64,000 nt of DNA, from the NCBI GenBank assembly GCA_918797485.1, contig CAKKNE010000006.1, positions 3,410,001 through 3,474,000 on the forward strand, given 5' to 3'. Origin of the DNA: Pelagomonas calceolata (Eukaryota; Sar; Pelagophyceae; Pelagomonadales; Pelagomonadaceae). Of this stretch, positions 1 through 64,000 are shown piece by piece (position 1 is the first letter of the stretch; each line of letters begins with the position of its first letter). The notes under the pieces were generated by a model. That model made no database searches. It had not been told where the DNA came from and was given only the letters and a program-made list of their open reading frames with translations. The position numbers were made by a program, and so were the translations under genes.

Positions 1-1
1 C

Positions 2-226
2 GACGTGGCCGAGTCCGTAGCTATTTTTGAGGATATTGAGATTATTACCCGGCGAATCTTCGGCAACGTTCATCCAGACACGCTGCAGGCGCAGAAGGAC
101 ATGGACTCTGCGCGAATGGTTTGGCGCGCGAGATTCAGCAAACCTTTCCCGTCGAAGCTCCCCCGTCTCAAGACTGACGACGCCAAACACGAGGAGCTCA
201 TGCGCAAATTTGAGTTAGCTAAGTAA
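2..226 (+). CDS. C-terminal end of a TPR (kinesin-light-chain-like) protein, partial
   Basis: The reading frame is open from the window edge and stops at 226, so only the last ~75 residues are seen. They contain a phrase of the form RRIFGNVHPDTLQAQKDM, the HPDTL signature of the 42-residue kinesin-light-chain type tetratricopeptide repeat, followed by a helical charged tail. Such repeats build a protein-binding superhelix. The rest of the gene, and so any catalytic partner domain, lies outside the window. The family call rests on one repeat; partner and role cannot be stated. Confidence 0.6.
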   Translation, partial: DVAESVAIFEDIEIITRRIFGNVHPDTLQAQKDMDSARMVWRARFSKPFPSKLPRLKTDDAKHEELMRKFELAK

Positions 227-253
227 GTAAGAGTCAAATACTAGCAAGTCATA

Positions 254-1225
254 TTAACTGGCGCGCTTTCGCGCGCTCGGTGGAGGCTTCGGCGGCGTCC
301 GCGGCGCCTCCGACGCCGCCGCGACGACCGCGCGGTCCACAGAAGCGTCGCGCGCGTGCCGCTCAAGGACGTCGTACAAGGATCGGGGCACGCGCGGCGC
401 GATAGCACAAGCGCGCGCCACGATGCGCCGCGCATCTAAAGGCGCCAAGCGCCGCGGCTGGAGCCGCGCAACAGTTTGATCGCCAGATTCAAACCGCTCA
501 AGGATCAAGGCAACCACGCACAGGACCGGAAAGTGCCCGCCGAGCGCGAACGTGGCATCCCACAGCACCGCGACCTCGTCTAGTGGAGGCACGACCGTAA
601 ACAGCGACGCGAGCAGGGGATACGCTACCAAATCTTCCACGGGGGTCCGCGCGTCGTCGTCCAGTAGTAAACTGTCTCCTAGTAATGTCCCATGTATTTC
701 CGGAGAGATGCACCGCAAGATATGATCAACCAGCGCCGCGCCGACGACGCAGCCGTCCAGCGTCGGCGTGAAGTAGCGCGGGCACAGCTCCGCCAGCTTC
801 TCGAAGCACGCGAAGGCTTCCAGTTCGGACGGTAGCGCGTACAAGAAACAGGCCGCCACTGCTGAACGGTTCGCGCCGTTCGAGACCTCGTTGTTGCGAC
901 TGCGCGCTAAAGCTGTCACGCAGCGCACGATCTGGGCGTCTCTGACCTTCTGCCGTACGCTATCGTCGGCCCGGAACGTCCTCCTCGCATCATCTCGGAT
1001 CTTTTGGGCGTCGTCGCTGAGGCCGTCGCAGAGATTCGAGTAGCGCCGCGCTTCTATTCGGCCGCAGCCGAGCAAGAGCGTCCAGGCCAAGGGCCGCGTA
1101 TTGGCGTCGAGTCCTTCGGTGACGGCAACTCGGCGGAGGCGTGCGACGCGCTCCGATGGTGGTAGGGTGCTCTCATACAAGAGGTGATGTGCCGTGACCT
1201 CCGCGTCTGGCGTGCACTCGGTCAT
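254..1225 (-). CDS. TBC-domain protein resembling Bub2/Cdc16 Rab/Ras-like GAP
   Basis: A 323-residue single-exon protein with a TBC fold through most of its length. RPLAWTLLLG near residue 44, IRDDARRTF near 76 (the IxxDxxR arginine-finger motif, Arg82) and the helix EVAVLWDATFALGGH-PVLCVVAL match the Bub2/Cdc16 subgroup, which forms the GTPase-activating part of the mitotic-exit/septation checkpoint (Bub2 with Bfa1 acting on Tem1). The segment where the second, glutamine finger (YxQ) is expected reads VSNGAN around 114-119, so that catalytic glutamine appears absent while the arginine finger is kept. It may work as a scaffold or by arginine finger alone. The C-terminus is a basic, proline-rich tail. 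The ATG at 1225 is the first good start. Confidence 0.7.
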   Translation of the reverse strand: MTECTPDAEVTAHHLLYESTLPPSERVARLRRVAVTEGLDANTRPLAWTLLLGCGRIEARRYSNLCDGLSDDAQKIRDDARRTFRADDSVRQKVRDAQIVRCVTALARSRNNEVSNGANRSAVAACFLYALPSELEAFACFEKLAELCPRYFTPTLDGCVVGAALVDHILRCISPEIHGTLLGDSLLLDDDARTPVEDLVAYPLLASLFTVVPPLDEVAVLWDATFALGGHFPVLCVVALILERFESGDQTVARLQPRRLAPLDARRIVARACAIAPRVPRSLYDVLERHARDASVDRAVVAAASEAPRTPPKPPPSARKRAS

Positions 1226-1634
1226 CTCAGCTCATGCGTATCACTGCCGCGCAGCAATGCATCGAACCCGACCAGTTTTAACGACCGATTCGTGCAGCAC
1301 GACGGCCGTGAGCCAGCGAGATTGCTGCTCGATGACAAGGCTAGTGCGGCATACGCTAGGTCTAATTGCACCGCACACGCGACACCGACGCCTCGTAACA
1401 CGATCGCGACGGCTGGAAGTCGAGAAACTGGGCCTGGCCGATTAGGAGAGCATGAATGATGCATGCTGAGCATCGAGCTGGCTCTGGCGTCTCAGGCCAT
1501 TCAGACAGCAATTCGACGCGTGCAGTAGCCGCACGGCTCTGGTTTTAAGGTGTCGTCTTAATTTCAGATCGATACGTGCGCTAGATCACACAACACATTT
1601 GCCCACACCAGCTCATTTGCAACAAACAAAAGCC
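1226..1634. other. Intergenic, divergent promoter region
   Basis: Separates the TBC gene (minus) from the FAM210-like gene (plus), so it must hold both promoters. I see no ORF with coding character, no TATA-like element I trust and no repeat. Confidence 0.5.
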
Positions 1635-2126
1635 ATGCGACGACACGCCGCACTGCTGTGCGCCGCCGTCGCGACGCACGCCTTCGCGCCGCCGACGCAC
1701 AACCACTTCCTACAAAAACAACAGCAACCAACGCGCGTCGCGCCGCTCGCGCTCGGGGGCAAGGAAGGCGAGGGCCTCGGCGACGTTTTGAGGAAGTACG
1801 GCGTCGTTGCTTTAGTGTTCCACTTTAGCGTCTGGCTGACGACGCTGAGCGCGAGCGTCGCGGCGCTGAGTGTCTACGACACAAGTACGCTCCTCGAAGC
1901 GCTGCCGGAGCCGCTGAGGGGCCAGATCCCAATATCGAGCGGCGCGGCGACGCTGCCCGTCGCCTTGGCGCTGTGCGAGGTCGTCGGGCCGGCACGGTTG
2001 GCGCTGACCGTGGCCGCGACGCCGGCCGTCGCCAGCACTCTGCGAAGCAACGCGCGCTTCGTCGAGCTCGAGGACTCCGTAAACGAGCGGCTCCTGGAGC
2101 TGCTGCCCGGTGGTGGGTCCGATTAA
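1635..2126 (+). CDS. FAM210/DUF1279-domain protein, plastid- or mitochondrion-targeted
   Basis: A protein of ~163 residues starting at MRRHAALLCAAVATHAFAPP, a hydrophobic signal followed by an AFAP-type motif typical of proteins imported into secondary red plastids. The mature part contains RKYGVVALVFHFSVWLTT, the hallmark of the DUF1279 (FAM210) domain, with one or two membrane helices, and ends in a charged helix (VELEDSVNERLLELL). FAM210 proteins are organelle membrane proteins; human FAM210A/B are mitochondrial. An in-frame ATG at 1599 would add twelve polar residues before the signal, so 1635 is preferred. The gene ends 44 bp from the convergent ShK gene. Confidence 0.65.
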   Translation: MRRHAALLCAAVATHAFAPPTHNHFLQKQQQPTRVAPLALGGKEGEGLGDVLRKYGVVALVFHFSVWLTTLSASVAALSVYDTSTLLEALPEPLRGQIPISSGAATLPVALALCEVVGPARLALTVAATPAVASTLRSNARFVELEDSVNERLLELLPGGGSD

Positions 2127-2170
2127 TTTTCTGTGATGTCTTCGAGTTACTTGCGATAAGGGATAGGGGA

Positions 2171-3140
2171 TCAGCACGTGCGGCACGTCTTCGGGCAGGC
2201 CTCGAGTGCTGTTCTCACTCCGTCCGTGTTCTTGGCCTTGCAGCGTTTGAGTTTGTGGGCGACGTAGGCGCAGGTGTTCGAGGCCTTCGTACCGTAGGAC
2301 CACGTCGGGTCGTCGGCGCACGATGCGGACGGCGCGTACGTCGGCGTGGGATGGTACGGCGTAGGCGTGGGGTGCGGCGTTGGCGATGGGGCCCGCGGCG
2401 CCGGTCCTGGGGTCGGTCCGGGCGTCGCCTCGGGGGCGGGTCGATGCGTGGGCTCGCGCGTCGGCGTAGGGGGCGCGCTACAGGTGCCGCACGTCAAGGG
2501 GCAGGCCTCGAGCGCGGTGCGGACGCCGTCCGTGTTCTTCGCCTTGCACCGTTTTAATTTTTGAGCGACGTACGCGCAGTCGTTCGGCGAGCACGAGCCG
2601 TAGCACCAGGTGGCGTCGTCGACGCACGACGTCGATGTACAGTCGACGCCCGGCCGGCGGGCGTCCTCGTCAATGGCCTGCGGTGCGCGCGCGGCCTCCG
2701 CCAGGCGGCGTCTCGATGGTAGCGTGGTCGCGACGAGGACCTCGGCGCAGGCGCAGGCGCAGGCGTCGGCCGCGGCCCAGCCGTCGTCGGATGCCGCGCG
2801 GCCTGTGGGGACACGAACCGGTGAGAGAGCAGACGCGGTCACGGAGATGATGATGAGCGCGCCGCCGGCGCGGGGCGCCGGAAGAATGATGAACACACCG
2901 CGCGCGGCAGAGCGCCGCCGCGTCGCGGGCCACTTCATTACAATCCGCGCCCTCGCTGGACGCCCAGGCGGCCTCGTCGCGACAGTCAGGTTCACTTCCG
3001 TCGGGCGGCCACGGAAAGACGGGCGCCACGACGCGCGCCGGCGGTCGGGGGCCTGCTGCCCCCCTGAGATTGTGGTGGCCTTCGCCGGCGCCTGCGCGCG
3101 CCGCGGGCGCGAGCAGGGCGAGCGCGAGCCGGACGCGCAT
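2171..3140 (-). CDS. Secreted ShK-like (ShKT) domain protein with Pro/Thr linkers
   Basis: Two exons, 3140..2897 and 2802..2171, joined across a 94-nt GT-AG intron (acceptor CCCCACAG), giving ~291 residues. Exon 1 starts MRVRLALALLAPAARAGAGE, a clean secretory signal peptide, then a six-cysteine-type module beginning EPDCRDEAAW. Splicing as proposed turns the exon junction into a cysteine codon (CRARC), completing that module. Exon 2 has two more near-identical modules (CVDDATWCYG...TCGTC and CADDPTWSYG...TCRTC) separated by a Pro/Thr-rich linker of ~55 residues. Stramenopile ShK-like modules occur on secreted enzymes and wall proteins; no enzyme domain is present here. The exact donor is inferred from frame. 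Confidence 0.65.
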
Positions 3141-3860
3141 CTCCTGATGGGGGCGGGGTGGCGGGCAGGCTCGTTCGGCGGCGTTTGTAGCGCGCCCCTC
3201 AACTGCCAAGAAACTCAGTGTGGGCGGTTAACCGATGATTGCGGCGTTCACCGGCTCGGTTTTTTTATGGTTTGGGCGTCGCAGCCGTCGGGGCGTGCCT
3301 CGGCCTTCGTGGGACGGGTCGCCAGGGCTCCCGAGAGCTGTGGGCGGCGTCGCGGCGGCCGCGACTTTCGGTGGTGAGTGCGACTTTCGGCGTTTTTGTT
3401 TTTCGCGTGGCTGGGAGGGCTGTCTAGGCGTCTAGAGCCTACTGGCGGGGACGGGGAGTCCTGCGATTCGCGCGGTTCTGCACGCCGCGCAATGGCAGCC
3501 CGATTTGGGGCAATTGCTGCTTTGGCGTTGCTAGGACTCCCTCCCAGGTCTCCTACGCCTAGTGGCGGGCAAGGGGACCCGTGTTTGGGGCAGCCCCAAA
3601 TCGAGCAGCCGTTTTTGTGCAGACAAGCCGCCGCGGCCTTTGTGGCAGCGCAGCGCTCACCGAAGCTGTCCCCAGCCGCTCCGATCGCTTCGCACGTGCA
3701 CCCGTGCAGCGCATCGATCCGATCGGCCCTCGGCGCCGGCACCCGGTGAGCCGGCAGGGCTCCGCAGCAGCAGCTGCCAACTCGGCCAAGCGCCGCGCCG
3801 CCGCTAGCGCACCGCTAGCAGCGCGCAAACGACACAATTGCGCTCGCCGCCCACAACGCC
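3141..3860. other. Intergenic, divergent promoter region
   Basis: 720 bp between the ShK gene and the WW gene. It includes a small perfect inverted repeat GATTTGGGGC...GCCCCAAATC (arms near 3500 and 3590) and two 'CTAC(G/T)...CTGGCGGG'-like phrases near 3440 and 3560. Open frames here have no coding character. Confidence 0.4.
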
Positions 3861-5564
3861 ATGCCCGGGTCGGGACCGCGCGTCGACCCGAGCGCCTACG
3901 CCGCGACGCGGCAAGCGAACATCGCGCGCGCCGCGGAGCTGCGCGCCCAGCGTAGAGCTGAGAGCAACGGCGGCGATTCGTTGGATGCGCTGACCCAGGA
4001 CGCGCGGCCGGCGCGCAAACCGAGGAAGGAGGTTGCGCCCGGCTGGACGCAGCACACGTGCAAGAAGACCGGGAAAAGTTATTATCACCACGCGGCCACC
4101 GCAAAAACGACGTGGACGCGGCCGCCGGGGTGCTACGACGAGCGCGAGAACGTCCATCCTTCCCAGAATGACGTGCCTCTGCAGGAGGCGAACGGTAGAT
4201 CTAGAAGAAGGGACGACGACGTCAGGGCGAGTTCGTCGCAGATGAGCGAGAGCGAGTTCGAGAGCTGGCTGGAGGTTCTTAAAAGACGTACTCTCACTGG
4301 TTCGCAAGCTAGACGGGCGTCGTCGGCGTTGGCGCGCTACGGCGCCGCGGCGCTGGACGAGCCCCAGCTCGGACGGAGCGACTCGCTCCAGTCTCTGAAA
4401 AATTCATTGCGATCGAAGCGGGGCCAGACCTCGGAGACGCTGCGGACCAAGTCCGCCGCTGATATTGTTGATGATGAGCCTCAGGAGGAGCCCGTCCGTC
4501 GCGCGAAGACGGAGCAGAACAGGAGACCTCGAGGGAGGCCGGAGTGGAATTCCGACTTTGCGACGGACACTACCGCTGATGATGATCGTAGACGCGAGGA
4601 GGAGGAGGCCGAGCAGCAACGGGCGCTGGCGCAGCGCCGGCGAGCTGCCCCTAAACCTGTGGACGACCTGCCGGCGGGCTGGACGAAGCACGTCGACAAG
4701 CGCACGGGCGCGACCTTCTACCGGGACGAAGCCGCCGGCGAGTCGACGTGGACGAAGCCGACGCAGCCGGCGCGCGGCGCGGCGCCCCCTCCTCAGGAGG
4801 AGGCCTACGACGAGCCTCCTGCACAGAAAGGCTACGACGCCTCGGGCGCCGGCGCGCGCCACCGGACCATGTGGAAGCCCACCAACGACGAGGAGGAGGA
4901 CCAGGGCCGGTGGAGCCCGCCCGCCCGGGCGCAGCGCCAGGCGTCGCCCCAGAAGCGGTCGCCGGTCAAGCGCCAGGCGTCGCCGGGGCCCGCGGCTCGC
5001 ATGAGCCCCGGACCGGATAATGGCGGTGTGCCCGACGGCGCCGCGAACGCGCGGTTAGATGATGCTTGTACGACGTGCGGGCGGAAGATGGCCGGCACCG
5101 CTCTAGATCGCATGGAAAAAATTCACGGCCAGCGCTGCTGCCCGAAGTGCGCGCCGAAGAAAGCTCGCAAAACCTTCAACATGGCGGCCAAGCGCGCTGA
5201 CGGCTTCGACGGCGACGAGCGAAGGAAGGTCCTCGACGGGGCCAAGCAGGTCAAGCGCGAGCTGAAGCAGAAGAAGAACTCCTTCGGCGGCTCTGGCGTC
5301 AAGGAGGGCAAGTGGAAGGCCCAGTCGAATCAGTTAAGAGAGGCCATGGCGAACATGCGCGCGATCACCAAGGCGGAGAAGGAGGGAAAACCCTTGCCGC
5401 CGGCGATGCCGAGCGGGCCGGACATGTCTCTCATAGGCTGCCCGCACTGCGGCCGGCGCTTCAATCAAAAAGCGGCTGAAAGACACATCCCGAAGTGCCA
5501 GTCGATCAAAGCCAAGCCCAAGACTCTTACCAGAGGCTCCGGGCGCGGCCTCGGCCGGCGATAG
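3861..5564 (+). CDS. WW-domain and C2HC/C3H zinc-finger protein (ZC2HC1-like C-terminus)
   Basis: A 567-residue intronless protein. Two WW domains are visible: APGWTQHTCKKTGKSYYHH...TWTRPPG (about 59-90) and LPAGWTKHVDKRTGATFY...STWTKP (about 272-303), each with both signature tryptophans. The middle is Arg/Glu/Ser-rich and disordered. The C-terminus holds two zinc fingers, CTTCGRKM...CCPKC (about 397-427) and IGCPHCGRRFN...RHIPKC (about 527-550), with a basic helix between them, matching the ZC2HC1 arrangement. WW domains bind proline-rich ligands, so this is probably a nuclear or cytoskeletal adaptor. The ATG at 3861 sits in ACGCCATGCC and opens the frame. Confidence 0.7.
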   Translation: MPGSGPRVDPSAYAATRQANIARAAELRAQRRAESNGGDSLDALTQDARPARKPRKEVAPGWTQHTCKKTGKSYYHHAATAKTTWTRPPGCYDERENVHPSQNDVPLQEANGRSRRRDDDVRASSSQMSESEFESWLEVLKRRTLTGSQARRASSALARYGAAALDEPQLGRSDSLQSLKNSLRSKRGQTSETLRTKSAADIVDDEPQEEPVRRAKTEQNRRPRGRPEWNSDFATDTTADDDRRREEEEAEQQRALAQRRRAAPKPVDDLPAGWTKHVDKRTGATFYRDEAAGESTWTKPTQPARGAAPPPQEEAYDEPPAQKGYDASGAGARHRTMWKPTNDEEEDQGRWSPPARAQRQASPQKRSPVKRQASPGPAARMSPGPDNGGVPDGAANARLDDACTTCGRKMAGTALDRMEKIHGQRCCPKCAPKKARKTFNMAAKRADGFDGDERRKVLDGAKQVKRELKQKKNSFGGSGVKEGKWKAQSNQLREAMANMRAITKAEKEGKPLPPAMPSGPDMSLIGCPHCGRRFNQKAAERHIPKCQSIKAKPKTLTRGSGRGLGRR

Positions 5565-5635
5565 GCTGCAGCTCGTCCCTCCCCGCGACGCGCGCCCCTC
5601 GCCTCCGATTTTAAATTAGATTTCGATCACATTAA

Positions 5636-6298
5636 TTACGTAGACAGAGCGACGGCTCGGAGCATAGACGCCGCGCCCGCGGACAAGTTCTTCGGCCGGT
5701 AGACCTTGGGCGCTTGCAGCGCCTCGGCGCCGTAGATCGTCGCCGCGATGACGCATGCGGCGAGGTATGTCCCTGCAAGAGACGGGTGCTCGCGATCGTC
5801 GTCGAAGAGGTCGAGGCCTCCTGGTCCCGCCGTCCGCGCCGCGCCGACGTTCGCAACGCGCGCGTTGTTCTCCTCAGCGGCGCGCGCGTGTTCGGCGCAG
5901 ATCGCATCGTCGTCGAACGCCGGCAGGCGGTCGTAGGCCCAGGCCGCGTAGAAGACCGGCTCCGCGCCGTGGTTGCGGACGTGGTCGCACCACAGCTTCG
6001 CGTGCCGCCGGAAGCTCTCGCGAGACGTTTCCGGAAGGTCCTCCTGCAAGACGACCACGTCGGTTGCTGCGCACGCGAGCTTCGCCTCGTCATTATTCCA
6101 CAGCGTCTCGAGCGTCGCGCCGCCGACAGCGACGCGTTTTGTCTCGATGCCGGGCACGAGCTTTTTGACCATGACGTCGACGCCTTGGTTCCAGAACGTG
6201 AGTGAATTGCCGATGAAAAGGACGCGCTTTGCGAGACTTGCGATTCGCATCTCTCTGGCTCGCGCGTCGACGTAGTCGTCGCTGAGCAGTCCGCTCAT
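5636..6298 (-). CDS. SGNH/GDSL-type hydrolase
   Basis: A 220-residue single-exon protein. VLFIGNSLTF near residue 26 is SGNH block I with the nucleophile serine in GNSL; GGATLETLW supplies the block II glycine; DDDREHPSLAGTYLAA near 173 is block V with the catalytic Asp-x-x-His. No signal peptide, so a cytosolic esterase/lipase-like enzyme acting on an unknown ester. The length fits a minimal SGNH domain. The gene is convergent with the WW gene (72 bp apart) and its upstream side faces a dispersed palindromic motif at 6510. Confidence 0.75.
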   Translation of the reverse strand: MSGLLSDDYVDARAREMRIASLAKRVLFIGNSLTFWNQGVDVMVKKLVPGIETKRVAVGGATLETLWNNDEAKLACAATDVVVLQEDLPETSRESFRRHAKLWCDHVRNHGAEPVFYAAWAYDRLPAFDDDAICAEHARAAEENNARVANVGAARTAGPGGLDLFDDDREHPSLAGTYLAACVIAATIYGAEALQAPKVYRPKNLSAGAASMLRAVALST

Positions 6299-6509
6299 GT
6301 CAGTGCGGCTTCGCGTCTACAGGTTATGGCAGCGCTGCTACACCTTAGGAAGGGAGAGCACTGGTGGTGCAGCTCAACAGCCGGCTCGAGCGCTCTGGAA
6401 AGTTGCAAGCCCCGATTGTGCAGTAGTAGCAGGACTCTCGCAACGACTCGTACCCAGCGCTGCTGCCTTCTGTGCGGATTTTTGGGCGCTTTGGCTTGGC
6501 AAAAGCTGG

Positions 6510-6533
6510 GCTAGCGGCATGTAAGACACTAGC
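6510..6533. promoter_or_regulatory. Dispersed palindromic upstream motif, copy 1
   Basis: Reads GCTAGCGGC, then the core TGTAAGACACTAGC. The ends GCTAG/CTAGC form an imperfect inverted repeat. It lies 212 bp upstream of the SGNH hydrolase start and 20 bp before the possible start of the PH-like gene. Confidence 0.6.
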
Positions 6534-6552
6534 AAGCTCCGTAACCGCAGCT

Positions 6553-7746
6553 ATGCCTCGGAACAGTCTTGCGCGGCGAGAGAGAGATGCAAGGCGCACC
6601 GCCCACTGGTCCTGGGCGGCCCATGGCCCCGCGCGACGTTGCTTTTGGCACAGTGTCCTGTTCGTGGGCCGCTCGTCCCACCGCGCCACGCAACGGCCAC
6701 GCTCGCGTGCGCTCTCATACCACAACCGTCGTCGCGGGGCAGCCCGCGGCGGCGTCGCCACGATCGCCGCCGACGACCGGCGGTGGGAGCCCCTCGTCGC
6801 AGCGGGCATCACCTACGCCGCCATGGCCGCCCTGTTCGGCGACGCGACGGACTGGAGCGCCTGCACGGCGCTACTCGCAGCCGGCGGCGTCGGCGCCCTC
6901 GTGAGCTGCGCCTGCGCCATGGGCGACGACGAGCCGACGGCCGAGGACGCGGCCGCGGCCTGGGGCGCGCAACAGGACCCGCGGCCGGCGGCGACCGTGA
7001 CCTGGGACGGCGACAAGCACCCGCCGGCGCCGACGCACCGGGCCGGCGTCCCCCCGGCCTGGGGCGATGCTGATGAGGTGCCCGCGGCGACGCCCGACGC
7101 CGAGCCCGCCAAAAGTAGCTTCTGGGCCGCATCGACGCCCGACGCCGCCGCGACGGCGAAGGCCGCGCCCGCCACGAAGACGAGCTTCTGGGCCGCGAGC
7201 GCATCAGAACCGGAGGAGCCCCTCGCCGAGCCCGTGACCTTCGAGCAGGCGACGGGCGCGGCCCGCCTCGAGGCCGCGCGGCGCTGCCGCGCGGCCGAGG
7301 TGACCGAGTCCGAGCGCCAGTTCATGCGCGAGTTCACGGCGATGATGGCCGCAGGACTCGTCGTTGTTTTAAGAGTGGACGGCTCGGACGGCGTCGCCGT
7401 GACGCTGTCACTACAAGAATTCCGCAACGAGCCCATCCTCGAGTGGCACTTCACGGAGAATGGGGAACGGGGCCGCCTGTCGCTGAGCGACATCCAGACG
7501 GTGCGGGGTCAACAACTGAACGACGAGCTCGCGCGGCGCTCCTTCGTCATCGAGGGGAGAGATAGGGTCCTCGTTTTCCACAGCGAGACGCCGGACATCT
7601 GCGCGCTCGTGATTGACGGTCTGGCGATGTTGGTGGCCGACCATAAGAGACGGGCGGCGCGGCGGCGGTCGTCGCTCGGGCCGGCGCGCAAGGCCATCGC
7701 CGCCCGGCGGAGTTCCCCGAAGAAGCCCCTCGCGGCGAACAACTAG
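6553..7746 (+). CDS. Hypothetical protein with N-terminal hydrophobic segments and a PH-like C-terminal domain
   Basis: The frame is open upstream; ATG candidates are 6553 and 6823. The 6553 start adds an arginine-rich stretch that may be untranslated leader. After it come two hydrophobic runs (WEPLVAAGITYAAMAALFGD and CTALLAAGGVGALVSCACAM), then a Pro/Ala-rich linker with two copies of a short SSFWAAS phrase, then ~170 residues predicted as beta-rich (VVVLRVDGSDGVAVTLS, LEWHFTENGERGRLSLSDI, DRVLVFHSETPDICALVIDGLAML). The last part has the strand pattern and C-terminal helix of a PH domain. Basic tail RRSSPKKPLAANN. Function unknown; possibly a membrane-bound lipid or protein binder. Confidence 0.5.
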   Translation: MPRNSLARRERDARRTAHWSWAAHGPARRCFWHSVLFVGRSSHRATQRPRSRALSYHNRRRGAARGGVATIAADDRRWEPLVAAGITYAAMAALFGDATDWSACTALLAAGGVGALVSCACAMGDDEPTAEDAAAAWGAQQDPRPAATVTWDGDKHPPAPTHRAGVPPAWGDADEVPAATPDAEPAKSSFWAASTPDAAATAKAAPATKTSFWAASASEPEEPLAEPVTFEQATGAARLEAARRCRAAEVTESERQFMREFTAMMAAGLVVVLRVDGSDGVAVTLSLQEFRNEPILEWHFTENGERGRLSLSDIQTVRGQQLNDELARRSFVIEGRDRVLVFHSETPDICALVIDGLAMLVADHKRRAARRRSSLGPARKAIAARRSSPKKPLAANN

Positions 7747-7778
7747 ACACCTGACAAGTAAAGAGTGTATATGCATGC

Positions 7779-10644
7779 TTAGAGACCCCCCTTGAACAAA
7801 TTCTTGATGTCCCGGCCCATCGCCTTCGCCCGCTGATCGGTCATGCCGCTCCTAAATTCGGCGCCGCGGCCCTTGCCCGTCGTAGCATTTCGTGCGACGT
7901 AGGCCCAGGGCGGGCTGTTCGCTGATAGCCGCCCGCGCACCGCGTCCAACCTATCAATCTTCCGCTGGTCGAACGCGTCGCCCAGTAAATGGCGCGCTAA
8001 AAAAGAATACGTCTTCTTGACGCACGTCAGCGGTCGTTTGGAGTTGTGGCCGCCCTTCACCAGCAGCAATTCGGCGTCGCGCCGCCGGCAGCCCTTCGAC
8101 GCGTACCGTCTTAGTAAAGCGCCGGCGTTCGCCCTGGGGGGCATCAAACTGTCGTCTGTTGCGGCCACCAGTAATAATGGAGCCTCCAACACTTCGACGG
8201 CTTCCAAGGCGTCGACGTCGTCCACATCTAGCTGAGCCCGCTTCAGGACCTCGGCCCGCACCGCGTCGATGGCCGCCTTGGCTGCACTTTCCGCTAATCC
8301 CGCGCGCGACGGGAAGTAGCTTGAGGAAGACCGTTCACACTTCTCCGTTCGACCCTCCTGGACGTCACGGATGAAGGCGTCGTCAATCGGTCGCTCACCT
8401 TTCTTAATGTCGGAGGGACCGTCACAACCTAAGGCTTCATGCGCCGCGTTCCGCGCGAGTCTATCAACAAGTTGTGATAGGGAAGCAAACGGCGAGTCGG
8501 CGACGACGCACGGAGCGACACCGTTCGGAGAGAATCCGGTTTTCTTGGCTCCTGCCAAAATAGCAGCGACGGCGCCCATGCTTCTTCCGTACAGCGCCAC
8601 CTGACTACAGCGCTTGTTCGCTAGTAAATGAGACGCCACGGAAGATGCATCCGACGCTTCGCGCAGACCCAACGTGACAAACTCGCCCTCCGATGAACCA
8701 GAACCCGTCGTGTCCACGGCGCACACTTTTATACCAAGCATGAGTAAAGGAGCTACGTGCGGCAGCGCTTCCATGCGGCACGACGCGTTGCCGTGCAAAT
8801 ACAAGACGCAAGGTGCTTCAGTAGAAAAGGCCCGAGACCACAAAGAGCACTTGAGCGCTTTCTTCTCATCAGACTGCACGGTAAAGTCCGACCGGACGCA
8901 TTGTACTGTAGTCTTATCTAGTAAAGGCACGTCAAACGATAACGGACCGAGTTCATCCACGGCGTAGGACGCGCGCGGCGGCCTTATAACTAATCGCACG
9001 ACGGCCCGCCACGCCGCCTTGGCCCTTCTAGGTGTTGCCGCCTCCCAAGAAACAGTACCGTCCTTCCTCACGACACGATCAAAGGCGAAGCCCTTCGAGA
9101 CGTGCGCTTCATCCGCGTCCGAGAAACGCACGGACTTTCTGCGTAGTGCGCTTCGACCACCAACTGTCCCTGGAGTTGAGGGCTCGACTCGCTTGCTCTT
9201 CGCAGGCGTAGCTGGTGGTGGCGGCGCCTTCTTCACCGCGGACAACGCGCCGAACGCCGACGCAATAGCTCTAAATGTAGAGGTAGTACCGGCAGAAGCT
9301 TCAATTGCGTCGACCTCGTCCTCGGCCGGCTCCAAGGAGTCGTCGTCGAAGGAATCCGCCGAGGCCGGTGGTTGCGACTTCAGGCGCCGATGCACTGCTA
9401 GTGTTTCGCCGATCGCCGTCCACCAGGCTTTGCACTCTGCTGAATCCGTAGTACAAAAGTGGAGGACCTCCTCGGCCTCTCCCACATTCAGGGTAAGTGT
9501 GAAGGCCCGATCCGACGAGCGCTCGACCCTACAGACCGCCGGGTGGAGCGACAGGACGCGCGCCGTCGCGTTGTGTAGAGACAAAGCCAATCTCCCAGCG
9601 CCTAGATCAGCATCAACCGCTTCGTTGTTCAATAGTAATGAACCTCTTCTTTCGGGCCAGGCCGCGAAGGCGGCCCGATCATCCTTCAGCGGCGAGCGAG
9701 CTAACGCGATCGTCGCCCGATCCCTCGTCATCCGTTGCGCGGATTTCGTGAGCCAGTCCACGACCTGCGTGGAATTCAATCAGTGTGTCGGGTGCACTCG
9801 AGCAAGCGCCGCGTCGATGGCGTACGAACGCGCCGTAAATTTTGATTTCCACGCAGTCCACGACGTCGTGCAGGTCCACGAGGCCGTCGCCGTCGGCATC
9901 ACACGCGTCGAAGGCGTCCCTTAGTACGGGGTCGTCGTCCTCGTAAACCGCTTCCGTACCTAGCGAAGCTATGACTAATGAGGGAAAGGCGTCCCTTGTC
10001 ACAGAACCATCCACACTAAAATGGCCGAAGGCCCGAGCCAACGCGTCGAGGGCCGGTCTTTTTGTCGCTTCCTTGGCCCACCGCTGCAGAACCTTTCTTC
10101 TAGCGTCGGCCTTGGACTTACAGCCCGGGCAGCGCTTTTGCGCGGTCTGGCACCTGCCACAAAGGATCGCGGCGCAGCCGCGGCCGGCGCAGGGCTCCAG
10201 TTTCTTTGTAGAATCGCCGCAGGCGACGCACCAGGCGCCGTCGCCGCTCGCGTCGAGTTTTTTGGGGTCGTCTAACAGATTTTCACACGCGCGCTGCGCG
10301 CGGGCCGTCGTCGCGACCGCCTTTGTGGTGAGCGACGCGCGGCGGCCGGCGGCGTCGACGACGACGGCCGCGGCCGTGTCCGCCGTGACCTTGACGACGC
10401 CGACCAGATCGCCTTTTGACGACGCGGCCCAGCCTTGCGCGCTTCGCTGGGCCAGTTTGCTACACAACTCCGCTGCGGCGCCGTGGGCCTCGCCGATCGT
10501 GTGCACCTCGCCGCCGCGTCGTATCACACCGCAGAGCGGCTCCCCACAGCCGCTGCCTAATCTCGCGAGCGGGCGCGCGCCATCCTTGTGCGCGTTGGCG
10601 TCGTCGTAGGCGTCGTCGAGGTCGAATTGCACGTGGGCGGCCAT
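7779..10644 (-). CDS. Multidomain protein: RING-like zinc finger, EF-hand, PH domain, alpha/beta hydrolase
   Basis: Exons 10644..9865 and 9764..7779 joined across a 100-nt introner give ~921 residues. Exon 1 has a Cys-rich module CVACGDSTKKL...CRG-CAAILCGRCQ...CPGC (about 138-176) and an EF-hand loop DADGDGLVD (about 245), whose exiting helix is restored only by removing the intron (DLHDVV|DWLTKS region). Exon 2 gives a PH domain (about 300-390, with ECKAWWTAIGETL as its last helix), a disordered basic linker, and an alpha/beta hydrolase: LYLHGNAS oxyanion loop, nucleophile in YGRSMGAVAA, acid in ATDDSLMPP and histidine in KGGHNSKRP, the ABHD17/Bem46 layout. A calcium- and lipid-responsive serine hydrolase is a fair inference. 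Confidence 0.7.
9757..9864 (-). mobile_element. Introner element forming an intron, family A, intact 8-bp target duplication
   Basis: Target duplication GTCGTGGA at 9864..9857 and again at 9764..9757. The 92-bp element between has imperfect terminal inverted repeats: CTGCGTGGAAATCAA at its start and TTGAATTCCACGCAG at its end, with an inner CGCCATCGACGCG. The 5' splice site is the first GT of the first duplication copy and the 3' AG is the last base pair of the element, so splicing restores the host sequence exactly. Confidence 0.85.
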
Positions 10645-11210
10645 CGTTTCCTTCTGTGGTTCGTTTCTGTGTTGCCGGCGGCGTGCGCCCGCAAACGCAG
10701 CCGGTTCTCGACGCCTAACAGTCTCTGCGGTTACCGCTCGTAGGGCGCTGAGCGCGCAGTTTTTTCGGCTGGCTGCAGTAAGCGGCTGATAAGCGCAGTG
10801 CCGACGCTACTGGTGTATCAATTGACCGTCGTACGCGGCGTGCGCAAAAGCAGCGGTAAAGCCTCCAAAACTAGAGGCCATAACTAGCGTAGACACAACG
10901 CGGCGCGCCCGTCTCTTTTGGATTTTCAGCATTGCTACCAGGCTTCATTTACCCGCTGTACGACGGCCTTGCGGCAGGCCAACGTGCAGGGCTTGCATGC
11001 ATGTGCACTGCCTTGTCTGCGCATACGCGCGCACAACTAGCCCTCCGTTCGTGACTGCACGTTTTCGGGAGGCGTCTGCACCAGCGAGATAGCCCGTAGC
11101 AGCTCGCGCGGCCCTCGGCTGGGCCTGAGCCAAGGTCAGTGCAGTGAGCTGGTGAGGCTTGTTATTCTCCGCCCCGGTGCGCGACGCCGCGGCGCCAAGG
11201 TTCGTAAACC
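10645..11210. other. Intergenic, divergent promoter region
   Basis: 566 bp between the hydrolase fusion and the NAA10-like gene. No coding character, repeat family or clear regulatory element recognised. Confidence 0.4.
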
Positions 11211-11927
11211 ATGCGCCTCCTCACGAGCGGCCTCTACGTGACGAACCTCGTCAGCGCGGTACTCTGCGAGCGCCCGGTCGCGCGCTGGTCGAGAGCGGCA
11301 GCGAGGCGAGGCGTCAAGCCACGAAGGCAAGTCCGCTCCTGGGCCCTGCGCACGGACGGCGAGGTTCGAGGTGACGTCCTCGTAAGAAGAGCGCGGAACG
11401 ACGACATTCCTAGAATACAAAGATGCAACCGGGCCTCATTACCGGAAAACTACAACGACGGGTTTTATGCAAGACACATCGCGGACTGGGGCCACCTGGC
11501 CTACGTCGCGGAGTGCGTTGATGATGCGGACGACCTCGCCGGCTACGTTTTAGGTAGGGTTAATGAACGAGGATCGGAGCTCCCGGCGCCGGTTACAGCG
11601 GCGTCGCGCACGCGGCCCGTCGACGGCCACGTCACGTCATTAGCCGTGCACGCGAAGCACCGGAGAAGAGGCGTCGCGCGGGCGTTGATGCGCCAAGTCC
11701 ACAAAAACATGGCGTTGGAGGTCGACTGCGCGAAGCTCCACGTGCGCTGTTCGAATGCGCAGGCTCTCCAGCTCTACGCCGGCTTAGGGTATGACGTCGT
11801 CGACGTCGTCCAGAGCTACTACCACGACGGCGAGGCGGCCTACCTCATGCAGGCCGACGTGAAGAAGCTCGCGGCGGCCGACGCGGCCGAAGATTCCGCT
11901 TCCGAGGAGGCGGTTCTCGCCGCCTGA
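11211..11927 (+). CDS. NAA10: GNAT N-terminal acetyltransferase, NAA10/ARD1-like
   Basis: 238 residues. From about residue 58 the protein follows NAA10, the catalytic subunit of NatA: VRRARNDDIPRIQRCNRASLPENYN, then HVTSLAVHAKHRRRGVARALM with the acetyl-CoA loop RRRGVA, then LHVRCSNAQALQLYAGLGYDVV and YYHDGEAAYLM. NatA acetylates nascent N-termini at the ribosome. Differences from typical NAA10: a ~57-residue N-terminal extension that begins MRLLTSGLYVTNLVSAVLCE and could be an organelle-targeting sequence, and an insertion of ~15 residues (ELPAPVTAASRTRPVDG) before beta-4. If targeted, it would be an organellar Nt-acetylase rather than NatA itself. No intron. Confidence 0.75.
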   Translation: MRLLTSGLYVTNLVSAVLCERPVARWSRAAARRGVKPRRQVRSWALRTDGEVRGDVLVRRARNDDIPRIQRCNRASLPENYNDGFYARHIADWGHLAYVAECVDDADDLAGYVLGRVNERGSELPAPVTAASRTRPVDGHVTSLAVHAKHRRRGVARALMRQVHKNMALEVDCAKLHVRCSNAQALQLYAGLGYDVVDVVQSYYHDGEAAYLMQADVKKLAAADAAEDSASEEAVLAA

Positions 11928-12103
11928 TCGCCGCTCCCCTCTTCGTTAGTATATGTATAAAGACAAGCAATTTAGCTTCTGAGTCCCCCATTGTGGCTAG
12001 CAACTCTAATAGGTAATCGAGTATTGTTTCGGTGCTAGGTAATGCTACGGCGCTAGAGCCTAGAGCTAGCGCGCTCGAATGCTCGATCGAGCTTTGAAAC
12101 TAC

Positions 12104-12205
12104 TCAGAGGGCAGCAGGAGCAAGCTGCCCCACGCACTGCTGTGTAAAACTAAAGAGGGCAGCAGGAGAAAGCTGCCCCACACGGCATTGCTGTGTAAAA
12201 CCAAA
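12104..12205. repeat. Imperfect tandem direct repeat, ~50-bp unit, two copies
   Basis: Two copies of a unit that begins AGAGGGCAGCAGGAG, continues AAGCTGCCCCAC and ends TGCTGTGTAAAAC, just upstream of the first F-box gene. Each unit holds an internal inverted repeat GGGCAGC/GCTGCCC, so each can form a small hairpin. Confidence 0.75.
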
Positions 12206-12208
12206 CAT

Positions 12209-13543
12209 ATGGAGCTCTCCGCCAGCGCGCAGGGCGACGCGCGCATCGTTGCGGCGCGATCGCTGCCACGGAGCGTAGCCCACTTGGACCGGGCGGTGCT
12301 CTTCCAGATCTTTGATTACCTGCGAGACGCGCTTGCATTTCTGCAGTGCGAGGCGACGTGTGTTGATTTCCGCAGCCTCCTGCGAGAGGACGGCGACACT
12401 ATCGGACAAATCGGACAAAAACTCTGGCAGGCGCGGCCCATCGCGTACGGTGCGCGGATTTTCGCGACGGGCGGGACTGCGTATACAGAGGAAGAGTTGG
12501 AGGACTTAGATGAGCAGTACTGGGCCGGCACGGTTGGATGGACGGAGCGCCACAACGACGAGATCTGCGACGGCGGCCGGGAGGTCGTACTCGGTTTCGC
12601 ATGTATGGACGCCATAGGTGCAGCGCAGCGCTTGCACGGCGCAATCATAGCGCCGCTCGCAGGAGAGCAGTGGACGCCACTACTAAATCGCTTGCATCGG
12701 TGGAGTAACCTCAGCATTCAACGTCCTCTCGACATGTTTTCCAGTGCCGTGGTTCTCGCCGCGACCGAGTCGGTCGAGGCGTGGATCATCGATCTCATGG
12801 AAAAAGGCTGGCTGTGTGCCCTTCACCGGGGGAAAATGATCGTCACAGGGAACGACATAAAATTGGCCGCCCGTTGTTCAGATGATTTAACCGCCCGAGG
12901 CACTGAATTTCCTGGGTGTGCTTCTTGGAAATCCAACGCAATATATAAATCCCTCAACGAAAGCGGCGATAGACCGTTGGCCGAGCTCCTCGCCGAGCTC
13001 GATGGGCCGACGCAGGAGCGCATCATACGGACGCTTGCGCGTCGCGCCGGCTTCGCTGCGTACGATAATTCTGCTTACGAAACGTTATGGAGGCTTGTAT
13101 TACTTCGCCTTTGCGTGCTGTTGGAGCGCGTCGACGCCGTATACTTTAATACGACGCCCGAAGACTGGGAAATTCGTTTCCCCACTCCCGAAAGCTGGAA
13201 ACGCTCGAAGCACAGGCCGAGCCTCGAGACTCTCGCGTATGTCTTGCAGAATGGCTCCGGACCAATGACCCCGCCGCCGCCCCACCAATACGCGCCGTTT
13301 CGCGACGAGGACGACGGCAGCTTCCGCTCGGACGACTGCAGCGACACGGACGACGACGACGACTCCTCGATAGGCGGTGGGTCAGTGCACGAAAACGACT
13401 CCTCGATAGGCGACGAGTCCGCGCAGCCGTCCTCCGTCGCCGACCGGCTCGCCTCGCTCGCGTCGCTCCGGTCGTCCGGGGCGCTCACGGAGGCGGAGTT
13501 CGCGCGCGCCAAGGCGCTCGAGCTTGGGCTACCCGTCCCGTAA
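12209..13543 (+). CDS. F-box protein with H3-like and H4-like histone folds and a SHOCT tail (copy 1)
   Basis: About 444 residues. Residues ~26-60 form an F-box (HLDRAVLFQIFDYL...CVDFRSLLRE). Residues ~153-225 resemble histone H3 alpha1-alpha3: EAWIIDLMEKGWLCALHRGK lines up with H3 [20 protein letters not shown], followed by NDIKLAAR for H3 KDIQLARR. Residues ~270-348 resemble H4: IIRTLARRAGF against AIRRLARRGGV, then AYETLWRLVLLRLCVLLERV as alpha2 and LETLAYVLQ against MDVVYALKR. An acidic Asp/Ser stretch and a SHOCT-like motif (DRLASLASLR...GALTEAEFARAK) end the protein. An SCF adaptor holding a histone-fold pair is inferred. Histone-fold assignment is by eye only. Start ATG 12209. Confidence 0.6.
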   Translation: MELSASAQGDARIVAARSLPRSVAHLDRAVLFQIFDYLRDALAFLQCEATCVDFRSLLREDGDTIGQIGQKLWQARPIAYGARIFATGGTAYTEEELEDLDEQYWAGTVGWTERHNDEICDGGREVVLGFACMDAIGAAQRLHGAIIAPLAGEQWTPLLNRLHRWSNLSIQRPLDMFSSAVVLAATESVEAWIIDLMEKGWLCALHRGKMIVTGNDIKLAARCSDDLTARGTEFPGCASWKSNAIYKSLNESGDRPLAELLAELDGPTQERIIRTLARRAGFAAYDNSAYETLWRLVLLRLCVLLERVDAVYFNTTPEDWEIRFPTPESWKRSKHRPSLETLAYVLQNGSGPMTPPPPHQYAPFRDEDDGSFRSDDCSDTDDDDDSSIGGGSVHENDSSIGDESAQPSSVADRLASLASLRSSGALTEAEFARAKALELGLPVP

Positions 13544-13570
13544 TTGAAGATTGTTTACGACTGATCAATC

Positions 13571-13593
13571 CTAGTGTGTCTCGTAACGCTAGC
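13571..13593. promoter_or_regulatory. Dispersed palindromic upstream motif, divergent copy
   Basis: CTAGTGTGTCTCGTAACGC then TAGC, a loose match to the family, 108 bp upstream of the second F-box gene. Confidence 0.4.
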
Positions 13594-13700
13594 TCGGCGT
13601 AAAAGCGGCGCTAGGCTGCCAGGCTGCTGCTCTGAGCTCTCTGCCGTGCTGCGTTGCTGCATCCTTTCGCCGCGACCGCATCCTCCACGCCTGGGCACTC

Positions 13701-15011
13701 ATGGCACCGGAGCTGCCGCAGGCGGTCTGGTTCCAGGTCTTTGACTACTTGCGCGACGCGCGCGCGTTCCTGCAATGCGAAGTGGTGGCGAAAGAACACC
13801 GCGATTTATTGCGGGACGAGAAATTAGGTAAAAAATTGTGGGAGGCGCGGCCGATCGCGTACGGCGCGCGCTTGTTCGCGACGGGCGGGCCGCCGCATGG
13901 CGGGCCACCGCTGGGTGAATGGCATCGTTTACGTGACTGGGAAAGGATTTGCGATGGCAGCCAAAGCTACACGACGTTAGACGATCTCGAGGTCCCCGAC
14001 GGAGGCCGGCAAGGCGTGCTCGAGTTCGCGTGCCTCGATGCTATAGCGGTGGAGCAGCGCTCTGACGGTCCAATTATACTCGCGGAGGTAGACAGAGGGG
14101 TCTGGCGAAGACTTGTTGAGAAATGCTTTGATAGGGCACGAGAGGAGCCCCGAGCGCTGGCACCGAGACGTTTTTTCGACGTCCGGCTAACAAATGAATT
14201 GGTGCGCGTTGCAACTGACATGGTCGAGGGCTGGTTTAATGATGTCACCGAAAATGTGGTTAGATTGGCTACGCACCGTGACTCCGCCACGGTGACCTTT
14301 CGCGACATCAAGGCCTTATGCGCTGTCACTAGAGACATGACTCTTATTGCGTGCTCCTTAGCCTCATTGTCGTCAGCAGAGCAAAACTTTAACTTCATCA
14401 TATCTGATCGAGTCGTGCCCGAGCTCAACTCGCACGGATTCGTCTCCGACCTCGGCGTCGCAGCGGACCGGGTCATGCGGCGGTTCGTGCGAAAGGCCGG
14501 CGGGTTCGCGTACGATGGCGCGGCCTACAGGGCCCTGTGTAAGATCCTATTGATTCGCCTTTGTGATACTTTGGACCGCTGCGCTTTGCACTGCATGTCT
14601 AGGGAGAACATCGACCTGAAGATGGTGGGCGGCAATCCACCTAGCGGGAGCTGGTCGTATTGGGTTCCTGCTGCCGCTGGGCCTCCGGAAAGAAGGCCCG
14701 TGCTGACGCCGGTCCTCGAGGATCTTTTGCAGGTCGCAACGCTTGGCCCCGAACGGTGCGGCGTTGCTGATAGCTACGTCACGGGTCGTTGGTATGGCGA
14801 CGATGTCTGCTCCGACGACGGCAGCTTTCACACGGACGACTGCGGCGACACGAGCGACGACGACGACTCCTCGATAGGCGACGAGTCCGCGCCACAGTCT
14901 TCCGTCGCGGACCGACTCGCGTCGCTCGCGTCGCTCCGCGCGGCCGGGGCGCTCACGGAGGCGGAGTTCGCGCGCCAGGCGCTCGAGCTTGGGCTCTCTT
15001 CGGGCCTGTAA
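13701..15011 (+). CDS. F-box protein with H3-like and H4-like histone folds and a SHOCT tail (copy 2)
   Basis: 436 residues, a tandem paralogue of the preceding gene with the same order of parts: F-box at ~4-40 (LPQAVWFQVFDYLRDARAFL), H3-like fold at ~133-209 (WRRLVEKCFDRA as alpha1, VEGWFNDVTENVVRLATHRD as alpha2, TVTFRDIKALC as alpha3), H4-like fold at ~258-346 (VMRRFVRKAGGF, AYRALCKILLIRLCDTLDR, LTPVLEDLLQVA), an acidic stretch and a SHOCT-like end (DRLASLASLR...TEAEFARQALELG). The two copies are closest at the F-box and the tail and diverged in the middle, so the pair is not recent, yet both kept the helix pattern of both folds. Keeping that pattern argues that the folds are functional. 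Single exon, ATG at 13701. Confidence 0.6.
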   Translation: MAPELPQAVWFQVFDYLRDARAFLQCEVVAKEHRDLLRDEKLGKKLWEARPIAYGARLFATGGPPHGGPPLGEWHRLRDWERICDGSQSYTTLDDLEVPDGGRQGVLEFACLDAIAVEQRSDGPIILAEVDRGVWRRLVEKCFDRAREEPRALAPRRFFDVRLTNELVRVATDMVEGWFNDVTENVVRLATHRDSATVTFRDIKALCAVTRDMTLIACSLASLSSAEQNFNFIISDRVVPELNSHGFVSDLGVAADRVMRRFVRKAGGFAYDGAAYRALCKILLIRLCDTLDRCALHCMSRENIDLKMVGGNPPSGSWSYWVPAAAGPPERRPVLTPVLEDLLQVATLGPERCGVADSYVTGRWYGDDVCSDDGSFHTDDCGDTSDDDDSSIGDESAPQSSVADRLASLASLRAAGALTEAEFARQALELGLSSGL

Positions 15012-15324
15012 CTAACTTTATGAATATTTACTACTACTCTGGCTGACTCGCGTCGTCATAGCCGTAGGACGGGTTCTAAGGCTCAAAAAATTAATGTTTC
15101 CTAGTACCTTACCGCTAGCTGCACAGCCAGCAAAGACTCTTTGCGGCACTCTTTTGAAGGCAAGCAAGGCTGTGACAGCCGAGCGAGTGCCTCAAAAGCA
15201 AGGTTCAGCAGCGCAGCGCTACAAGAAACTGGCACATCGATGATCAATTGCAGTGTTGCGTGCACAGAGAGCCTTCATCAGTGCCAGTGAGCAGAGTGCT
15301 GCAAGCTTGAAACGCAGCGCTAAG
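15012..15324. other. Intergenic with a palindromic upstream motif
   Basis: Contains CTAGTACCTTACCGCTAGC at 15101-15119, a shorter member of the dispersed motif family, 206 bp before the FolC start. Otherwise nothing recognised. Confidence 0.5.
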
Positions 15325-16521
15325 ATGAGCAAAGCACTCGACGCCGCAGTGCGATCACTCAGAGCATTAAAATCGTGGGAGCACGCACGCAGCCGCGGCG
15401 CCATGCAATCGCTCGACTGGCGGCCGTGCCAGGCCGTCGCACAAAAACTGGGCTACAAGCGCCACCCGCTCACGATACATGTCGCGGGCTCGAAAGGCAA
15501 GGGCACGGTCTGCGCGCTCGTCGGCGCGGCGCTGGAAAGGGCGGGGTTCCGGGTCGGCGTCGTCACGTCGCCGCACACTTATCACTTCGGCGAGCGGCTG
15601 CGCATAGGGATGCGACCCGCCGGCGACGCGCTCGCGCCGCACCTGCAACGGGCCGTCGAAATTATTGAAGAAGCGCGGCGTAACAACGACGCCGTGCTGG
15701 GAGCGGCCACGCAGTTCGACGCCTTTGTCGCTGCCGCATTAAAAGCCGCCCAAAAATGCGATGCTGTTGTGGTTGAGGTCGGTTTGGGCGGAAAACGGGA
15801 CTCGACGAACTTTTTGAACGCGCCAATCACGGCCCTCGTGTCTGTAGAAAGAGAGCACACGGAGGTTTTAGGTGAATCTTTGCGAGGCATTGCTACGGAG
15901 AAGGCCGGCATTTGTACGAAGGATGGGGTCTTGGTGCTCGGCGATCTGAGCAGGGCGCCGCGGGAAAAGGCGCTCGAAATAGCTCGGAGACGCGGCGCCA
16001 CGCCGCTGGCGACACGGCCGGCGAGGATGGTACAAGGCATCCCGGCGGGGTCTTTAGCTGTGGCGCGGGGCGTCCTCGACGCCGTCGGCGGTTTTGTGGA
16101 CGGGAGCCTGCTCGACGATCCCCGGGTGTTGCGGACCGCTCTAAAAGCATTACCCGCGCGCGCCGAGTCCATCAGAGGCGGGTTCGTCGACGGCGCGCAC
16201 ACGGCCGCGAGCGTTGCTGTATTTGCGAAATCCGTAAAGCGGCGGGGCCGCGGCGTCGTTTTGATCATAGCGCTGCGGTCGGACAAAAATATCGAGGACG
16301 TCGCGAGGGCCGTCCGCGAGCACCTCGACCCCGAACGCGTCGTCTGCTGCTCGTGCGGCGAGGGGTTTGTGGCTGCGGACGCTCTATCAAAGGCCTTTGA
16401 TATGGCGGAGGTCGCGCCGAGTCCCGCGGCCGCGTTCGACGCCGTACCCTGCGGTGAGTACGTGCGCGTCGCCTTGGGGTCCTTCGAGCTCGCGGCGGCG
16501 GCGCGCACAGCATGGACTTAG
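15325..16521 (+). CDS. FPGS: Folylpolyglutamate synthase / dihydrofolate synthase (FolC family)
   Basis: About 398 residues from MSKALDAAV. The Mur-ligase type ATP site is HVAGSKGKGTVCALVG, and the folate region is VVTSPHTYHFGERLRI. GLGGKRDSTNFL and HTEVLGESLRGIATEKAGI carry the metal-binding His and the central-domain signature, and RGGFVDGAHTAAS is the C-terminal domain motif (canonical DGAHNP). These enzymes add glutamates to folates in an ATP-dependent step, trapping them in cytosol, mitochondrion or plastid. An upstream in-frame extension of 24 residues to 15253 has no ATG. Slightly short for the family, so it may be a minimal form. No intron. Confidence 0.8.
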   Translation: MSKALDAAVRSLRALKSWEHARSRGAMQSLDWRPCQAVAQKLGYKRHPLTIHVAGSKGKGTVCALVGAALERAGFRVGVVTSPHTYHFGERLRIGMRPAGDALAPHLQRAVEIIEEARRNNDAVLGAATQFDAFVAAALKAAQKCDAVVVEVGLGGKRDSTNFLNAPITALVSVEREHTEVLGESLRGIATEKAGICTKDGVLVLGDLSRAPREKALEIARRRGATPLATRPARMVQGIPAGSLAVARGVLDAVGGFVDGSLLDDPRVLRTALKALPARAESIRGGFVDGAHTAASVAVFAKSVKRRGRGVVLIIALRSDKNIEDVARAVREHLDPERVVCCSCGEGFVAADALSKAFDMAEVAPSPAAAFDAVPCGEYVRVALGSFELAAAARTAWT

Positions 16522-16545
16522 TTGTGTGTGATATATGTAACAGTT

Positions 16546-17680
16546 TTAATTACTAGTGCCCATCGTGAACTTCTCCAATTTCAGACACGTCGACAGGCCC
16601 ATCTGCCGCTCGCAGATGTCGAGGAAGTGGTCGCAGGCCGCCTGGCCCGTGCCGTCGGTTGGTGCAAAGGCCGTCGTGCCGTCGTCGTGGAACATGCCTG
16701 TGTGCGAAAAGTTGGCGCCGCGCCGCGACATTTTGATTTATGCACCGGACCTTGCGCCAGAGCGGCGCCGGCCCGCCCCACTCGGCGAACCAGCCCTCGA
16801 CCTCGGCCGCGTTCGTCACCTGCGCGGAACGAGCGGTTCGCGCCGACGGCGCGTCGACGGCCGCACGGGGCGCGACCATCTTTTTGACCTGGCTGTTCGA
16901 GCGCTTGACGATGTCCGACGGCTTACGCGTCGCCAGGATCTCGTTGCGCCCGCCGGGCCGGTCGGGATACAACTGGGCCATCAAGCCCTTCAGTCCCTCA
17001 TCCTCGTCCCTGACAAAGTCCTCGTAGGTCATGACGTGCGTTTTATTATCAGACACGTAGTCCGCCAACCGGTGGTACATGGCGATCTCGCAGAGGCCCC
17101 AGGTGATCGACCGCAGGAACCGTTCCTTCTCGACGGCGAACCTGGACTTGCGGCAGTCGCGGAGGTGGTGGCCCGCCTCTTCGATTCGTTTCCACTGCGT
17201 CGAGTTCGGGTCTTTTAATCGATGACAAAACTCCATGCCCGGCCGGTACTCGTTGATGAGGCCGATGGCCCTTGAAACGACGTTGCTGCGGTACCACAAG
17301 ATGACGTGGAAGGGCTTCCTTCGCTGTAACTCGGCCAGAAAGCTCCAATCAAAAGGTCCAATTGGAGGCCGCGTCAGCGTGTGGTGCGCGGGGTTCTGGC
17401 TCAGGCCGATGACGCGCGTGTCGCCTCTGCACTCCCTTGTTAATGCCTCCACGAAATGGTCCTTGATGTCCGTGCTTGATTTTGGTAATTCCCCGCTTTC
17501 CTTGAACCTTTCCATGAGGAACTCCTCGATCACATGAAAGCGGTCGATGCCATTTAATTCATCAACAAACCAGGTACTCCCCGTGTGCGCGTATTTCAGG
17601 ATGATGAAGTGCTCGCAGGGCGCGCGCTGGAGCGCGGCGCGCGCGGCGGCGAGCGTTACTGCTAGCCGCAGGGCGCGCAT
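16546..17680 (-). CDS. Sulfotransferase-like protein
   Basis: Begins MRALRLAVTLAAARAALQ, a signal-like segment. FIILKYAHTGSTWFVDELN resembles the 5'-phosphosulfate loop of PAPS-dependent sulfotransferases and FHVILWYRSNVVSRAIG the 3'-phosphate site (R...S). The middle is helical and charged. The C-terminal frame changes near 16700-16743; a 46-nt GC-AG intron (16743..16698) would join RKVRC to MFHDDGTTAFAPTDG and give ~362 residues ending LEKFTMGTSN. A Golgi carbohydrate or protein sulfotransferase is the likely role. Family call moderate; the intron is inferred from frame alone. Confidence 0.5.
16698..16743 (-). other. Candidate 46-nt GC-AG intron resembling a shortened family-B introner
   Basis: Starts GCATAAATCAAAATGTCGCG, close to the start of the family-B introner at 55839 (TGCATAAATCAAAATTTC on its other end), and finishes TTTTCGCACACAG. 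Removing it restores a continuous frame. No clear target duplication. Confidence 0.4.
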
Positions 17681-18012
17681 CGTCCCAAGCTGCGATTATC
17701 AATGGAAATTATTGAGGCGAGTCACCCTGGGCCATTTCAATATGCGAGGCGTCGTCAGATCTTGCGTATTGACGAGCTATGAGTCCAAACGGCTCCACCG
17801 CGCGACGCTATCGTGCGAAACTGCCACGTCGGGCGAGTATGGCGAGCGTGGTGCCTGAACTCTGGGCTAGCGGCCTGTAAGACACTAGCCGACTATATGC
17901 GCCGAGGAAGCGCCCCCAGACAAGTGCTTGTCCGTTCTTCTGACAAAATTTAGGCGTAGAAAACGAGATAAGGTTCCTCACAAGCTTAAAGGGGAGAAGG
18001 GCCGCCTACGAC
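17681..18012. other. Intergenic with a palindromic upstream motif
   Basis: Holds the motif at 17866-17889 (GCTAGCGGCC then TGTAAGACACTAGC), 186 bp upstream of the sulfotransferase-like gene. The rest, down to the 6PGDH stop, is unremarkable. Confidence 0.6.
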
Positions 18013-19609
18013 TCACGCGAGCCACTGCGTCGTGTGCGTCCCGTCGGGGTCGTCCCTCCTGCGGTACGTGTGCCCGCCGAAGCAGTCGCGTTGCGCTTGG
18101 ATTAATGAGGCGTTCTCCAAATAAGGCCGGCGCAGCGAGTCGTAATAAGCTAACGAAGCCGAGAGCGCGGGCACCGGTAAACCTCTCTGCACGGCCACGC
18201 CCACCACCGCGCGCCAGGCGTGGATGCGATCTTTCGTGAGTATAGCCACAATAGAAGGGTGCATCAACAGATTTTCAAGAGAAGGATCGTCCGCGTACGC
18301 CTTTCTAAAATCTTTCAGTAGATCCGCTCTTATAATACATCCTCCTTGCCAGCACCTCAACACGGAATCGGGCTCGGCGGCCCAGCCTTTTTGTAAGGAC
18401 GTCGTTCGGATCAAAGACATGCCTTGCGCGTACGAGCAGATCTTGGCACATAACAAAGCGTCCTCCAACACCGCCTCGGGAATTCTAGGACATAAATCTT
18501 CATGCACTCCTACAGTGGCAATAGAAGCGAACCTTCTTCGCTGCGCCACCAGGGCCGACAGGTAGCGAGCCTCGAGCGCCGCCGCGACCGTGCCGCAGGC
18601 GACGCCTTTCTCCGCAAATTCCTGGACCGTCCACTTGCCCGTGCCCTTCGAACCACACGAATCGAGGACCTGGTCCACGAGCATGGCGTCGGACCGATCA
18701 TCCCTCTTCTTCAGGAGTCCGGCCGTGATCTCCACTAAAAAACTCTTGAGCTTGCCGCGGTTGTACTTGTCAAATATTCTAGCGCAATCTTTGGTAGTTC
18801 TAGATAACCCCTTGCCGTTCTGCGTGTTTTTTAGTAATAAAAACGCCTCGCCGATCAACTGCATGTCGCCGTACTCGATGCCGTTGTGCACCATCTTGAC
18901 GTAGTTGCCCGCGCCGCCTGTGTGAGAAAGTTCAAGCGCCCTTCAATTCGTGGTCTCTCATGGTCTGAGTGAGTTGCTGCTCTCTGGATACGGTCGCGTG
19001 TAGCTCACGGAGGTCTTGTCCGAGTTTGAGCCGAAAACAGCGATTTCCACACCGCGCGCCACCAGAGCCGAAATATCCCAGGCAGGGCCCGTCGACCTGC
19101 GCCGCGATCTTTTTCAGGGTCGGTTCCAAGAGGTCGAAGGCCTCCCGCGGCCCGCCGGCCATGAGCGACGGCCCGTGCCGCGCGCCCTCGGCGCCGCCAG
19201 AAACGCCGCACCCCACGTAATGCAGTCCCAACGACGAGAACTGCGCCGCTCTTCTCTCGGTATTTTCGTACCACTCGTTGCCTCCATCCACAACGCAGTC
19301 GCCCCGGTCTAGCAGTGGTCCTAAAGCCGCCAGTGCACTATCCACGGGCTTGCCCGCGGGAACGAGCATCACGATCCTTCTAGGGGTCGTGAGGGCATCC
19401 ACAAACTCCTTCAGATCCGTGTAGGCCTTGAAGGCACTCCCCAAACCCTCCTTGGTCGCCTTGGCCTCGGCGGCCTTGGCCTTGCTCGGGTCTAATTCAA
19501 AGCCGGCTATATTTTCACCGGTCTTCTCGGCGAGGTTCAGGGCGAGCATGGAGCCCATCACGCCGAGGCCCACGACGCCGAAGGACGCGGCTTGCGCTAA
19601 GGCGGCCAT
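18013..19609 (-). CDS. PGD: 6-phosphogluconate dehydrogenase, decarboxylating
   Basis: Exons 19609..19063 and 18917..18013, total 483 residues, the usual eukaryotic length. The enzyme oxidises 6-phosphogluconate to ribulose-5-phosphate, giving NADPH in the oxidative pentose phosphate pathway. FGVVGLGVMGSMLALNL is the NADP-binding GxGxxG start, VGCGVSGGAEGARHGPSLMAGG the substrate loop, and the spliced junction restores GSGGAGNYVKMVHNGIEYGD with the catalytic Lys and Asn. C-terminal RRPYLENASLIQAQRDCFGGH and YRR match the dimer tail. The N-terminus has no obvious transit peptide, suggesting the cytosolic form. The intron is a decayed family-A introner. Confidence 0.95.
18910..19062 (-). mobile_element. 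Decayed introner forming the 6PGDH intron, family A
   Basis: Flanking 8-mers GTGGCGCG (19062..19055) and GCGGCGCG (18917..18910) differ at one base. The element begins CGGTGTGGAAATC and ends TTCTCACACAG. The donor GT is the first two bases of the upstream 8-mer; AG ends the element. Confidence 0.75.
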
Positions 19610-20191
19610 GGGTTTGAAAATGGCTGGTGGGGAGAGGCTAAGCTTATCTCCGCTGCGGCGGCTTAAGGTGCGGCGCTTGTGCTGGCGCAGTAGTAGCGCA
19701 GCGATGCGGTGTCTTTGCGTGTGCTACCGCAACAGTGCTTGCAATCACGTCTCACGTTTTAGCGCAAAGCCAAGCCAAGAAAGCTAGTGCCTCTTTGACC
19801 TGCCCGGAGCGCCGACGCAAGCTCGTGGGACGTGGGGAGGGCGGATCCGAGAGGATCCGAGAGGCTTGGGGAGAGGGAGGGTGGAGTTAAGGTTGAGTTA
19901 AAACCGAGGACCGGGAGGACCGAGGGCTCGGGGGAATTCGGGGCTTTCTCGCCTTTCCGGGGCGAATCCGGACGCGGGGAGGCCCTTTCCGGGTCCTTTC
20001 TGGGACGCGAAGGCCCTCAAAAATCCACCCCCTACCCCGGGTTTAAACTCGAGTTTAAAAAACACACCTCAAATCCAAAAATTCAACTTAGAACGCGAGG
20101 CGGGTTTTTGAACTTGAAGTCAAAGTTGCACTTCAGTTTCACTAATGTACCGCATGCGGTACATTAGTCCTTACTACTCCGCAGTATGTAC
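19610..20191. other. Intergenic, purine-rich, with palindromes
   Basis: Upstream of 6PGDH and downstream of the DUF285 gene. Around 19825-19990 the plus strand is very G/A-rich with a direct repeat GATCCGAGAG. At 20042-20059 is the perfect palindrome TTTAAACTCGAGTTTAAA. A longer palindrome at 20141 is listed separately. Confidence 0.6.
20141..20168. repeat. Perfect 28-bp palindrome, possible 3'-end hairpin
   Basis: The half-site ACTAATGTACCGCA is followed immediately by its exact complement. It begins 24 bp beyond the DUF285 stop codon. It could be a hairpin in the 3' UTR or a dimeric protein site. Confidence 0.8.
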
Positions 20192-21679
20192 TTAGACCTT
20201 GTCGGACGAGGACGGCGAGGACGGCGTCTTCTTGTGTTTTGAGCACGAGCCAAAAGTTCCGGCCAGGAAGCAGAAGGATACGGCGAGCGGGACGCAGATG
20301 GCTAGGATGAGGCAGATAACGATGACCACGACGAGGCTGACTCCACTTCGATTCTTGTCCCGGCCCCAGCAGATGCCGTGCGTGACGCCGCACGACGTCC
20401 ACTCGCACGCGGTGCTGTCGAACGCGTCATCCATATGCACACGGTAGTCCACGCACCAGCCGAGGTCCTGATCGAAGGCCTTGGCGCGTTGAAACATCTC
20501 TCGCATATTCGTGACCGTGTCGATCCGCCAGGCTCCTAGGTCCTGGTTGAAGGCCTTGGCGCCTTGGAACATCTCCTTCATATCCGTGACGCTTTCGACC
20601 CGCCAGCTGCTGAGCGGTTGGTTGAACGCCGAGGCGTCTTCGAACATCCTGCTCATATCATTGACCTTGTCGACCCACCAGTCGCCGATCGGGTTATTGA
20701 ATGCCGAGGCAGCTCTGAACATGTTCTCCAGTTGCGTAACGGCCCCCACGCTCCAGTTGCCGATCGGTTGATTAAAGGCCTTGGCCGCACCGAACATGTG
20801 GTACATGCGCGTGACCCTGTCGACCCTCCAGCCGCCGATTGGACGATTAAAGGATTGTGCACCTTCGAACATCTCGTCCATCGTCGTGACGCCGGAAGTA
20901 TCCCACGCGCTGATGTCCTCGTCGAAGGTCGAGTCGCGAAAGAACAAATAGGACATGTCCGTGACTTGTGCGGTCTCCCACGTCGAGATGTGGCCGTGCA
21001 TCGCCTCGGCGGCGGCGCGGTCCGAGAGCCAGAGGGCCACGGCCGTTCTAATCGTGCTGTCGTCCGCGATCAGTGGCGTAACTGTCGGTGCTGGCGTCAC
21101 TGTCGGAGCGGGAGATGTTGTCGGCGCTGAAGTCGGCGCACAGGTGCCTTGCTCCTTTTCGTAGACGCCGCACGACGTCTCGGCGCACGGGGTGCCGGAG
21201 AACGCGCTCCACAGGTACGCGTCGTCGTCCATGCACCAGCCGAGGTCCTGGTTAAAGGCCGAGGCGTAGTAGAACATCCTGTAAATCGTCGTGACGCCGG
21301 AGGTATCCCACGCGCTGATGTCCTCGTTGAAGGACGCCGCGGCCGTTTTGCATTTAGTCGAAATCCTTGATTCCGTACAAAACAAATACGACATGTCTGT
21401 GACCCCCGATGTGTCCCACGTCGAGATGTGGCCGTACGTCGCCTCGGCGGCGGCGCTGTCCGAGAGCCACGCGTTGCGGGCCGTCCAGATGCTGCTGTCG
21501 GTCATGACGTAGCCAGTCAAGCGGCGCGGCGCCACACCGACACGGTCCAGCGGGGCCTCGGCCGGCGCCGCTCCGACGAGCGCCTCAGCCCCAGCAGAAT
21601 CGGTGGCCCGCGCGTGCTGGTGGCCAGCTTGGGCAGCCGCAGGGGTAGCGTACAGGAGGAGGCCGAGGATAATTACCAT
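20192..21679 (-). CDS. DUF285/BspA-like repeat surface protein with C-terminal membrane helix
   Basis: About 495 residues from MVIILGLLLYATPAAAQAG, a signal peptide. The body is a series of ~33-residue units of the form FNQPIGNW-V--VT-M--MF--A-A, the DUF285 (Mycoplasma/BspA-like leucine-rich) repeat, in two groups parted by a Thr/Pro-rich linker. Two Cys-containing capping segments (GWCMDD...CAETSCGVYE and GWCVDY...CEWTSCGVTH) end the groups. A hydrophobic helix VSLVVVIVICLILAICVPLA near the end and a short basic/serine tail make it a type I membrane protein. Such repeats are abundant in stramenopiles and thought to mediate surface contacts. Upstream in-frame codons lack ATG. Confidence 0.8.
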   Translation of the reverse strand: MVIILGLLLYATPAAAQAGHQHARATDSAGAEALVGAAPAEAPLDRVGVAPRRLTGYVMTDSSIWTARNAWLSDSAAAEATYGHISTWDTSGVTDMSYLFCTESRISTKCKTAAASFNEDISAWDTSGVTTIYRMFYYASAFNQDLGWCMDDDAYLWSAFSGTPCAETSCGVYEKEQGTCAPTSAPTTSPAPTVTPAPTVTPLIADDSTIRTAVALWLSDRAAAEAMHGHISTWETAQVTDMSYLFFRDSTFDEDISAWDTSGVTTMDEMFEGAQSFNRPIGGWRVDRVTRMYHMFGAAKAFNQPIGNWSVGAVTQLENMFRAASAFNNPIGDWWVDKVNDMSRMFEDASAFNQPLSSWRVESVTDMKEMFQGAKAFNQDLGAWRIDTVTNMREMFQRAKAFDQDLGWCVDYRVHMDDAFDSTACEWTSCGVTHGICWGRDKNRSGVSLVVVIVICLILAICVPLAVSFCFLAGTFGSCSKHKKTPSSPSSSDKV

Positions 21680-22033
21680 CGTGGGGCTGCTATCGGGCTC
21701 GGGGATCTTGGAGAGAGTGCTGCTTGCGGCCAAATCTGGGGATCCAAAAAAACTAGTGAGTCAAAACACTAAGCCTGCACGCACGCGAGGAAGAATAGGA
21801 AGGTAGGCCACTCGACCAGTCGTCTCGTCCTAAAGGTGCCCCGTCCGTGGCAGTCAACGCGCGCACGGGACTGCGCCGCGCGAATTGCGGGACGCGAAGA
21901 AGACGAGGTCCGGAGGTACCCTCCGCGCCAATTTCGAGGGCTGCCCGCGACGCCGCCGCGGCCCTCCACACGCGCGCGCGGAAGATTTACGGTACGAGTC
22001 CGTTACATAACCAAGCCCCCCTTCTCTCTAAAC
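21680..22033. other. Intergenic
   Basis: Between the DUF285 gene start and the antenna gene stop; promoter of the first and 3' region of the second. Nothing else recognised. Confidence 0.4.
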
Positions 22034-22922
22034 CTAGAAGTAGGGGAAGCCCTTGCCCGTGAGCACGGCCTGCGTCACGATGCCCGAGAACGCGAGCATG
22101 GCCAGCCGGCCGTTCTCGAGCTCCTTGAGCTGCATCTCCGGGTCGTTCGCGCCGCCGATCTGGAGCGGGTCGAAGCCGAAGTCTCCCGGCTGGCGCCCCG
22201 AGCCGTCGAGCATCTCCAAAATCGCGAGGTAGCCGATGCACTCGGCGACGGCGATCCAGATGCCGATCTGCGTCATCGCGCCCATGTCCACCGCCATGTC
22301 GTGCGCGTTGATCGACGCCACGTTGTGCATTTCCCCCGGGAGGCGGAACCCCAAGTCCGTCGCGACGAAGCCGACGACCGCGAGCATGCAGACGCGGCCG
22401 TGCTTGAGCTCGCTCTCGCGGAGCCACTCGACGGGCACCCAATCACTCAAACCGAGCGGGTCGAAGCCCTTGTCGCCGACCATGCCCTTGAGCTTCTGCG
22501 GCCGCGGCAGGAAAGGCATCGCGGGCGAGCGCCTGCGTTTTGGGAGGGGTTAGCGGCGCGCGCGTCGTGTGTGTTACGTGTGCCGCCTCTCTCGGTGGCA
22601 CAGCGACGGCGTGCGGGCGGGCCCGCCGACCGCCGACCGCCGTTCTCCGACATCGTGGAAGACGGCGGCCAGAGCCCGCTTTCCGCACGCTCCGCGTCCT
22701 TTGGAGCCTCAGTTAGGTGCGTCGGCATCGTTTGGACGGCCCCAAGGCTTCGCGGGGCCAGCGCGCGCGCGCGCTTTGCGAACCGGCTGCTAATGCTAAA
22801 TCGACGCTGTGGACGCACTCTACGCTGCTAACCTCCGCCGAAAGCTGCGTGGCGGGCCTGGCAGGCGCCACAGGCGCCATTAAGGCGCTTGCACCCGCCG
22901 CGAGGGCCAGGCAGCGCATCAT
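22034..22922 (-). CDS. Fucoxanthin-chlorophyll a/c light-harvesting protein
   Basis: Exons 22922..22819 and 22532..22034 give ~200 residues. Exon 1 is a bipartite plastid presequence (MMRCLALAAGASALMAPVAP). The proposed splice joins VSSVE to RSPAMPFLPRP, the usual FCP start. Three membrane helices: ESELKHGRVCMLAVVGFVA (helix 1, chlorophyll-binding E and H), the QIGIWIAVAECIGYL helix 2, and KELENGRLAMLAFSGIVTQ (helix 3 with ENGRLAM). DPLGLSDW and FGFDPLQ are the pigment-binding entry motifs. It feeds light energy to the photosystems in the thylakoid. The intron is 286 nt, GT-AG; donor placed by frame. An upstream in-frame ATG at 22952 would extend the signal. Confidence 0.9.
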
Positions 22923-23249
22923 ATTGGCCAAATTGCCTATGATCCTGATCAACCATAAAGCTTAGCGGCAGACACACACTAGAATCAAAAAAATTGATTT
23001 ATCTCTCCGCGCGCAAAGAGACCTCCCTTCGACACCCTGGCGCCCGCGCACTTCGCAGCAACACGCAGTCGGCCCTCAGAGAGATGCCTGCCCATCGTCT
23101 GTGAGAGCAAGCGTCCCGCGCGCCGTCCCGCAAGGCATTGCTGCGAAGCTGACCACACGGAGGCCCCTGCGAACTGCCGAGCCCAAGAGGGCAGCCGTTC
23201 GCGGGCTACGGGCAGGAGCACTGCGGTGGCCAAGCACAGTGGCCCCTAG
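22923..23249. other. Intergenic, divergent promoter region
   Basis: Between the antenna gene and the BART-like gene. No repeat or clear element seen. Confidence 0.4.
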
Positions 23250-23786
23250 ATGGAGTCAAAGAACGACGCCCACGAGCCAAACAGAGACACCAAGGACGAG
23301 CCCGCGCCACCGCTAGCGCCAACTTTAAAAATAGTAGCGAAGCAGTTCCTCGCGCGCCGGGCAGCCCTCGGCGAGGCAGCTTTGGACTGCGACGGCATCG
23401 AGTGCCTTTATGGAGACTTTGTGGAGGAGAACGCCGACGAGTTCGAGGGCTTCGACCCCTCGGACGGCTCGGGCAACGACCACGGCTTGAAAGCGCTACA
23501 CGAGGAGTTCCTGGCGCTGTTCACGAAAGACGTCGAGGGCGCCCTCGCGTCGTCAGACCTGACGCTCGAGGACTTCGTGAAAGACGTCGAGGAGGCGCGG
23601 CGCGACGGCCTGGAAGCGCGCTGGGACGCGCTCGAGGCGGCGACGGCCGTCTGGTTCTGCGAGGCCTGCTGGGCCGCGCTAGATCTAGCCCAGTTCGCCG
23701 AGACGATGCGAGAAGCTGCTCAAAGGCAACGACGAGTTTTAGACAGAAAGCGCGCCTTCCGGTTATTGCGGCGGGGCGCGAAATAA
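23250..23786 (+). CDS. Small acidic helical protein, BART-domain-like
   Basis: 178 residues, almost all helical and acidic. The run LYGDFVEENADEFEGF...HGLKALHEEFLALFTKDVEGAL...LTLEDFVKDVEEA has the spacing of the BART domain (F..F..ENC..F, H..EF..LVE..LE, G.S.EEF) found in ARL2BP and CFAP36, which bind Arl2/Arl3 GTPases in cilia and mitochondria. The expected Cys/Phe signature is incomplete, so the call is tentative. Basic C-terminus (RQRRVLDRKRAFRLLRRG). It ends 10 bp from the convergent FkbM-like gene. If not BART, simply an unrecognised helical protein. Confidence 0.45.
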   Translation: MESKNDAHEPNRDTKDEPAPPLAPTLKIVAKQFLARRAALGEAALDCDGIECLYGDFVEENADEFEGFDPSDGSGNDHGLKALHEEFLALFTKDVEGALASSDLTLEDFVKDVEEARRDGLEARWDALEAATAVWFCEACWAALDLAQFAETMREAAQRQRRVLDRKRAFRLLRRGAK

Positions 23787-23796
23787 CACAAATGTC

Positions 23797-25602
23797 TTAA
23801 ACAGCCCACTTTAGTAAAGCGTCGCGCCACGCTATTTCATCCCGTCGCACGCAGACGACGTTCGCCCAGCGCCTCACCTCGTAGGCCTCGGCAAAGCACC
23901 CGCCCGTCAATCTCCATAAACTCCCGTGCGCGCCCTGGAGGTAGCAGTCGAAATTCAATGAATCGAACTGCTCCGTGCGACCCTTGAGCGTCTCCTCGGC
24001 CCAGGCGCCGCGGAAATGGTACTCGAACTCGACGAGTCTTGCGTTTTTCACGGTCTCCATACCACCATCGAGCACGAGCGGGTCCTGGCCCTCCACATCG
24101 AGCGAGAGGTAGTCCACCTTGTCTTCCACAATACCATCTAACGTCTCGACTCGGACCTCCTCGAAGCGCGGCTCCTTCTCGAACCGTCCTTCAAATTGCC
24201 GGGCGTCGCACGTGCCTTCTGAGCAGACCTCGCCGACCTCCTCGCCGGCGGCCAAGGACGGGAACGTTGCAGAACCACGTGTACGGCCGAGGGCCATCTG
24301 TAAAAGGCGCACGGTCGCAGGACCCTTCATCCAAATCTCATCCTTCTCGACGAAGCTATGATCACGAAGGCAGCCCGCCAGCAACCCGACGTTCGCCCCC
24401 AGCGGCTCGACGAGGTCCACAACAATCGTATCAGTAATGTCATCATCATACGCCTCCTCGTCCTCGAGGCAGTCGCGGCACCAGCCGCAGGCCAATCTAG
24501 CGTTGAGCCTTCGCAGAGCCACGCCCCACGTTGCTGGAGAGACCTCGAGGGACGGCGCGAGTGCTGATAGGAGCGACGCGAGGCCGTAGCCCTTGTTCGC
24601 GCCGACATACACGGCGCGGAATCTGCCATGATGCGCGCGCAGCGCGTCGCTCAGCCACGGTCTCGAGGGGCAGCCTAATAACGCGGCCTTGTCCCAGGCG
24701 TCTTCATTACCTTCAAGCGATATTCCAAGGGACGCGGTGAACAATGATGAATCAGCACAGGCGAACGAAGGCACTACGTCACGGTAAACATCAACAGACC
24801 AGGCCACAATGGAGTCCGCGTCGACGAAGCGTCTTCCAGAAGCCGTGCCGACCGACGGCCCGCCATAGAGCTCGACGCGGTGTTGATCAAAAGTGTCGAA
24901 GTCGAAGGCGGCCGGCGATGGCGGCGGTGATGATGATCGCGGCGCCCGTCTTATGAGGACGGCGAGGCCGCCGTCGGCCGCCGCGACGGCGACGTCCAGC
25001 GTCGGCCGTCGTAGTTTTAGGACATCTTTCCAGACGCCGCCGTATCCCTCTTCCGTGCACGGCAGTGCGCCCCTTATGATGATCGCGGCGCGCAGCGGTA
25101 GATTTGAAAACGCTGCGTCGACCGCTTCTCTTAGCTCACATGTGATGCCGTCGATCAGCGCGGCGCCCGCGTTTTTATCATCAACTCCATGGCAGTCGGC
25201 GCGCGTCCACGTGGCGAAGCCGCGCGCCCTGGCTACAGCTAAAGCCACCTCCTCACTTCTAGCCCGCGCGCGGCGCAGCGTCCGCCCGCCGTCACAAACA
25301 AAACCCCCGACGGCGTCGGCCGCGGCCCGGATGCGTGTTTCCTCACTAGCGCCCGCGAGCTCCGCTATTTGAGCGCCCGGGCTCCTTGCGATGAGGTTCT
25401 CGAGACCGACTACCACCAACTCCTGTGCGGAGGCGTTGAGCCGCGGCTCCTCCGCAAGCGCGTGCCGCGCGCAGTCCAGAAGGCTGCCCCGGTCGCATTG
25501 GAGCTCCGCGTCGGCGAAGGGCAGCGTGAGGGCCGAGCTGCTGCTGACCAGCAAAATGAAGACAAGCGTCCGCATCGGTGCTCGCGTCGACTTTTGGGGC
25601 AT
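23797..25602 (-). CDS. Secreted FkbM-like methyltransferase domain protein
   Basis: 601 residues from 25602, or 592 from the ATG at 25575 (MRTLVFILLVSSSSALT), which looks the more natural signal-peptide start. The N-terminal ~280 residues are unrecognised, Cys-poor and helical. A Rossmann-like region follows: FRAVYVGANKGYGLASLLSA, IVVDLVEPLGANVGLLAGCL, then VRVETLDGIVEDKVDYLSLDVEGQDPLVLDGG, the typical FkbM LD-(x)n-DYLSLDVEG motif, and VEFEYHFRGAW. FkbM enzymes O-methylate sugars and polyketides; in algae they occur in large secretory families. Cys pairs (CGWCRDC, CSEGTC) suit a lumenal location. Confidence 0.7.
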   Translation of the reverse strand: MPQKSTRAPMRTLVFILLVSSSSALTLPFADAELQCDRGSLLDCARHALAEEPRLNASAQELVVVGLENLIARSPGAQIAELAGASEETRIRAAADAVGGFVCDGGRTLRRARARSEEVALAVARARGFATWTRADCHGVDDKNAGAALIDGITCELREAVDAAFSNLPLRAAIIIRGALPCTEEGYGGVWKDVLKLRRPTLDVAVAAADGGLAVLIRRAPRSSSPPPSPAAFDFDTFDQHRVELYGGPSVGTASGRRFVDADSIVAWSVDVYRDVVPSFACADSSLFTASLGISLEGNEDAWDKAALLGCPSRPWLSDALRAHHGRFRAVYVGANKGYGLASLLSALAPSLEVSPATWGVALRRLNARLACGWCRDCLEDEEAYDDDITDTIVVDLVEPLGANVGLLAGCLRDHSFVEKDEIWMKGPATVRLLQMALGRTRGSATFPSLAAGEEVGEVCSEGTCDARQFEGRFEKEPRFEEVRVETLDGIVEDKVDYLSLDVEGQDPLVLDGGMETVKNARLVEFEYHFRGAWAEETLKGRTEQFDSLNFDCYLQGAHGSLWRLTGGCFAEAYEVRRWANVVCVRRDEIAWRDALLKWAV

Positions 25603-25977
25603 CGATGCGTCGCGGGCTAGTGCCTGGAGGCTGCCCGCCGGCGCTGGGCTGCAAATGCGCAGCAGAGCGCCGGGCGCTGGCTAGCGGCCGTAAGACACTA
25701 GCCTAGCAATCAGGACGCTGTGATCCTGGGGGCTACCCACGGGCCGTAGACCGGACCCGGGCGTCGCCCACGGAGCCTCAAAAGAGCCCCCGTGGCCGCA
25801 GCGGACGTCGCGCGCGCGGGCAGCCGCCTAGGATCTCGGGGCAGCCCAGGAGGGTCCCACCACTTCACGCGGCACTGACGCCGCCGCCGCGCCCCACGGA
25901 CACCAAGGCAGGCCAGGACAGGAGGCAAGCCCCGACGCCGTCGACGCGACACCACCGACACGCACTGAGACACCACC
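25603..25977. other. Divergent promoter region with a palindromic motif
   Basis: Contains the dispersed motif at 25680-25702 (GCTAGCGGCC, then GTAAGACACTAGC, one T short), 78 bp from the FkbM-like start and 275 bp from the plus-strand gene. Confidence 0.6.
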
Positions 25978-26592
25978 ATGGCGCTCGCATCAGCAAAGTC
26001 GAGCGCCCTCGAGGACAACAACAAGGCCGTGGCCACGGGCATGAAGTGGTCCGTGGAAGCCCGCGCCGAGATCCCGCAGGCGATGAGGGATGAGATCGAG
26101 GCCGAGATGGCGACGAAACGCGTTTTGAGGGGCGGCACCGAAGAAGATCGAATGCGCGCTAGAGCAGAAACGGCCTCCCTCAAGAAAAAGGTCATGGACC
26201 TGCGGACGCCCAAGAACGTCAAAATGCCCGAACCGAATGACATTGTACTCATTGGTGAGTGCCCCTGGAAGTTTCCTAGAGATACTGAAAGGATTGACAA
26301 GTACCGGTACCGCATCCTGAAGGTCGACCCGAAGTACGACGAGATTAACCCGAAAACGGGCGCTCCCTTCGACCCTGATGAGTTGAAGGAGGCGATCTTG
26401 AAATCCAAAAACCCGCGGAAGAACGAGCGCTTGTATTTACATGACGCGCTGTGTCCGCCGCCGCCGCCTACTCCTCCTCCCTCAACACCACCTAGGATGG
26501 TGTCGTCGTTGGCCTTGAGGCCCGCGGATCTGAGAAGGCAGGAGGAGCAGAAACGGCGTGAATTGGCTATATCTGCGACGTTCAATAAGTAG
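25978..26592 (+). CDS. Conserved-looking hypothetical protein with polyproline segment
   Basis: 204 residues, not recognised. It starts at CACCATGGC, a strong initiation context. The N-terminal half is helical and charged (AEIPQAMRDEIEAEMATKRV); the centre VKMPEPNDIVLIGECPWKFP and YRYRILKVDPKYDEINPKTG looks folded with short strands; then a proline run (CPPPPPTPPPSTPP) and a basic C-terminal helix (ADLRRQEEQKRREL). No signal peptide or membrane helix, so cytosolic or nuclear. Codon use matches the neighbours and no competing frame is as good. Confidence 0.55.
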   Translation: MALASAKSSALEDNNKAVATGMKWSVEARAEIPQAMRDEIEAEMATKRVLRGGTEEDRMRARAETASLKKKVMDLRTPKNVKMPEPNDIVLIGECPWKFPRDTERIDKYRYRILKVDPKYDEINPKTGAPFDPDELKEAILKSKNPRKNERLYLHDALCPPPPPTPPPSTPPRMVSSLALRPADLRRQEEQKRRELAISATFNK

Positions 26593-26730
26593 TCTTTGTG
26601 TGACTTGCTTTCGCTCGCCCGTCCCGCCCCCGGCCCTCATGCGCCGTCGCCCCAGCTTGTCTATACAAAACACACATTAGTCTTGGCAGCACGGTCATTC
26701 GCTGGCGCCGCGCCCCGCCGGCGTGGACGA

Positions 26731-27498
26731 TCACGCCTCATCCTCCTCCTCGTCCTCGTCGTCCGTCCGGAAGAAGTTGTACGACAGCGCGATGTTCGAC
26801 ACCCTCTTGAGCGAGGGATCTTCCAGAAACTTCGGGTCGATGACAAACAGCACGGGCATGTCGACCTCCTCCCCCGCTTGCAACCGCTGCTCGTCAAAGC
26901 AAAAACACTGGATCTTCACGAAGTAGGGCCCGGCCTGGGGCGGCATGACGTTGTACGTGGCCACGCCCGTGATCGCCTTGTCGCTGTGATTCGTCGTCAC
27001 GTAGAAGGCCAATGCCGATTCCCCGGGCACGACCCTCACGTCGCGTTGTGCTGGAACGAACGACCAAGGCAGGGAATCACTTACAGAACCATCAAAGGTC
27101 ACCCTGATGACTCTTGAAGTTTCCGCCGGCTTTAGTAGATCTAAAGTGTCCTTCTCGGCCCTTTTCGTCGTGCCTCCGAACCCAGTCGCCTGGCAGAAGA
27201 CCTTGTAGAGCGGTACGGACGCGTAGCATAATGCCAACGTGGAGATGGCGAGGGCGCTTCCGTACAGGAGCATGCGCTGGTTCTTTTGTTTGAGTTCCTC
27301 CGCGGCGGCCGCTCGCGCTCGCTCGCGCGCGGACGAAAATGCGCGCATTTGTTCTAGTCGTCGTCGGCGCGCGTGGTTTGTGATGCTGTTGCATGCGTGC
27401 CGTCGCGTCGATAGCGTCGCGCAGTGTGTTGTAAGTGGTGGCCGCCGCTGCAGCCTTGTACGGTGTCGTAGCGCGCGCAGGGGTGCGTGGCGCAGCAT
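26731..27498 (-). CDS. COX11: Cytochrome c oxidase assembly protein Cox11 (CtaG)
   Basis: About 255 residues from MLRHAPLRALRHRTRLQRRP, an arginine-rich mitochondrial presequence. A single membrane helix LLYGSALAISTLALCYASVP is followed by LYKVFCQATGFGGT and the conserved beta-sandwich with the copper motif KIQCFCFDEQ (CFCF) and VDMPVLFVIDPKFLEDP. Cox11 is an inner-membrane copper chaperone that loads CuB of Cox1. The acidic tail DDEDEEEDEA is unusual. Upstream in-frame sequence to 27633 has no better start. Head to head with the gene at 27724, 225 bp apart. Confidence 0.93.
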   Translation of the reverse strand: MLRHAPLRALRHRTRLQRRPPLTTHCATLSTRRHACNSITNHARRRRLEQMRAFSSARERARAAAAEELKQKNQRMLLYGSALAISTLALCYASVPLYKVFCQATGFGGTTKRAEKDTLDLLKPAETSRVIRVTFDGSVSDSLPWSFVPAQRDVRVVPGESALAFYVTTNHSDKAITGVATYNVMPPQAGPYFVKIQCFCFDEQRLQAGEEVDMPVLFVIDPKFLEDPSLKRVSNIALSYNFFRTDDEDEEEDEA

Positions 27499-27723
27499 TG
27501 CGCCTTGTTGGTGTGCTATTGGTCGAATGATGCGACGTTTGAAGCTACGGCTATGCCGTTTCGCGGCGCCACGGGCGCGCCAGCGCAGGGCCAAGGAGAG
27601 CCTGCAGGCAGAGCAGCAGCCTGAAATGCTCAAGCTCTGTACCTAGCCCGTCTCGCGCTACCAAAGCTGTGTTGCGAGTAACAGACACGTACTGCGAGGG
27701 CTGCTCCACAGCACTGCTGGCCA

Positions 27724-28152
27724 ATGCGTCTCCTCGCACCACTCACTTTGTGTGCAGCAGTGCGTGCTCTGGCACCGATAACTAGCAACGCGCAGACAAA
27801 ATTGCGGCCGCGGCACGCCCTCGGCAGTCGAAGGTATCTCAGCTCGCTGCAGACGACGCATGGCGCATATCTTTCGCCAGCGCACCGCGGCGGCCCGGGA
27901 CGGCGCGGTCGAGGCGTCCTGCGGTCGAGCCCCGACGACGTCGACGACGAGGTCGTTTCCTCGGATGCCGACTTCGGCGGCGCAGTCATAAATGCGGTCA
28001 CCGCCGTCTTGGGCGTCGCGGTAGCAATATCGACGGTGTGCAACCTCGCGGGCTACGGATTTATGCAGACGGATGAAGGTCTCTACTTCGGGACGATCCA
28101 GCAGACGCGGATGCGCTACCAGCTCGACCAGGAGGCGGGGCGGGCGAGGTAG
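27724..28152 (+). CDS. Small plastid-targeted single-helix membrane protein
   Basis: 142 residues. The N-terminus MRLLAPLTLCAAVRALAP is a signal peptide followed by a basic, serine-rich transit-like stretch to about residue 65. The mature part is short: an acidic segment (DDVDDEVVSSDADFGG), one helix AVINAVTAVLGVAVAISTVC, and a tail GYGFMQTDEGLYFGTIQQTR that is Tyr/Gln-rich. Layout suggests a small thylakoid or envelope protein. Not recognised as a known photosystem subunit. Confidence 0.55.
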   Translation: MRLLAPLTLCAAVRALAPITSNAQTKLRPRHALGSRRYLSSLQTTHGAYLSPAHRGGPGRRGRGVLRSSPDDVDDEVVSSDADFGGAVINAVTAVLGVAVAISTVCNLAGYGFMQTDEGLYFGTIQQTRMRYQLDQEAGRAR

Positions 28153-28402
28153 TCCATGCTCGCGCGGTCGGGCTATCTTGATTCTTGTGACAACGCCCGT
28201 CGACGCGCCGCCGCGCCTAGTACCCGTGTGTAGTCCGTTCCTTCGAAAGCGCGAACAGAGTAAGTGCGCGCGTTGACGCCGTCGACGCGCCCCACCATAC
28301 CATATAAATGCCGGTGTGTTAAGCGTATCGAAAGGGGAGGGGGGAACACCAGCTCTCCACAGTGTCGCGCGGGGTCGGCGGGCCGCGCTCCTATCTCAAA
28401 GT

Positions 28403-31400
28403 CTAGACGATGCCCTCGATGCGGTCCTCGACCTCCTGGTAGAGCTCCTGCAGTCTCTCCACGTTCTCCTCGTCCGTGTCCCAGTAGCCGCGGCCGTTCG
28501 CTTCCAAGAAGGTCGTCACCATATCCCTAAAGGCGTTGGGGTTCGTCTCGAGCAACCGCTTCTGCATGGCCTCGTCCTTGATGAACGTGTCGTTCGCGTC
28601 CTCGTAAACGAAGTTGTCGACCTCGCCGGCCGTCGCGCTCCAGCCCATCGTGTTGCGCAGGCGCTTCGTGATCTCGCGCGTGCCCTCGTAGCCCGACGCG
28701 AGCATACCCTCGTAGAATTTCGGGTTCAGGAGCTTCGTGCGCGCGTCGAGCCGCACCGTCTCCGACAGCGACCGCACCTGCGCATTGGCAGTGGTGGTGT
28801 CGGCCATCATCGACGAGGGCTTCTTGCCGTCCTTGCGCAGGCCCTCGACGACCTTGGTCGGGTCGGAGTCGTAGTAGTGCGACACGTCGCTGATGGAGAT
28901 CTCGCTCGAGTCCAAGTTCTGGAACGTGACGTCCACCGTCGACAGGGCGGCCTTGAACATGTCCGTGGACTGCGTCATCATGCCCGGCTTGTCGGCGTTG
29001 AACGCGAAGCCCTTGCGGCCGACGAACTGCTCCTGGAGCTGGTTCTCGGACTCCCAGCCGCCGTTCTCGATGGCCAAGCCCACATTTGCGGAGTAGGAAC
29101 CCGCGGCGTTCGAGAAGACGCGCGTCGCGGCCTCGCGCACGGACATGCCGAGCTCCTTGGCCTGCTCCTTGGCGTGCTTCCTGACATAATTCTGGTCGTC
29201 GGGCTCGTCGGCCTCCGCCGCGAGTTTGACGGCGCGATCCAACAAATTCATCTGGTTGATGAACAGGTCGCGGAAGACGCCCGAGCACGAGACGACGACG
29301 TCGATGCGCGGTCTTCCCAACTCCTCGAGCGGGATGAGCTCGAGCTTGTTCACGCGGCCGAGCGCGTCGGGCACCGGGCGGACACCGACCAAACCCAAGA
29401 CCTGGGCCAGCGACTCGCCGTAGGTCTTGATGTTGTCCGTGCCCCAGAGCGTGAACGCTACCGACTCGGGCAGCTCGCCGTTGTCCTTTTCTAACCTTTC
29501 CAGGAGCTTCTCGACGACGCGGTTCGCGCATTCCACGGCCGCGGTCGTCGGAATGGACTGGGGGTCGAGCGCGTGCATGTTCTTGCCCGTGGGCAGCACG
29601 CCCGGGTTGCGGATGGGGTCGCCGCCCGGCCCCGGCTCGATGTACTGGCCGTCGAGCGCGTCGACGAGCGCACCCAACTCGTTGTCCGCGACGACCTGGC
29701 GCAGGCAGAACTCGAGGTACTCGAACAAGGGTTCCAGCATCTTGTCCTCCGACGCCTTCTGGAAGCCCGCCGACGCGAGGGCCTTGCGGTAGGGCGCCTG
29801 GCCGAACATGCCGCCGAGAGCCTTCTCCATCACATTTTGAACCTCCTTGACGCGGCCCTGGCTGTCGGTGGACTCGTCGACGAGCGCGCGCACGGCGGCG
29901 CGCGTGCCCTGCGTGATCTTCTGGAGGAGCTCGACGTCCTGCAAGACGCCCTCGTTGGCATTCCTGTAAATCTCCTCGAGCTTGCGGCCCTCGGCGTTCG
30001 CGAGGATGCGAGGCAGCCCGAGGATCTCGTCCTCGGGCCTGTCGATCTCCGCGATGGAGACGAGCGTCGCGATGGCCTCCTCGGCCGTCGGCGGGACACC
30101 GACCGTGTGCAGGCCCATGGGCAGCAACCGCGACTCGATTTCCATGAGCCGCTGGTAGACCATGCCGACGATCGTGTCCCTCCGCTCGAGGTCGACCTCC
30201 TTGGAGTCGAACTCGACGTCGGGCAAATTCTTGACATCTTTATCGAGGTTGCAGGAGTAGGCGGCGGCGATGATGGAGTTGACGATGGACGGGCCGCGGG
30301 CCTCGTTCTCGCGGAGGCCCTGGTACGACGAGACGAGCTCCGACAGCTCCTTGAGGCCCTTGTAGAGGCCGGCGTTCTCGGCCGGCGGCGTCAAGTAGGA
30401 GATGGTCGCGGCATACGAGCGGCGCTTCGCGATCGTGGCCTCGGACGGGTTATTAGCAGCATAATAGTACAGGTTCGGGATCGTGCCGGCTAACCGGTCG
30501 GGGTAGCACTCGCCGGACATGCCGACCTGCTTGCCGGGCATGAACTCGAGGGAGCCGTGGGTCCCGAAGTGCAACACGGCGTCGGCGTCGAAAACGGACT
30601 CGAGGTACGTGTAGTAGGCCGCGAAGCCGTGGTGCGGCGACGCCGACTTGGAGAAGAGCAACCGCATGGGGTCGCCCTCGTAGCCGAAGGACGGCTGGAC
30701 GCCGATGAACACGTTGCCGAATTTCGCGCCGAAGACGAGGAGGTTCTGGCCGTCCGAGTTGAGGTGGCCCGGCGGCGGGCCCCAGTTCTCGTGGAGGTCG
30801 TCCTGGTAGGGGCACAATCTCTCATACTCCTCCATGGTCATCTTGTGGACGACGTTGAGCGTCGGCGAGTCGAACTTGGCCTCCTTGTCGTTGAGCACCA
30901 TGTCCATGAGGTCCTCGGCCTCCATCTGGTTCGGGTCGACGTCCCCGAGGTCGTAGCCGCGGCCCTTGAGCTCCTTCGCCACCGCGAGGATCGAGCCGAA
31001 CACATCTAAGTAAGCAGCAGTACCCACATTGCCCTTGTCGGGCGGGAACGAGAAGATCGTGATGGCCAGCTTCTTGTCCTTGTTCTCCTTGCGCTTGAGC
31101 GAGCCCCACTTGAGGGCGCGCTGCGCGAGCGTCGAGATGCGGTCGTCGAGCGGCACGGACTTGCCCGTCGCGCCCTCGCGGCCGGCGTAGATGATGGGCT
31201 CGATGGCGCCGTCGAGCTCGGGCAGCGAGACCTGGAGGGCGACCTGGACCGGGTGTAAACCAAGTTCAGAAGCCTCCCACTCCTGGAACGACTGGAACAC
31301 TAAAGGTACGGCGCAGAGGTACGGCACGCCCAGCGACTTGAGCGTGTCGACGGCCTTCGGGTGGTCCTGCGAAGCCGGGCCACCGACCAAGGCGAAACCA

Positions 31401-33066
31401 GTAAGATTGATCACGGAGTCGACCGCGACGCCGCCCTGGCGGAAGAAGTACTCCTTGACCGGGCCCGAGAAGTCGAGGCCGCCGGAGTAGATGCAGACGA
31501 CCTTCGCGCCGCGCGCCTCGAGCTCGGAGATGAGCGAGACGTAGTGGCCCGCGTCGCCCGTGTTGATGTGCGACTTCTGCAATACGACGCCCACGACCGG
31601 AGCGTCCTCCGCCAGACCCGCGGCGGGCGCGTGCTCCGTCTCGTACCACTGGAAGTACTCTTCCGCCGTCTGGTAGACCTCCGGGCCGAGCGGGTGCCAG
31701 ATGCCTTTATCGGGCAACAACACAGGTTCCGCAATCAAGCCCTCCTGGTCGAGCGAGGCCATGTCGGCCTTCTCGACGACGGCCGGCACGTAGGTCGTAG
31801 CTAACGAGAGAAGCATCGACTGCAAGTTCTCGGGCGACCCGCCGAGCCAGTACTGGAACGACATCATGAAGCTCTTCGCGTCCTTGGCCTTGTCGCCCGG
31901 CAGGTACTTGAGCACCTTGGGCAGCGTGCGGAGCAATTTCAACATGGCCTCCTCGAACGAAGAACCGTCGTCGGCCTTCTTCTTCTTCATGAACTCACTG
32001 ACGACGCTCTTCGACTGGCCGAGCGAGGCCATGGTAAACCCACCGACCTTGTTGAGGCGCATGACCTCGGGCATGGACGGGAAGATGAGGACGGCGTCCA
32101 AGCGGTCGCGCTCGGCCTCTACCACTTCTTTCACTTGTTCGGCGAGCTCCTGGACGAAGATCAACGAACCAATAAACACGTTCGCCTCCTCGACGTCCTT
32201 CTTGAAGGCCGCGGCGTTCTTCTCGTCGCGCAGCTCCTCGAGCAAGTAGCCGACGCACTCGCAGGCGACGCCCGAGTTCTCGTTCTCGTTGATGGCCTTG
32301 ACCGCGGCGCTCATGGAGCTCTGGTACTGCGACTCGAGGACGACGTAGACGACCTTGAGCGGGGCGCGCGCGCCGCTCGGGTCGGCCTTGGCGGCCTGGT
32401 ACCTGTGTTTTGGTCGAGGGGTGAGATACTGTTGGTGTCGATGGCTTTGTGTGTCGTTGGCGCCTCGGCGGCGTCGTGGGACCGTGCGACGGCGTCGACG
32501 GCGTCGCGGCGTGGAAGCGTGCGGCCCGCGGCGGTTTCGCCCCGCCGCGGCGACGGCGCAAGTCTTCATGGCGAGGCCAACGAAGCGCGCCGACGCAGGC
32601 GACGCGTCGGCGCCTTCACATGATCACATGTGTGTGGCGCGCGCGCGCCGACGTTGCGTTGAATTGGAGATCTTTTGCTCTCGCCAGCTAAGCGGCGGAA
32701 GACGGCAGAAGATGTGGTGAGCGGTGCGCCGCGCGCCGCCGAGGCGGCGCGCGGCGCCGCGGTCGACGCCTTCGACGCTTCCGCGCAGCGCTGGGGCCGG
32801 TGCGCGCTTTTAACCTCAGGATATCTTCGCTCTCGATATCGGACGCCGGAAACGAACAGCTCCGTGCCGATGCGGCGGTCCTCCGGCGAGCTAGACGTAA
32901 ACATGCCGCCGCCGCTCGACAGCGACACGCCGCTCTCCTCCGCGAGAGCGCTGGACATGGCCACGGCCGGCGCTTTCACGACCCGGGGCGTCTTGACCGG
33001 CAGCGGCGCGCGCATGCCGAGAAACGCCGAGGCGCTTGCCAGCACGCATGCTGACAGCATCTTCAT
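28403..33066 (-). CDS. chlH: Magnesium chelatase subunit H, plastid
   Basis: Exon 1 33066..32815 and exon 2 ~32395..28403, ~1414 residues. ChlH binds protoporphyrin IX and, with ChlI and ChlD, inserts Mg2+ in the first committed step of chlorophyll synthesis. Exon 1 gives a plastid presequence ([17 protein letters not shown]) and [15 protein letters not shown], the usual mature start. Exon 2 continues [17 protein letters not shown] and has [20 protein letters not shown], the family signature, then the long cobN-like C-terminus. The proposed junction [13 protein letters not shown] is inferred; the alternative acceptor at 32403 breaks frame with this donor. Head to head with ferrochelatase. No frame breaks within the ~4-kb exon. 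Confidence 0.95.
32396..32814 (-). other. Intron of chlH with introner-like internal repeats
   Basis: About 419 nt, donor GAG|GTTAAAAG, acceptor near ACACAGGTACCAG. The interior holds GACGCCGTCGACGCCGTCGC-type repeats like other introners in the window, but no clear terminal repeats or target duplication. Boundaries approximate. Confidence 0.5.
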
Positions 33067-33575
33067 CGTGATGCAGCGACCGCTGTGCCTTAGCACCTTG
33101 CGATCGCGGGCCAGCTCGATGCCAATACGAGCTATCTAGTCGCAACTTCGACAAGGAGGGCCTGACGACCCCCCCCTCTCCGGCGCAATGACCCTTGGCG
33201 CGTCCCTCCCCCACTCGCGTCCGAACCAGAACGACCTCTCCGACGCCTCCCCGAGCAGTTGTCGCCTGCGCTTGCTGTGTGTGTTGCAAAATGGGGCTGC
33301 GGTTCTGAACCGCTCGATGCGACGACGTTCCGACGGCTCTAAGACAGAATCCCGCGGCTAAGGACCATTCGCGGCCGGCGCGGGGGCTCATGCACTCTGC
33401 CAGCCTCCTGGTAAAAAGAGTGGACGCCAGCGCAGCGCTCGCGTGACCAACGCCCGCGCAGCTGCGCCCTCGCAACTCTACCTTCATCACTGCGCACGCC
33501 GACGAGCGCTACGCCGCCGCCGCGCGCGCCACGTCGAGCACACAGCACTGCAGAGCAGAGGTTACGCCAAAATAA
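33067..33575. promoter_or_regulatory. Shared divergent promoter of chlH and ferrochelatase
   Basis: 509 bp separate the two start codons. A C/G-biased run TGACGACCCCCCCC near 33162 and several GCGCGC stretches are seen, but no element I can name. It must drive the Mg and Fe branch enzymes in opposite directions. Confidence 0.7.
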
Positions 33576-35274
33576 ATGGCCTCGTACCGCTTCCGACGAC
33601 GAATAGCGACGCTCTTCCTCGGCGCCGCAGCGGCCCTAGCGCCGGCGCGACCGCCGCGCGCCGCCATTTCACGAAGCGCCGCCGTCGCCGAGCTCCCCGT
33701 ACAACAACCAGCAAAAACGGACGAGGGCCCCATCGCCGTCCTCTTGCTGAACTTGGGCGGCCCCGAAACGAGTGACGACGTCGAGCCCTTCCTCTACAAC
33801 CTCTTCGCGGACCCCGACATTATTAGATTGCCCCCTGCTCTAGCCGGTTTACAGACGGCCATCGCGTGGCTCGTGGCAAAAAGGCGAGCCCCGAAATCGC
33901 GGGCGGCCTACGATTCGATCGGCGGCGGCTCGCCCATTCTGGAATATACCACTCAACAAGCTAGGTTACTTGAGAACAGACTCGGCCCGGACTACAAGTG
34001 CTACGTCGCGATGCGCTACTGGCACCCGTTCACCGACGACGCGGTCCAAAAGGCCGTGGCCGACGGCTGCACGTCGGCCGTCGTGCTGCCCCTGTACCCG
34101 CACTTTTCGATCTCTACTACCGGTACGGAGCGGCGTCCTTTTTCCGCCTTCGATGCAACGGCCGTACGACCGCGGGAGGGACGCTGGGCCTCTGTAGATC
34201 CCAACGGGTCGCGTCGATGGCGTACGGCGTCAGCCGGTTCGCGCCCGGCCCGCCGTTGCGGGTTCTTCGATGTCCGGTGGGGCGTGTCGTGACCTGGAGC
34301 CCCCATCGACGTCGCGCCGACGGCGTTGGGGCGCCGGCGCGCCGTCGCCGCGACCACCGCGCGCGTCGCATCGATAGAGAGACCTTCACACAATCACGCC
34401 GCGCCGATGCCTCGACGCCGTCGCCGCGAGGCGCGTCGGAGCGAGTCGTACCGCGTCGACGCCGTCGAGACGCAACCGCGCCGCAGGCTCCTCCCTAAGA
34501 GCATTACTAGCGGAGATGCAGGCCAAAGCGCCCGCACTCATGCAGCGCCACACGGTCGTCCCGAGCTGGCAGGGGAGCCCCGGCTACGTCGACGTCGTTG
34601 CGAAACTCGTCGCCGAGCAGCTCGACTCCCTCGACGACATTTCAGACACGACCACGGTCCTCTTCAGCGCCCACGGCGTCCCCGTCTCCTACGTGGAAGA
34701 AGCGGGAGACCCCTACAAGCGCCACATCGAAGAAACCGTAGCCAAGGTCACGGAAAACGTGAAAAGACGGCGACCAGCGACGACGGCGACCTTCGAGCTC
34801 TCCTTCCAATCGAGGGTCGGTCCCGTGAAGTGGCTCGAGCCCTACACGGATACTAAATTAGAAGAAATCGGTCAGAGAGGTTGTGACTCCGTGGTGGTCG
34901 TGCCGATCTCGTTCGTGAGCGAACACATCGAGACGCTGGAAGAGCTGGATATTGAATACAGGGAAGTCGCGGAAGAAGCGGGCGTCAAACACTGGCGGCG
35001 CGTGCCGGCTCTGAATCTGGACGAGGACTTCATCAGCGAGCTCGCGACGCAAGTGCGAGGCGCTCTCGCGAAACCCGTCGTGAACAGCGTCGACGCTTGT
35101 ATTTTGAATTCGTTTGATCTCACGGAGACGCCCGTCGGCATGCTTCCCGGTGTGGATGAACCGGTCGAGTTCGTGAACGGGCGGACGATGACGGTGGCCA
35201 TTACGCTCACAATCCTCTTCGAGCTTCTTGCCGATAGAGCGTCGGTCGTCGGGCTGCTGGGGCTGCCGGTATAA
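33576..35274 (+). CDS. hemH: Ferrochelatase, plastid type with LHC-like C-terminal helix
   Basis: Exons 33576..34122 and 34487..35274, ~444 residues. It inserts Fe2+ into protoporphyrin IX to make haem. The N-terminus ([24 protein letters not shown]) is a plastid-type presequence. [21 protein letters not shown] opens the enzyme; the splice restores [41 protein letters not shown] carries the catalytic His; [17 protein letters not shown] and [21 protein letters not shown] follow. After the catalytic core comes [21 protein letters not shown], a hydrophobic helix with an NGR motif like the CAB-type tail of cyanobacterial and plastid ferrochelatases. Intron 364 nt. Confidence 0.95.
34123..34486 (+). 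mobile_element. Introner-like intron in ferrochelatase, family C
   Basis: Donor GTACGGAG, then an element start CGGCGTCCTTTTTCCG resembling the FPPS intron start CTGCGTCCTTTGTACG; end GCGCCGCAG. Interior repeats GGGTCGCGTCGATGGCGTAC and CCATCGACGTCGCGCC. Flanking 8-mers no longer match, so an old insertion. Confidence 0.55.
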
Positions 35275-35501
35275 GTTATAGTTATGAGTCGCGGCGATGG
35301 CGTGCTGGAGAGGTAGTGTTCCGCTCGGCGGCCTCGAGCGGCGGGTATGCTGTCATGAAAGACACGGCACGCGCCCGTCGCCGATGAATCGGGGGACTCC
35401 GCCCACTAGTCCTAGCACCGTAACAATAGACCCCGGCGGACCCGGTCAGCTCGGCCAGGAGTCCGACAAGCCCGTGCTAGGGATACAACACAAGGACATT
35501 A

Positions 35502-36479
35502 CTACGACCTAAAAACAGCACATCGCGCCCAGCTGTGCTTCCGGTAGACGTCGTTCGCGAGCTCGCCGCTCTGCTTCCAATTTGGGGCATGAAACGGGTT
35601 CCAGACCGCGCCCGAGACGAGCACGGCGCCAGCTTTCTTCAGGGCCCGCGCGTCTCTCGAAAGCTCGAGACGAGTAGGGGAGAAGAAGACCACAGTGGCG
35701 CGCCGCCGCCGCGCCGCGTCGAGGGCCGCGGCCCAGTCGTAGGAGCTGTCCGAGAGGCCCATGTTGAAGCCCACGAGGAGCGCGCCCGCGCAGAGGTCAG
35801 CGGCCTCGTATGACTTTTGTAGTGCCGCGACGACGACGCCGCGGTCGGCCCGCGCCCCGGTCTCCTCGGGCACCTGGGGCCCGACGAGCGTGACGATGAT
35901 TCCTTTGTCCCTCGGCAGCACTCGCTCGAGCGCGCGGGCCCACCACTGCGCCGGCGCCGCGGCCTCCGGCGGCGCGGCCCCAACCAAGTGGATGGCCCCC
36001 GAGGCCTCCACGCACCTCGCCGCCGCCGGGAACGCCGCCACGGCGTACGCGACGGAGAGCGGGAACGACAGCGCCAGCGCGGCAGCGGGATCGCGCCAGT
36101 TTGTCAGCCTCATCGGTAGGTACTCGATCGATGATAAATCAGCGCGGGTAAAGTCGAAGCTCTCCTCGACCGCGAGCGCGTCGAGCGACTCCTCTGGTAG
36201 CTGCTTGAGTATGTCGCAGGACGCGGCGTGGGCCCGCGCGTCGCGGCCGCGGCAGCGCGTCGAGCAGTACGACACGCGCCCGCAAGCCTCGCAGGAGAGC
36301 ATCGGCAGGCGCAGGCACACCGCGCAGCAGTCGTGGCCGGGCCGCAGCGATTTGTTTTGGTGTTGTCTCCGCCTGCCGGCGGCGTAGTCCCAGGCTCTGA
36401 GGCCGTCCTCTAAGTTGGTTTTGCTGGGCGGGCGGTCGCGTGGCTTGTGGCGTCGTCGGCGGCGTGCTGCACAGACCAT
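35502..36479 (-). CDS. MYND zinc-finger protein, MSS51-like
   Basis: About 325 residues from MVCAARRRRRHKPRDRPPSK; the frame is open further upstream without a better start. The MYND finger CAVCLRLPMLSCEACGRVSYCSTRCRGR...HAASC lies at about 50-90. The C-terminal domain runs IHLVGAAPPEAA, ITLVGPQ-type strand, LLVGFNMGLSDSSYDWAAAL and VLVSGAVWNPFHAPNW, matching the domain that follows MYND in Mss51/ZMYND17-type proteins. Yeast Mss51 controls Cox1 translation and assembly in mitochondria; here the basic N-terminus could be a presequence. Specific role inferred only from domain order. Confidence 0.6.
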   Translation of the reverse strand: MVCAARRRRRHKPRDRPPSKTNLEDGLRAWDYAAGRRRQHQNKSLRPGHDCCAVCLRLPMLSCEACGRVSYCSTRCRGRDARAHAASCDILKQLPEESLDALAVEESFDFTRADLSSIEYLPMRLTNWRDPAAALALSFPLSVAYAVAAFPAAARCVEASGAIHLVGAAPPEAAAPAQWWARALERVLPRDKGIIVTLVGPQVPEETGARADRGVVVAALQKSYEAADLCAGALLVGFNMGLSDSSYDWAAALDAARRRRATVVFFSPTRLELSRDARALKKAGAVLVSGAVWNPFHAPNWKQSGELANDVYRKHSWARCAVFRS

Positions 36480-37120
36480 TTTTGCTGCAGTGCTTGCTTT
36501 TTGATGTGTCGCAGCCTTTCCTTGCAGCGATTTTTGCTGTAATTCGCTTCGCAGCAATGTCACAGAAGGTATACAGCCCCGACGCTTCAGGAGTAGCACA
36601 TGCGCGTCGTATGCGCGCGGTACATCGTCGATTTTGTGAGAGCGGAGCCGCCACTACCAAAATCGGGCGCGGCTCGGCCTATGTGTCCGAGGGAAGACTG
36701 CTCCGAGGAGTCGTAGCATCAGGATTCCGAACGGCGTTTTGTTCGCCACAACCTGAGCGAGATCGAGGCAACAAAAACACTGCGCTGACGACCGTGAGCT
36801 GTACCACCGCGGCGCCCTAACCAAAACTGCTGGCCGTGGGGTGTTTACGACGTGACCGAGGTGCTGGCCCAGGGAGGCACGTCGAATTTTGGGCGCTTGC
36901 GTGGCTGTGAAGCCGAGTAGAGGCCCAAAGCGAGTCGGGCCAAATTGGCCCCGCGGACGGCCCCTCGACGCTCTGTAGCCACCTCGAGGACTGCCCGACG
37001 ACGCGCCGTCGCCGCGCCGTGGTTTGTAGCCGTAAAAAAGCTACAGAGACGGAACGCTCGACCGATTGCAGTCGGGCGAAGCGCTGAGTCCCGCCCCCCC
37101 CCGCAGGTCGTGAAGCAGAG
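36480..37120. other. Intergenic, divergent promoter region
   Basis: 641 bp between the MYND gene and petC. A nine-C run sits 25 bp before the petC start. No repeats of the dispersed families. Confidence 0.4.
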
Positions 37121-37759
37121 ATGCCGTCGCGACGGACGGCGGTGCTGGCCGCCCTCGCGGCGACGGCCTCGGCCTTCGTCGCGCCGAGCCTCCAGGCGCC
37201 CAAGGTCGCGCCGAGGCACGCCCTCGTCGAGGAGGGCGCCTTCGTGCCCGACATGGAGCGCCGGAACATCATGAATTTAATTCTGGTCTTCGGCGGCGCT
37301 TTACCTGCCGTAGGTGGATTAGCTATCCCGTACCTCCTCTTTTTCATCCCGCGCGGCGGCGGCGGCGGCGGCGGCGGCCTGCCCGCCCTGACGAAGGCCG
37401 GCGACCAGGTGACGTTCAAGAGCTGGCTCGACTCGCACCAGGTCGGGAGCAGAGAGCTCGTCCAGGGCCTCAAGGGCGACGCGACCTACCTGATTGTCGA
37501 CGACAACAAGCAGATCCGCGACTACGGCATCAACGCCGTCTGCACGCACCTGGGCTGCGTCGTGCCGTGGAACAAGGCGGCGAACAAGTACATGTGCCCC
37601 TGCCACGGCTCGCAGTACGACGAGACGGGCAAGGTCGTCCGCGGGCCGGCGCCGCTGTCGCTCGCGCTCGCGCACATCACGGACAACGCGGGCGTCGTCA
37701 CGTTCACGCCGTGGACGGAGACGGACTTCCGCACGGGGCTGAACCCGTGGTGGAAGTAG
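37121..37759 (+). CDS. petC: Rieske iron-sulfur protein of the cytochrome b6f complex
   Basis: 212 residues. Presequence [22 protein letters not shown] with the ASAF motif of secondary plastids. One membrane anchor ([28 protein letters not shown]) is followed by a hinge with nine glycines (the flexible linker that lets the cluster domain move), then the cluster-binding CTHLGC and CPCHGSQY loops and [11 protein letters not shown]. PetC passes electrons from plastoquinol to cytochrome f in the thylakoid lumen. The hinge is unusually long in glycine. No intron. Confidence 0.96.
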
Positions 37760-38227
37760 ATTTCCTCCCCCCTGTCTAACAAAAACTCGCGTTTATTTTG
37801 TGTCTCGTCGACGGCGTGCGGGTGGCCGTCGTGTCGATGGCTTCGCGTCGATGGCTTTCGGGTGGCCGTGGCAGTGCCCGGCGCACATCGCACCGCTCCG
37901 GACGTCCCGAGACGACGGAGCACTGGCACGACCCCCGGGCGCGTCCCCTCCGGGTAGGGCGCGGCGGCCCCCGATGCGCCCCCGGTGCGGACCTGAGATT
38001 CCGGCGTCCGGCCTGCTCCCCCCTCGCCGCCGTCGCCTCCGAGCTAACACCCGGGGCGACGGCGTACGAGGGCCGGGGGCGGGGCGGGCGTGCGGTCACG
38101 CAGACCCCGCGGCGGCCGGGTGGCTAGGTAGCCTAGCTCTAGGCAAAGCAAAGCGGGAAAAATAGCAGGCGCCGCGCCGGCCGGGTGGCTAGGCAATCTA
38201 AGGAACGCAAAAATCACACATCCGCCA
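37760..38227. other. Convergent intergenic region with introner-like and direct repeats
   Basis: Just after petC, 37800-37880 has several 'GTCGATGGCTT' and 'GGGTGGCCGT' repeats close to introner interiors. Near 38110 and 38175 the phrase CGGCCGGGTGGCTAGG occurs twice. No gene seen. Confidence 0.55.
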
Positions 38228-40255
38228 CTACTTAAGCATCTGCCACAGCGACCGCCGCTCATAGTCGTCCCGGCGCAACGGCCGCCCCCGCCGCAACGCC
38301 GCGGACAGGGACCGCGCGGGCAGCGTGTCCAAGGGAGGGAGCTTCTTTGTTGTATAAGGCGTCCGCGTGTAGAAGAACTCTTCCTCTTCATCAGAATCGG
38401 AAGAGTCATAGTAGCGACTTTTGGAAGGAGACGCCCGCTCCAGGGCCCGGACGCGCGCTTCTAACATCTCAACCTTGGACCGCGCGGCCGTCGCGATCTT
38501 GGCCCAGTCCGGCTCCGGCGAGAGCGGCGGCAATTTTTGTGGAGGCGTGACGGGCCGCGGCGTTTGGACCGGCGCCGGCGGCTCGTAGGCGCACGCCGCC
38601 TCATGTTTTTCGACGTCCCCAAACGAACCGGTGAAGCCGCAGCCTCTTTCACAGGCGTACTCCTCCTCTGACGACTCCACAGAGACGGGAGGCGCCGCCG
38701 CGACCCTCTGTAATACCTCCTGTTCTTCTGGAGAGAAGGCGACGAGGTGCACTCTGTCCAAACCCTCGAAACACGCGTCGCGAAGGGCCTCGACCGCTAT
38801 CATCAGGACGTCGTCCAGTGACCGGCTCCCTCGAAAGACGCCCGCACTCAGCAACGAAAAGGCGACCGTAGAACAGTCCTGGTCCCGCGCTAATCGCATC
38901 GCCTCCCCATAAGCGCTCCGCAGTAGCGCGTCGCCCTTCTTCAGATCCACTTGTCGGTAATCGGGCCCGACGGCGTGAATGACACAAGCGCAGCGCAGGG
39001 ACCCGAAGGAACCCGACGTGAGGACGGCGTCTCCAGTATGGCAGCGCTTGTCGTCGCTCACAGGTAAGGCCTGCCGCGCCTCCGCTAGTGAAGCCCCGCC
39101 GGCTCTCGTGATGGCGCCGTCGGCGCCACTCCCGCCCAGACATCGCTCGTTCGCCGCGTTCACGATCGCGTCGACGTGAGCGTCCACCACGCTTCCAGAA
39201 GACACAACTAACTCGCCGTGCGTCAACGCATGCCGCTCGATCTCGACGAGGCCATCTGTCAACCCATCGTCGGGCGGCGCCACCCGTTGTAAAGCCTCTC
39301 TACAAGCTTCTAGGGAGGGGTGGTCCCCGCCACAGATCGTTAATGCGTGCATGTACAATTCATAGGCCGTCTCTATTTCACTCAAAGCCTCGTGCGCGCT
39401 GCCCAACAGCAATATACTAGCGACGATCTCCGCGCCCTTCTCGCCGTGCCTGTCCATGTCCAACTCCAAGGCGCGGTCAAACACATGCGAAGCTTGTTCA
39501 TAATCTTGGAGGCCGAAGTACGCCCCTCCCACATTATGCAGCGTACTCGACTCGACCGTGTCTTCCCGTTCTTCGATAGCTAATGCTCTACTAAATAACG
39601 TCAACGCTCGTTCGTGGTCGCCGATCTCAGAATAGGCCACTCCACAGTTGTTGAGGGAGGCCACGAGGTCTGCGTGGGCGGGCCCGTACTCCCGCTCCTC
39701 GATGGCTAGGGCCCGTTCCAGGACCACCACCCTTTTAGCGTGTTCTCCTGTCGTAGCGTAGACCTGGCCCAGGTGCATGAGCGTGATCGCTAAATCGGCG
39801 TGGTCGCGCCCCAGTTCCCGTTCCTCAATCGCCAAAGCTCGCTCGAGCAACTGCTTCTTCCGCGCGTCGTCCCCCAATTCCCCATGCGCTAAGGCAAGTT
39901 CATACGCCGTCTGGGCGACAGCAGCGTCGTCCTCTGTGTAGTTGTCGAGGGCGCGTTCGAGCAGATCCCGCTTCGTCGCGTGGTCGCCCAAGTCGCCGTG
40001 CGCATTGCCCAACGAATGGAGGACTGCTGACGCTTCCAATGAATCGCGTCCATTATGTCGGATGGTGAGCTCCAAGGCGCGCTCGAGCGTGTCGACCGCG
40101 TCCCGATGCTCGCCTAGCGCCGCGTGCGTCTCGCCCAAGCTCTTGAGCGTCTCGGCGAGACGCGGGTCCGACCTCCCGAACTGGGTCTCCTCCATCCTTA
40201 GGGTCTTCGCGAACACATCTCTGTTTTTAGCAAGAGCATCGTCCCCGGTCGCCAT
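38228..40255 (-). CDS. TPR repeat protein fused to an ADP-ribose macrodomain
   Basis: 675 residues, single exon. Residues ~1-310 are seven or so kinesin-light-chain-type TPRs (repeated phrase LERALAIEERE-G-DHADL). Residues ~345-500 are a macrodomain: VDAIVNAANERCLGGSGADGAITRAGG, then CVIHAVGPDYR and VAFSLLSAGVFRG, the ADP-ribose binding loops; the NAAN asparagines of hydrolytic macrodomains are present. A possible C2HC-type finger follows (CERGCGFTGSFGDVEKHEAAC), then a coiled coil and an acidic/serine tail. It may remove or read ADP-ribose on partners brought by the TPRs. Known family members are separate proteins; this order is uncommon. Confidence 0.8.
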   Translation of the reverse strand: MATGDDALAKNRDVFAKTLRMEETQFGRSDPRLAETLKSLGETHAALGEHRDAVDTLERALELTIRHNGRDSLEASAVLHSLGNAHGDLGDHATKRDLLERALDNYTEDDAAVAQTAYELALAHGELGDDARKKQLLERALAIEERELGRDHADLAITLMHLGQVYATTGEHAKRVVVLERALAIEEREYGPAHADLVASLNNCGVAYSEIGDHERALTLFSRALAIEEREDTVESSTLHNVGGAYFGLQDYEQASHVFDRALELDMDRHGEKGAEIVASILLLGSAHEALSEIETAYELYMHALTICGGDHPSLEACREALQRVAPPDDGLTDGLVEIERHALTHGELVVSSGSVVDAHVDAIVNAANERCLGGSGADGAITRAGGASLAEARQALPVSDDKRCHTGDAVLTSGSFGSLRCACVIHAVGPDYRQVDLKKGDALLRSAYGEAMRLARDQDCSTVAFSLLSAGVFRGSRSLDDVLMIAVEALRDACFEGLDRVHLVAFSPEEQEVLQRVAAAPPVSVESSEEEYACERGCGFTGSFGDVEKHEAACAYEPPAPVQTPRPVTPPQKLPPLSPEPDWAKIATAARSKVEMLEARVRALERASPSKSRYYDSSDSDEEEEFFYTRTPYTTKKLPPLDTLPARSLSAALRRGRPLRRDDYERRSLWQMLK

Positions 40256-40724
40256 GGGGCTGCCCTTTCCTACGCAGCGGTGCTCCTTTACTTAAAGTCG
40301 CTTGCGCTGGGTCGTGTGTCGTTGCCCGAGCACCGGTGGCTGCGACGGTGCCGCGAGAGCGTCTCAGGCTGCAGCGCCGCAAGACGCGCTGTCCAGGGTG
40401 GCGGGTTTTTGGTGGAACCACCGCAGCCGTCGTCGAGGGAGAGGTCTGCGGCTACCGTCTATGGGGAATGCTGCGAAGGTGGGCGCTCGGACATCGAGCT
40501 GGCCCATCCTGCGCGTCTCTGGTGGCAAAGCGGCACTCCCGTCGGACGCGACCGAGGCACGGCGGGGAGCTCGCAACCACACGACTGCTGTGCGTTCCGA
40601 GGCAACTGAACCCAGCTGGAGTTCCAGCACGTAACTCTTCGGCCCACCTGAGCACAACCTGTGGGCTTGCCCGCCTGAGACGCCCGACGCCGCGGACGGG
40701 GGCGACCCAAAGAAGAAGGACACC
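40256..40724. other. Intergenic, divergent promoter region
   Basis: 469 bp between the TPR-macro gene and the GUCD1-like gene. No recognised element. Confidence 0.4.
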
Positions 40725-41567
40725 ATGTCGACGGCCCGGACCGAGACGCGCACGAGCTCCTGGCGCACGCCTACTTTGAGAGGCCTCCGTCAGTCGCTCT
40801 CCGTCACGAGAAGGACAAAGCAGCCGGTCGAGGAGCCTCTACAACTGGACGCGGGCGGCCTGCGGAAAGCATTAGCAATTGGCAGCGACCTCATAGCATC
40901 GCCGACCGTGGACCACGTGCGCCAGCAGCGCGCCTGGGATTGCGGACTCGCGTGCGTCCTCATGGCGGCTCCGCACGCGCGACGACAAACCAAGTCGGAG
41001 GTGAAGTGGAATGACGTGGAGAAGGCCTGCGGCACGCGCTCCGTCTGGACCGTGGATTTGGCCTTTGCATTAAGGGCGTTGGGCTGTCGGGATTTTCTCT
41101 TTTTAACGAAGACGACGGGCTGCGATCCTTCCTACGCGCGGCTCGCGTTCTATCGGCGGGACCTCGGCGCTGATTCTACTAGAATCCAGTCGCTGTTTCG
41201 ACGGGCGCAGAACGGGGAGGTTTCCGTGAAAAGGGCAGTCGCGACAAGGGACGGGCTGCTCGAGGTCCTGCGGACGGGGCGGGTCCTGGCGATCGCGCTC
41301 GTCGATTTGCGGCTGCTGCACGCGCGCGCGGCGCGGACGTCGCTTCTACCTAGGTCGTACACGGGCCACTACGTGTTGCTGGTGGGCGCGGAGGGCGACC
41401 GCGTGCGCTACCGGGACCCGGCGGCGGACCGCGCGGAGCTGGTGATCGACGCGGATGATCTGCATCGGGCGCGCGTCGCGCACGGCACGGACGAGGATTT
41501 GATCCTCGTCGCGGTGGATACCTCGGAGACGGCGGAGGCGCTGCCGCCGATCCGGGGCGTAAGGTAG
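40725..41567 (+). CDS. GUCD1-like protein (guanylyl cyclase domain containing 1 family, PF09778)
   Basis: 280 residues, ATG in CACCATGTC. The fold is seen from QQRAWDCGLACVLMAA (catalytic-like Cys of a papain/C39 peptidase-like fold), through SVWTVDLAFALRALGCRDFLF, to SYTGHYVLLVGAEGDRVRYRDP with the histidine, the pattern shared by GUCD1 and plant GC1. The 'guanylyl cyclase' name is historical; no cyclase active site is visible and peptidase-like or binding activity is as likely. The first ~60 residues are basic and disordered. No intron. Confidence 0.7.
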   Translation: MSTARTETRTSSWRTPTLRGLRQSLSVTRRTKQPVEEPLQLDAGGLRKALAIGSDLIASPTVDHVRQQRAWDCGLACVLMAAPHARRQTKSEVKWNDVEKACGTRSVWTVDLAFALRALGCRDFLFLTKTTGCDPSYARLAFYRRDLGADSTRIQSLFRRAQNGEVSVKRAVATRDGLLEVLRTGRVLAIALVDLRLLHARAARTSLLPRSYTGHYVLLVGAEGDRVRYRDPAADRAELVIDADDLHRARVAHGTDEDLILVAVDTSETAEALPPIRGVR

Positions 41568-41660
41568 TCTTCTTGTTTATATTAGTCGCGGAGGCTGGGA
41601 ATGAATTGGGGGGTGAATTGCGCCATGGAGCGAGCACCGTCGTGGCGGCGGCGATGCGAG

Positions 41661-43105
41661 TTAGCACTCTGGTTCCGGCTCTGGCTCCTCCGTCGGCGTC
41701 GCGCGCCACGACGCAAACCAGCCCTCCGGCGGCGGCGGCGGGCTCTCGGTTAGCATCTCGACCGCTTGGGCCTTGATAGGGGGCAGGGGCGGCGGCGCCG
41801 ATGGCACGGCCGGGCCGGTGGATGCGTCCATGAAAGCGTTGGTCACCGGGACAAAGCCAGGCCACCCTTCAAGCTCCTCGGGGCGCGTCGGGAAGGAGCC
41901 CCATTGTTGGTGCAACGCCGCTTGCGCAGGCGCCTCGTACCAGCCGACCATTCGTCCGTGGGCCTCGTGGAGCTTGGAGGGTTTTTTCTTCAACCGAACG
42001 TAGCTTGCATATGAGAGGCACCCGCACACGCAGATTGCCACGACGCAGGCTATGATGATGATGAGCAGCGTGGCGTTGTCTCTCCGTTTCTTCTTGTTGT
42101 CCCACCTCGTCGTCGGCGTGCACCATGTCGTCGGCGTGGCGGTCGGGGCGTAGGTCTCACATGCCTCCTGGTAGTTGGCGTCGCCCGGCTCGCACTCCCT
42201 AGTCGACCACTGGTAAAGCTGGTTGTACGAGCAACCAACGCTATCGCAGATGCCATTCGACAGGGGCGCTGCGCACAATTCCTTCCCTTCGTTGTAGCAC
42301 AGTTCCATGGCCTGGTGCCAGGTCTTGGGGTCGCCCAGAACATTCCATGTAGCCTCGTAAAGACCCGCGAAGCAGCCGTCATTGTTAGCACCAACCCGCC
42401 GATGACACACGCCGGCGTCGTCGCAGCATCCGACCCCTATGTAAACCGGAACACCGTTTTCATCGGGAACAAATTCCAAGGCCGGGCTAGTCGCGCAGTA
42501 GACGTCTGCCAAACCACGACCGGAAACAGAACCATGCGATGGTTCCTGTAGATGGAGCTTCACGCCGCACGCTGGGAACATATTATGCGTCGGTAGGGGC
42601 GTCGGTTGGGGCAGCGTCGGCTGACACGAGACCGTCGGCTGAGGCGAGACTGTTGGCTGGAACGTCGGCGACGGGACGCAGCACGCATAGCTGCCCTTAT
42701 GTAGAACGACGTTGGTCGAGCTCCACCAGCCGCTGTCAGGATGGGGCGTACCAAGATAGTCGGTGTGCTTCCTGCACATGCCACCGGCCTGCGTGGATAA
42801 GAGTAAAGTCTAAACCTGCTGTCTGTGGAGAGAACACCGCCACTCGCCCGCGTCCCGACCTGGACCCAATTCTGGGTCCCCTCGCCGGGTCCGGGAATGA
42901 TCGGCGCCCACATATCGTGACCCGCTTGCTGTCCACCCACGGGTTCTGTATTGGGCCCTCCGCCCGGGCACAGCTGGTCATAGGTACACAGCTGCTCGTC
43001 GCAGCTCGCCTTCATTCCGTTATAGTCCTTGTTGGCACCATCCTGGTACCACACGACTTGTTGGCTCGCAGCAGCCACCAGCACAACCGAGGCTGCCCGC
43101 AACAT
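41661..43105 (-). CDS. Cysteine-rich type I membrane surface protein
   Basis: Exons 43105..42860 and 42788..41661 across a 71-nt intron give ~457 residues. Signal peptide MLRAASVVLVAAASQQ; ectodomain with many cysteines (CDEQLCTYDQLC; CCDDAGVCHRR; CYNEGKELCAA...CDSVGCSY) and Pro/Thr linkers; then NKKKRRDNATLLIIIIACVVAICVCGC, a basic cluster directly before the membrane helix; then a proline-rich cytoplasmic tail ending EEPEPEPEC. The neighbour at 43491 shares the unusual NKKKR-[DN]-ATL helix entry, tail style and upstream DNA, so the two are paralogues. Donor chosen as CAG|GTCGGG to keep frame. Function unknown; surface recognition is a guess. Confidence 0.6.
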
Positions 43106-43490
43106 ATAGCTCGCGAGCGCGCCCCCGGGGCAGCTAAAAGCGAGAGCGGCTGCTAAAACGAGCGCGCCCAAGCCTCATGCGGCCTCAGCCAGGCCTTGGT
43201 TGCTTCATCGTCGTTTGGGCAGCCGACACCTTGCTCATGGGCAGCAATAACTGCCTTCCAGGCTGCCCCACCGCGTTCTAGATCTTGAGCTGCGGCATCC
43301 CTAGTGTCTTACAGGCCGCTAGCTCTATACGTGCAGTACCGTAAGAATAATGCCTATACGTGCCTAATTAGTCGCAGAGGATGCGCCGGTCCCGATGGGG
43401 AATGAATGGGGGGGGTGAATTGCGCCATGGGGCGAGCACCGTCGCGGCGGCGGCGATGTCGATGGTGCGTGGGCGCGCGTGAGCTTCATA
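43106..43490. other. Intergenic with shared upstream block and palindromic motif
   Basis: Holds TTTGGGCAGCC ... AGGCTGCCCCACCGCG (43200-43275) and the dispersed motif at 43300-43323 (CTAGTGTCTTACAGGCCGC then TAGC), 195 bp upstream of the first surface-protein gene. The same block precedes the paralogue at 44462. Confidence 0.7.
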
Positions 43491-44462
43491 TTAAGCTTCG
43501 GGTTCGAATGCGAGTTCTTTTTCACGCTCCGCGCGCAATGTAGAGAATGGACTCAACGGAGGCGGCCGTTCGGCCTCCTCAGGTTCGGGCTCTGCGCGCC
43601 CGAACCACCAGCTTTTCGCGGGCGGAGGAGGCGGCTCCTCGGCTTCTCGTTCGGCTTGCGGCTCAGCTTCCGGGGCGATAGAGAGGACGGTGGCCTCTTC
43701 TTCTGGAGCCGGCGTGGGCCCCTCTGGTTCCTCCAGTGGCTCGAGGTTTGACTTGGTGCCCTCACGGCGGCGGCGTTCGCAGCAAAATCCAACGATGCAT
43801 AGTCCTAAGACCGCGACGCAGGCTATGATGACGATGACCAGCGTGGCGTCGTCTTTCCGTTTCTTCTTGTTGGCCGGCATGGCGCTCGGGGCGTGAGTCG
43901 CGGTCGGGGCTGCGGTCGGGACATTGACGCACGTGTACATCTTGCCGTGTCCGTGGGACCCGACAAAATCCGAGGTCCAAGTGGAACCGTCCCAATGCGA
44001 TTCGGGACAACCATTTTCCGACACAGTTGTCACGGAGCCGTCATTGTAGCCAAGCTGCTGACAGAGCGCCGTGGCATCAATCTGCTTGTCGGGCGCATTG
44101 CACATCCCGCCACCCTGAGAGCAGCAGCTGCCATCGTAGTAGCATTGGTTGATCGACGAGACGCCGTGGCACGAGCGCATGGTGTTACTGCTATCATCAG
44201 AGGAAGAAGAACCAAAGGTAATGCCCGTACCAGTGTCTGTGCAGCTGAAAGTGGAAGGGTCGCAGTCGAGATAATGACAATTACTACAGCCGATACAACC
44301 GATGAACTGAAGCTCATTGTTGGTGTAGGCGCCAAGGGCGACGCCGGAGGCAGCATAACCCCAGACGGTGCCGCTGTAGAGGATGTCGCTGCATTGGGCT
44401 GCTGGTGTCACACAAGGAATCGTGCTTGTGGCCAATAGCACTCGCAGCATTTGTGTCTTCAT
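43491..44462 (-). CDS. Cysteine-rich type I membrane surface protein, paralogue
   Basis: 323 residues, single exon. Signal peptide MKTQMLRVLLATSTIPCVTPA; ectodomain with paired cysteines (FIGCIGCSNCHYLDCDPSTF, CYYDGSCCSQGGGMCNAP, ENGCPESHWDGSTW); Thr/Ala/Pro linker; NKKKRKDDATLVIVIIACVAVLGLC helix entry identical in style to its neighbour; then a Glu/Pro tail with KSWWFGRAEPEPEE matching GWFASWRATPTEEPEPE in the other copy. The ectodomains are hardly alike while membrane segment and tail are kept, suggesting fast change outside and a conserved inner partner. Function unknown. Confidence 0.65.
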   Translation of the reverse strand: MKTQMLRVLLATSTIPCVTPAAQCSDILYSGTVWGYAASGVALGAYTNNELQFIGCIGCSNCHYLDCDPSTFSCTDTGTGITFGSSSSDDSSNTMRSCHGVSSINQCYYDGSCCSQGGGMCNAPDKQIDATALCQQLGYNDGSVTTVSENGCPESHWDGSTWTSDFVGSHGHGKMYTCVNVPTAAPTATHAPSAMPANKKKRKDDATLVIVIIACVAVLGLCIVGFCCERRRREGTKSNLEPLEEPEGPTPAPEEEATVLSIAPEAEPQAEREAEEPPPPPAKSWWFGRAEPEPEEAERPPPLSPFSTLRAEREKELAFEPEA

Positions 44463-44530
44463 CGTTGCTTCATCGTTTGGGCAGCCTTAACCGACTTCTA
44501 GGCTGCCCCACCGCGGTCGAGTCTCGAGCT

Positions 44531-44554
44531 GCTAGTGTCTTACAAGCCGCTAGG
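44531..44554. promoter_or_regulatory. Dispersed palindromic upstream motif
   Basis: GCTAGTGTCTTACAAGCCGC then TAGG, 69 bp upstream of the surface-protein start at 44462 and 154 bp before the plus-strand start at 44708. It lies in the block shared with 43200-43323. Confidence 0.65.
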
Positions 44555-44707
44555 TCGCAGCTCTGCGCGCTTCGCCCTTCTGAGTCCGCAGCGGCTTTCC
44601 GGGGGCTCTCAGGACATATTCCTCCAGCTATTTTCACGCCCTGTCTGTTGCCAGGAGTTTTACGCGCCGCCGCTGTGTAAATCCGGCAAGCGCTCTCAGC
44701 CTTTCAA

Positions 44708-45784
44708 ATGGACGGCGCCAAACCGATGCCTTCCGCCGCCGACAACGATGCCTCCGGCGCCTCGGAGGCTGCGAAACGGCCGCGGGAGGACGACGCCGCG
44801 CAAGACGAAGCCAAGCGGCCGCGCGCCGACGACGCGCCCGCGCCGACCAACAACGCCATGCAAGACGCCACCGCTGCGCCGGTCCCCGCGCAAGACGCTG
44901 TGCCGGACGCGCAAGACGCCGCCACGCGCCAGAACCTCGAGGCCCGCTACGTCGGCCTGACTTTTATTGATGACGACGCGGCGGGCGAGGGCGCGCGCGA
45001 GATCGTTCGGATCGACAAGGCCGGCGCCGTGTGGACGGTGGTCGCGGCGCAAATCACCAACAAGGAAAACGAGCAGCCCTACCTCGTCAACGAGGCGTTG
45101 GATGCCATGGTCGACGCCTACCGCTGCCGGGGCGACGCCCGCCACGAGACGTGCGCCTGCCCGCCGCCGCGCGGCCACACGATCGAGGTCCTCTGGGAGG
45201 TGCACGACGAGGAGACGAATGAAGCGAGAGACGTCTGGTGGCGCGCGGTTGTCGGCGAGGAGGACGGCAGCGGCCACGCGCTCGACAACGGCGACGTCGT
45301 CCTACGGAAATATTCTGTAGAGTACGTCGCGCGGCCGGAGCTGTCCGAGCCGGCGCCGGCCTCATACAATGTGTGCTTCCTCTCGCCGCGCGCTTTATTA
45401 GATTGCTCGGGTGATGTGGTCATGCAGTGGCGGTCCTTTGGCAGTAATGATCAGCCGGACCCCGCGCTCGTCGAGGCGTCGCTGGACGCGGACGTGGAGA
45501 ACGCGCTGCCGATAGCCCAGCCGCGGACGCCCGCCGGGAATGTGGACGAGAGCGTGGATGTGGTCGTGGCGCGGGTCATCGGCGACCACAGCGCGCGCAT
45601 CCAGAGCCTGCCGGCGGACCAGCAGTGCGCCGTCGCGGATCGGGTGGTGGACGCGAAGGAGCGGCTCAAGGGCGCGTTGAAGGCCCATTTACTGGCGCGG
45701 CCCGATCCCGCGGCGCCCGTGACCCCGGAGGACGTGCATGCAGCCGTGCGGTCCATGGCCGCCGCGCGCCCGGACGAAGGGTAA
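44708..45784 (+). CDS. Hypothetical protein with basic/acidic N-terminus, possibly nuclear
   Basis: 358 residues, unrecognised. The first ~75 residues are Ala/Asp-rich with two near-repeats EAAKRPREDDAAQ and DEAKRPRADDAPA that look like nuclear localisation signals. A central region (LTFIDDDAAGEGAREIVRI, TIEVLWEVHDEETNEARDVW, LRKYSVEYVARPE) has the strand rhythm of a Tudor/chromo-like barrel, with a Cys/His patch CRGDARHETCACPPPRGH between. The last ~90 residues are helical. Codon bias favours this frame. It ends 17 bp from the convergent coiled-coil gene. Confidence 0.5.
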   Translation: MDGAKPMPSAADNDASGASEAAKRPREDDAAQDEAKRPRADDAPAPTNNAMQDATAAPVPAQDAVPDAQDAATRQNLEARYVGLTFIDDDAAGEGAREIVRIDKAGAVWTVVAAQITNKENEQPYLVNEALDAMVDAYRCRGDARHETCACPPPRGHTIEVLWEVHDEETNEARDVWWRAVVGEEDGSGHALDNGDVVLRKYSVEYVARPELSEPAPASYNVCFLSPRALLDCSGDVVMQWRSFGSNDQPDPALVEASLDADVENALPIAQPRTPAGNVDESVDVVVARVIGDHSARIQSLPADQQCAVADRVVDAKERLKGALKAHLLARPDPAAPVTPEDVHAAVRSMAAARPDEG

Positions 45785-45801
45785 AGCTCTGTACAACTAT
45801 T

Positions 45802-46641
45802 TTAAGACTGCCCTTCCCCGGGCGCGCACGACTTCTTCGTCGCGCGCCGCCGCTGGTCCGAGCCGCGGCGCTCCGCCTCGCCGGCGGGTCCGCCCCCGTC
45901 GAACGTTTCCGTGAAGTCGAACTCAACGGTTGCCGGCGGCTGCCCTGGATCGGGCGTCGGGGGGTTCGCCGAATTCGGCGGCTTGCGCTTTCCCCCGAGT
46001 TCCGCGGGCCCCGCTCGAGGGGGAGGCGGCGGCGTGCGCTCGCGGGACGGAGACCGACGAAGAGGCGCGGGCCGCGGTACGGCGCGCTGGGGGGCCGCGG
46101 CCAAGGCCCTCGCAGACGACTGAGCCAAGAGCGAGGTCGAGGCAGGTCGTCTTTGCACCTCCCGGAGCGCCTTCTCGGCCGCCCGGCGTGCCTTGCGCTC
46201 TTCCGCGAATTTAGATTGAAGGGCCAGGTTGCCCCGGTCGGCGATGCGGAGCTCCTCCTCGAGATCGTCGGCGCGCTTCCTTTCTGCGACGGTGCACGCA
46301 TCCGCGTCGCGCGTCTTGCGCTCGGCCGCCTCGCGCGCCTTGCGCTCGGCCGCCAGGCGCTTCTCCAATTCCGCCGCGCGCCGCTCCGCTTCGGTCGCGC
46401 GTTGTGTCGTCGCCGCGAGCCGGGCTCGGAGCTCCGCGTCGTTACCGCCGTCGAGTTGCATCGGCTCCGCGCCCGCCGGCGCGGCGGCGGGCTGCGCGGC
46501 GCCCGCGGAACCGTTTTTTGCGTCTCGCAGCGCTTGCGCGATCGCAGCCTTCGATGCCTCGAGGGTGTCTGCAAAATCGTCCGTGGGCCCAGACGCTGCA
46601 TCCGCGAACGGTCGCATCGCTGCCTGCAGTGCTTGAATCAT
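45802..46641 (-). CDS. Coiled-coil protein with basic proline-rich tail
   Basis: 279 residues. Residues ~70-170 are a long heptad coiled coil (ATTQRATEAERRAAELEKRL, then EERKARRAAEKALREVQRR). The tail has LRRSPSRERTPPPPPRAG and SDQRRRATKKS, SR/proline-rich and disordered. No enzymatic motif. Probably a structural or RNA-processing scaffold, but this is inference from composition. Confidence 0.5.
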   Translation of the reverse strand: MIQALQAAMRPFADAASGPTDDFADTLEASKAAIAQALRDAKNGSAGAAQPAAAPAGAEPMQLDGGNDAELRARLAATTQRATEAERRAAELEKRLAAERKAREAAERKTRDADACTVAERKRADDLEEELRIADRGNLALQSKFAEERKARRAAEKALREVQRRPASTSLLAQSSARALAAAPQRAVPRPAPLRRSPSRERTPPPPPRAGPAELGGKRKPPNSANPPTPDPGQPPATVEFDFTETFDGGGPAGEAERRGSDQRRRATKKSCAPGEGQS

Positions 46642-46880
46642 CCTGCTCGTGTCGATTGACGACGAATGCTGCCGCCGCGGAGGAGCTCACCCACAAAAAC
46701 GCTGCAGCCGAAACCCGCGCGATACTGAAAACGCATTAACATCGTTGTGGGCGGCCCGCGGACTCGTTCGGGGCCCCCCGGGAGGATTACTAGTTCCGCC
46801 TTCACCGCACGCGTGCGTTTTTGCGTTGCAGTGCTCTTGTTGACAGTGCTCTTGATTGACAGATCGATTATTCAGTGATT

Positions 46881-47261
46881 ATGGCGGGCGCTCTCGTGTC
46901 GCACCTCATTCAATTCATGATCAAGCACCCGGAGGCCGCCGCGTGTTTCGTCCTCGGGATTTTCACAGGCATCATTTTATTGATCCTCTACAGCTACGGT
47001 GCGTTCTCGCGAGTGGAGACGGCCATCTGTGACCTCTTCTCAATCTCAGAGGTCAGACATTTCATCGGCATATCGATTAGCTTCATCGTCGGCGACAAGC
47101 AGCTCGCCGCGCGCCTCGAGGACTACGACGAGATGATCATTCCGTTCCTCATCAAGGCCAAGGACCACCTCGCGCGCGCCGGCCCGGCGCGGCCGGGCCA
47201 GCGCATGATTATGGCCGGTTCGGCCACGGCCGACGCCGACCGCGCCGACGGGAACGTCTAG
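46881..47261 (+). CDS. Small membrane protein, hypothetical
   Basis: 127 residues from ATG 46881. One strong helix AAACFVLGIFTGIILLILYS preceded by an amphipathic segment, then an amphipathic region with RHFIGISISFIVGD and an acidic helix ARLEDYDEMIIPFLIKAK; the end is Ala/Gly/Arg-rich. Not recognised. The codon use and clean start support a real gene. Confidence 0.5.
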   Translation: MAGALVSHLIQFMIKHPEAAACFVLGIFTGIILLILYSYGAFSRVETAICDLFSISEVRHFIGISISFIVGDKQLAARLEDYDEMIIPFLIKAKDHLARAGPARPGQRMIMAGSATADADRADGNV

Positions 47262-47396
47262 ACGTGTCCGCGCGCACGTCGGGTAACACTGTAAATAGAC
47301 GAACTTCCACCATAGCGTGCCGGCAACTCAGGACGCTTCTTCCGACGCCGCTCGGCTCTACGAGCCCGCTTCTCCTCGGCACGATCTTTGATTCGT

Positions 47397-47419
47397 TCTA
47401 GTGGTTGTAAGACACTAGC
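47397..47419. promoter_or_regulatory. Dispersed palindromic upstream motif
   Basis: TCTAGTGG then TTGTAAGACACTAGC, 128 bp upstream of the start at 47548. Confidence 0.6.
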
Positions 47420-47547
47420 CAGCACCAGATATTATTGCATTGCAGTCGGAGTGCCTGCTAAAGCAAAGGTTTCTCGATTGAATCGCTGCTGGAAATTCGC
47501 TCCGCGCAGCGCTTCCAGCCCGCCTCGAAAGCGCGCGCGCCGGCATC

Positions 47548-48066
47548 ATGATGCCGCGCCGCACCCTCATCCTCCTCGCCCTGCTCGGCGTCGCGGCGGC
47601 GTCGTGGCGCAATGCCGCGAAGCTCGCCTGCGCCGGCGCGTTCCTATCAGCAGTACTCAATGGCGTCGTCGACCGCATCCACGGCATCGTCGACTACTCC
47701 TGGAACTCGCCGCCGCCGCCGGAGAGCTGGAATCGGACGCTCGCGCCGGAAGAGCTGGAGGCCATGAACTCCGCCATGCGCAACCTGTCGGCTGCCCAGG
47801 CCCAGGGCTACGACGCGTTCGTAGCGAACTACAACTTCACGAAGAAGACAGTCGAGCTGGCCCTGCGCGGGCAATTGCCGACGGAGCAAGAAGACTGCTC
47901 GAACCCCGACGTGCCGCTGCAGGCGCCGACGACGGCGCCTGACGTCGTGCCGATGCAGGCGCCGACGACGGCGCCGACGAGGACGCCCACGGGCGCTCCC
48001 GCGCGGCGGCGGCACCGGAGACGACCGCTCGCGCCCGCGTCTCTACCTCTCGAATCGCATCAGTGA
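47548..48066 (+). CDS. Secreted hypothetical protein with Pro/Thr-rich tail
   Basis: 172 residues. Signal peptide MMPRRTLILLALLGVAAASW; a mostly helical domain to residue ~115 with N-glycosylation sites (NRT, NLS, NFT); one cysteine pair region (QEDCSNP); then two copies of MQAPTTAP/LQAPTTAP and a basic end. The Pro/Thr repeats resemble linkers of the surface proteins at 41-44 kb. Function unknown. Confidence 0.5.
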   Translation: MMPRRTLILLALLGVAAASWRNAAKLACAGAFLSAVLNGVVDRIHGIVDYSWNSPPPPESWNRTLAPEELEAMNSAMRNLSAAQAQGYDAFVANYNFTKKTVELALRGQLPTEQEDCSNPDVPLQAPTTAPDVVPMQAPTTAPTRTPTGAPARRRHRRRPLAPASLPLESHQ

Positions 48067-48103
48067 CTCGTTTGACTCGTTATGTGCGCACAGGTTCACG
48101 CGG

Positions 48104-49650
48104 GTGAACCGGCGCAAGCCGGCACATAATTGGCCTGCTTGTCGCGGCACCGAGCTCTGCGCCGACAAAGGCCTGATCGAGGCGCACCTCCTCGTCCTGG
48201 GCACCTTCGATGATCTGGAACAAGCAAAGGCGGAGCTTTTGACGATGGTTTCTACTATATTTGGACCCGATACCTGGGACGCGCGCCGTCAGGCGCAGAT
48301 CGTGGAACTTTTCCGTCTGTACTCTAATGGGAACGTCGCGCTCGGTCCTTTAGTAGATAAGGTACTCGAGGCGCGCGGCGAGCTGGGCGCCTTTGATCCG
48401 GGAGGTATACTGGAAAATATAGGAGAAGCTCTCTTCCAAGCCGGCCTCGTGGCAATCGAGGACGGCGTTCTCGTCGATGGTCCGCGGCTCGTACGAGCAC
48501 GCGATGCTTTAGTGGAGAAGCGGGGCTACAGCCCCGACTCGAACGCGGTCCGGTCGTTAACTGTCGAGACCACGCTCGTCGTGTGGTTTAATTTGGTGCT
48601 TTCGGATCTGGAACTGCAGAAGGCAGTGCCGCTGCTCGCAAGCGCCAGCGCCTATATTCTCAGAACCTTCTTCGCGGTTTCTACTGTTCTTCACTCGTCT
48701 ACCTTCAGCTATCATAACTCACTGTTGTTCCACGCAGGTCTATCCCCATTGCTTCTGGGGCGCATACTCGATGGTCGCCGTGCAGAAGTTCCCGGGCCTG
48801 CTGAACGACTTCTGGAAGGCTGGCGCCGGAGAATCGCTCACGTTGGTGGCTTCGGGCGACAAGTCCGCCTACAAGCTCATGGTCAAGGCCTGCGCCGACG
48901 CCTACCCCTACGTGATCGTTCGTGGCGCGCTGTGTCGAATTAAAAGGTCGTCTTCTATGAGACACGCCGCGTTGATGGCTGCGTCGCGACGACGGCAGCG
49001 TTGCGTCGATGGCGCCGCGTCGATGGCGCCACGTCGCGTCGATGGCGTCATGTCGATGGCGTCGCGTTGATGGCCGCATCGACTGTGTCGCGTCCATGGC
49101 GTCGCTTCGCGTCGATGGCGTCGTGGCTTCGAGAGCGTGGCGCTGGACATGGCCTCGACGTAGCCCAACGAGAGTCGAGCTGCTCGCGCCGACGCTGCGA
49201 CTCGTCGATTTCCACACAGGTCGCCTGGAGAAGTCCTTGCTCAAGGACCTCCACGACGAGAAGAAGATGCAGAAGAAGCTCTACGACGCGATCAAGGGGT
49301 CCGACGAGCAGTGGACGTTGGTCTTCGCAGTGAAGGACGTGGTCGTGAAAAACGGTGCGGATCCTGGGATTCGCGCCATCTACTACGTTGAACTACCCGC
49401 GGACGAGACGTTTTCGACGGTGGGCCTGCAGAAGATCGACAACGTGCCTGCTCTCACGACGCCTTTTGCGTATTTGACGGTCGCCGTAGCTCAGGCCGGA
49501 CGGGCGCAAGCGGGCGGCTCTATCGTCGTCGTGTTCAACGAGAAGTTCGCGCCGCGGAAGGCGCCTCGCACTACCCAAGGCTTGCCGTTCGGCTACAACG
49601 ACAAGGAGCAATACCTGAGGGCGTGCCTCGAACAGGGGCGCGTCCTTTAG
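48104..49650 (+). CDS. Unrecognised intron-containing gene, 5' end uncertain
   Basis: Exons up to 48676, 48738..48921 and 49220..49650 give ~395 residues in one frame. No ATG at the open 5' end (first in-frame ATG at 48245); an acceptor-like GTGCGCACAG at 48084-48093 suggests a missing upstream exon. Text: LVVWFNLVLSDLELQKAVPL, then VYPHCFWGAYSMVAVQKFPG, LTLVASGDKSAYKLMVKACA, and after the second intron EKSLLKDLHDEKKMQKKLYD, IYYVELPADETFSTVGLQKI and GYNDKEQYLRACLEQGRVL. Soluble mixed fold; family not recognised. The frame continuity over two introns with proper splice sites is good evidence that it is real. Confidence 0.55.
48922..49219 (+). mobile_element. Introner-like intron, family A ends, tandem GTCGATGGCG core
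   Basis: Donor in the 8-mer GTGGCGCG; element start CTGTGTCGAATTAAAAGG; element end GTCGATTTCCACACAG; next exon GTCGCCTG (partial match to the first 8-mer). The middle (48990-49130) repeats GTCGATGGCG about eight times with small changes. Confidence 0.7.
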
Positions 49651-49937
49651 CGTGTGACCGCGACGTTTCCATCAAAATGAATCAGGGCCACGAATAGCGG
49701 CTCGCAGCCGCTCGCGTGGAATAGCAGAAGTATTAATCGTTCTGAATTGTATATGGGGTTACAACAGTCGCTGCGGTCCGACGAGGAGAGCGTGCGATCG
49801 GAGCAGGAGGGGTATTGACGTAAGATATCTCACTATTCTTCAGCCGGTTCGCACGCCTCGACAGCGAGAACTAACGACTGAGGAACACACCCTCGCGGCT
49901 CCCGGAAGCTCCGCGGACAAACCTGCGCGTTCCGATC

Positions 49938-50061
49938 AGGCTCAGGCTAATTACGTCGCGGGGTCCCCCGTACCCCTCCCGCTCCCCCCGGGCCCACCCA
50001 GGCTCAGGCTAATTACGTCGCGGGGTCCCCCGTACCCCTCCCGCTCCCCTCGGGCCCACCC
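49938..50061. repeat. 62-bp tandem direct repeat, two copies
   Basis: Unit begins AGGCTCAGGCTAATTACGTC and continues through CCCCCGTACCCCTCCC to CGGGCCCACC. The copies start at 49938 and 50000 and differ at about one base, so the duplication is recent. Confidence 0.85.
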
Positions 50062-50090
50062 GTCCGGCTGGACTAGGACGCAGCCGTATT

Positions 50091-50110
50091 GCTAGTATCT
50101 TACCGCTAGC
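50091..50110. promoter_or_regulatory. Dispersed palindromic upstream motif, short form
   Basis: GCTAGTATCTTACCGCTAGC, a 20-bp member lacking the central GGC, 200 bp upstream of the GBP start. Confidence 0.55.
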
Positions 50111-50309
50111 TCGATGGCAAACGGCGCGGCTGATCACGGATTTTGAGTCAGTCAGTCGCTCCGCTGGGAGCTGGTGCACCACCGCTCGCCCCCAAATTTG
50201 AATCTCCGCCCAGCTGCTCGAAATCCAGCCGCGCCGCGTGCGCAGCCCACCGGTCACCGCTCCAGCCCAAGGAAGGGATTGCGGCGCGCGCGACCAGACC
50301 GCGGCGCGC

Positions 50310-52475
50310 ATGCTCAACAGCATCACCAACATGGGCAAGAAGACCAAGAAGAAGGCCGCGCCGCCGCCGCCGCCGCTGACCAGCGGCCAGCGCGTGCGCT
50401 ACCAAGGCGCCGAGGGCTTCGTCTCCAAAATAAACGGAGACGCCTACGAGATCGCGTTAGATGGCGGCCGCGTCGTCCAAGCGACGAGAAACGACCTCGA
50501 GCCCATCCACCGCCGTTTGTCCACGAAGCAGCCGTCGAACAAACTCTCGTCGACGCGGTCGTCCACCGAGCTCGATTACAGGGGCACGAACTTCGAGGAC
50601 TTTCCGGACGAGGCCTTACCTCTCATAGAAGTGTCGGACGACAAGGAGGTGTTGAAAGTGAATGAGGAAGCTGTTGAATTGTTGAGAAGGATCGACTGCG
50701 CGATTTGCCCCATTTCCATTGTTGGTCTTTATAGGACCGGGAAAAGTTCATTGTTGAACTTCCTGCACGGCGGCAAGGCCGGCTTTCGCACGGGCCATTC
50801 CGTTTCGAGATGTACGAGAGGCGTCTGGATTTATGGAAGGCCTACAAGGGCTACGTTAGGGGATGGGACACAAGTAGCAGTCGTCCTCCTAGATACGGAG
50901 GGCGTCGGCGGCCTAGAGGCCGATAGGAGGTACGACGAGCGCATCTTCGCATTAGCAACACTACTTTCTGCGACTCTTGTGTATAACTCGCTCGGTAGCA
51001 TCGATGAGAACGCAATTGGTCAGTTAAGTTTCGTGGCCCAATTGTCGCGGCACGTGCGCTTCGCTCCGAAAGAAGATAATGATGTTGATGAGGGCGACGA
51101 GGCCGAGGAGGACGCGCGACGCTTGGGTGCTGTTATGCCCGCGTTCACGTGGGTGCTGCGGGACTTCGCGCTGGAGCTCGCGGATGAACGGGGCGACGCG
51201 ATCACGGCGGATGAATATTTAGATCGGTCCTTGAGGCCCCAACGGGGCTTCGAAGCTGCTGTGCTCGAGAGGAATCGCGTGAGACACGTGCTCGGGGCGT
51301 TCTTTCCCAAGCGGCAGTGCCGGACGTTGGTGCGGCCGGTCCACGACGAAGCTAAATTGCAGCAGGTCGATTCTTTGTCCCCAGAGGAACTAAGACCGGA
51401 GTTTCGCAGAAACCTGGAGGAGTTAAAAGACGCGCTCTTCGCGCCCGAGCACGTCAAGCCCAAGTGCGCGCCCGGTTCCAATGCACCGGTCTCGGGAAGT
51501 GCCTTCGTGGACCTCGCGCAGCAGTTCGTCGAGGCCATCAACAATGGGGGAGTACCCGTCGTCAGTAGCGCGTGGGACCACGTTTCTCAGACGGAGTGCA
51601 CGCATGCATCCAAAGAAGCTTTGCAGTTGTACAGTGAAGTCTCGCTAGATCTGCCTCTCGATGAAGTGGAGTTACATGCTCTGCTCGAGAAGGCTGAAAA
51701 TGACGCCCTGAGTGCCTTCGACGCCCGAGCTTTAGGTGACGCGCGACCGGAACACCGGAAGGACCTGAAAACACAACTCGCGAAGAAGACGAAGGACTGG
51801 CGTAGTCGTAATGATGCGGCGTCGCAGGACGCGTGTCGGAAATCATTGGACCAACTGTACATGGACGTGGTGTTTGAATCTCTGCAGAATTTGGGGAAAG
51901 AGGAGGCCGGGGCCACGGACGCTGCTATGAGGTTGGAAGATGCCTGGAGCGAGCTGAGGAAGCGGTACGCGAAGGATCCGAGGGCGCGGGGCCCGGCGCG
52001 CGATCGAGCCTTGGCGTCATGCTTGTCGATGAAGTGGCCCGAGGCGGCCCACGAGCTGGCGCGTCGACTGGAGCAGCGGTGCGACGAGGCCGTGCGGAAG
52101 GAGCACGACAAGTTGGTCGGGGCGCGCGCCGAATTGGCTGAATTAGAAGGGAGTGCTGCCGCGCGCGCGAGGATGCTCGAGGACGCCCAAGCTGCATTGG
52201 TGTCGACGCAGCTCGAGAAGGCGCGCCACGAAGCCCGGTGCCAGGCCGCGACGCGCAATCTCGAAGAGGTGCAGAGAAGGAGCGACCGCGACAAGGGACG
52301 GTGGGACGAGGAAAGGAAAAGGTTGGAGGTCGAGCTGGAGCGGTGCCGCGCGAAGCTGAGCGTGGCGACGGAGAAGGTCAACAACCAAGAACGAGCGAAG
52401 GAGGATTCCATGCGGGCGCTGCCGTCGCCGTCCAATACCGCGGGCAAGGGGGGGTGCGCCTGCGTCGTGGCGTAA
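50310..52475 (+). CDS. Guanylate-binding protein (GBP/atlastin-type GTPase) with CaaX end
   Basis: 721 residues from MLNSITNMGKKTK. An N-terminal ~60-residue SH3/KOW-like module (SGQRVRYQGAEGFVSKINGD) precedes the large GTPase domain: P-loop SIVGLYRTGKSSLLNFL, switch RTGHSVSRCTRGVWIYG, VVLLDTEGVGG (G3), and TWVLRDFALEL with the RD guanine motif of GBPs. The C-terminal half is a long helical stalk and coiled coil. The last four residues are CVVA, a CaaX prenylation box, preceded by GKGGCA. GBPs self-assemble on membranes, in animals on pathogens. A prenylated GBP in an alga suggests a membrane-remodelling or defence role, inferred. Confidence 0.85.
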   Translation: MLNSITNMGKKTKKKAAPPPPPLTSGQRVRYQGAEGFVSKINGDAYEIALDGGRVVQATRNDLEPIHRRLSTKQPSNKLSSTRSSTELDYRGTNFEDFPDEALPLIEVSDDKEVLKVNEEAVELLRRIDCAICPISIVGLYRTGKSSLLNFLHGGKAGFRTGHSVSRCTRGVWIYGRPTRATLGDGTQVAVVLLDTEGVGGLEADRRYDERIFALATLLSATLVYNSLGSIDENAIGQLSFVAQLSRHVRFAPKEDNDVDEGDEAEEDARRLGAVMPAFTWVLRDFALELADERGDAITADEYLDRSLRPQRGFEAAVLERNRVRHVLGAFFPKRQCRTLVRPVHDEAKLQQVDSLSPEELRPEFRRNLEELKDALFAPEHVKPKCAPGSNAPVSGSAFVDLAQQFVEAINNGGVPVVSSAWDHVSQTECTHASKEALQLYSEVSLDLPLDEVELHALLEKAENDALSAFDARALGDARPEHRKDLKTQLAKKTKDWRSRNDAASQDACRKSLDQLYMDVVFESLQNLGKEEAGATDAAMRLEDAWSELRKRYAKDPRARGPARDRALASCLSMKWPEAAHELARRLEQRCDEAVRKEHDKLVGARAELAELEGSAAARARMLEDAQAALVSTQLEKARHEARCQAATRNLEEVQRRSDRDKGRWDEERKRLEVELERCRAKLSVATEKVNNQERAKEDSMRALPSPSNTAGKGGCACVVA

Positions 52476-52546
52476 GGGGACAGTTTTCTATACCATGCGC
52501 GGCGATGGCGTAAAGCATACGCACGTCTAGAACACAAATTACAAGC

Positions 52547-53518
52547 CTACGCCATCTTCAAAACCCAAGCCACGACCCGCTCGCTCAGCGCCGCCACGAG
52601 CGACACCGTGTGGAACACGTGGCCCCGCTTCGGGTCGAGGCCCTCGAAGAGGACGACGTCCTTCGGCGGCGCCAGCGTGCCGTACCACTTTAAAGCAGCA
52701 TGCTTGGCGGCGTACTGGTCCCGCGTGCCCCAGACGAACAGCTTCGGCTTTGGAACTGAAGCGTAGCCGCGCCACCGCCCCGCCGCGTGCGGCAGCGTAA
52801 GAAACCAGAGATAGTCGCAGGGATACGAGATGCACACCATGCCATCCACCTCATCAAAGCGCCCGGCCGCCGCCGCGGCCACGGCGGCGCCGAAGGACAC
52901 GCCGACCACGTAAACCCGAGACGCGCCGAGCTGCGCGCGCGCCCATCTTACAACAACTCCGCAGTCCCGGACCTCGCCGTCGGGCTCCATCAACGACGCT
53001 GAACCGCTAGATTGCCCCGTGCCGCGCTGGTCGTATCTAATGGAAGCAATTCCGTCGGCGGCCGCGCGTCGCGCGATGCCGCACAGCTCCGCCATGTCCG
53101 ACGTGCCGCCCAGCGCCGGGACTAATACCAAAGCCGTCTCCGACTGGATCCCGGCCACGACGCCGTGCAAGGTGTCACCGTCGGCGCCCTCCAGCGTCAC
53201 GCGCCGCTCGTCGATGGCCTGGTGGACGAGCGCGGCCTTGGCTGCGGCGCGCGCTTGGATGGAGTGCTGGCGGCGCTGCGCTATTACAGTTTCGGGCGGG
53301 CCCTGGCCCCAGGCGCGCGCCCGCTCGGCGGCCTCGAGCGCCCGCGCGGCCTCGTCGGCCGCGCGCGCGGCCGCCGTCCGCGGCGCGTGGCGCGCGACGT
53401 CGACGACTTCCGGAGCAGCTTCTGTGGCGGGCCAGGCGGAGAGGCAGCCGACGAGGTCGCCCATGGTGTCGTCGCGCGCCGCGTCGGCGGCAGCCTTCCT
53501 CTTTGCAAAGGGCTCCAT
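52547..53518 (-). CDS. Alpha/beta hydrolase
   Basis: 323 residues. The first ~115 residues are alanine-rich helix (RTAAARAADEAARALEAAER). The hydrolase core: ALVLVPALGGTSDM, SIRYDQRGTGQSSG (the DQRG turn), VYVVGVSFGAAVAAAA (nucleophile Ser in GVSFG), LFVWGTRDQYA (acid), and KRGHVFH (His). The set matches serine hydrolases of the esterase/S33-like superfamily. No signal peptide. Substrate unknown. The codon 5' of the ATG at 53518 extends the frame only by one. Confidence 0.75.
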   Translation of the reverse strand: MEPFAKRKAAADAARDDTMGDLVGCLSAWPATEAAPEVVDVARHAPRTAAARAADEAARALEAAERARAWGQGPPETVIAQRRQHSIQARAAAKAALVHQAIDERRVTLEGADGDTLHGVVAGIQSETALVLVPALGGTSDMAELCGIARRAAADGIASIRYDQRGTGQSSGSASLMEPDGEVRDCGVVVRWARAQLGASRVYVVGVSFGAAVAAAAAGRFDEVDGMVCISYPCDYLWFLTLPHAAGRWRGYASVPKPKLFVWGTRDQYAAKHAALKWYGTLAPPKDVVLFEGLDPKRGHVFHTVSLVAALSERVVAWVLKMA

Positions 53519-53939
53519 CACTTTGCGGGAGCCATTCCTCGAAAAATTTGGGGGCAGCCGCCCGAATTGCGATGAGTGATGTGCCGAGGCGCCTCCTGCG
53601 CGCCGGCGTCGAGCGGTCCCGGCTGCTTTTGTGATGCTGCCCAGCTTTGGCCTCTCCCTCTCCCTGGATTCGCATTCGTCGACTTTGGTTTCGCGACGCG
53701 TCGCCGTTGGAGTTGTTTGAGGAGTGGATTGGCCAGGAGGACTGCAAATTTTTCGAAAACCCGTCCCGCCTCGTCATCTCGGTCGTCGCGGTTTTTGACT
53801 GGATTCAGCATCTATTCGTGCACGCGGTTGCAAAACAGGTGTCACGGACGCACGACAGCTGCCTCCGCCTCGGCTTGCAGCGAGATCCGCCGCCGCCGCG
53901 CCCGATTTGAGCTGTAATCACTGCCAAAGGCCAGCTGCG
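53519..53939. other. Intergenic, divergent promoter region
   Basis: 421 bp between the hydrolase and the farnesyl diphosphate synthase gene. Nothing recognised. Confidence 0.4.
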
Positions 53940-55386
53940 ATGCTCGAGGCCGTCCTCACTCTACTGGCAGCGGCCTGGGGCGCGGCCATCCACCAACTCG
54001 TGCCGGCAGACCAACAACTCGCCGTCGGTGTCTTAGCATTCATCACTCTAGGAGCCGCGTACCTCTGCCAAAGCAAAACCAAAGAGTTAAGTGCCATCGG
54101 CCCCGCTGTTGATGAAGCCAAAGTAACCAAAAGGCCCTACCCTACGTATGATATCTCCACGCCGGAAGCGAAGAAGGCGTCCTTCAAAGCGATCATCCCG
54201 ATCCTCATCGACGAGGCCTGTGAGGAACTCGAGCAGTCCTATGAAGTGCGACCGGACGAGGTGGCGTGGATCCGGAAAGTTTTAGATTACAACGTGACGG
54301 GGGGCAAGATGAACCGAGGCTTGATGGTCGTCGAGAGCGGCATCTTGCTGTTTGGAGACCGTTGTACGAACGACGATTTATGCAGGTTCGCAGTTTTAGG
54401 CTGGGTCATCGAGATGCTGCAGGCCTGGTTGCTCATTGCGGATGATATTATGGACTCGTCCGTGACGAGGCGGGGCCAGCCGTGCTGGTACAAGAAGGAT
54501 GGTCTCGGTGTCGCGGCTATTAATGATGCTTTCTTGGTGGAGATGCTCCTGTTCAAGGCCTTGCGGAGGCATTTTGGGGATCGGCCCGAATATTCCAGAT
54601 TAGTTGATTTGGTCATGGAGACGACTCTACAGACCGAGTTAGGACAGCTGTTGGATATCAAGTGCGACACCGCTCCTCTCTCAGCTTTTACGCTGGACCG
54701 GTGGACGGCCATCGTCAAGTACAAGACGGCGTTCTATTCCTTCTACCTGCCCGTGGCGATGGCCATGGTCTGCGTGCGCGGCTGCGTCCTTTGTACGTTA
54801 CCACGGTGGCGCGCCATCGCCGCGCCGACGATCGCGTCGCGTTTTACCTGTCGACGGCGTCGCGCGCCGTCGATGCGTTCGGGGCCGCGGCGACGGCGTC
54901 GCGCCGCGCCATCGCCGCGCCGCGCCATCGCCGCGCCGATCATGGCGTCGCGTCCCGCAGGCCGGCATCGAAGATAGATCTGAATATGACGCTGCGCGCG
55001 AAATATTAGTCGTGATGGGCGTCTACTTCCAAGCCCAAGATGATTTCCTGGACGCCTTCGGTTCGCATGAACAGATCGGGAAAATAGGCACGGATATTCA
55101 AGATAAAAAATGCGGCTGGCTCTTCGTCAACGCGTACAACGGCATGGTCGACGCCAAGGACAAGGCGTACCTCGACAAGCACTACGGGCAGCCCACGTGC
55201 AAAGTGGGCTCGAAGCCGGAGAAGGCGATCAAGGAGATCTACAGAAAGATCGGCCTCGAGGCCAAGTATCAAAAATACGAGGAGGACAGCTACGCGCAGA
55301 TCATGAGCCTCAAGGGCAGCGCGAAGCAGGTCCCGTGGGCCGTCTTCGAGACGTTCCTCAAGAAGGTCTACAAGCGGAAGAAGTGA
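53940..55386 (+). CDS. FPPS: Farnesyl diphosphate synthase with N-terminal membrane anchor
   Basis: Exons 53940..54773 and 54961..55386, ~419 residues. The enzyme condenses IPP with DMAPP/GPP to farnesyl diphosphate for sterols and prenylation. First aspartate-rich motif LLIADDIMDSS, second FQAQDDFLDAFG, plus GGKMNRGL and KYKTAFYSFYLPVAMAM; the splice restores VC|AGIEDRSEYDAAREIL; C-terminal YKRKK. Before the catalytic domain, residues 1-50 contain hydrophobic stretches (MLEAVLTLLAAAWGAAIH and LAVGVLAFITLGAAYLC) not found in yeast or plant cytosolic FPPS, so it is probably membrane-tethered, perhaps ER or peroxisome. The intron is 187 nt. Confidence 0.93.
54774..54960 (+). mobile_element. Introner-like intron in FPPS, family C
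   Basis: Donor 8-mer GTGCGCGG, then element start CTGCGTCCTTTGTACG, end GTCGCGTCCCGCAG. Interior CGCGCCATCGCCGCGCC repeats in both orientations. Flanking duplication decayed. Confidence 0.65.
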
Positions 55387-55535
55387 GCTTTGTTTTCTCG
55401 GGGGGCGGCTAACGTGGGTTACCTTTACTCCGGCTCACGCAGACACGAGTACAACGCGGGGCGACCGACCGCCGCATCGACGCGGTCGAGTAGACTTCTA
55501 CTTACAGCGTAAAGGGGTAAAACAAGCAAGGCGAT

Positions 55536-56368
55536 CTAGTCGGCCGCGATGGAGACGACGCAGTACTCGGGCGGCGGCACGGGCGGGTCGGCACCGGTCG
55601 GATTGGCCAGGTCGCGGACCAGGACCTGTGCATAAATCAAAATTTCACGGCGCCTTCGCGCTGAATCGCCGCGTCGACCTCCACGCCATCGACGCGACGC
55701 CTGCTCGATAGCGTGGCGATGTCGGTTCCTCACTGCTCGACGGAGCCAGCGCGGTGGCCACGTCATCGCCGAGAAATGACTTTGTGAACAATTATCGGGT
55801 GCACCCGACTCACTGGTTCACTGGTTGATTTATGCACAGACCAACGAAGCCATCGACCTCGTCAGGCTGCTGCCGCCGCTTCTCCGCCTCGGCGAGCTCC
55901 CTCGCGGCGCGCGCGTGCCGCTCCTGCGCTGCCCGGTACTCGGCCTGCGGTTTGCGTTTTTTGTGAGTCGCGGCGATGGCGTGCGAGGACGCTGACTCGT
56001 GCCTCGCAACGCCGCCGCTCCTCGTTCCGCGTGTGCGCGAGCAGCCCTCCCGGTGGTGAACCGTCTCCATCTTCGTCGCCGCTCATCCTTCGCAGGACGT
56101 CGTCCAGGGCGCCCTGGTTTTCCTCGGGCTCGAGGAGGTCGTCGAGCACGGTGGCGGCCAAGCCGGCCGCCACGTTCTTGACGGCGCCCAGTCCCGCGAG
56201 CGCCGCGCCGCCCACCGCGCCGCCCACGTTTTTGAGGGCGCCGAGCGTCGGGCTCACGTCGTCGCCGCCGGCCGGCGGCGGCGGCGCGTCGTCTTCCGGT
56301 CGCTGCGGAGAGCTCTCGTCCGGCCGCGGCGGGTCCGGATCCATGATAGACGTATCGTAGATGTCCAT
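55536..56368 (-). CDS. Small hypothetical coiled-coil protein with two introners
   Basis: Exons 56368..55997, 55944..55846 and 55625..55536 give ~186 residues. N-terminal half acidic and proline-rich (DPDPPRPDESSPQRPEDD), a Gly/Ala helix LKNVGGAVGGAALAGLGAVK, then EPEENQGALDDVLRRMSGDE; after intron 1 AEYRAAQERHARAARELAEA forms a coiled coil continuing from NEERRRCEAR; after intron 2 VLVRDLANPTGADPPVPP and the end EYCVVSIAAD. Three donors for intron 1 keep frame, so that edge may shift by up to ~9 nt. Family not recognised; soluble. Confidence 0.55.
55626..55839 (-). mobile_element. Introner element, family B, with perfect 15-bp terminal inverted repeats
   Basis: Both ends carry CTGTGCATAAATCAA (as its complement at the far end). 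214 bp. Interior contains CGCCATCGACGCGACGCC and CGATAGCGTGGCGATG. The donor GT lies six bases before the element (GTTGGT); AG is the last two bases; the following exon begins GTCCTGGT. Confidence 0.85.
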
Positions 56369-56908
56369 CTTTGACGGGATAACGCTAATTTGAATCTGGG
56401 CGAAGCTGTGATGAGCGCGCGGCGCTCAGGACTAATAGTCGGCCTGTTCTTTACGCGTGCGCTCTCGTTTGACTGCCAGAGCGCCTCGTTCTCCCAGGTT
56501 GATTGAGCTGGATCGCGGAGCCTACGGATTTCGGGAGCTGCTGTGGTCGAAAATGTGGAAGGAAAGAAGTGCGCGAGGGTGTTGAATGACCGATCTTTCG
56601 GCTTCACGCACGCGTATTCCCGCTGTGTGCTTGGCACCCCTGCCGGCGCTGCTTGGCCAGCCGCCCCCCATGGCACGTACCGCTCGAGCCATACCAGCAG
56701 CCCTCAGGGCACCTAAAGACGCAATATCGGCGCGCAGGGGCCGTCGCGCCCCCACAAAACCGACCCGCGCGGCACCGCGGCGCGACGCGACGCCATCCTC
56801 GACGCCTCCTCGACGCCATCGCTGCGACAAGGCGACGCCGTCGACGCGACGCGCGAACAAGGAGCTAAGAATAGACAGCCTTACCCCGCCAGGACAGGAA
56901 GGAAGAAT
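56369..56908. other. Intergenic with an introner-like fragment
   Basis: 540 bp between the small gene and the Cpn60 stop. At 56780-56855 the plus strand repeats GACGCGACGCCATC/CTCGACGCCATCGC phrases typical of introner interiors, here outside any gene I can define. Confidence 0.55.
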
Positions 56909-59497
<2,589 letters not shown>

Positions 59498-60071
59498 ATG
59501 GCCCGCTCCAAGACCACGCCCCGCATCGGCGGCGAGACCGGCGCTGGCACGCCAGCAAAAAAAAAGACGCCGACGAAGCGGAAGCAGCGGCTGCGACCGG
59601 GAGAGGCGGCGCTCAAGGAGATCCGCAAGTACCAGCGCTCTACCGATTTGCTGCTGCGGAAACTGCCCTTCGCTAGATTAGTACGGCAGGTCCAGCAGGG
59701 TCTGGCGCCGCACTGTGTGGAAATCAAATGTCGGGCGCCCCACGCCATCGACGCGATGTTGTCTCCGTAGCTGCGTCTGCTCGATGGCGTGGAGTTTCCA
59801 GGCCATCGACGCGACGTTGTTCCCGCGACCGCGTCGGCTCGATGGCGTGGAGGTTCAGGGCAATCTAACTCGCTGGTTGATTTCCACACAGGCGCCGCAC
59901 GACTTCCGCTGGCAAGCCGCGGCTTTGGTCGCGCTGCAGGAGGCCGCGGAGGCGCACCTCGTCGGGCTGTTCGAGGACGCGAACCTGTGTGCGATTCACG
60001 CCAAGCGCGTGACGATCATGGTCAAGGACATGCAGCTCGCGCGGCGCATCCGGGGCGTGCTGCGGGAGTAG
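59498..60071 (+). CDS. Centromeric histone H3 variant candidate (CENP-A/cenH3-like)
   Basis: Exons 59498..59704 and 59892..60071, 128 residues. The tail [17 protein letters not shown] differs from canonical MARTKQTARKST and lacks the ARKS motifs. The fold is clear: [34 protein letters not shown], then after splicing [40 protein letters not shown] and [11 protein letters not shown]. Loop 1 is one residue longer than in H3, and [13 protein letters not shown] matches CENP-A (F-WQA-AL-ALQEA) rather than H3 (FQSSAVMALQEA). It probably marks centromeric nucleosomes. A replication-independent H3 variant is the alternative. Confidence 0.75.
59705..59899 (+). mobile_element. Introner element in the histone gene, family A, exact target duplication, GC-AG splice
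   Basis: Direct repeats GCGCCGCA at 59705-59712 and 59892-59899 flank a 179-bp element with ends CTGTGTGGAAATCAA and TTGATTTCCACACAG (perfect 15-bp inverted repeats). Interior CCACGCCATCGACGCGATGT and CCATCGACGCGACGTTG. Restoring APHDFRWQ requires a cut before the first GCGCCGCA, so the donor is GC. Confidence 0.9.
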
Positions 60072-60332
60072 TGCTTGCTGCGTGTAAGAATCAAGAGTCA
60101 TCGGGGTCGCGGCGGGCGTACAGCTGTATTAGCATCTATTGGTCCGCGCCGGCGGCTTGAAGTTGTGGAGAAGAAAGGAGGTCTATGCGACCAGACCACA
60201 CCTTACTCTTTCCAAAACGCGAACCCGAACCAACCCTGGGCTGGCCGCGCCGCCCGGCATGGGCGCAGCGCTGCTTCGCACGTGCGGTGCGGAATGGGTC
60301 GCGCCCACTCTCGGGCGGCAACCTGATATATC

Positions 60333-63300
60333 ATGAGATGCTGCCAGTTATGCTTGCTGGTGAGCTTTGGGCTGCGCGTCCGTGGAGCTACCAATGGGAC
60401 TCTCACCGTGCCGCTAGTCGCGCGGGCTGAGCATCGGCGGTTGTCCGTCGACTTTAAGGAGGTCGTAAAGCTGGTGGCCAGCGACGCAGCGACCAACGAC
60501 GAGTTCGGCTACTCCGTGGCGATCGACGGAAACACCGTCGTGGTCGGAGCCCTCTACGACGACGACGCAGGCTCCATGTCGGGCTCGGCCTACGTGTTCC
60601 TAACGACCGACGGCGGCGCTACCTACGATCAGGTGGCCAAGCTGACTGCTGCCGATGCCGCTGCGGAAGACCGCTTCGGCACCTCCGTGGCGATCGCCGG
60701 CGATACCGTCGTGATTGGGGCCTACGGTGACTACTATGAAAGAGGTGCGGCCTACGTATTCCGAACGAGCGACGGCGGCGCCACATACGACCAGGTGGCC
60801 AAGCTGACGGCCGCTGACGCCGCCTCGTACGACTACTTCGGCTACTCCGTGGCGATCGACGGCAGCACCATCGTGGTCGGGGCCAGCGGCGACGACGACG
60901 CCGGCTTCTACTCGGGCGCAGTCTACGTCTTCCACACGAGCGACGGCGGCGCCACATACAGCCAGGTGGCCAAGCTGACGGCCTCCGACGCCGCGGCGGG
61001 CGACTACTTCGGCTACTCCGTGGCCATCGACGGCAGCACCATCGTGATCGGGGCCTACCGAGACAACGATGGCGGCTCGGACTCGGGCTCGGCCTACGTC
61101 TTCCACACGACCGACGGCGGCGCCACGTACGTCGAGGTGGCCAAGCTGACGGCCAGCGACGCCGCGGCGGGCGATCGCTTCGGCAACTCCGTGGCGATCG
61201 CTGGCGGCACCATCGTGATCGGGGCCTACGACGACGACGACGCCGGCTCCAAATCGGGCTCGGCCTACGTCTTCCGCACGAGCGACGGCGGCGCCACGTA
61301 CGGCCAGGTGGCTAAGCTGACGGCCGCCGACGCAGCTGCGGAGGACGACTTCGGCAGATCCGTGGCGATTTCCGGCGACAGTGTCGTGGTCGGGGCGCAC
61401 CAATGGAGTATTGGCGGTACGGGCATGGCCTACGTCTTCCAAACATCCGACGGCAGCGCCACATATGAACAGGTGGCCAAGCTGACGGCATCCGACGCCG
61501 CCAATTACGACCGTTTTGGCGTCTCCGTGGCGATTGATGGTGGCAACGTCGTGGTCGGGGCTTACCTGGACGACGACGGCGGCCAAAGCTCGGGCTCGGC
61601 CTACGTCTTCAGCTTCAACGTTTGTCCCCCTGGTTCGTTCAGCGACAACGGCTTCCTAGACGGTACCGGCCAGTGCACTGCGTGCCCTGCCTCAACGTAC
61701 CAGCCGCTGTCCGCCCAATCGGCGTGTGATCCTTGTGCGGCCGGCCGCTTCTCGGCCGAAGACGGCGCTGTTGATTGTGAGGCGTGCCCCGCCGGTCGGA
61801 GCCAATCGGCGAGCGGCCAGAGCGAGTGTGTTGTATGCGCGTCTGGCAGCTTCTCGGCCGAAGACGGCGCTGTTGATTGCGAGGCGTGCCCCGCCGGTCG
61901 GAGCCAAGCGGCGAGCGGCCAGAGCGAGTGTGTTGTATGCGCATCTGGCAGCTTCTCGGCCGAAGACGGCGCTGTTGATTGTGAGGCGTGTCCCGCCGGT
62001 CGGAGCCAAGCGGCGAGCGGCCAGAGCGAGTGTGTTGTATGCGCATCTGGCAGCTTCTCGGCCAGCGCTGTTGATTGTGAGGCGTGCCCCGCCGGTCGGA
62101 GTCAACCGGCGAGTGGCCAGAGCGAATGCAACACTGTGTGTCTTCCGGGAACCTACGCCCCCGCTGGGTCAGCATCCTGCGATCACTGCCCGTACAACAC
62201 GTACAGCAGCAGCCCAGGAGCCGCCGCCTGTGATCCTTGCCCCGACGACTTGAAAGCTGGCCTTGGGCAGTCCTACTGCTCCAGGTGCCTTCCTGGCGAA
62301 GCAGAGCACATCGCTGACGACGGTCTGAGCATTACGTGCTTGAAGTGTCAAAACGGCACGTTCAGCCCACTTGGGCTCTATTGCGAGGTCCCTCCGTTGG
62401 GGTGGTACACGCCAGACGCGGTTCAGAGTCTGCCATGTGCCGCCGGGAGTTTTGCCAACGAGACCTACGCCACTTCCTGCACCGCGTGTCCTGCTGGTCG
62501 AAGCCAACCGGCGAGCGGCCAAAGTGAATGTATCGGGTGCGCGCCGGAAACTTATCAGCCGGACGCGGGCCATTTAGGGTGCGAGCCGTGCGCGACGTTC
62601 CAGCTCGGTCGCGGGTCGCGAAGCGGTGCAGTTTCGTGTGATTATTGCGGCGCGGGCTTATATCTGGGCGACGACGCCTCCTCGGCCGACGGAAAAAATT
62701 GCTTCGCCTGCCCGGCGCACGCTGACTGCGCGGCGGGTACGACGCTGGCGACGCTAAACGTTCATCCCGGCTATTGGCGCACCGGCCGCACGTCTCCGAA
62801 GCTCAAGCGATGTTTCCTCGAAAGCGCTTGCGTCGGCGGCAACGCGTCGCAATGCGCACCGGGCTACCACAAGACGCTCTGCGCGTCGTGCGAGCACAAT
62901 TACTACCTGGAGGTCAGCACGGGCGAGTGTTATGAATGCGACGCAGCGGCGACGCGCCGGACGCGACATTTCTTCGGGCTGCACCTGTTCATCTTGCTTC
63001 TGTTCTGCGCGTCGCCCTTCATCGTCGCGCGATTTCTACGCGCTCGTGCCCACGATGCGGCGAAGCGGCGCTTCCGGGCTCGCAGCGGGCGGTGGTCGCG
63101 GAGCGCCAAGGCCCTGCTGCCAAAGGCAGGACGTGTCGTGCCCGACGGGGAGACCAGCACGTCGCGGCCGCCGTGGGGCAAAAACTTGGTCGGCACAGCA
63201 GTCAAGGTCCACGCCGTTGGGGCTTGGCTCAGAGCAGAGATTGTCGACGTGGAGACCGACTACAGTGGCGCGCGCGGCATTTGTATTCAGTACACGGACT

Positions 63301-64000
63301 ACCCGTCTGCCGACGAAGAATTTCACGATTACGAGAGCGAGGACATTATGTACCTGCCTCAATCTCAGACGCCCAAGAGCGATATACCTCAGCCTCAGGA
63401 CGACGCAGACCTTGCTCGCGAGGATATACCTCAGCCTCAGGACGACGCAGACCTTGCTCGCGAGGATATACCTCAGCCTCAGGACGACGCAGACCTTGCT
63501 CGCGAGACTCCAAAGATCCACCTGCGCGAGCTTACGAACGCGTCGCTCGACCTCGACGCCATTCTGCAGGAGATCCTTCCGGACCTGATGCCGCCGCAGC
63601 TGCGCATGACGTTTGACATTTGCGACCGAATCCCGGAACTAGCTCCGCTGCGGCTGAGGCTCCTCGAGGCGTCGTTCCGCGTCGCGGTGCCGCGCCTGCC
63701 GCGCCCGCGCCTGGACGAGCTTTTCGAGTTGCTGCGTCCAGATATGAAGATTCCCGCGGAGCTGGACCTCGATGTCCTCGTGTCATTGCTCGCTGAGGCC
63801 TTCCCGCGGCTTGACGCTCCGGACCTCGCGGTGATCCTCGACCTCCTCGACGGCGTACCGCGGCCGTCGCTCGACGCGAACGTGGCGAGCGTGCTACGTC
63901 TGATCGAGGAGGCTATTGTCGTGAAGGTGAAAATCGTGGTGACGTTTCTACAATGTCTGTGCTACTTGCCTGAAGTGTACTATGCGGTGACGTGGCCCAA
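60333..64000 (+). CDS. Large surface receptor: FG-GAP propeller, cysteine-rich repeats, membrane helix; runs off the window
   Basis: Open from ATG 60333 to the edge (>1,222 residues). Signal peptide MRCCQLCLLVSFGLRVRGAT; seven FG-GAP repeats (~55 residues each, motif FGYSVAIDG--VVVGA...GSAYVF) that should close a seven-bladed propeller like integrin alpha; then about a dozen ephrin-receptor-like cysteine units (CPAGRSQ-ASGQSECVVCASG); a helix FFGLHLFILLLFCASPFIVA near residue 890; then a cytoplasmic part with WGKNLVGTAVKVHAVGAWLR...YTDYPSADEEFHDYESED (Tudor/SGF29-like), a 14-residue repeat, and leucine-rich helices (PRLDELFELLRPDM). A receptor or adhesion protein by layout. Confidence 0.85.
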   Translation, partial: MRCCQLCLLVSFGLRVRGATNGTLTVPLVARAEHRRLSVDFKEVVKLVASDAATNDEFGYSVAIDGNTVVVGALYDDDAGSMSGSAYVFLTTDGGATYDQVAKLTAADAAAEDRFGTSVAIAGDTVVIGAYGDYYERGAAYVFRTSDGGATYDQVAKLTAADAASYDYFGYSVAIDGSTIVVGASGDDDAGFYSGAVYVFHTSDGGATYSQVAKLTASDAAAGDYFGYSVAIDGSTIVIGAYRDNDGGSDSGSAYVFHTTDGGATYVEVAKLTASDAAAGDRFGNSVAIAGGTIVIGAYDDDDAGSKSGSAYVFRTSDGGATYGQVAKLTAADAAAEDDFGRSVAISGDSVVVGAHQWSIGGTGMAYVFQTSDGSATYEQVAKLTASDAANYDRFGVSVAIDGGNVVVGAYLDDDGGQSSGSAYVFSFNVCPPGSFSDNGFLDGTGQCTACPASTYQPLSAQSACDPCAAGRFSAEDGAVDCEACPAGRSQSASGQSECVVCASGSFSAEDGAVDCEACPAGRSQAASGQSECVVCASGSFSAEDGAVDCEACPAGRSQAASGQSECVVCASGSFSASAVDCEACPAGRSQPASGQSECNTVCLPGTYAPAGSASCDHCPYNTYSSSPGAAACDPCPDDLKAGLGQSYCSRCLPGEAEHIADDGLSITCLKCQNGTFSPLGLYCEVPPLGWYTPDAVQSLPCAAGSFANETYATSCTACPAGRSQPASGQSECIGCAPETYQPDAGHLGCEPCATFQLGRGSRSGAVSCDYCGAGLYLGDDASSADGKNCFACPAHADCAAGTTLATLNVHPGYWRTGRTSPKLKRCFLESACVGGNASQCAPGYHKTLCASCEHNYYLEVSTGECYECDAAATRRTRHFFGLHLFILLLFCASPFIVARFLRARAHDAAKRRFRARSGRWSRSAKALLPKAGRVVPDGETSTSRPPWGKNLVGTAVKVHAVGAWLRAEIVDVETDYSGARGICIQYTDYPSADEEFHDYESEDIMYLPQSQTPKSDIPQPQDDADLAREDIPQPQDDADLAREDIPQPQDDADLARETPKIHLRELTNASLDLDAILQEILPDLMPPQLRMTFDICDRIPELAPLRLRLLEASFRVAVPRLPRPRLDELFELLRPDMKIPAELDLDVLVSLLAEAFPRLDAPDLAVILDLLDGVPRPSLDANVASVLRLIEEAIVVKVKIVVTFLQCLCYLPEVYYAVTWP
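61740..62090 (+). repeat. ~102-bp in-frame tandem repeat in the receptor gene
   Basis: Three to four near-identical copies coding a 34-residue cysteine unit (CASGSFSAEDGAVDCEACPA then GRSQAASGQSECVV). The last copy lost a few codons. Near-identity at DNA level shows recent expansion or homogenisation. Confidence 0.85.
63381..63506 (+). repeat. 42-bp in-frame tandem repeat, three identical copies
   Basis: Copies start at 63381, 63423 and 63465; each codes DIPQPQDDADLARE. The three copies are identical in DNA, so copy number is likely to vary between strains. Confidence 0.9.

Follow-up and report, generated by a model that had tools for sequence, protein, structure and literature searches.

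What kind of protein joins an F-box to histone folds, and what might such a protein do? This question is raised by two adjacent genes in the window, the 64,000-nucleotide stretch of Pelagomonas calceolata DNA that was analysed here. A preliminary description had read them as a tandem pair, each encoding an F-box, an H3-like fold, an H4-like fold and a SHOCT tail. Two open plus-strand frames were present where that description had put them, each uninterrupted from the ATG at its first coordinate to the stop at its last (Table 1). A pseudogene or artefact was ruled out by the open reading of both frames and by homologs that match along their length. The two copies share 38-45% identity in local alignments and, by module, 81% in the SHOCT tail, 60% in the F-box and 29-37% in the folds. 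Of the four-fold sites that they share, 22 of 28 in the SHOCT part are identical, compared with 35 of 71 outside it (Fisher p 0.012), which hints at, and no more than hints at, gene conversion affecting the tail. The genome to which the window genes belong was scanned as 32.45 Mb in 8 contigs, and encodes on another contig a third copy of 443 aa (L011:1099-2430) with Pfam matches to F-box-like (6e-4) and Histone (0.016) and no Pfam match to SHOCT. A duplicated block common to contigs 1 and 5 was also observed, with an F-box match at a near-equal position on both. The 48-base repeat upstream of copy 1 contains an inverted repeat, GGGCAGC..GCTGCCC, and, even with up to 3 mismatches allowed, its 25-base core occurs nowhere else in the window.

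Table 1. Features of the window, with positions counted from its first nucleotide.
Feature	Position	Strand	Residues	Remarks
Copy 1, F-box / double-histone-fold / SHOCT gene	12209..13543	+		444 aa, no intron seen
Copy 1, F-box-like	12296..12388	+	30-60	Pfam F-box-like E 0.012
Copy 1, H3-like fold	12647..12877	+	147-223	Pfam Histone, PDB H3; AF2 helices 147-164, 179-206, 214-223
Copy 1, second fold, nearest H4	13004..13249	+	266-347	AF2 helices 266-280, 287-315, 339-347; insertion before last helix
Copy 1, acidic Asp/Ser stretch	13301..13420	+		sequence
Copy 1, SHOCT-like tail	13442..13516	+	412-436	Pfam SHOCT E 6.2e-5
Copy 2, architecture as copy 1	13701..15011	+		436 aa
Copy 2, F-box-like	13710..13826	+	4-42	Pfam F-box-like E 3e-4
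Copy 2, H3-like fold	14094..14330	+	132-210	AF2 helices 132-147, 165-192, 200-210
Copy 2, second fold	14457..14744	+	253-348	AF2 helices 253-265, 273-301, 339-348
Copy 2, SHOCT-like tail	14910..14978	+	404-426	Pfam SHOCT E 7.7e-5
Tandem 48-base unit, two copies	12106..12205	+		88% matches; directly upstream of copy 1 ATG
Divergent H3 variant, CENP-A (cenH3) candidate	59498-60071	+		apparently two exons; unlike the genome's six full-length canonical H3 matches

The F-box and SHOCT tail reported for both copies were each recovered as Pfam matches, below the curated cut-off, which no match in either window protein passed. Other family members passed it for F-box-like (P0038, 25.0 bits versus 24.3), SHOCT (P0007, 29.3 versus 27) and Histone (P0123, 33.8 bits versus 26.4). 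Profiles detected an N-terminal F-box in 30 members of a set of 44 (E<=1) and in 42 of a set of 62 (E<=0.1); Pfam SHOCT was matched by 30 and 27 members of the respective sets at the same two thresholds. GvpG matched 11 of the 44 and 8 of the 62, overlying the SHOCT tail wherever a position was given. Matches to Skp1, cullin and ASF1 are also present in the genome, and the family proteins are, judged by their sequences, most likely F-box substrate receptors of the SCF type. SHOCT-like tails were found on four further frames, one at C2:459019-459138 (L012) that is 85% identical to the tail of copy 1, two at C6:2055628 (L014) and C5:3109666 (L016) with 57% and 59% identity to it, and one at C3:4628522 (L015) with 48% identity and a stop within the match. 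These frames match nothing else of copy 1; the tail therefore looks like a shared cassette, possibly a mobile C-terminal one.

An H3 pattern had been proposed for the segment that follows the F-box. For copy 1 this was borne out by sequence searches, with a Pfam Histone match at E 2.5e-4 (aa 176-222) and a phmmer match to PDB H3 chains at E 2.7e-4 (aa 176-223). Copy 2 agreed in its predicted helices and failed in its own sequence search of the PDB, where no histone was found among 13 matches under E 10; its Pfam match was to the histone-fold family TFIID_20kDa (0.0041). When the family profile was run against the PDB, H3 chains came out on top at E 1.9e-7, and its z scores were 12.5 for H3, 11.3 for an exon of the cenH3 candidate and at most 3.0 for seven other targets. 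Pfam Histone was matched by 26 of 44 members at E<=1 (best 3.3e-7) and by 44 of 62 at E<=0.1, and in the eight proteins with a position given the match lies at positions 73-121 of the 122-position profile, its second half, and so runs from helix 2 to helix 3. CBFD_NFYB_HMF was matched by 19/44 and 9/62 members at these thresholds. The first fold is thus nearer in sequence to H3 than to other histone folds. Chance resemblance to H3 was ruled out by the profile E and z values together with shuffle and chunk controls. Identity with TAF9/TAF6 or NF-Y was rejected, TFIID-31kDa (16/62 members at E<=0.1, best 0.0025) being weaker than Histone. No unrelated helical family recurred in the Pfam scans, in which stray matches (DUF6471, SAMD1_WH, DnaB_bind, SfsA_N, Sigma70_r4 and others) were weak and limited to one or two members each.

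The second segment, described earlier as H4-like, was upheld as a three-helix histone fold by the AF2 models, its third helix preceded by an insertion of variable length. The H4 label fared less well. Aligned without gaps to the family profile, H4 matches best over 10 residues (IRRLARRGGV), or over 19 when a longer profile is used, and this register (+239) was extended by hand over aa 264-314. Of nine targets H4 scored highest, with z 4.2 (runner-up 1.4) for the family profile and z 3.4 (runner-up 1.6) for the longer one; 15 of 5000 H4 shuffles equalled its score and six of 1859 non-family chunks exceeded it. Against the PDB, the second-fold profile returned two sequences under E 10, an unrelated one at 0.22 and, at 1.0, an H4 chain that has Ala at position 45, as the family does; other H4 chains lay above E 10. 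In an HMM search of 1352 frames two spurious frames outranked H4 (E 0.6-2.1), which the longer profile missed, and none of 21 excised second-fold segments matched a Pfam histone family; the resemblance of this fold to H4 may be a chance one. Because H4 is nearest by sequence, yet weakly, and shuffles, chunks and Pfam speak against it, we regard the second fold as a histone fold by predicted structure, possibly of H4 type.

For both copies, AF2 predicted a single chain with two successive histone folds, each of three helices that lie where the earlier reading had placed them. The two folds are predicted to pack as a handshake dimer, which agrees with the dimer-like packing considered at the outset. 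Top structure matches were chains with two histone folds, and these ruled out chance resemblance for the pseudodimer fold. The best Foldseek match of copy 1 had an E of 5.5e-3 and none fell below 0.001, though match probabilities were near 1. Mean pLDDT was 63 and 60 and pTM 0.48 and 0.49 for the two models, with the F-box region at about 51-58. With three-helix folds modelled in both segments of both copies, and whole-protein profiles leading to histone-fold families, neither outcome named beforehand as refuting the reading occurred. The architecture is supported: an F-box, then a fold like that of H3, a second histone fold that is nearest to H4, and a SHOCT tail.

The proteins belong to a family of at least 128 protein ids, copy 1 itself (P0001) among them, collected in three protein searches. 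With a profile of 11 members, at least 119 proteins scored E<=1, none of them weaker than 3.6e-59, among the 8000 candidates sharing most words, so remoter relatives may have escaped. All are ena, jgi or lgn records whose contigs, that of copy 1 excepted, reach 20.5 kb at most; those outside its own genome are taken to be environmental. In homologs of the copy 1 type the alignment begins at the start of copy 1. Conservation was assessed on an alignment (A6) of 117 rows, to which the own genome contributes three proteins and the set of 128 ids the other 114; the 14 omitted ids are P0001 and the short or partial P0026, P0027, P0029, P0035, P0036, P0037, P0039 and P0123 to P0128. A further alignment (A7) held 62 rows picked by hand. 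Fifteen representatives were taken from A6 as rows less than 75% identical pairwise over aa 147-349. Their mean pairwise identity was highest, at 0.67, in the F-box region, one of seven regions compared (the tail not among them), and lowest in the spacers, at 0.23 and 0.15, with the two folds at 0.41 and 0.48. Three members change type along their length: P0033 is identical to P0009 at 67 of 67 positions over aa 1-84 and copy-2-type thereafter, and P0028 and P0094 (78/80 and 68/68 identical N-terminally) likewise switch after the F-box part. They may reflect domain swapping between subfamilies, or assembly chimeras.

Residues with a known place in the nucleosome were then compared, with positions in H3 and H4 numbering. 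We take H113 and D123 to lie in the H3-H3' four-helix bundle and A114 in the H3-H3' interface, and R83 and R116 of H3 and R45 of H4 to lie in the loops that hold DNA. H113, D123 and E97 are kept in 117/117 members, L126 in 114 and C110 in 112, counts that are not independent because about 80 rows belong to the third-copy type and resemble each other closely. With the same reservation, A114 is Arg in 116/117, so the canonical H3-H3' contact may not form; R116 is Ser and H4 R45 is Ala in 115/117 each; and R83 is replaced mainly by Glu (63), Met (22) or Lys (21). The equivalents of H4 R35 and R39 are kept in all 117 members, that of R40 in 113 and that of Y51 in 112. The three kept arginines, together with the Lys at R83, mean that some DNA contact may persist. 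Among the 15 representatives, H113, D123, E97, R45A and A114R were found in all 15, L126 and R116S in 13 and C110 in 12. Mean entropy at the interface positions was 0.93 versus 1.55 for the rest of the fold, so they are only marginally more conserved (p 0.055). Positions on the DNA side did not differ from the rest in conservation (1.51 versus 1.42, p 0.70). The copy 1 pseudodimer is neutral (24 K+R, 25 D+E), the whole protein is acidic (43 K+R, 68 D+E) and its tail from aa 351 to 444 has 20 D+E versus 6 K+R. No basic histone tail was seen, the F-box occupying its place, and the combination of loop arginines R83, R116 and R45 with a basic tail that marks nucleosomal histones is not found in these proteins. 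In both folds most of the loop DNA grip appears to be gone. The dimer-dimer face appears largely kept apart from A114R, a striking change that may give it a different partner.

Our preferred reading, to which we give a little less than an even chance, is that these are SCF-type receptors whose single-chain pseudodimer, H3-like and probably H4-like, presents a histone partner for ubiquitination. The F-box would bind Skp1, as its family does. The middle part, a predicted handshake pair of an H3-like and then probably an H4-like fold, probably no longer wraps DNA, since most of the DNA-holding loop arginines are gone. Because key residues of the H3-to-H3 surface are kept, we infer that it may serve as protein-binding bait for an H3-H4 or CENP-A-H4 dimer, or for an H3-H4 chaperone that reads the H3 face, and that the captured partner would be presented for ubiquitination. 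Acidic stretches in histone chaperones hold basic histones, and the acidic stretch here could help in that way; the SHOCT tail would be an accessory cassette. An arrangement of this kind could enable the cell to recognise histones or to imitate them. A histone, CENP-A or chaperone partner is favoured at less than even odds. Against a receptor carrying bait stand A114R, the marginal interface conservation and the Lys at R83 with the kept H4 arginines; the low AF2 confidence, the poorly modelled F-box, the Pfam matches below cut-off and the lack of a Foldseek match under 0.001; and the SHOCT tail being more conserved than the F-box between the window copies. A fuller history seems unlikely to hold in every part: an H3-H4 pair captured into an F-box protein would have lost most of its DNA grip and kept the H3 dimer-dimer face, so as to capture unassembled H3-H4, CENP-A-H4 or a chaperone for ubiquitination, with the target side diversifying by divergence and module swapping.

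It is possible, if less probable than the bait reading, that the pseudodimer is a scaffold or variable target site with no histone partner. Its folds diverge among the 15 representatives as expected of a variable target site and not of near-invariant histones, A114 is almost always Arg, and Sos-type pseudodimers serve purposes unrelated to chromatin, neither Sos nor ABTB2 being nucleosomal according to passages of a review (PMC13088155). The selective pattern, in which H113, D123, E97, C110 and L126 are kept and loop arginines are lost, is not obviously needed for scaffolding. We consider it improbable that the pseudodimer is a DNA binder like NF-Y or the archaeal histones and recruits SCF activity to chromatin: the kept H4 arginines, the Lys at R83 and the CBFD_NFYB_HMF and TFIID-31kDa matches would suit such a factor, whereas R116 and H4 R45 are replaced almost throughout, R83 is mostly Glu or Met, and the neutral pseudodimer sits in an acidic protein without a basic tail. 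Least probable is that the proteins form a rapidly diversifying family for recognition or defence, with the histone pair baiting viral histones or chromatin-attacking viral proteins and with modules shuffled between copies, as the many divergent variants and the three type-switching members could suggest, since those chimeras may be assembly artefacts and two viral-contig scans (queries copy 1 and the third copy), sensitive to close relatives, returned no viral relative. Within the reach of the same two scans, nothing pointed to a viral origin.

The BTB domain of ABTB2 (Cca3) presumably has a cullin-3 role. This animal protein, which combines ankyrin repeats, BTB and a double histone fold (PMC13088155), resembles the window proteins in that a single-chain histone pseudodimer is coupled to a domain of a class that serves cullin ligases. 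It differs in having BTB in place of an F-box; the folds of the related Cca3S are nearest H2B and H2A, and the portion of the review that deals with it describes no SHOCT tail. Neither a BTB domain nor ankyrin repeats gave a Pfam match in the 44 or 62 family members. Among viral histones, the Marseillevirus-type doublet (PDB 7n8n chain A) has H4-H3 order, forms viral nucleosomes on DNA and lacks an F-box; unlike it, the window proteins have lost most DNA-holding loop arginines. The earlier statement that published doublets run in H4-H3 or H2B-H2A order was incomplete, as an H3-H4 doublet is reported for medusavirus stheno, with clandestinovirus named beside it in an ambiguous sentence (PMC9145170). 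Passages of the same paper, a 2022 review of viral histones, state that viral doublets are commonly H4-H3 or H2B-H2A and that no fused doublets had been confirmed among eukaryotic histones, and describe medusavirus H3 as near eukaryotic H3 and its H4 as very divergent. Compared by this description only, the stheno doublet shares the H3-H4 order and differs in being made of viral histones, with no F-box mentioned in those passages. The Sos histone domain (1q9c, 3ksy) is H2B/H2A-like, and SPT3 (6t9i), Methanopyrus HMk (1f1e) and the bacterial double folds (1wwi, 1r4v) are of other fold types; these have no F-box and carry other attached domains or none.

On the ligase side, SCF-Met30 and SCF-Cdc4 of yeast use F-box receptors on an H3 variant (CENP-A/Cse4), as the window proteins may; these are F-box/WD40 proteins, and the available part of the source mentions no histone fold in the receptor (PMC7032732). 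An F-box family is also reported to have captured a transposase DNA-binding domain (PMC12062965). The word F-box is absent from the 2026 review of double histone folds, whose table has no such member (PMC13088155), and literature searches, judged on titles and abstract openings of part of the matches, did not find an F-box paired with a histone fold. In that search no earlier report was found of a cell-encoded, H3-first histone-fold pair in a likely ubiquitin-ligase adaptor. Such a protein offers a simple test of whether the histone fold can be reused as degradation bait, and possibly a new handle on algal control of free histones or CENP-A.

Two further histone observations were made in the genome. 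The likely intron of the cenH3 candidate, at 59705-59900, carries inverted ends (TGTGTGGAAATCAA / TTGATTTCCACACA) with copies of the direct repeat GCGCCGCAC on either side, at 59705-59713 and 59892-59900, ends and repeat being as expected of a transposon-born intron (introner); read by eye, GC-AG splicing is possible. At G000:C5:1126924-1127073 a Histone match, weak at E 0.03 and below cut-off, lies in a 776-codon frame, possibly that of another large histone-fold protein.
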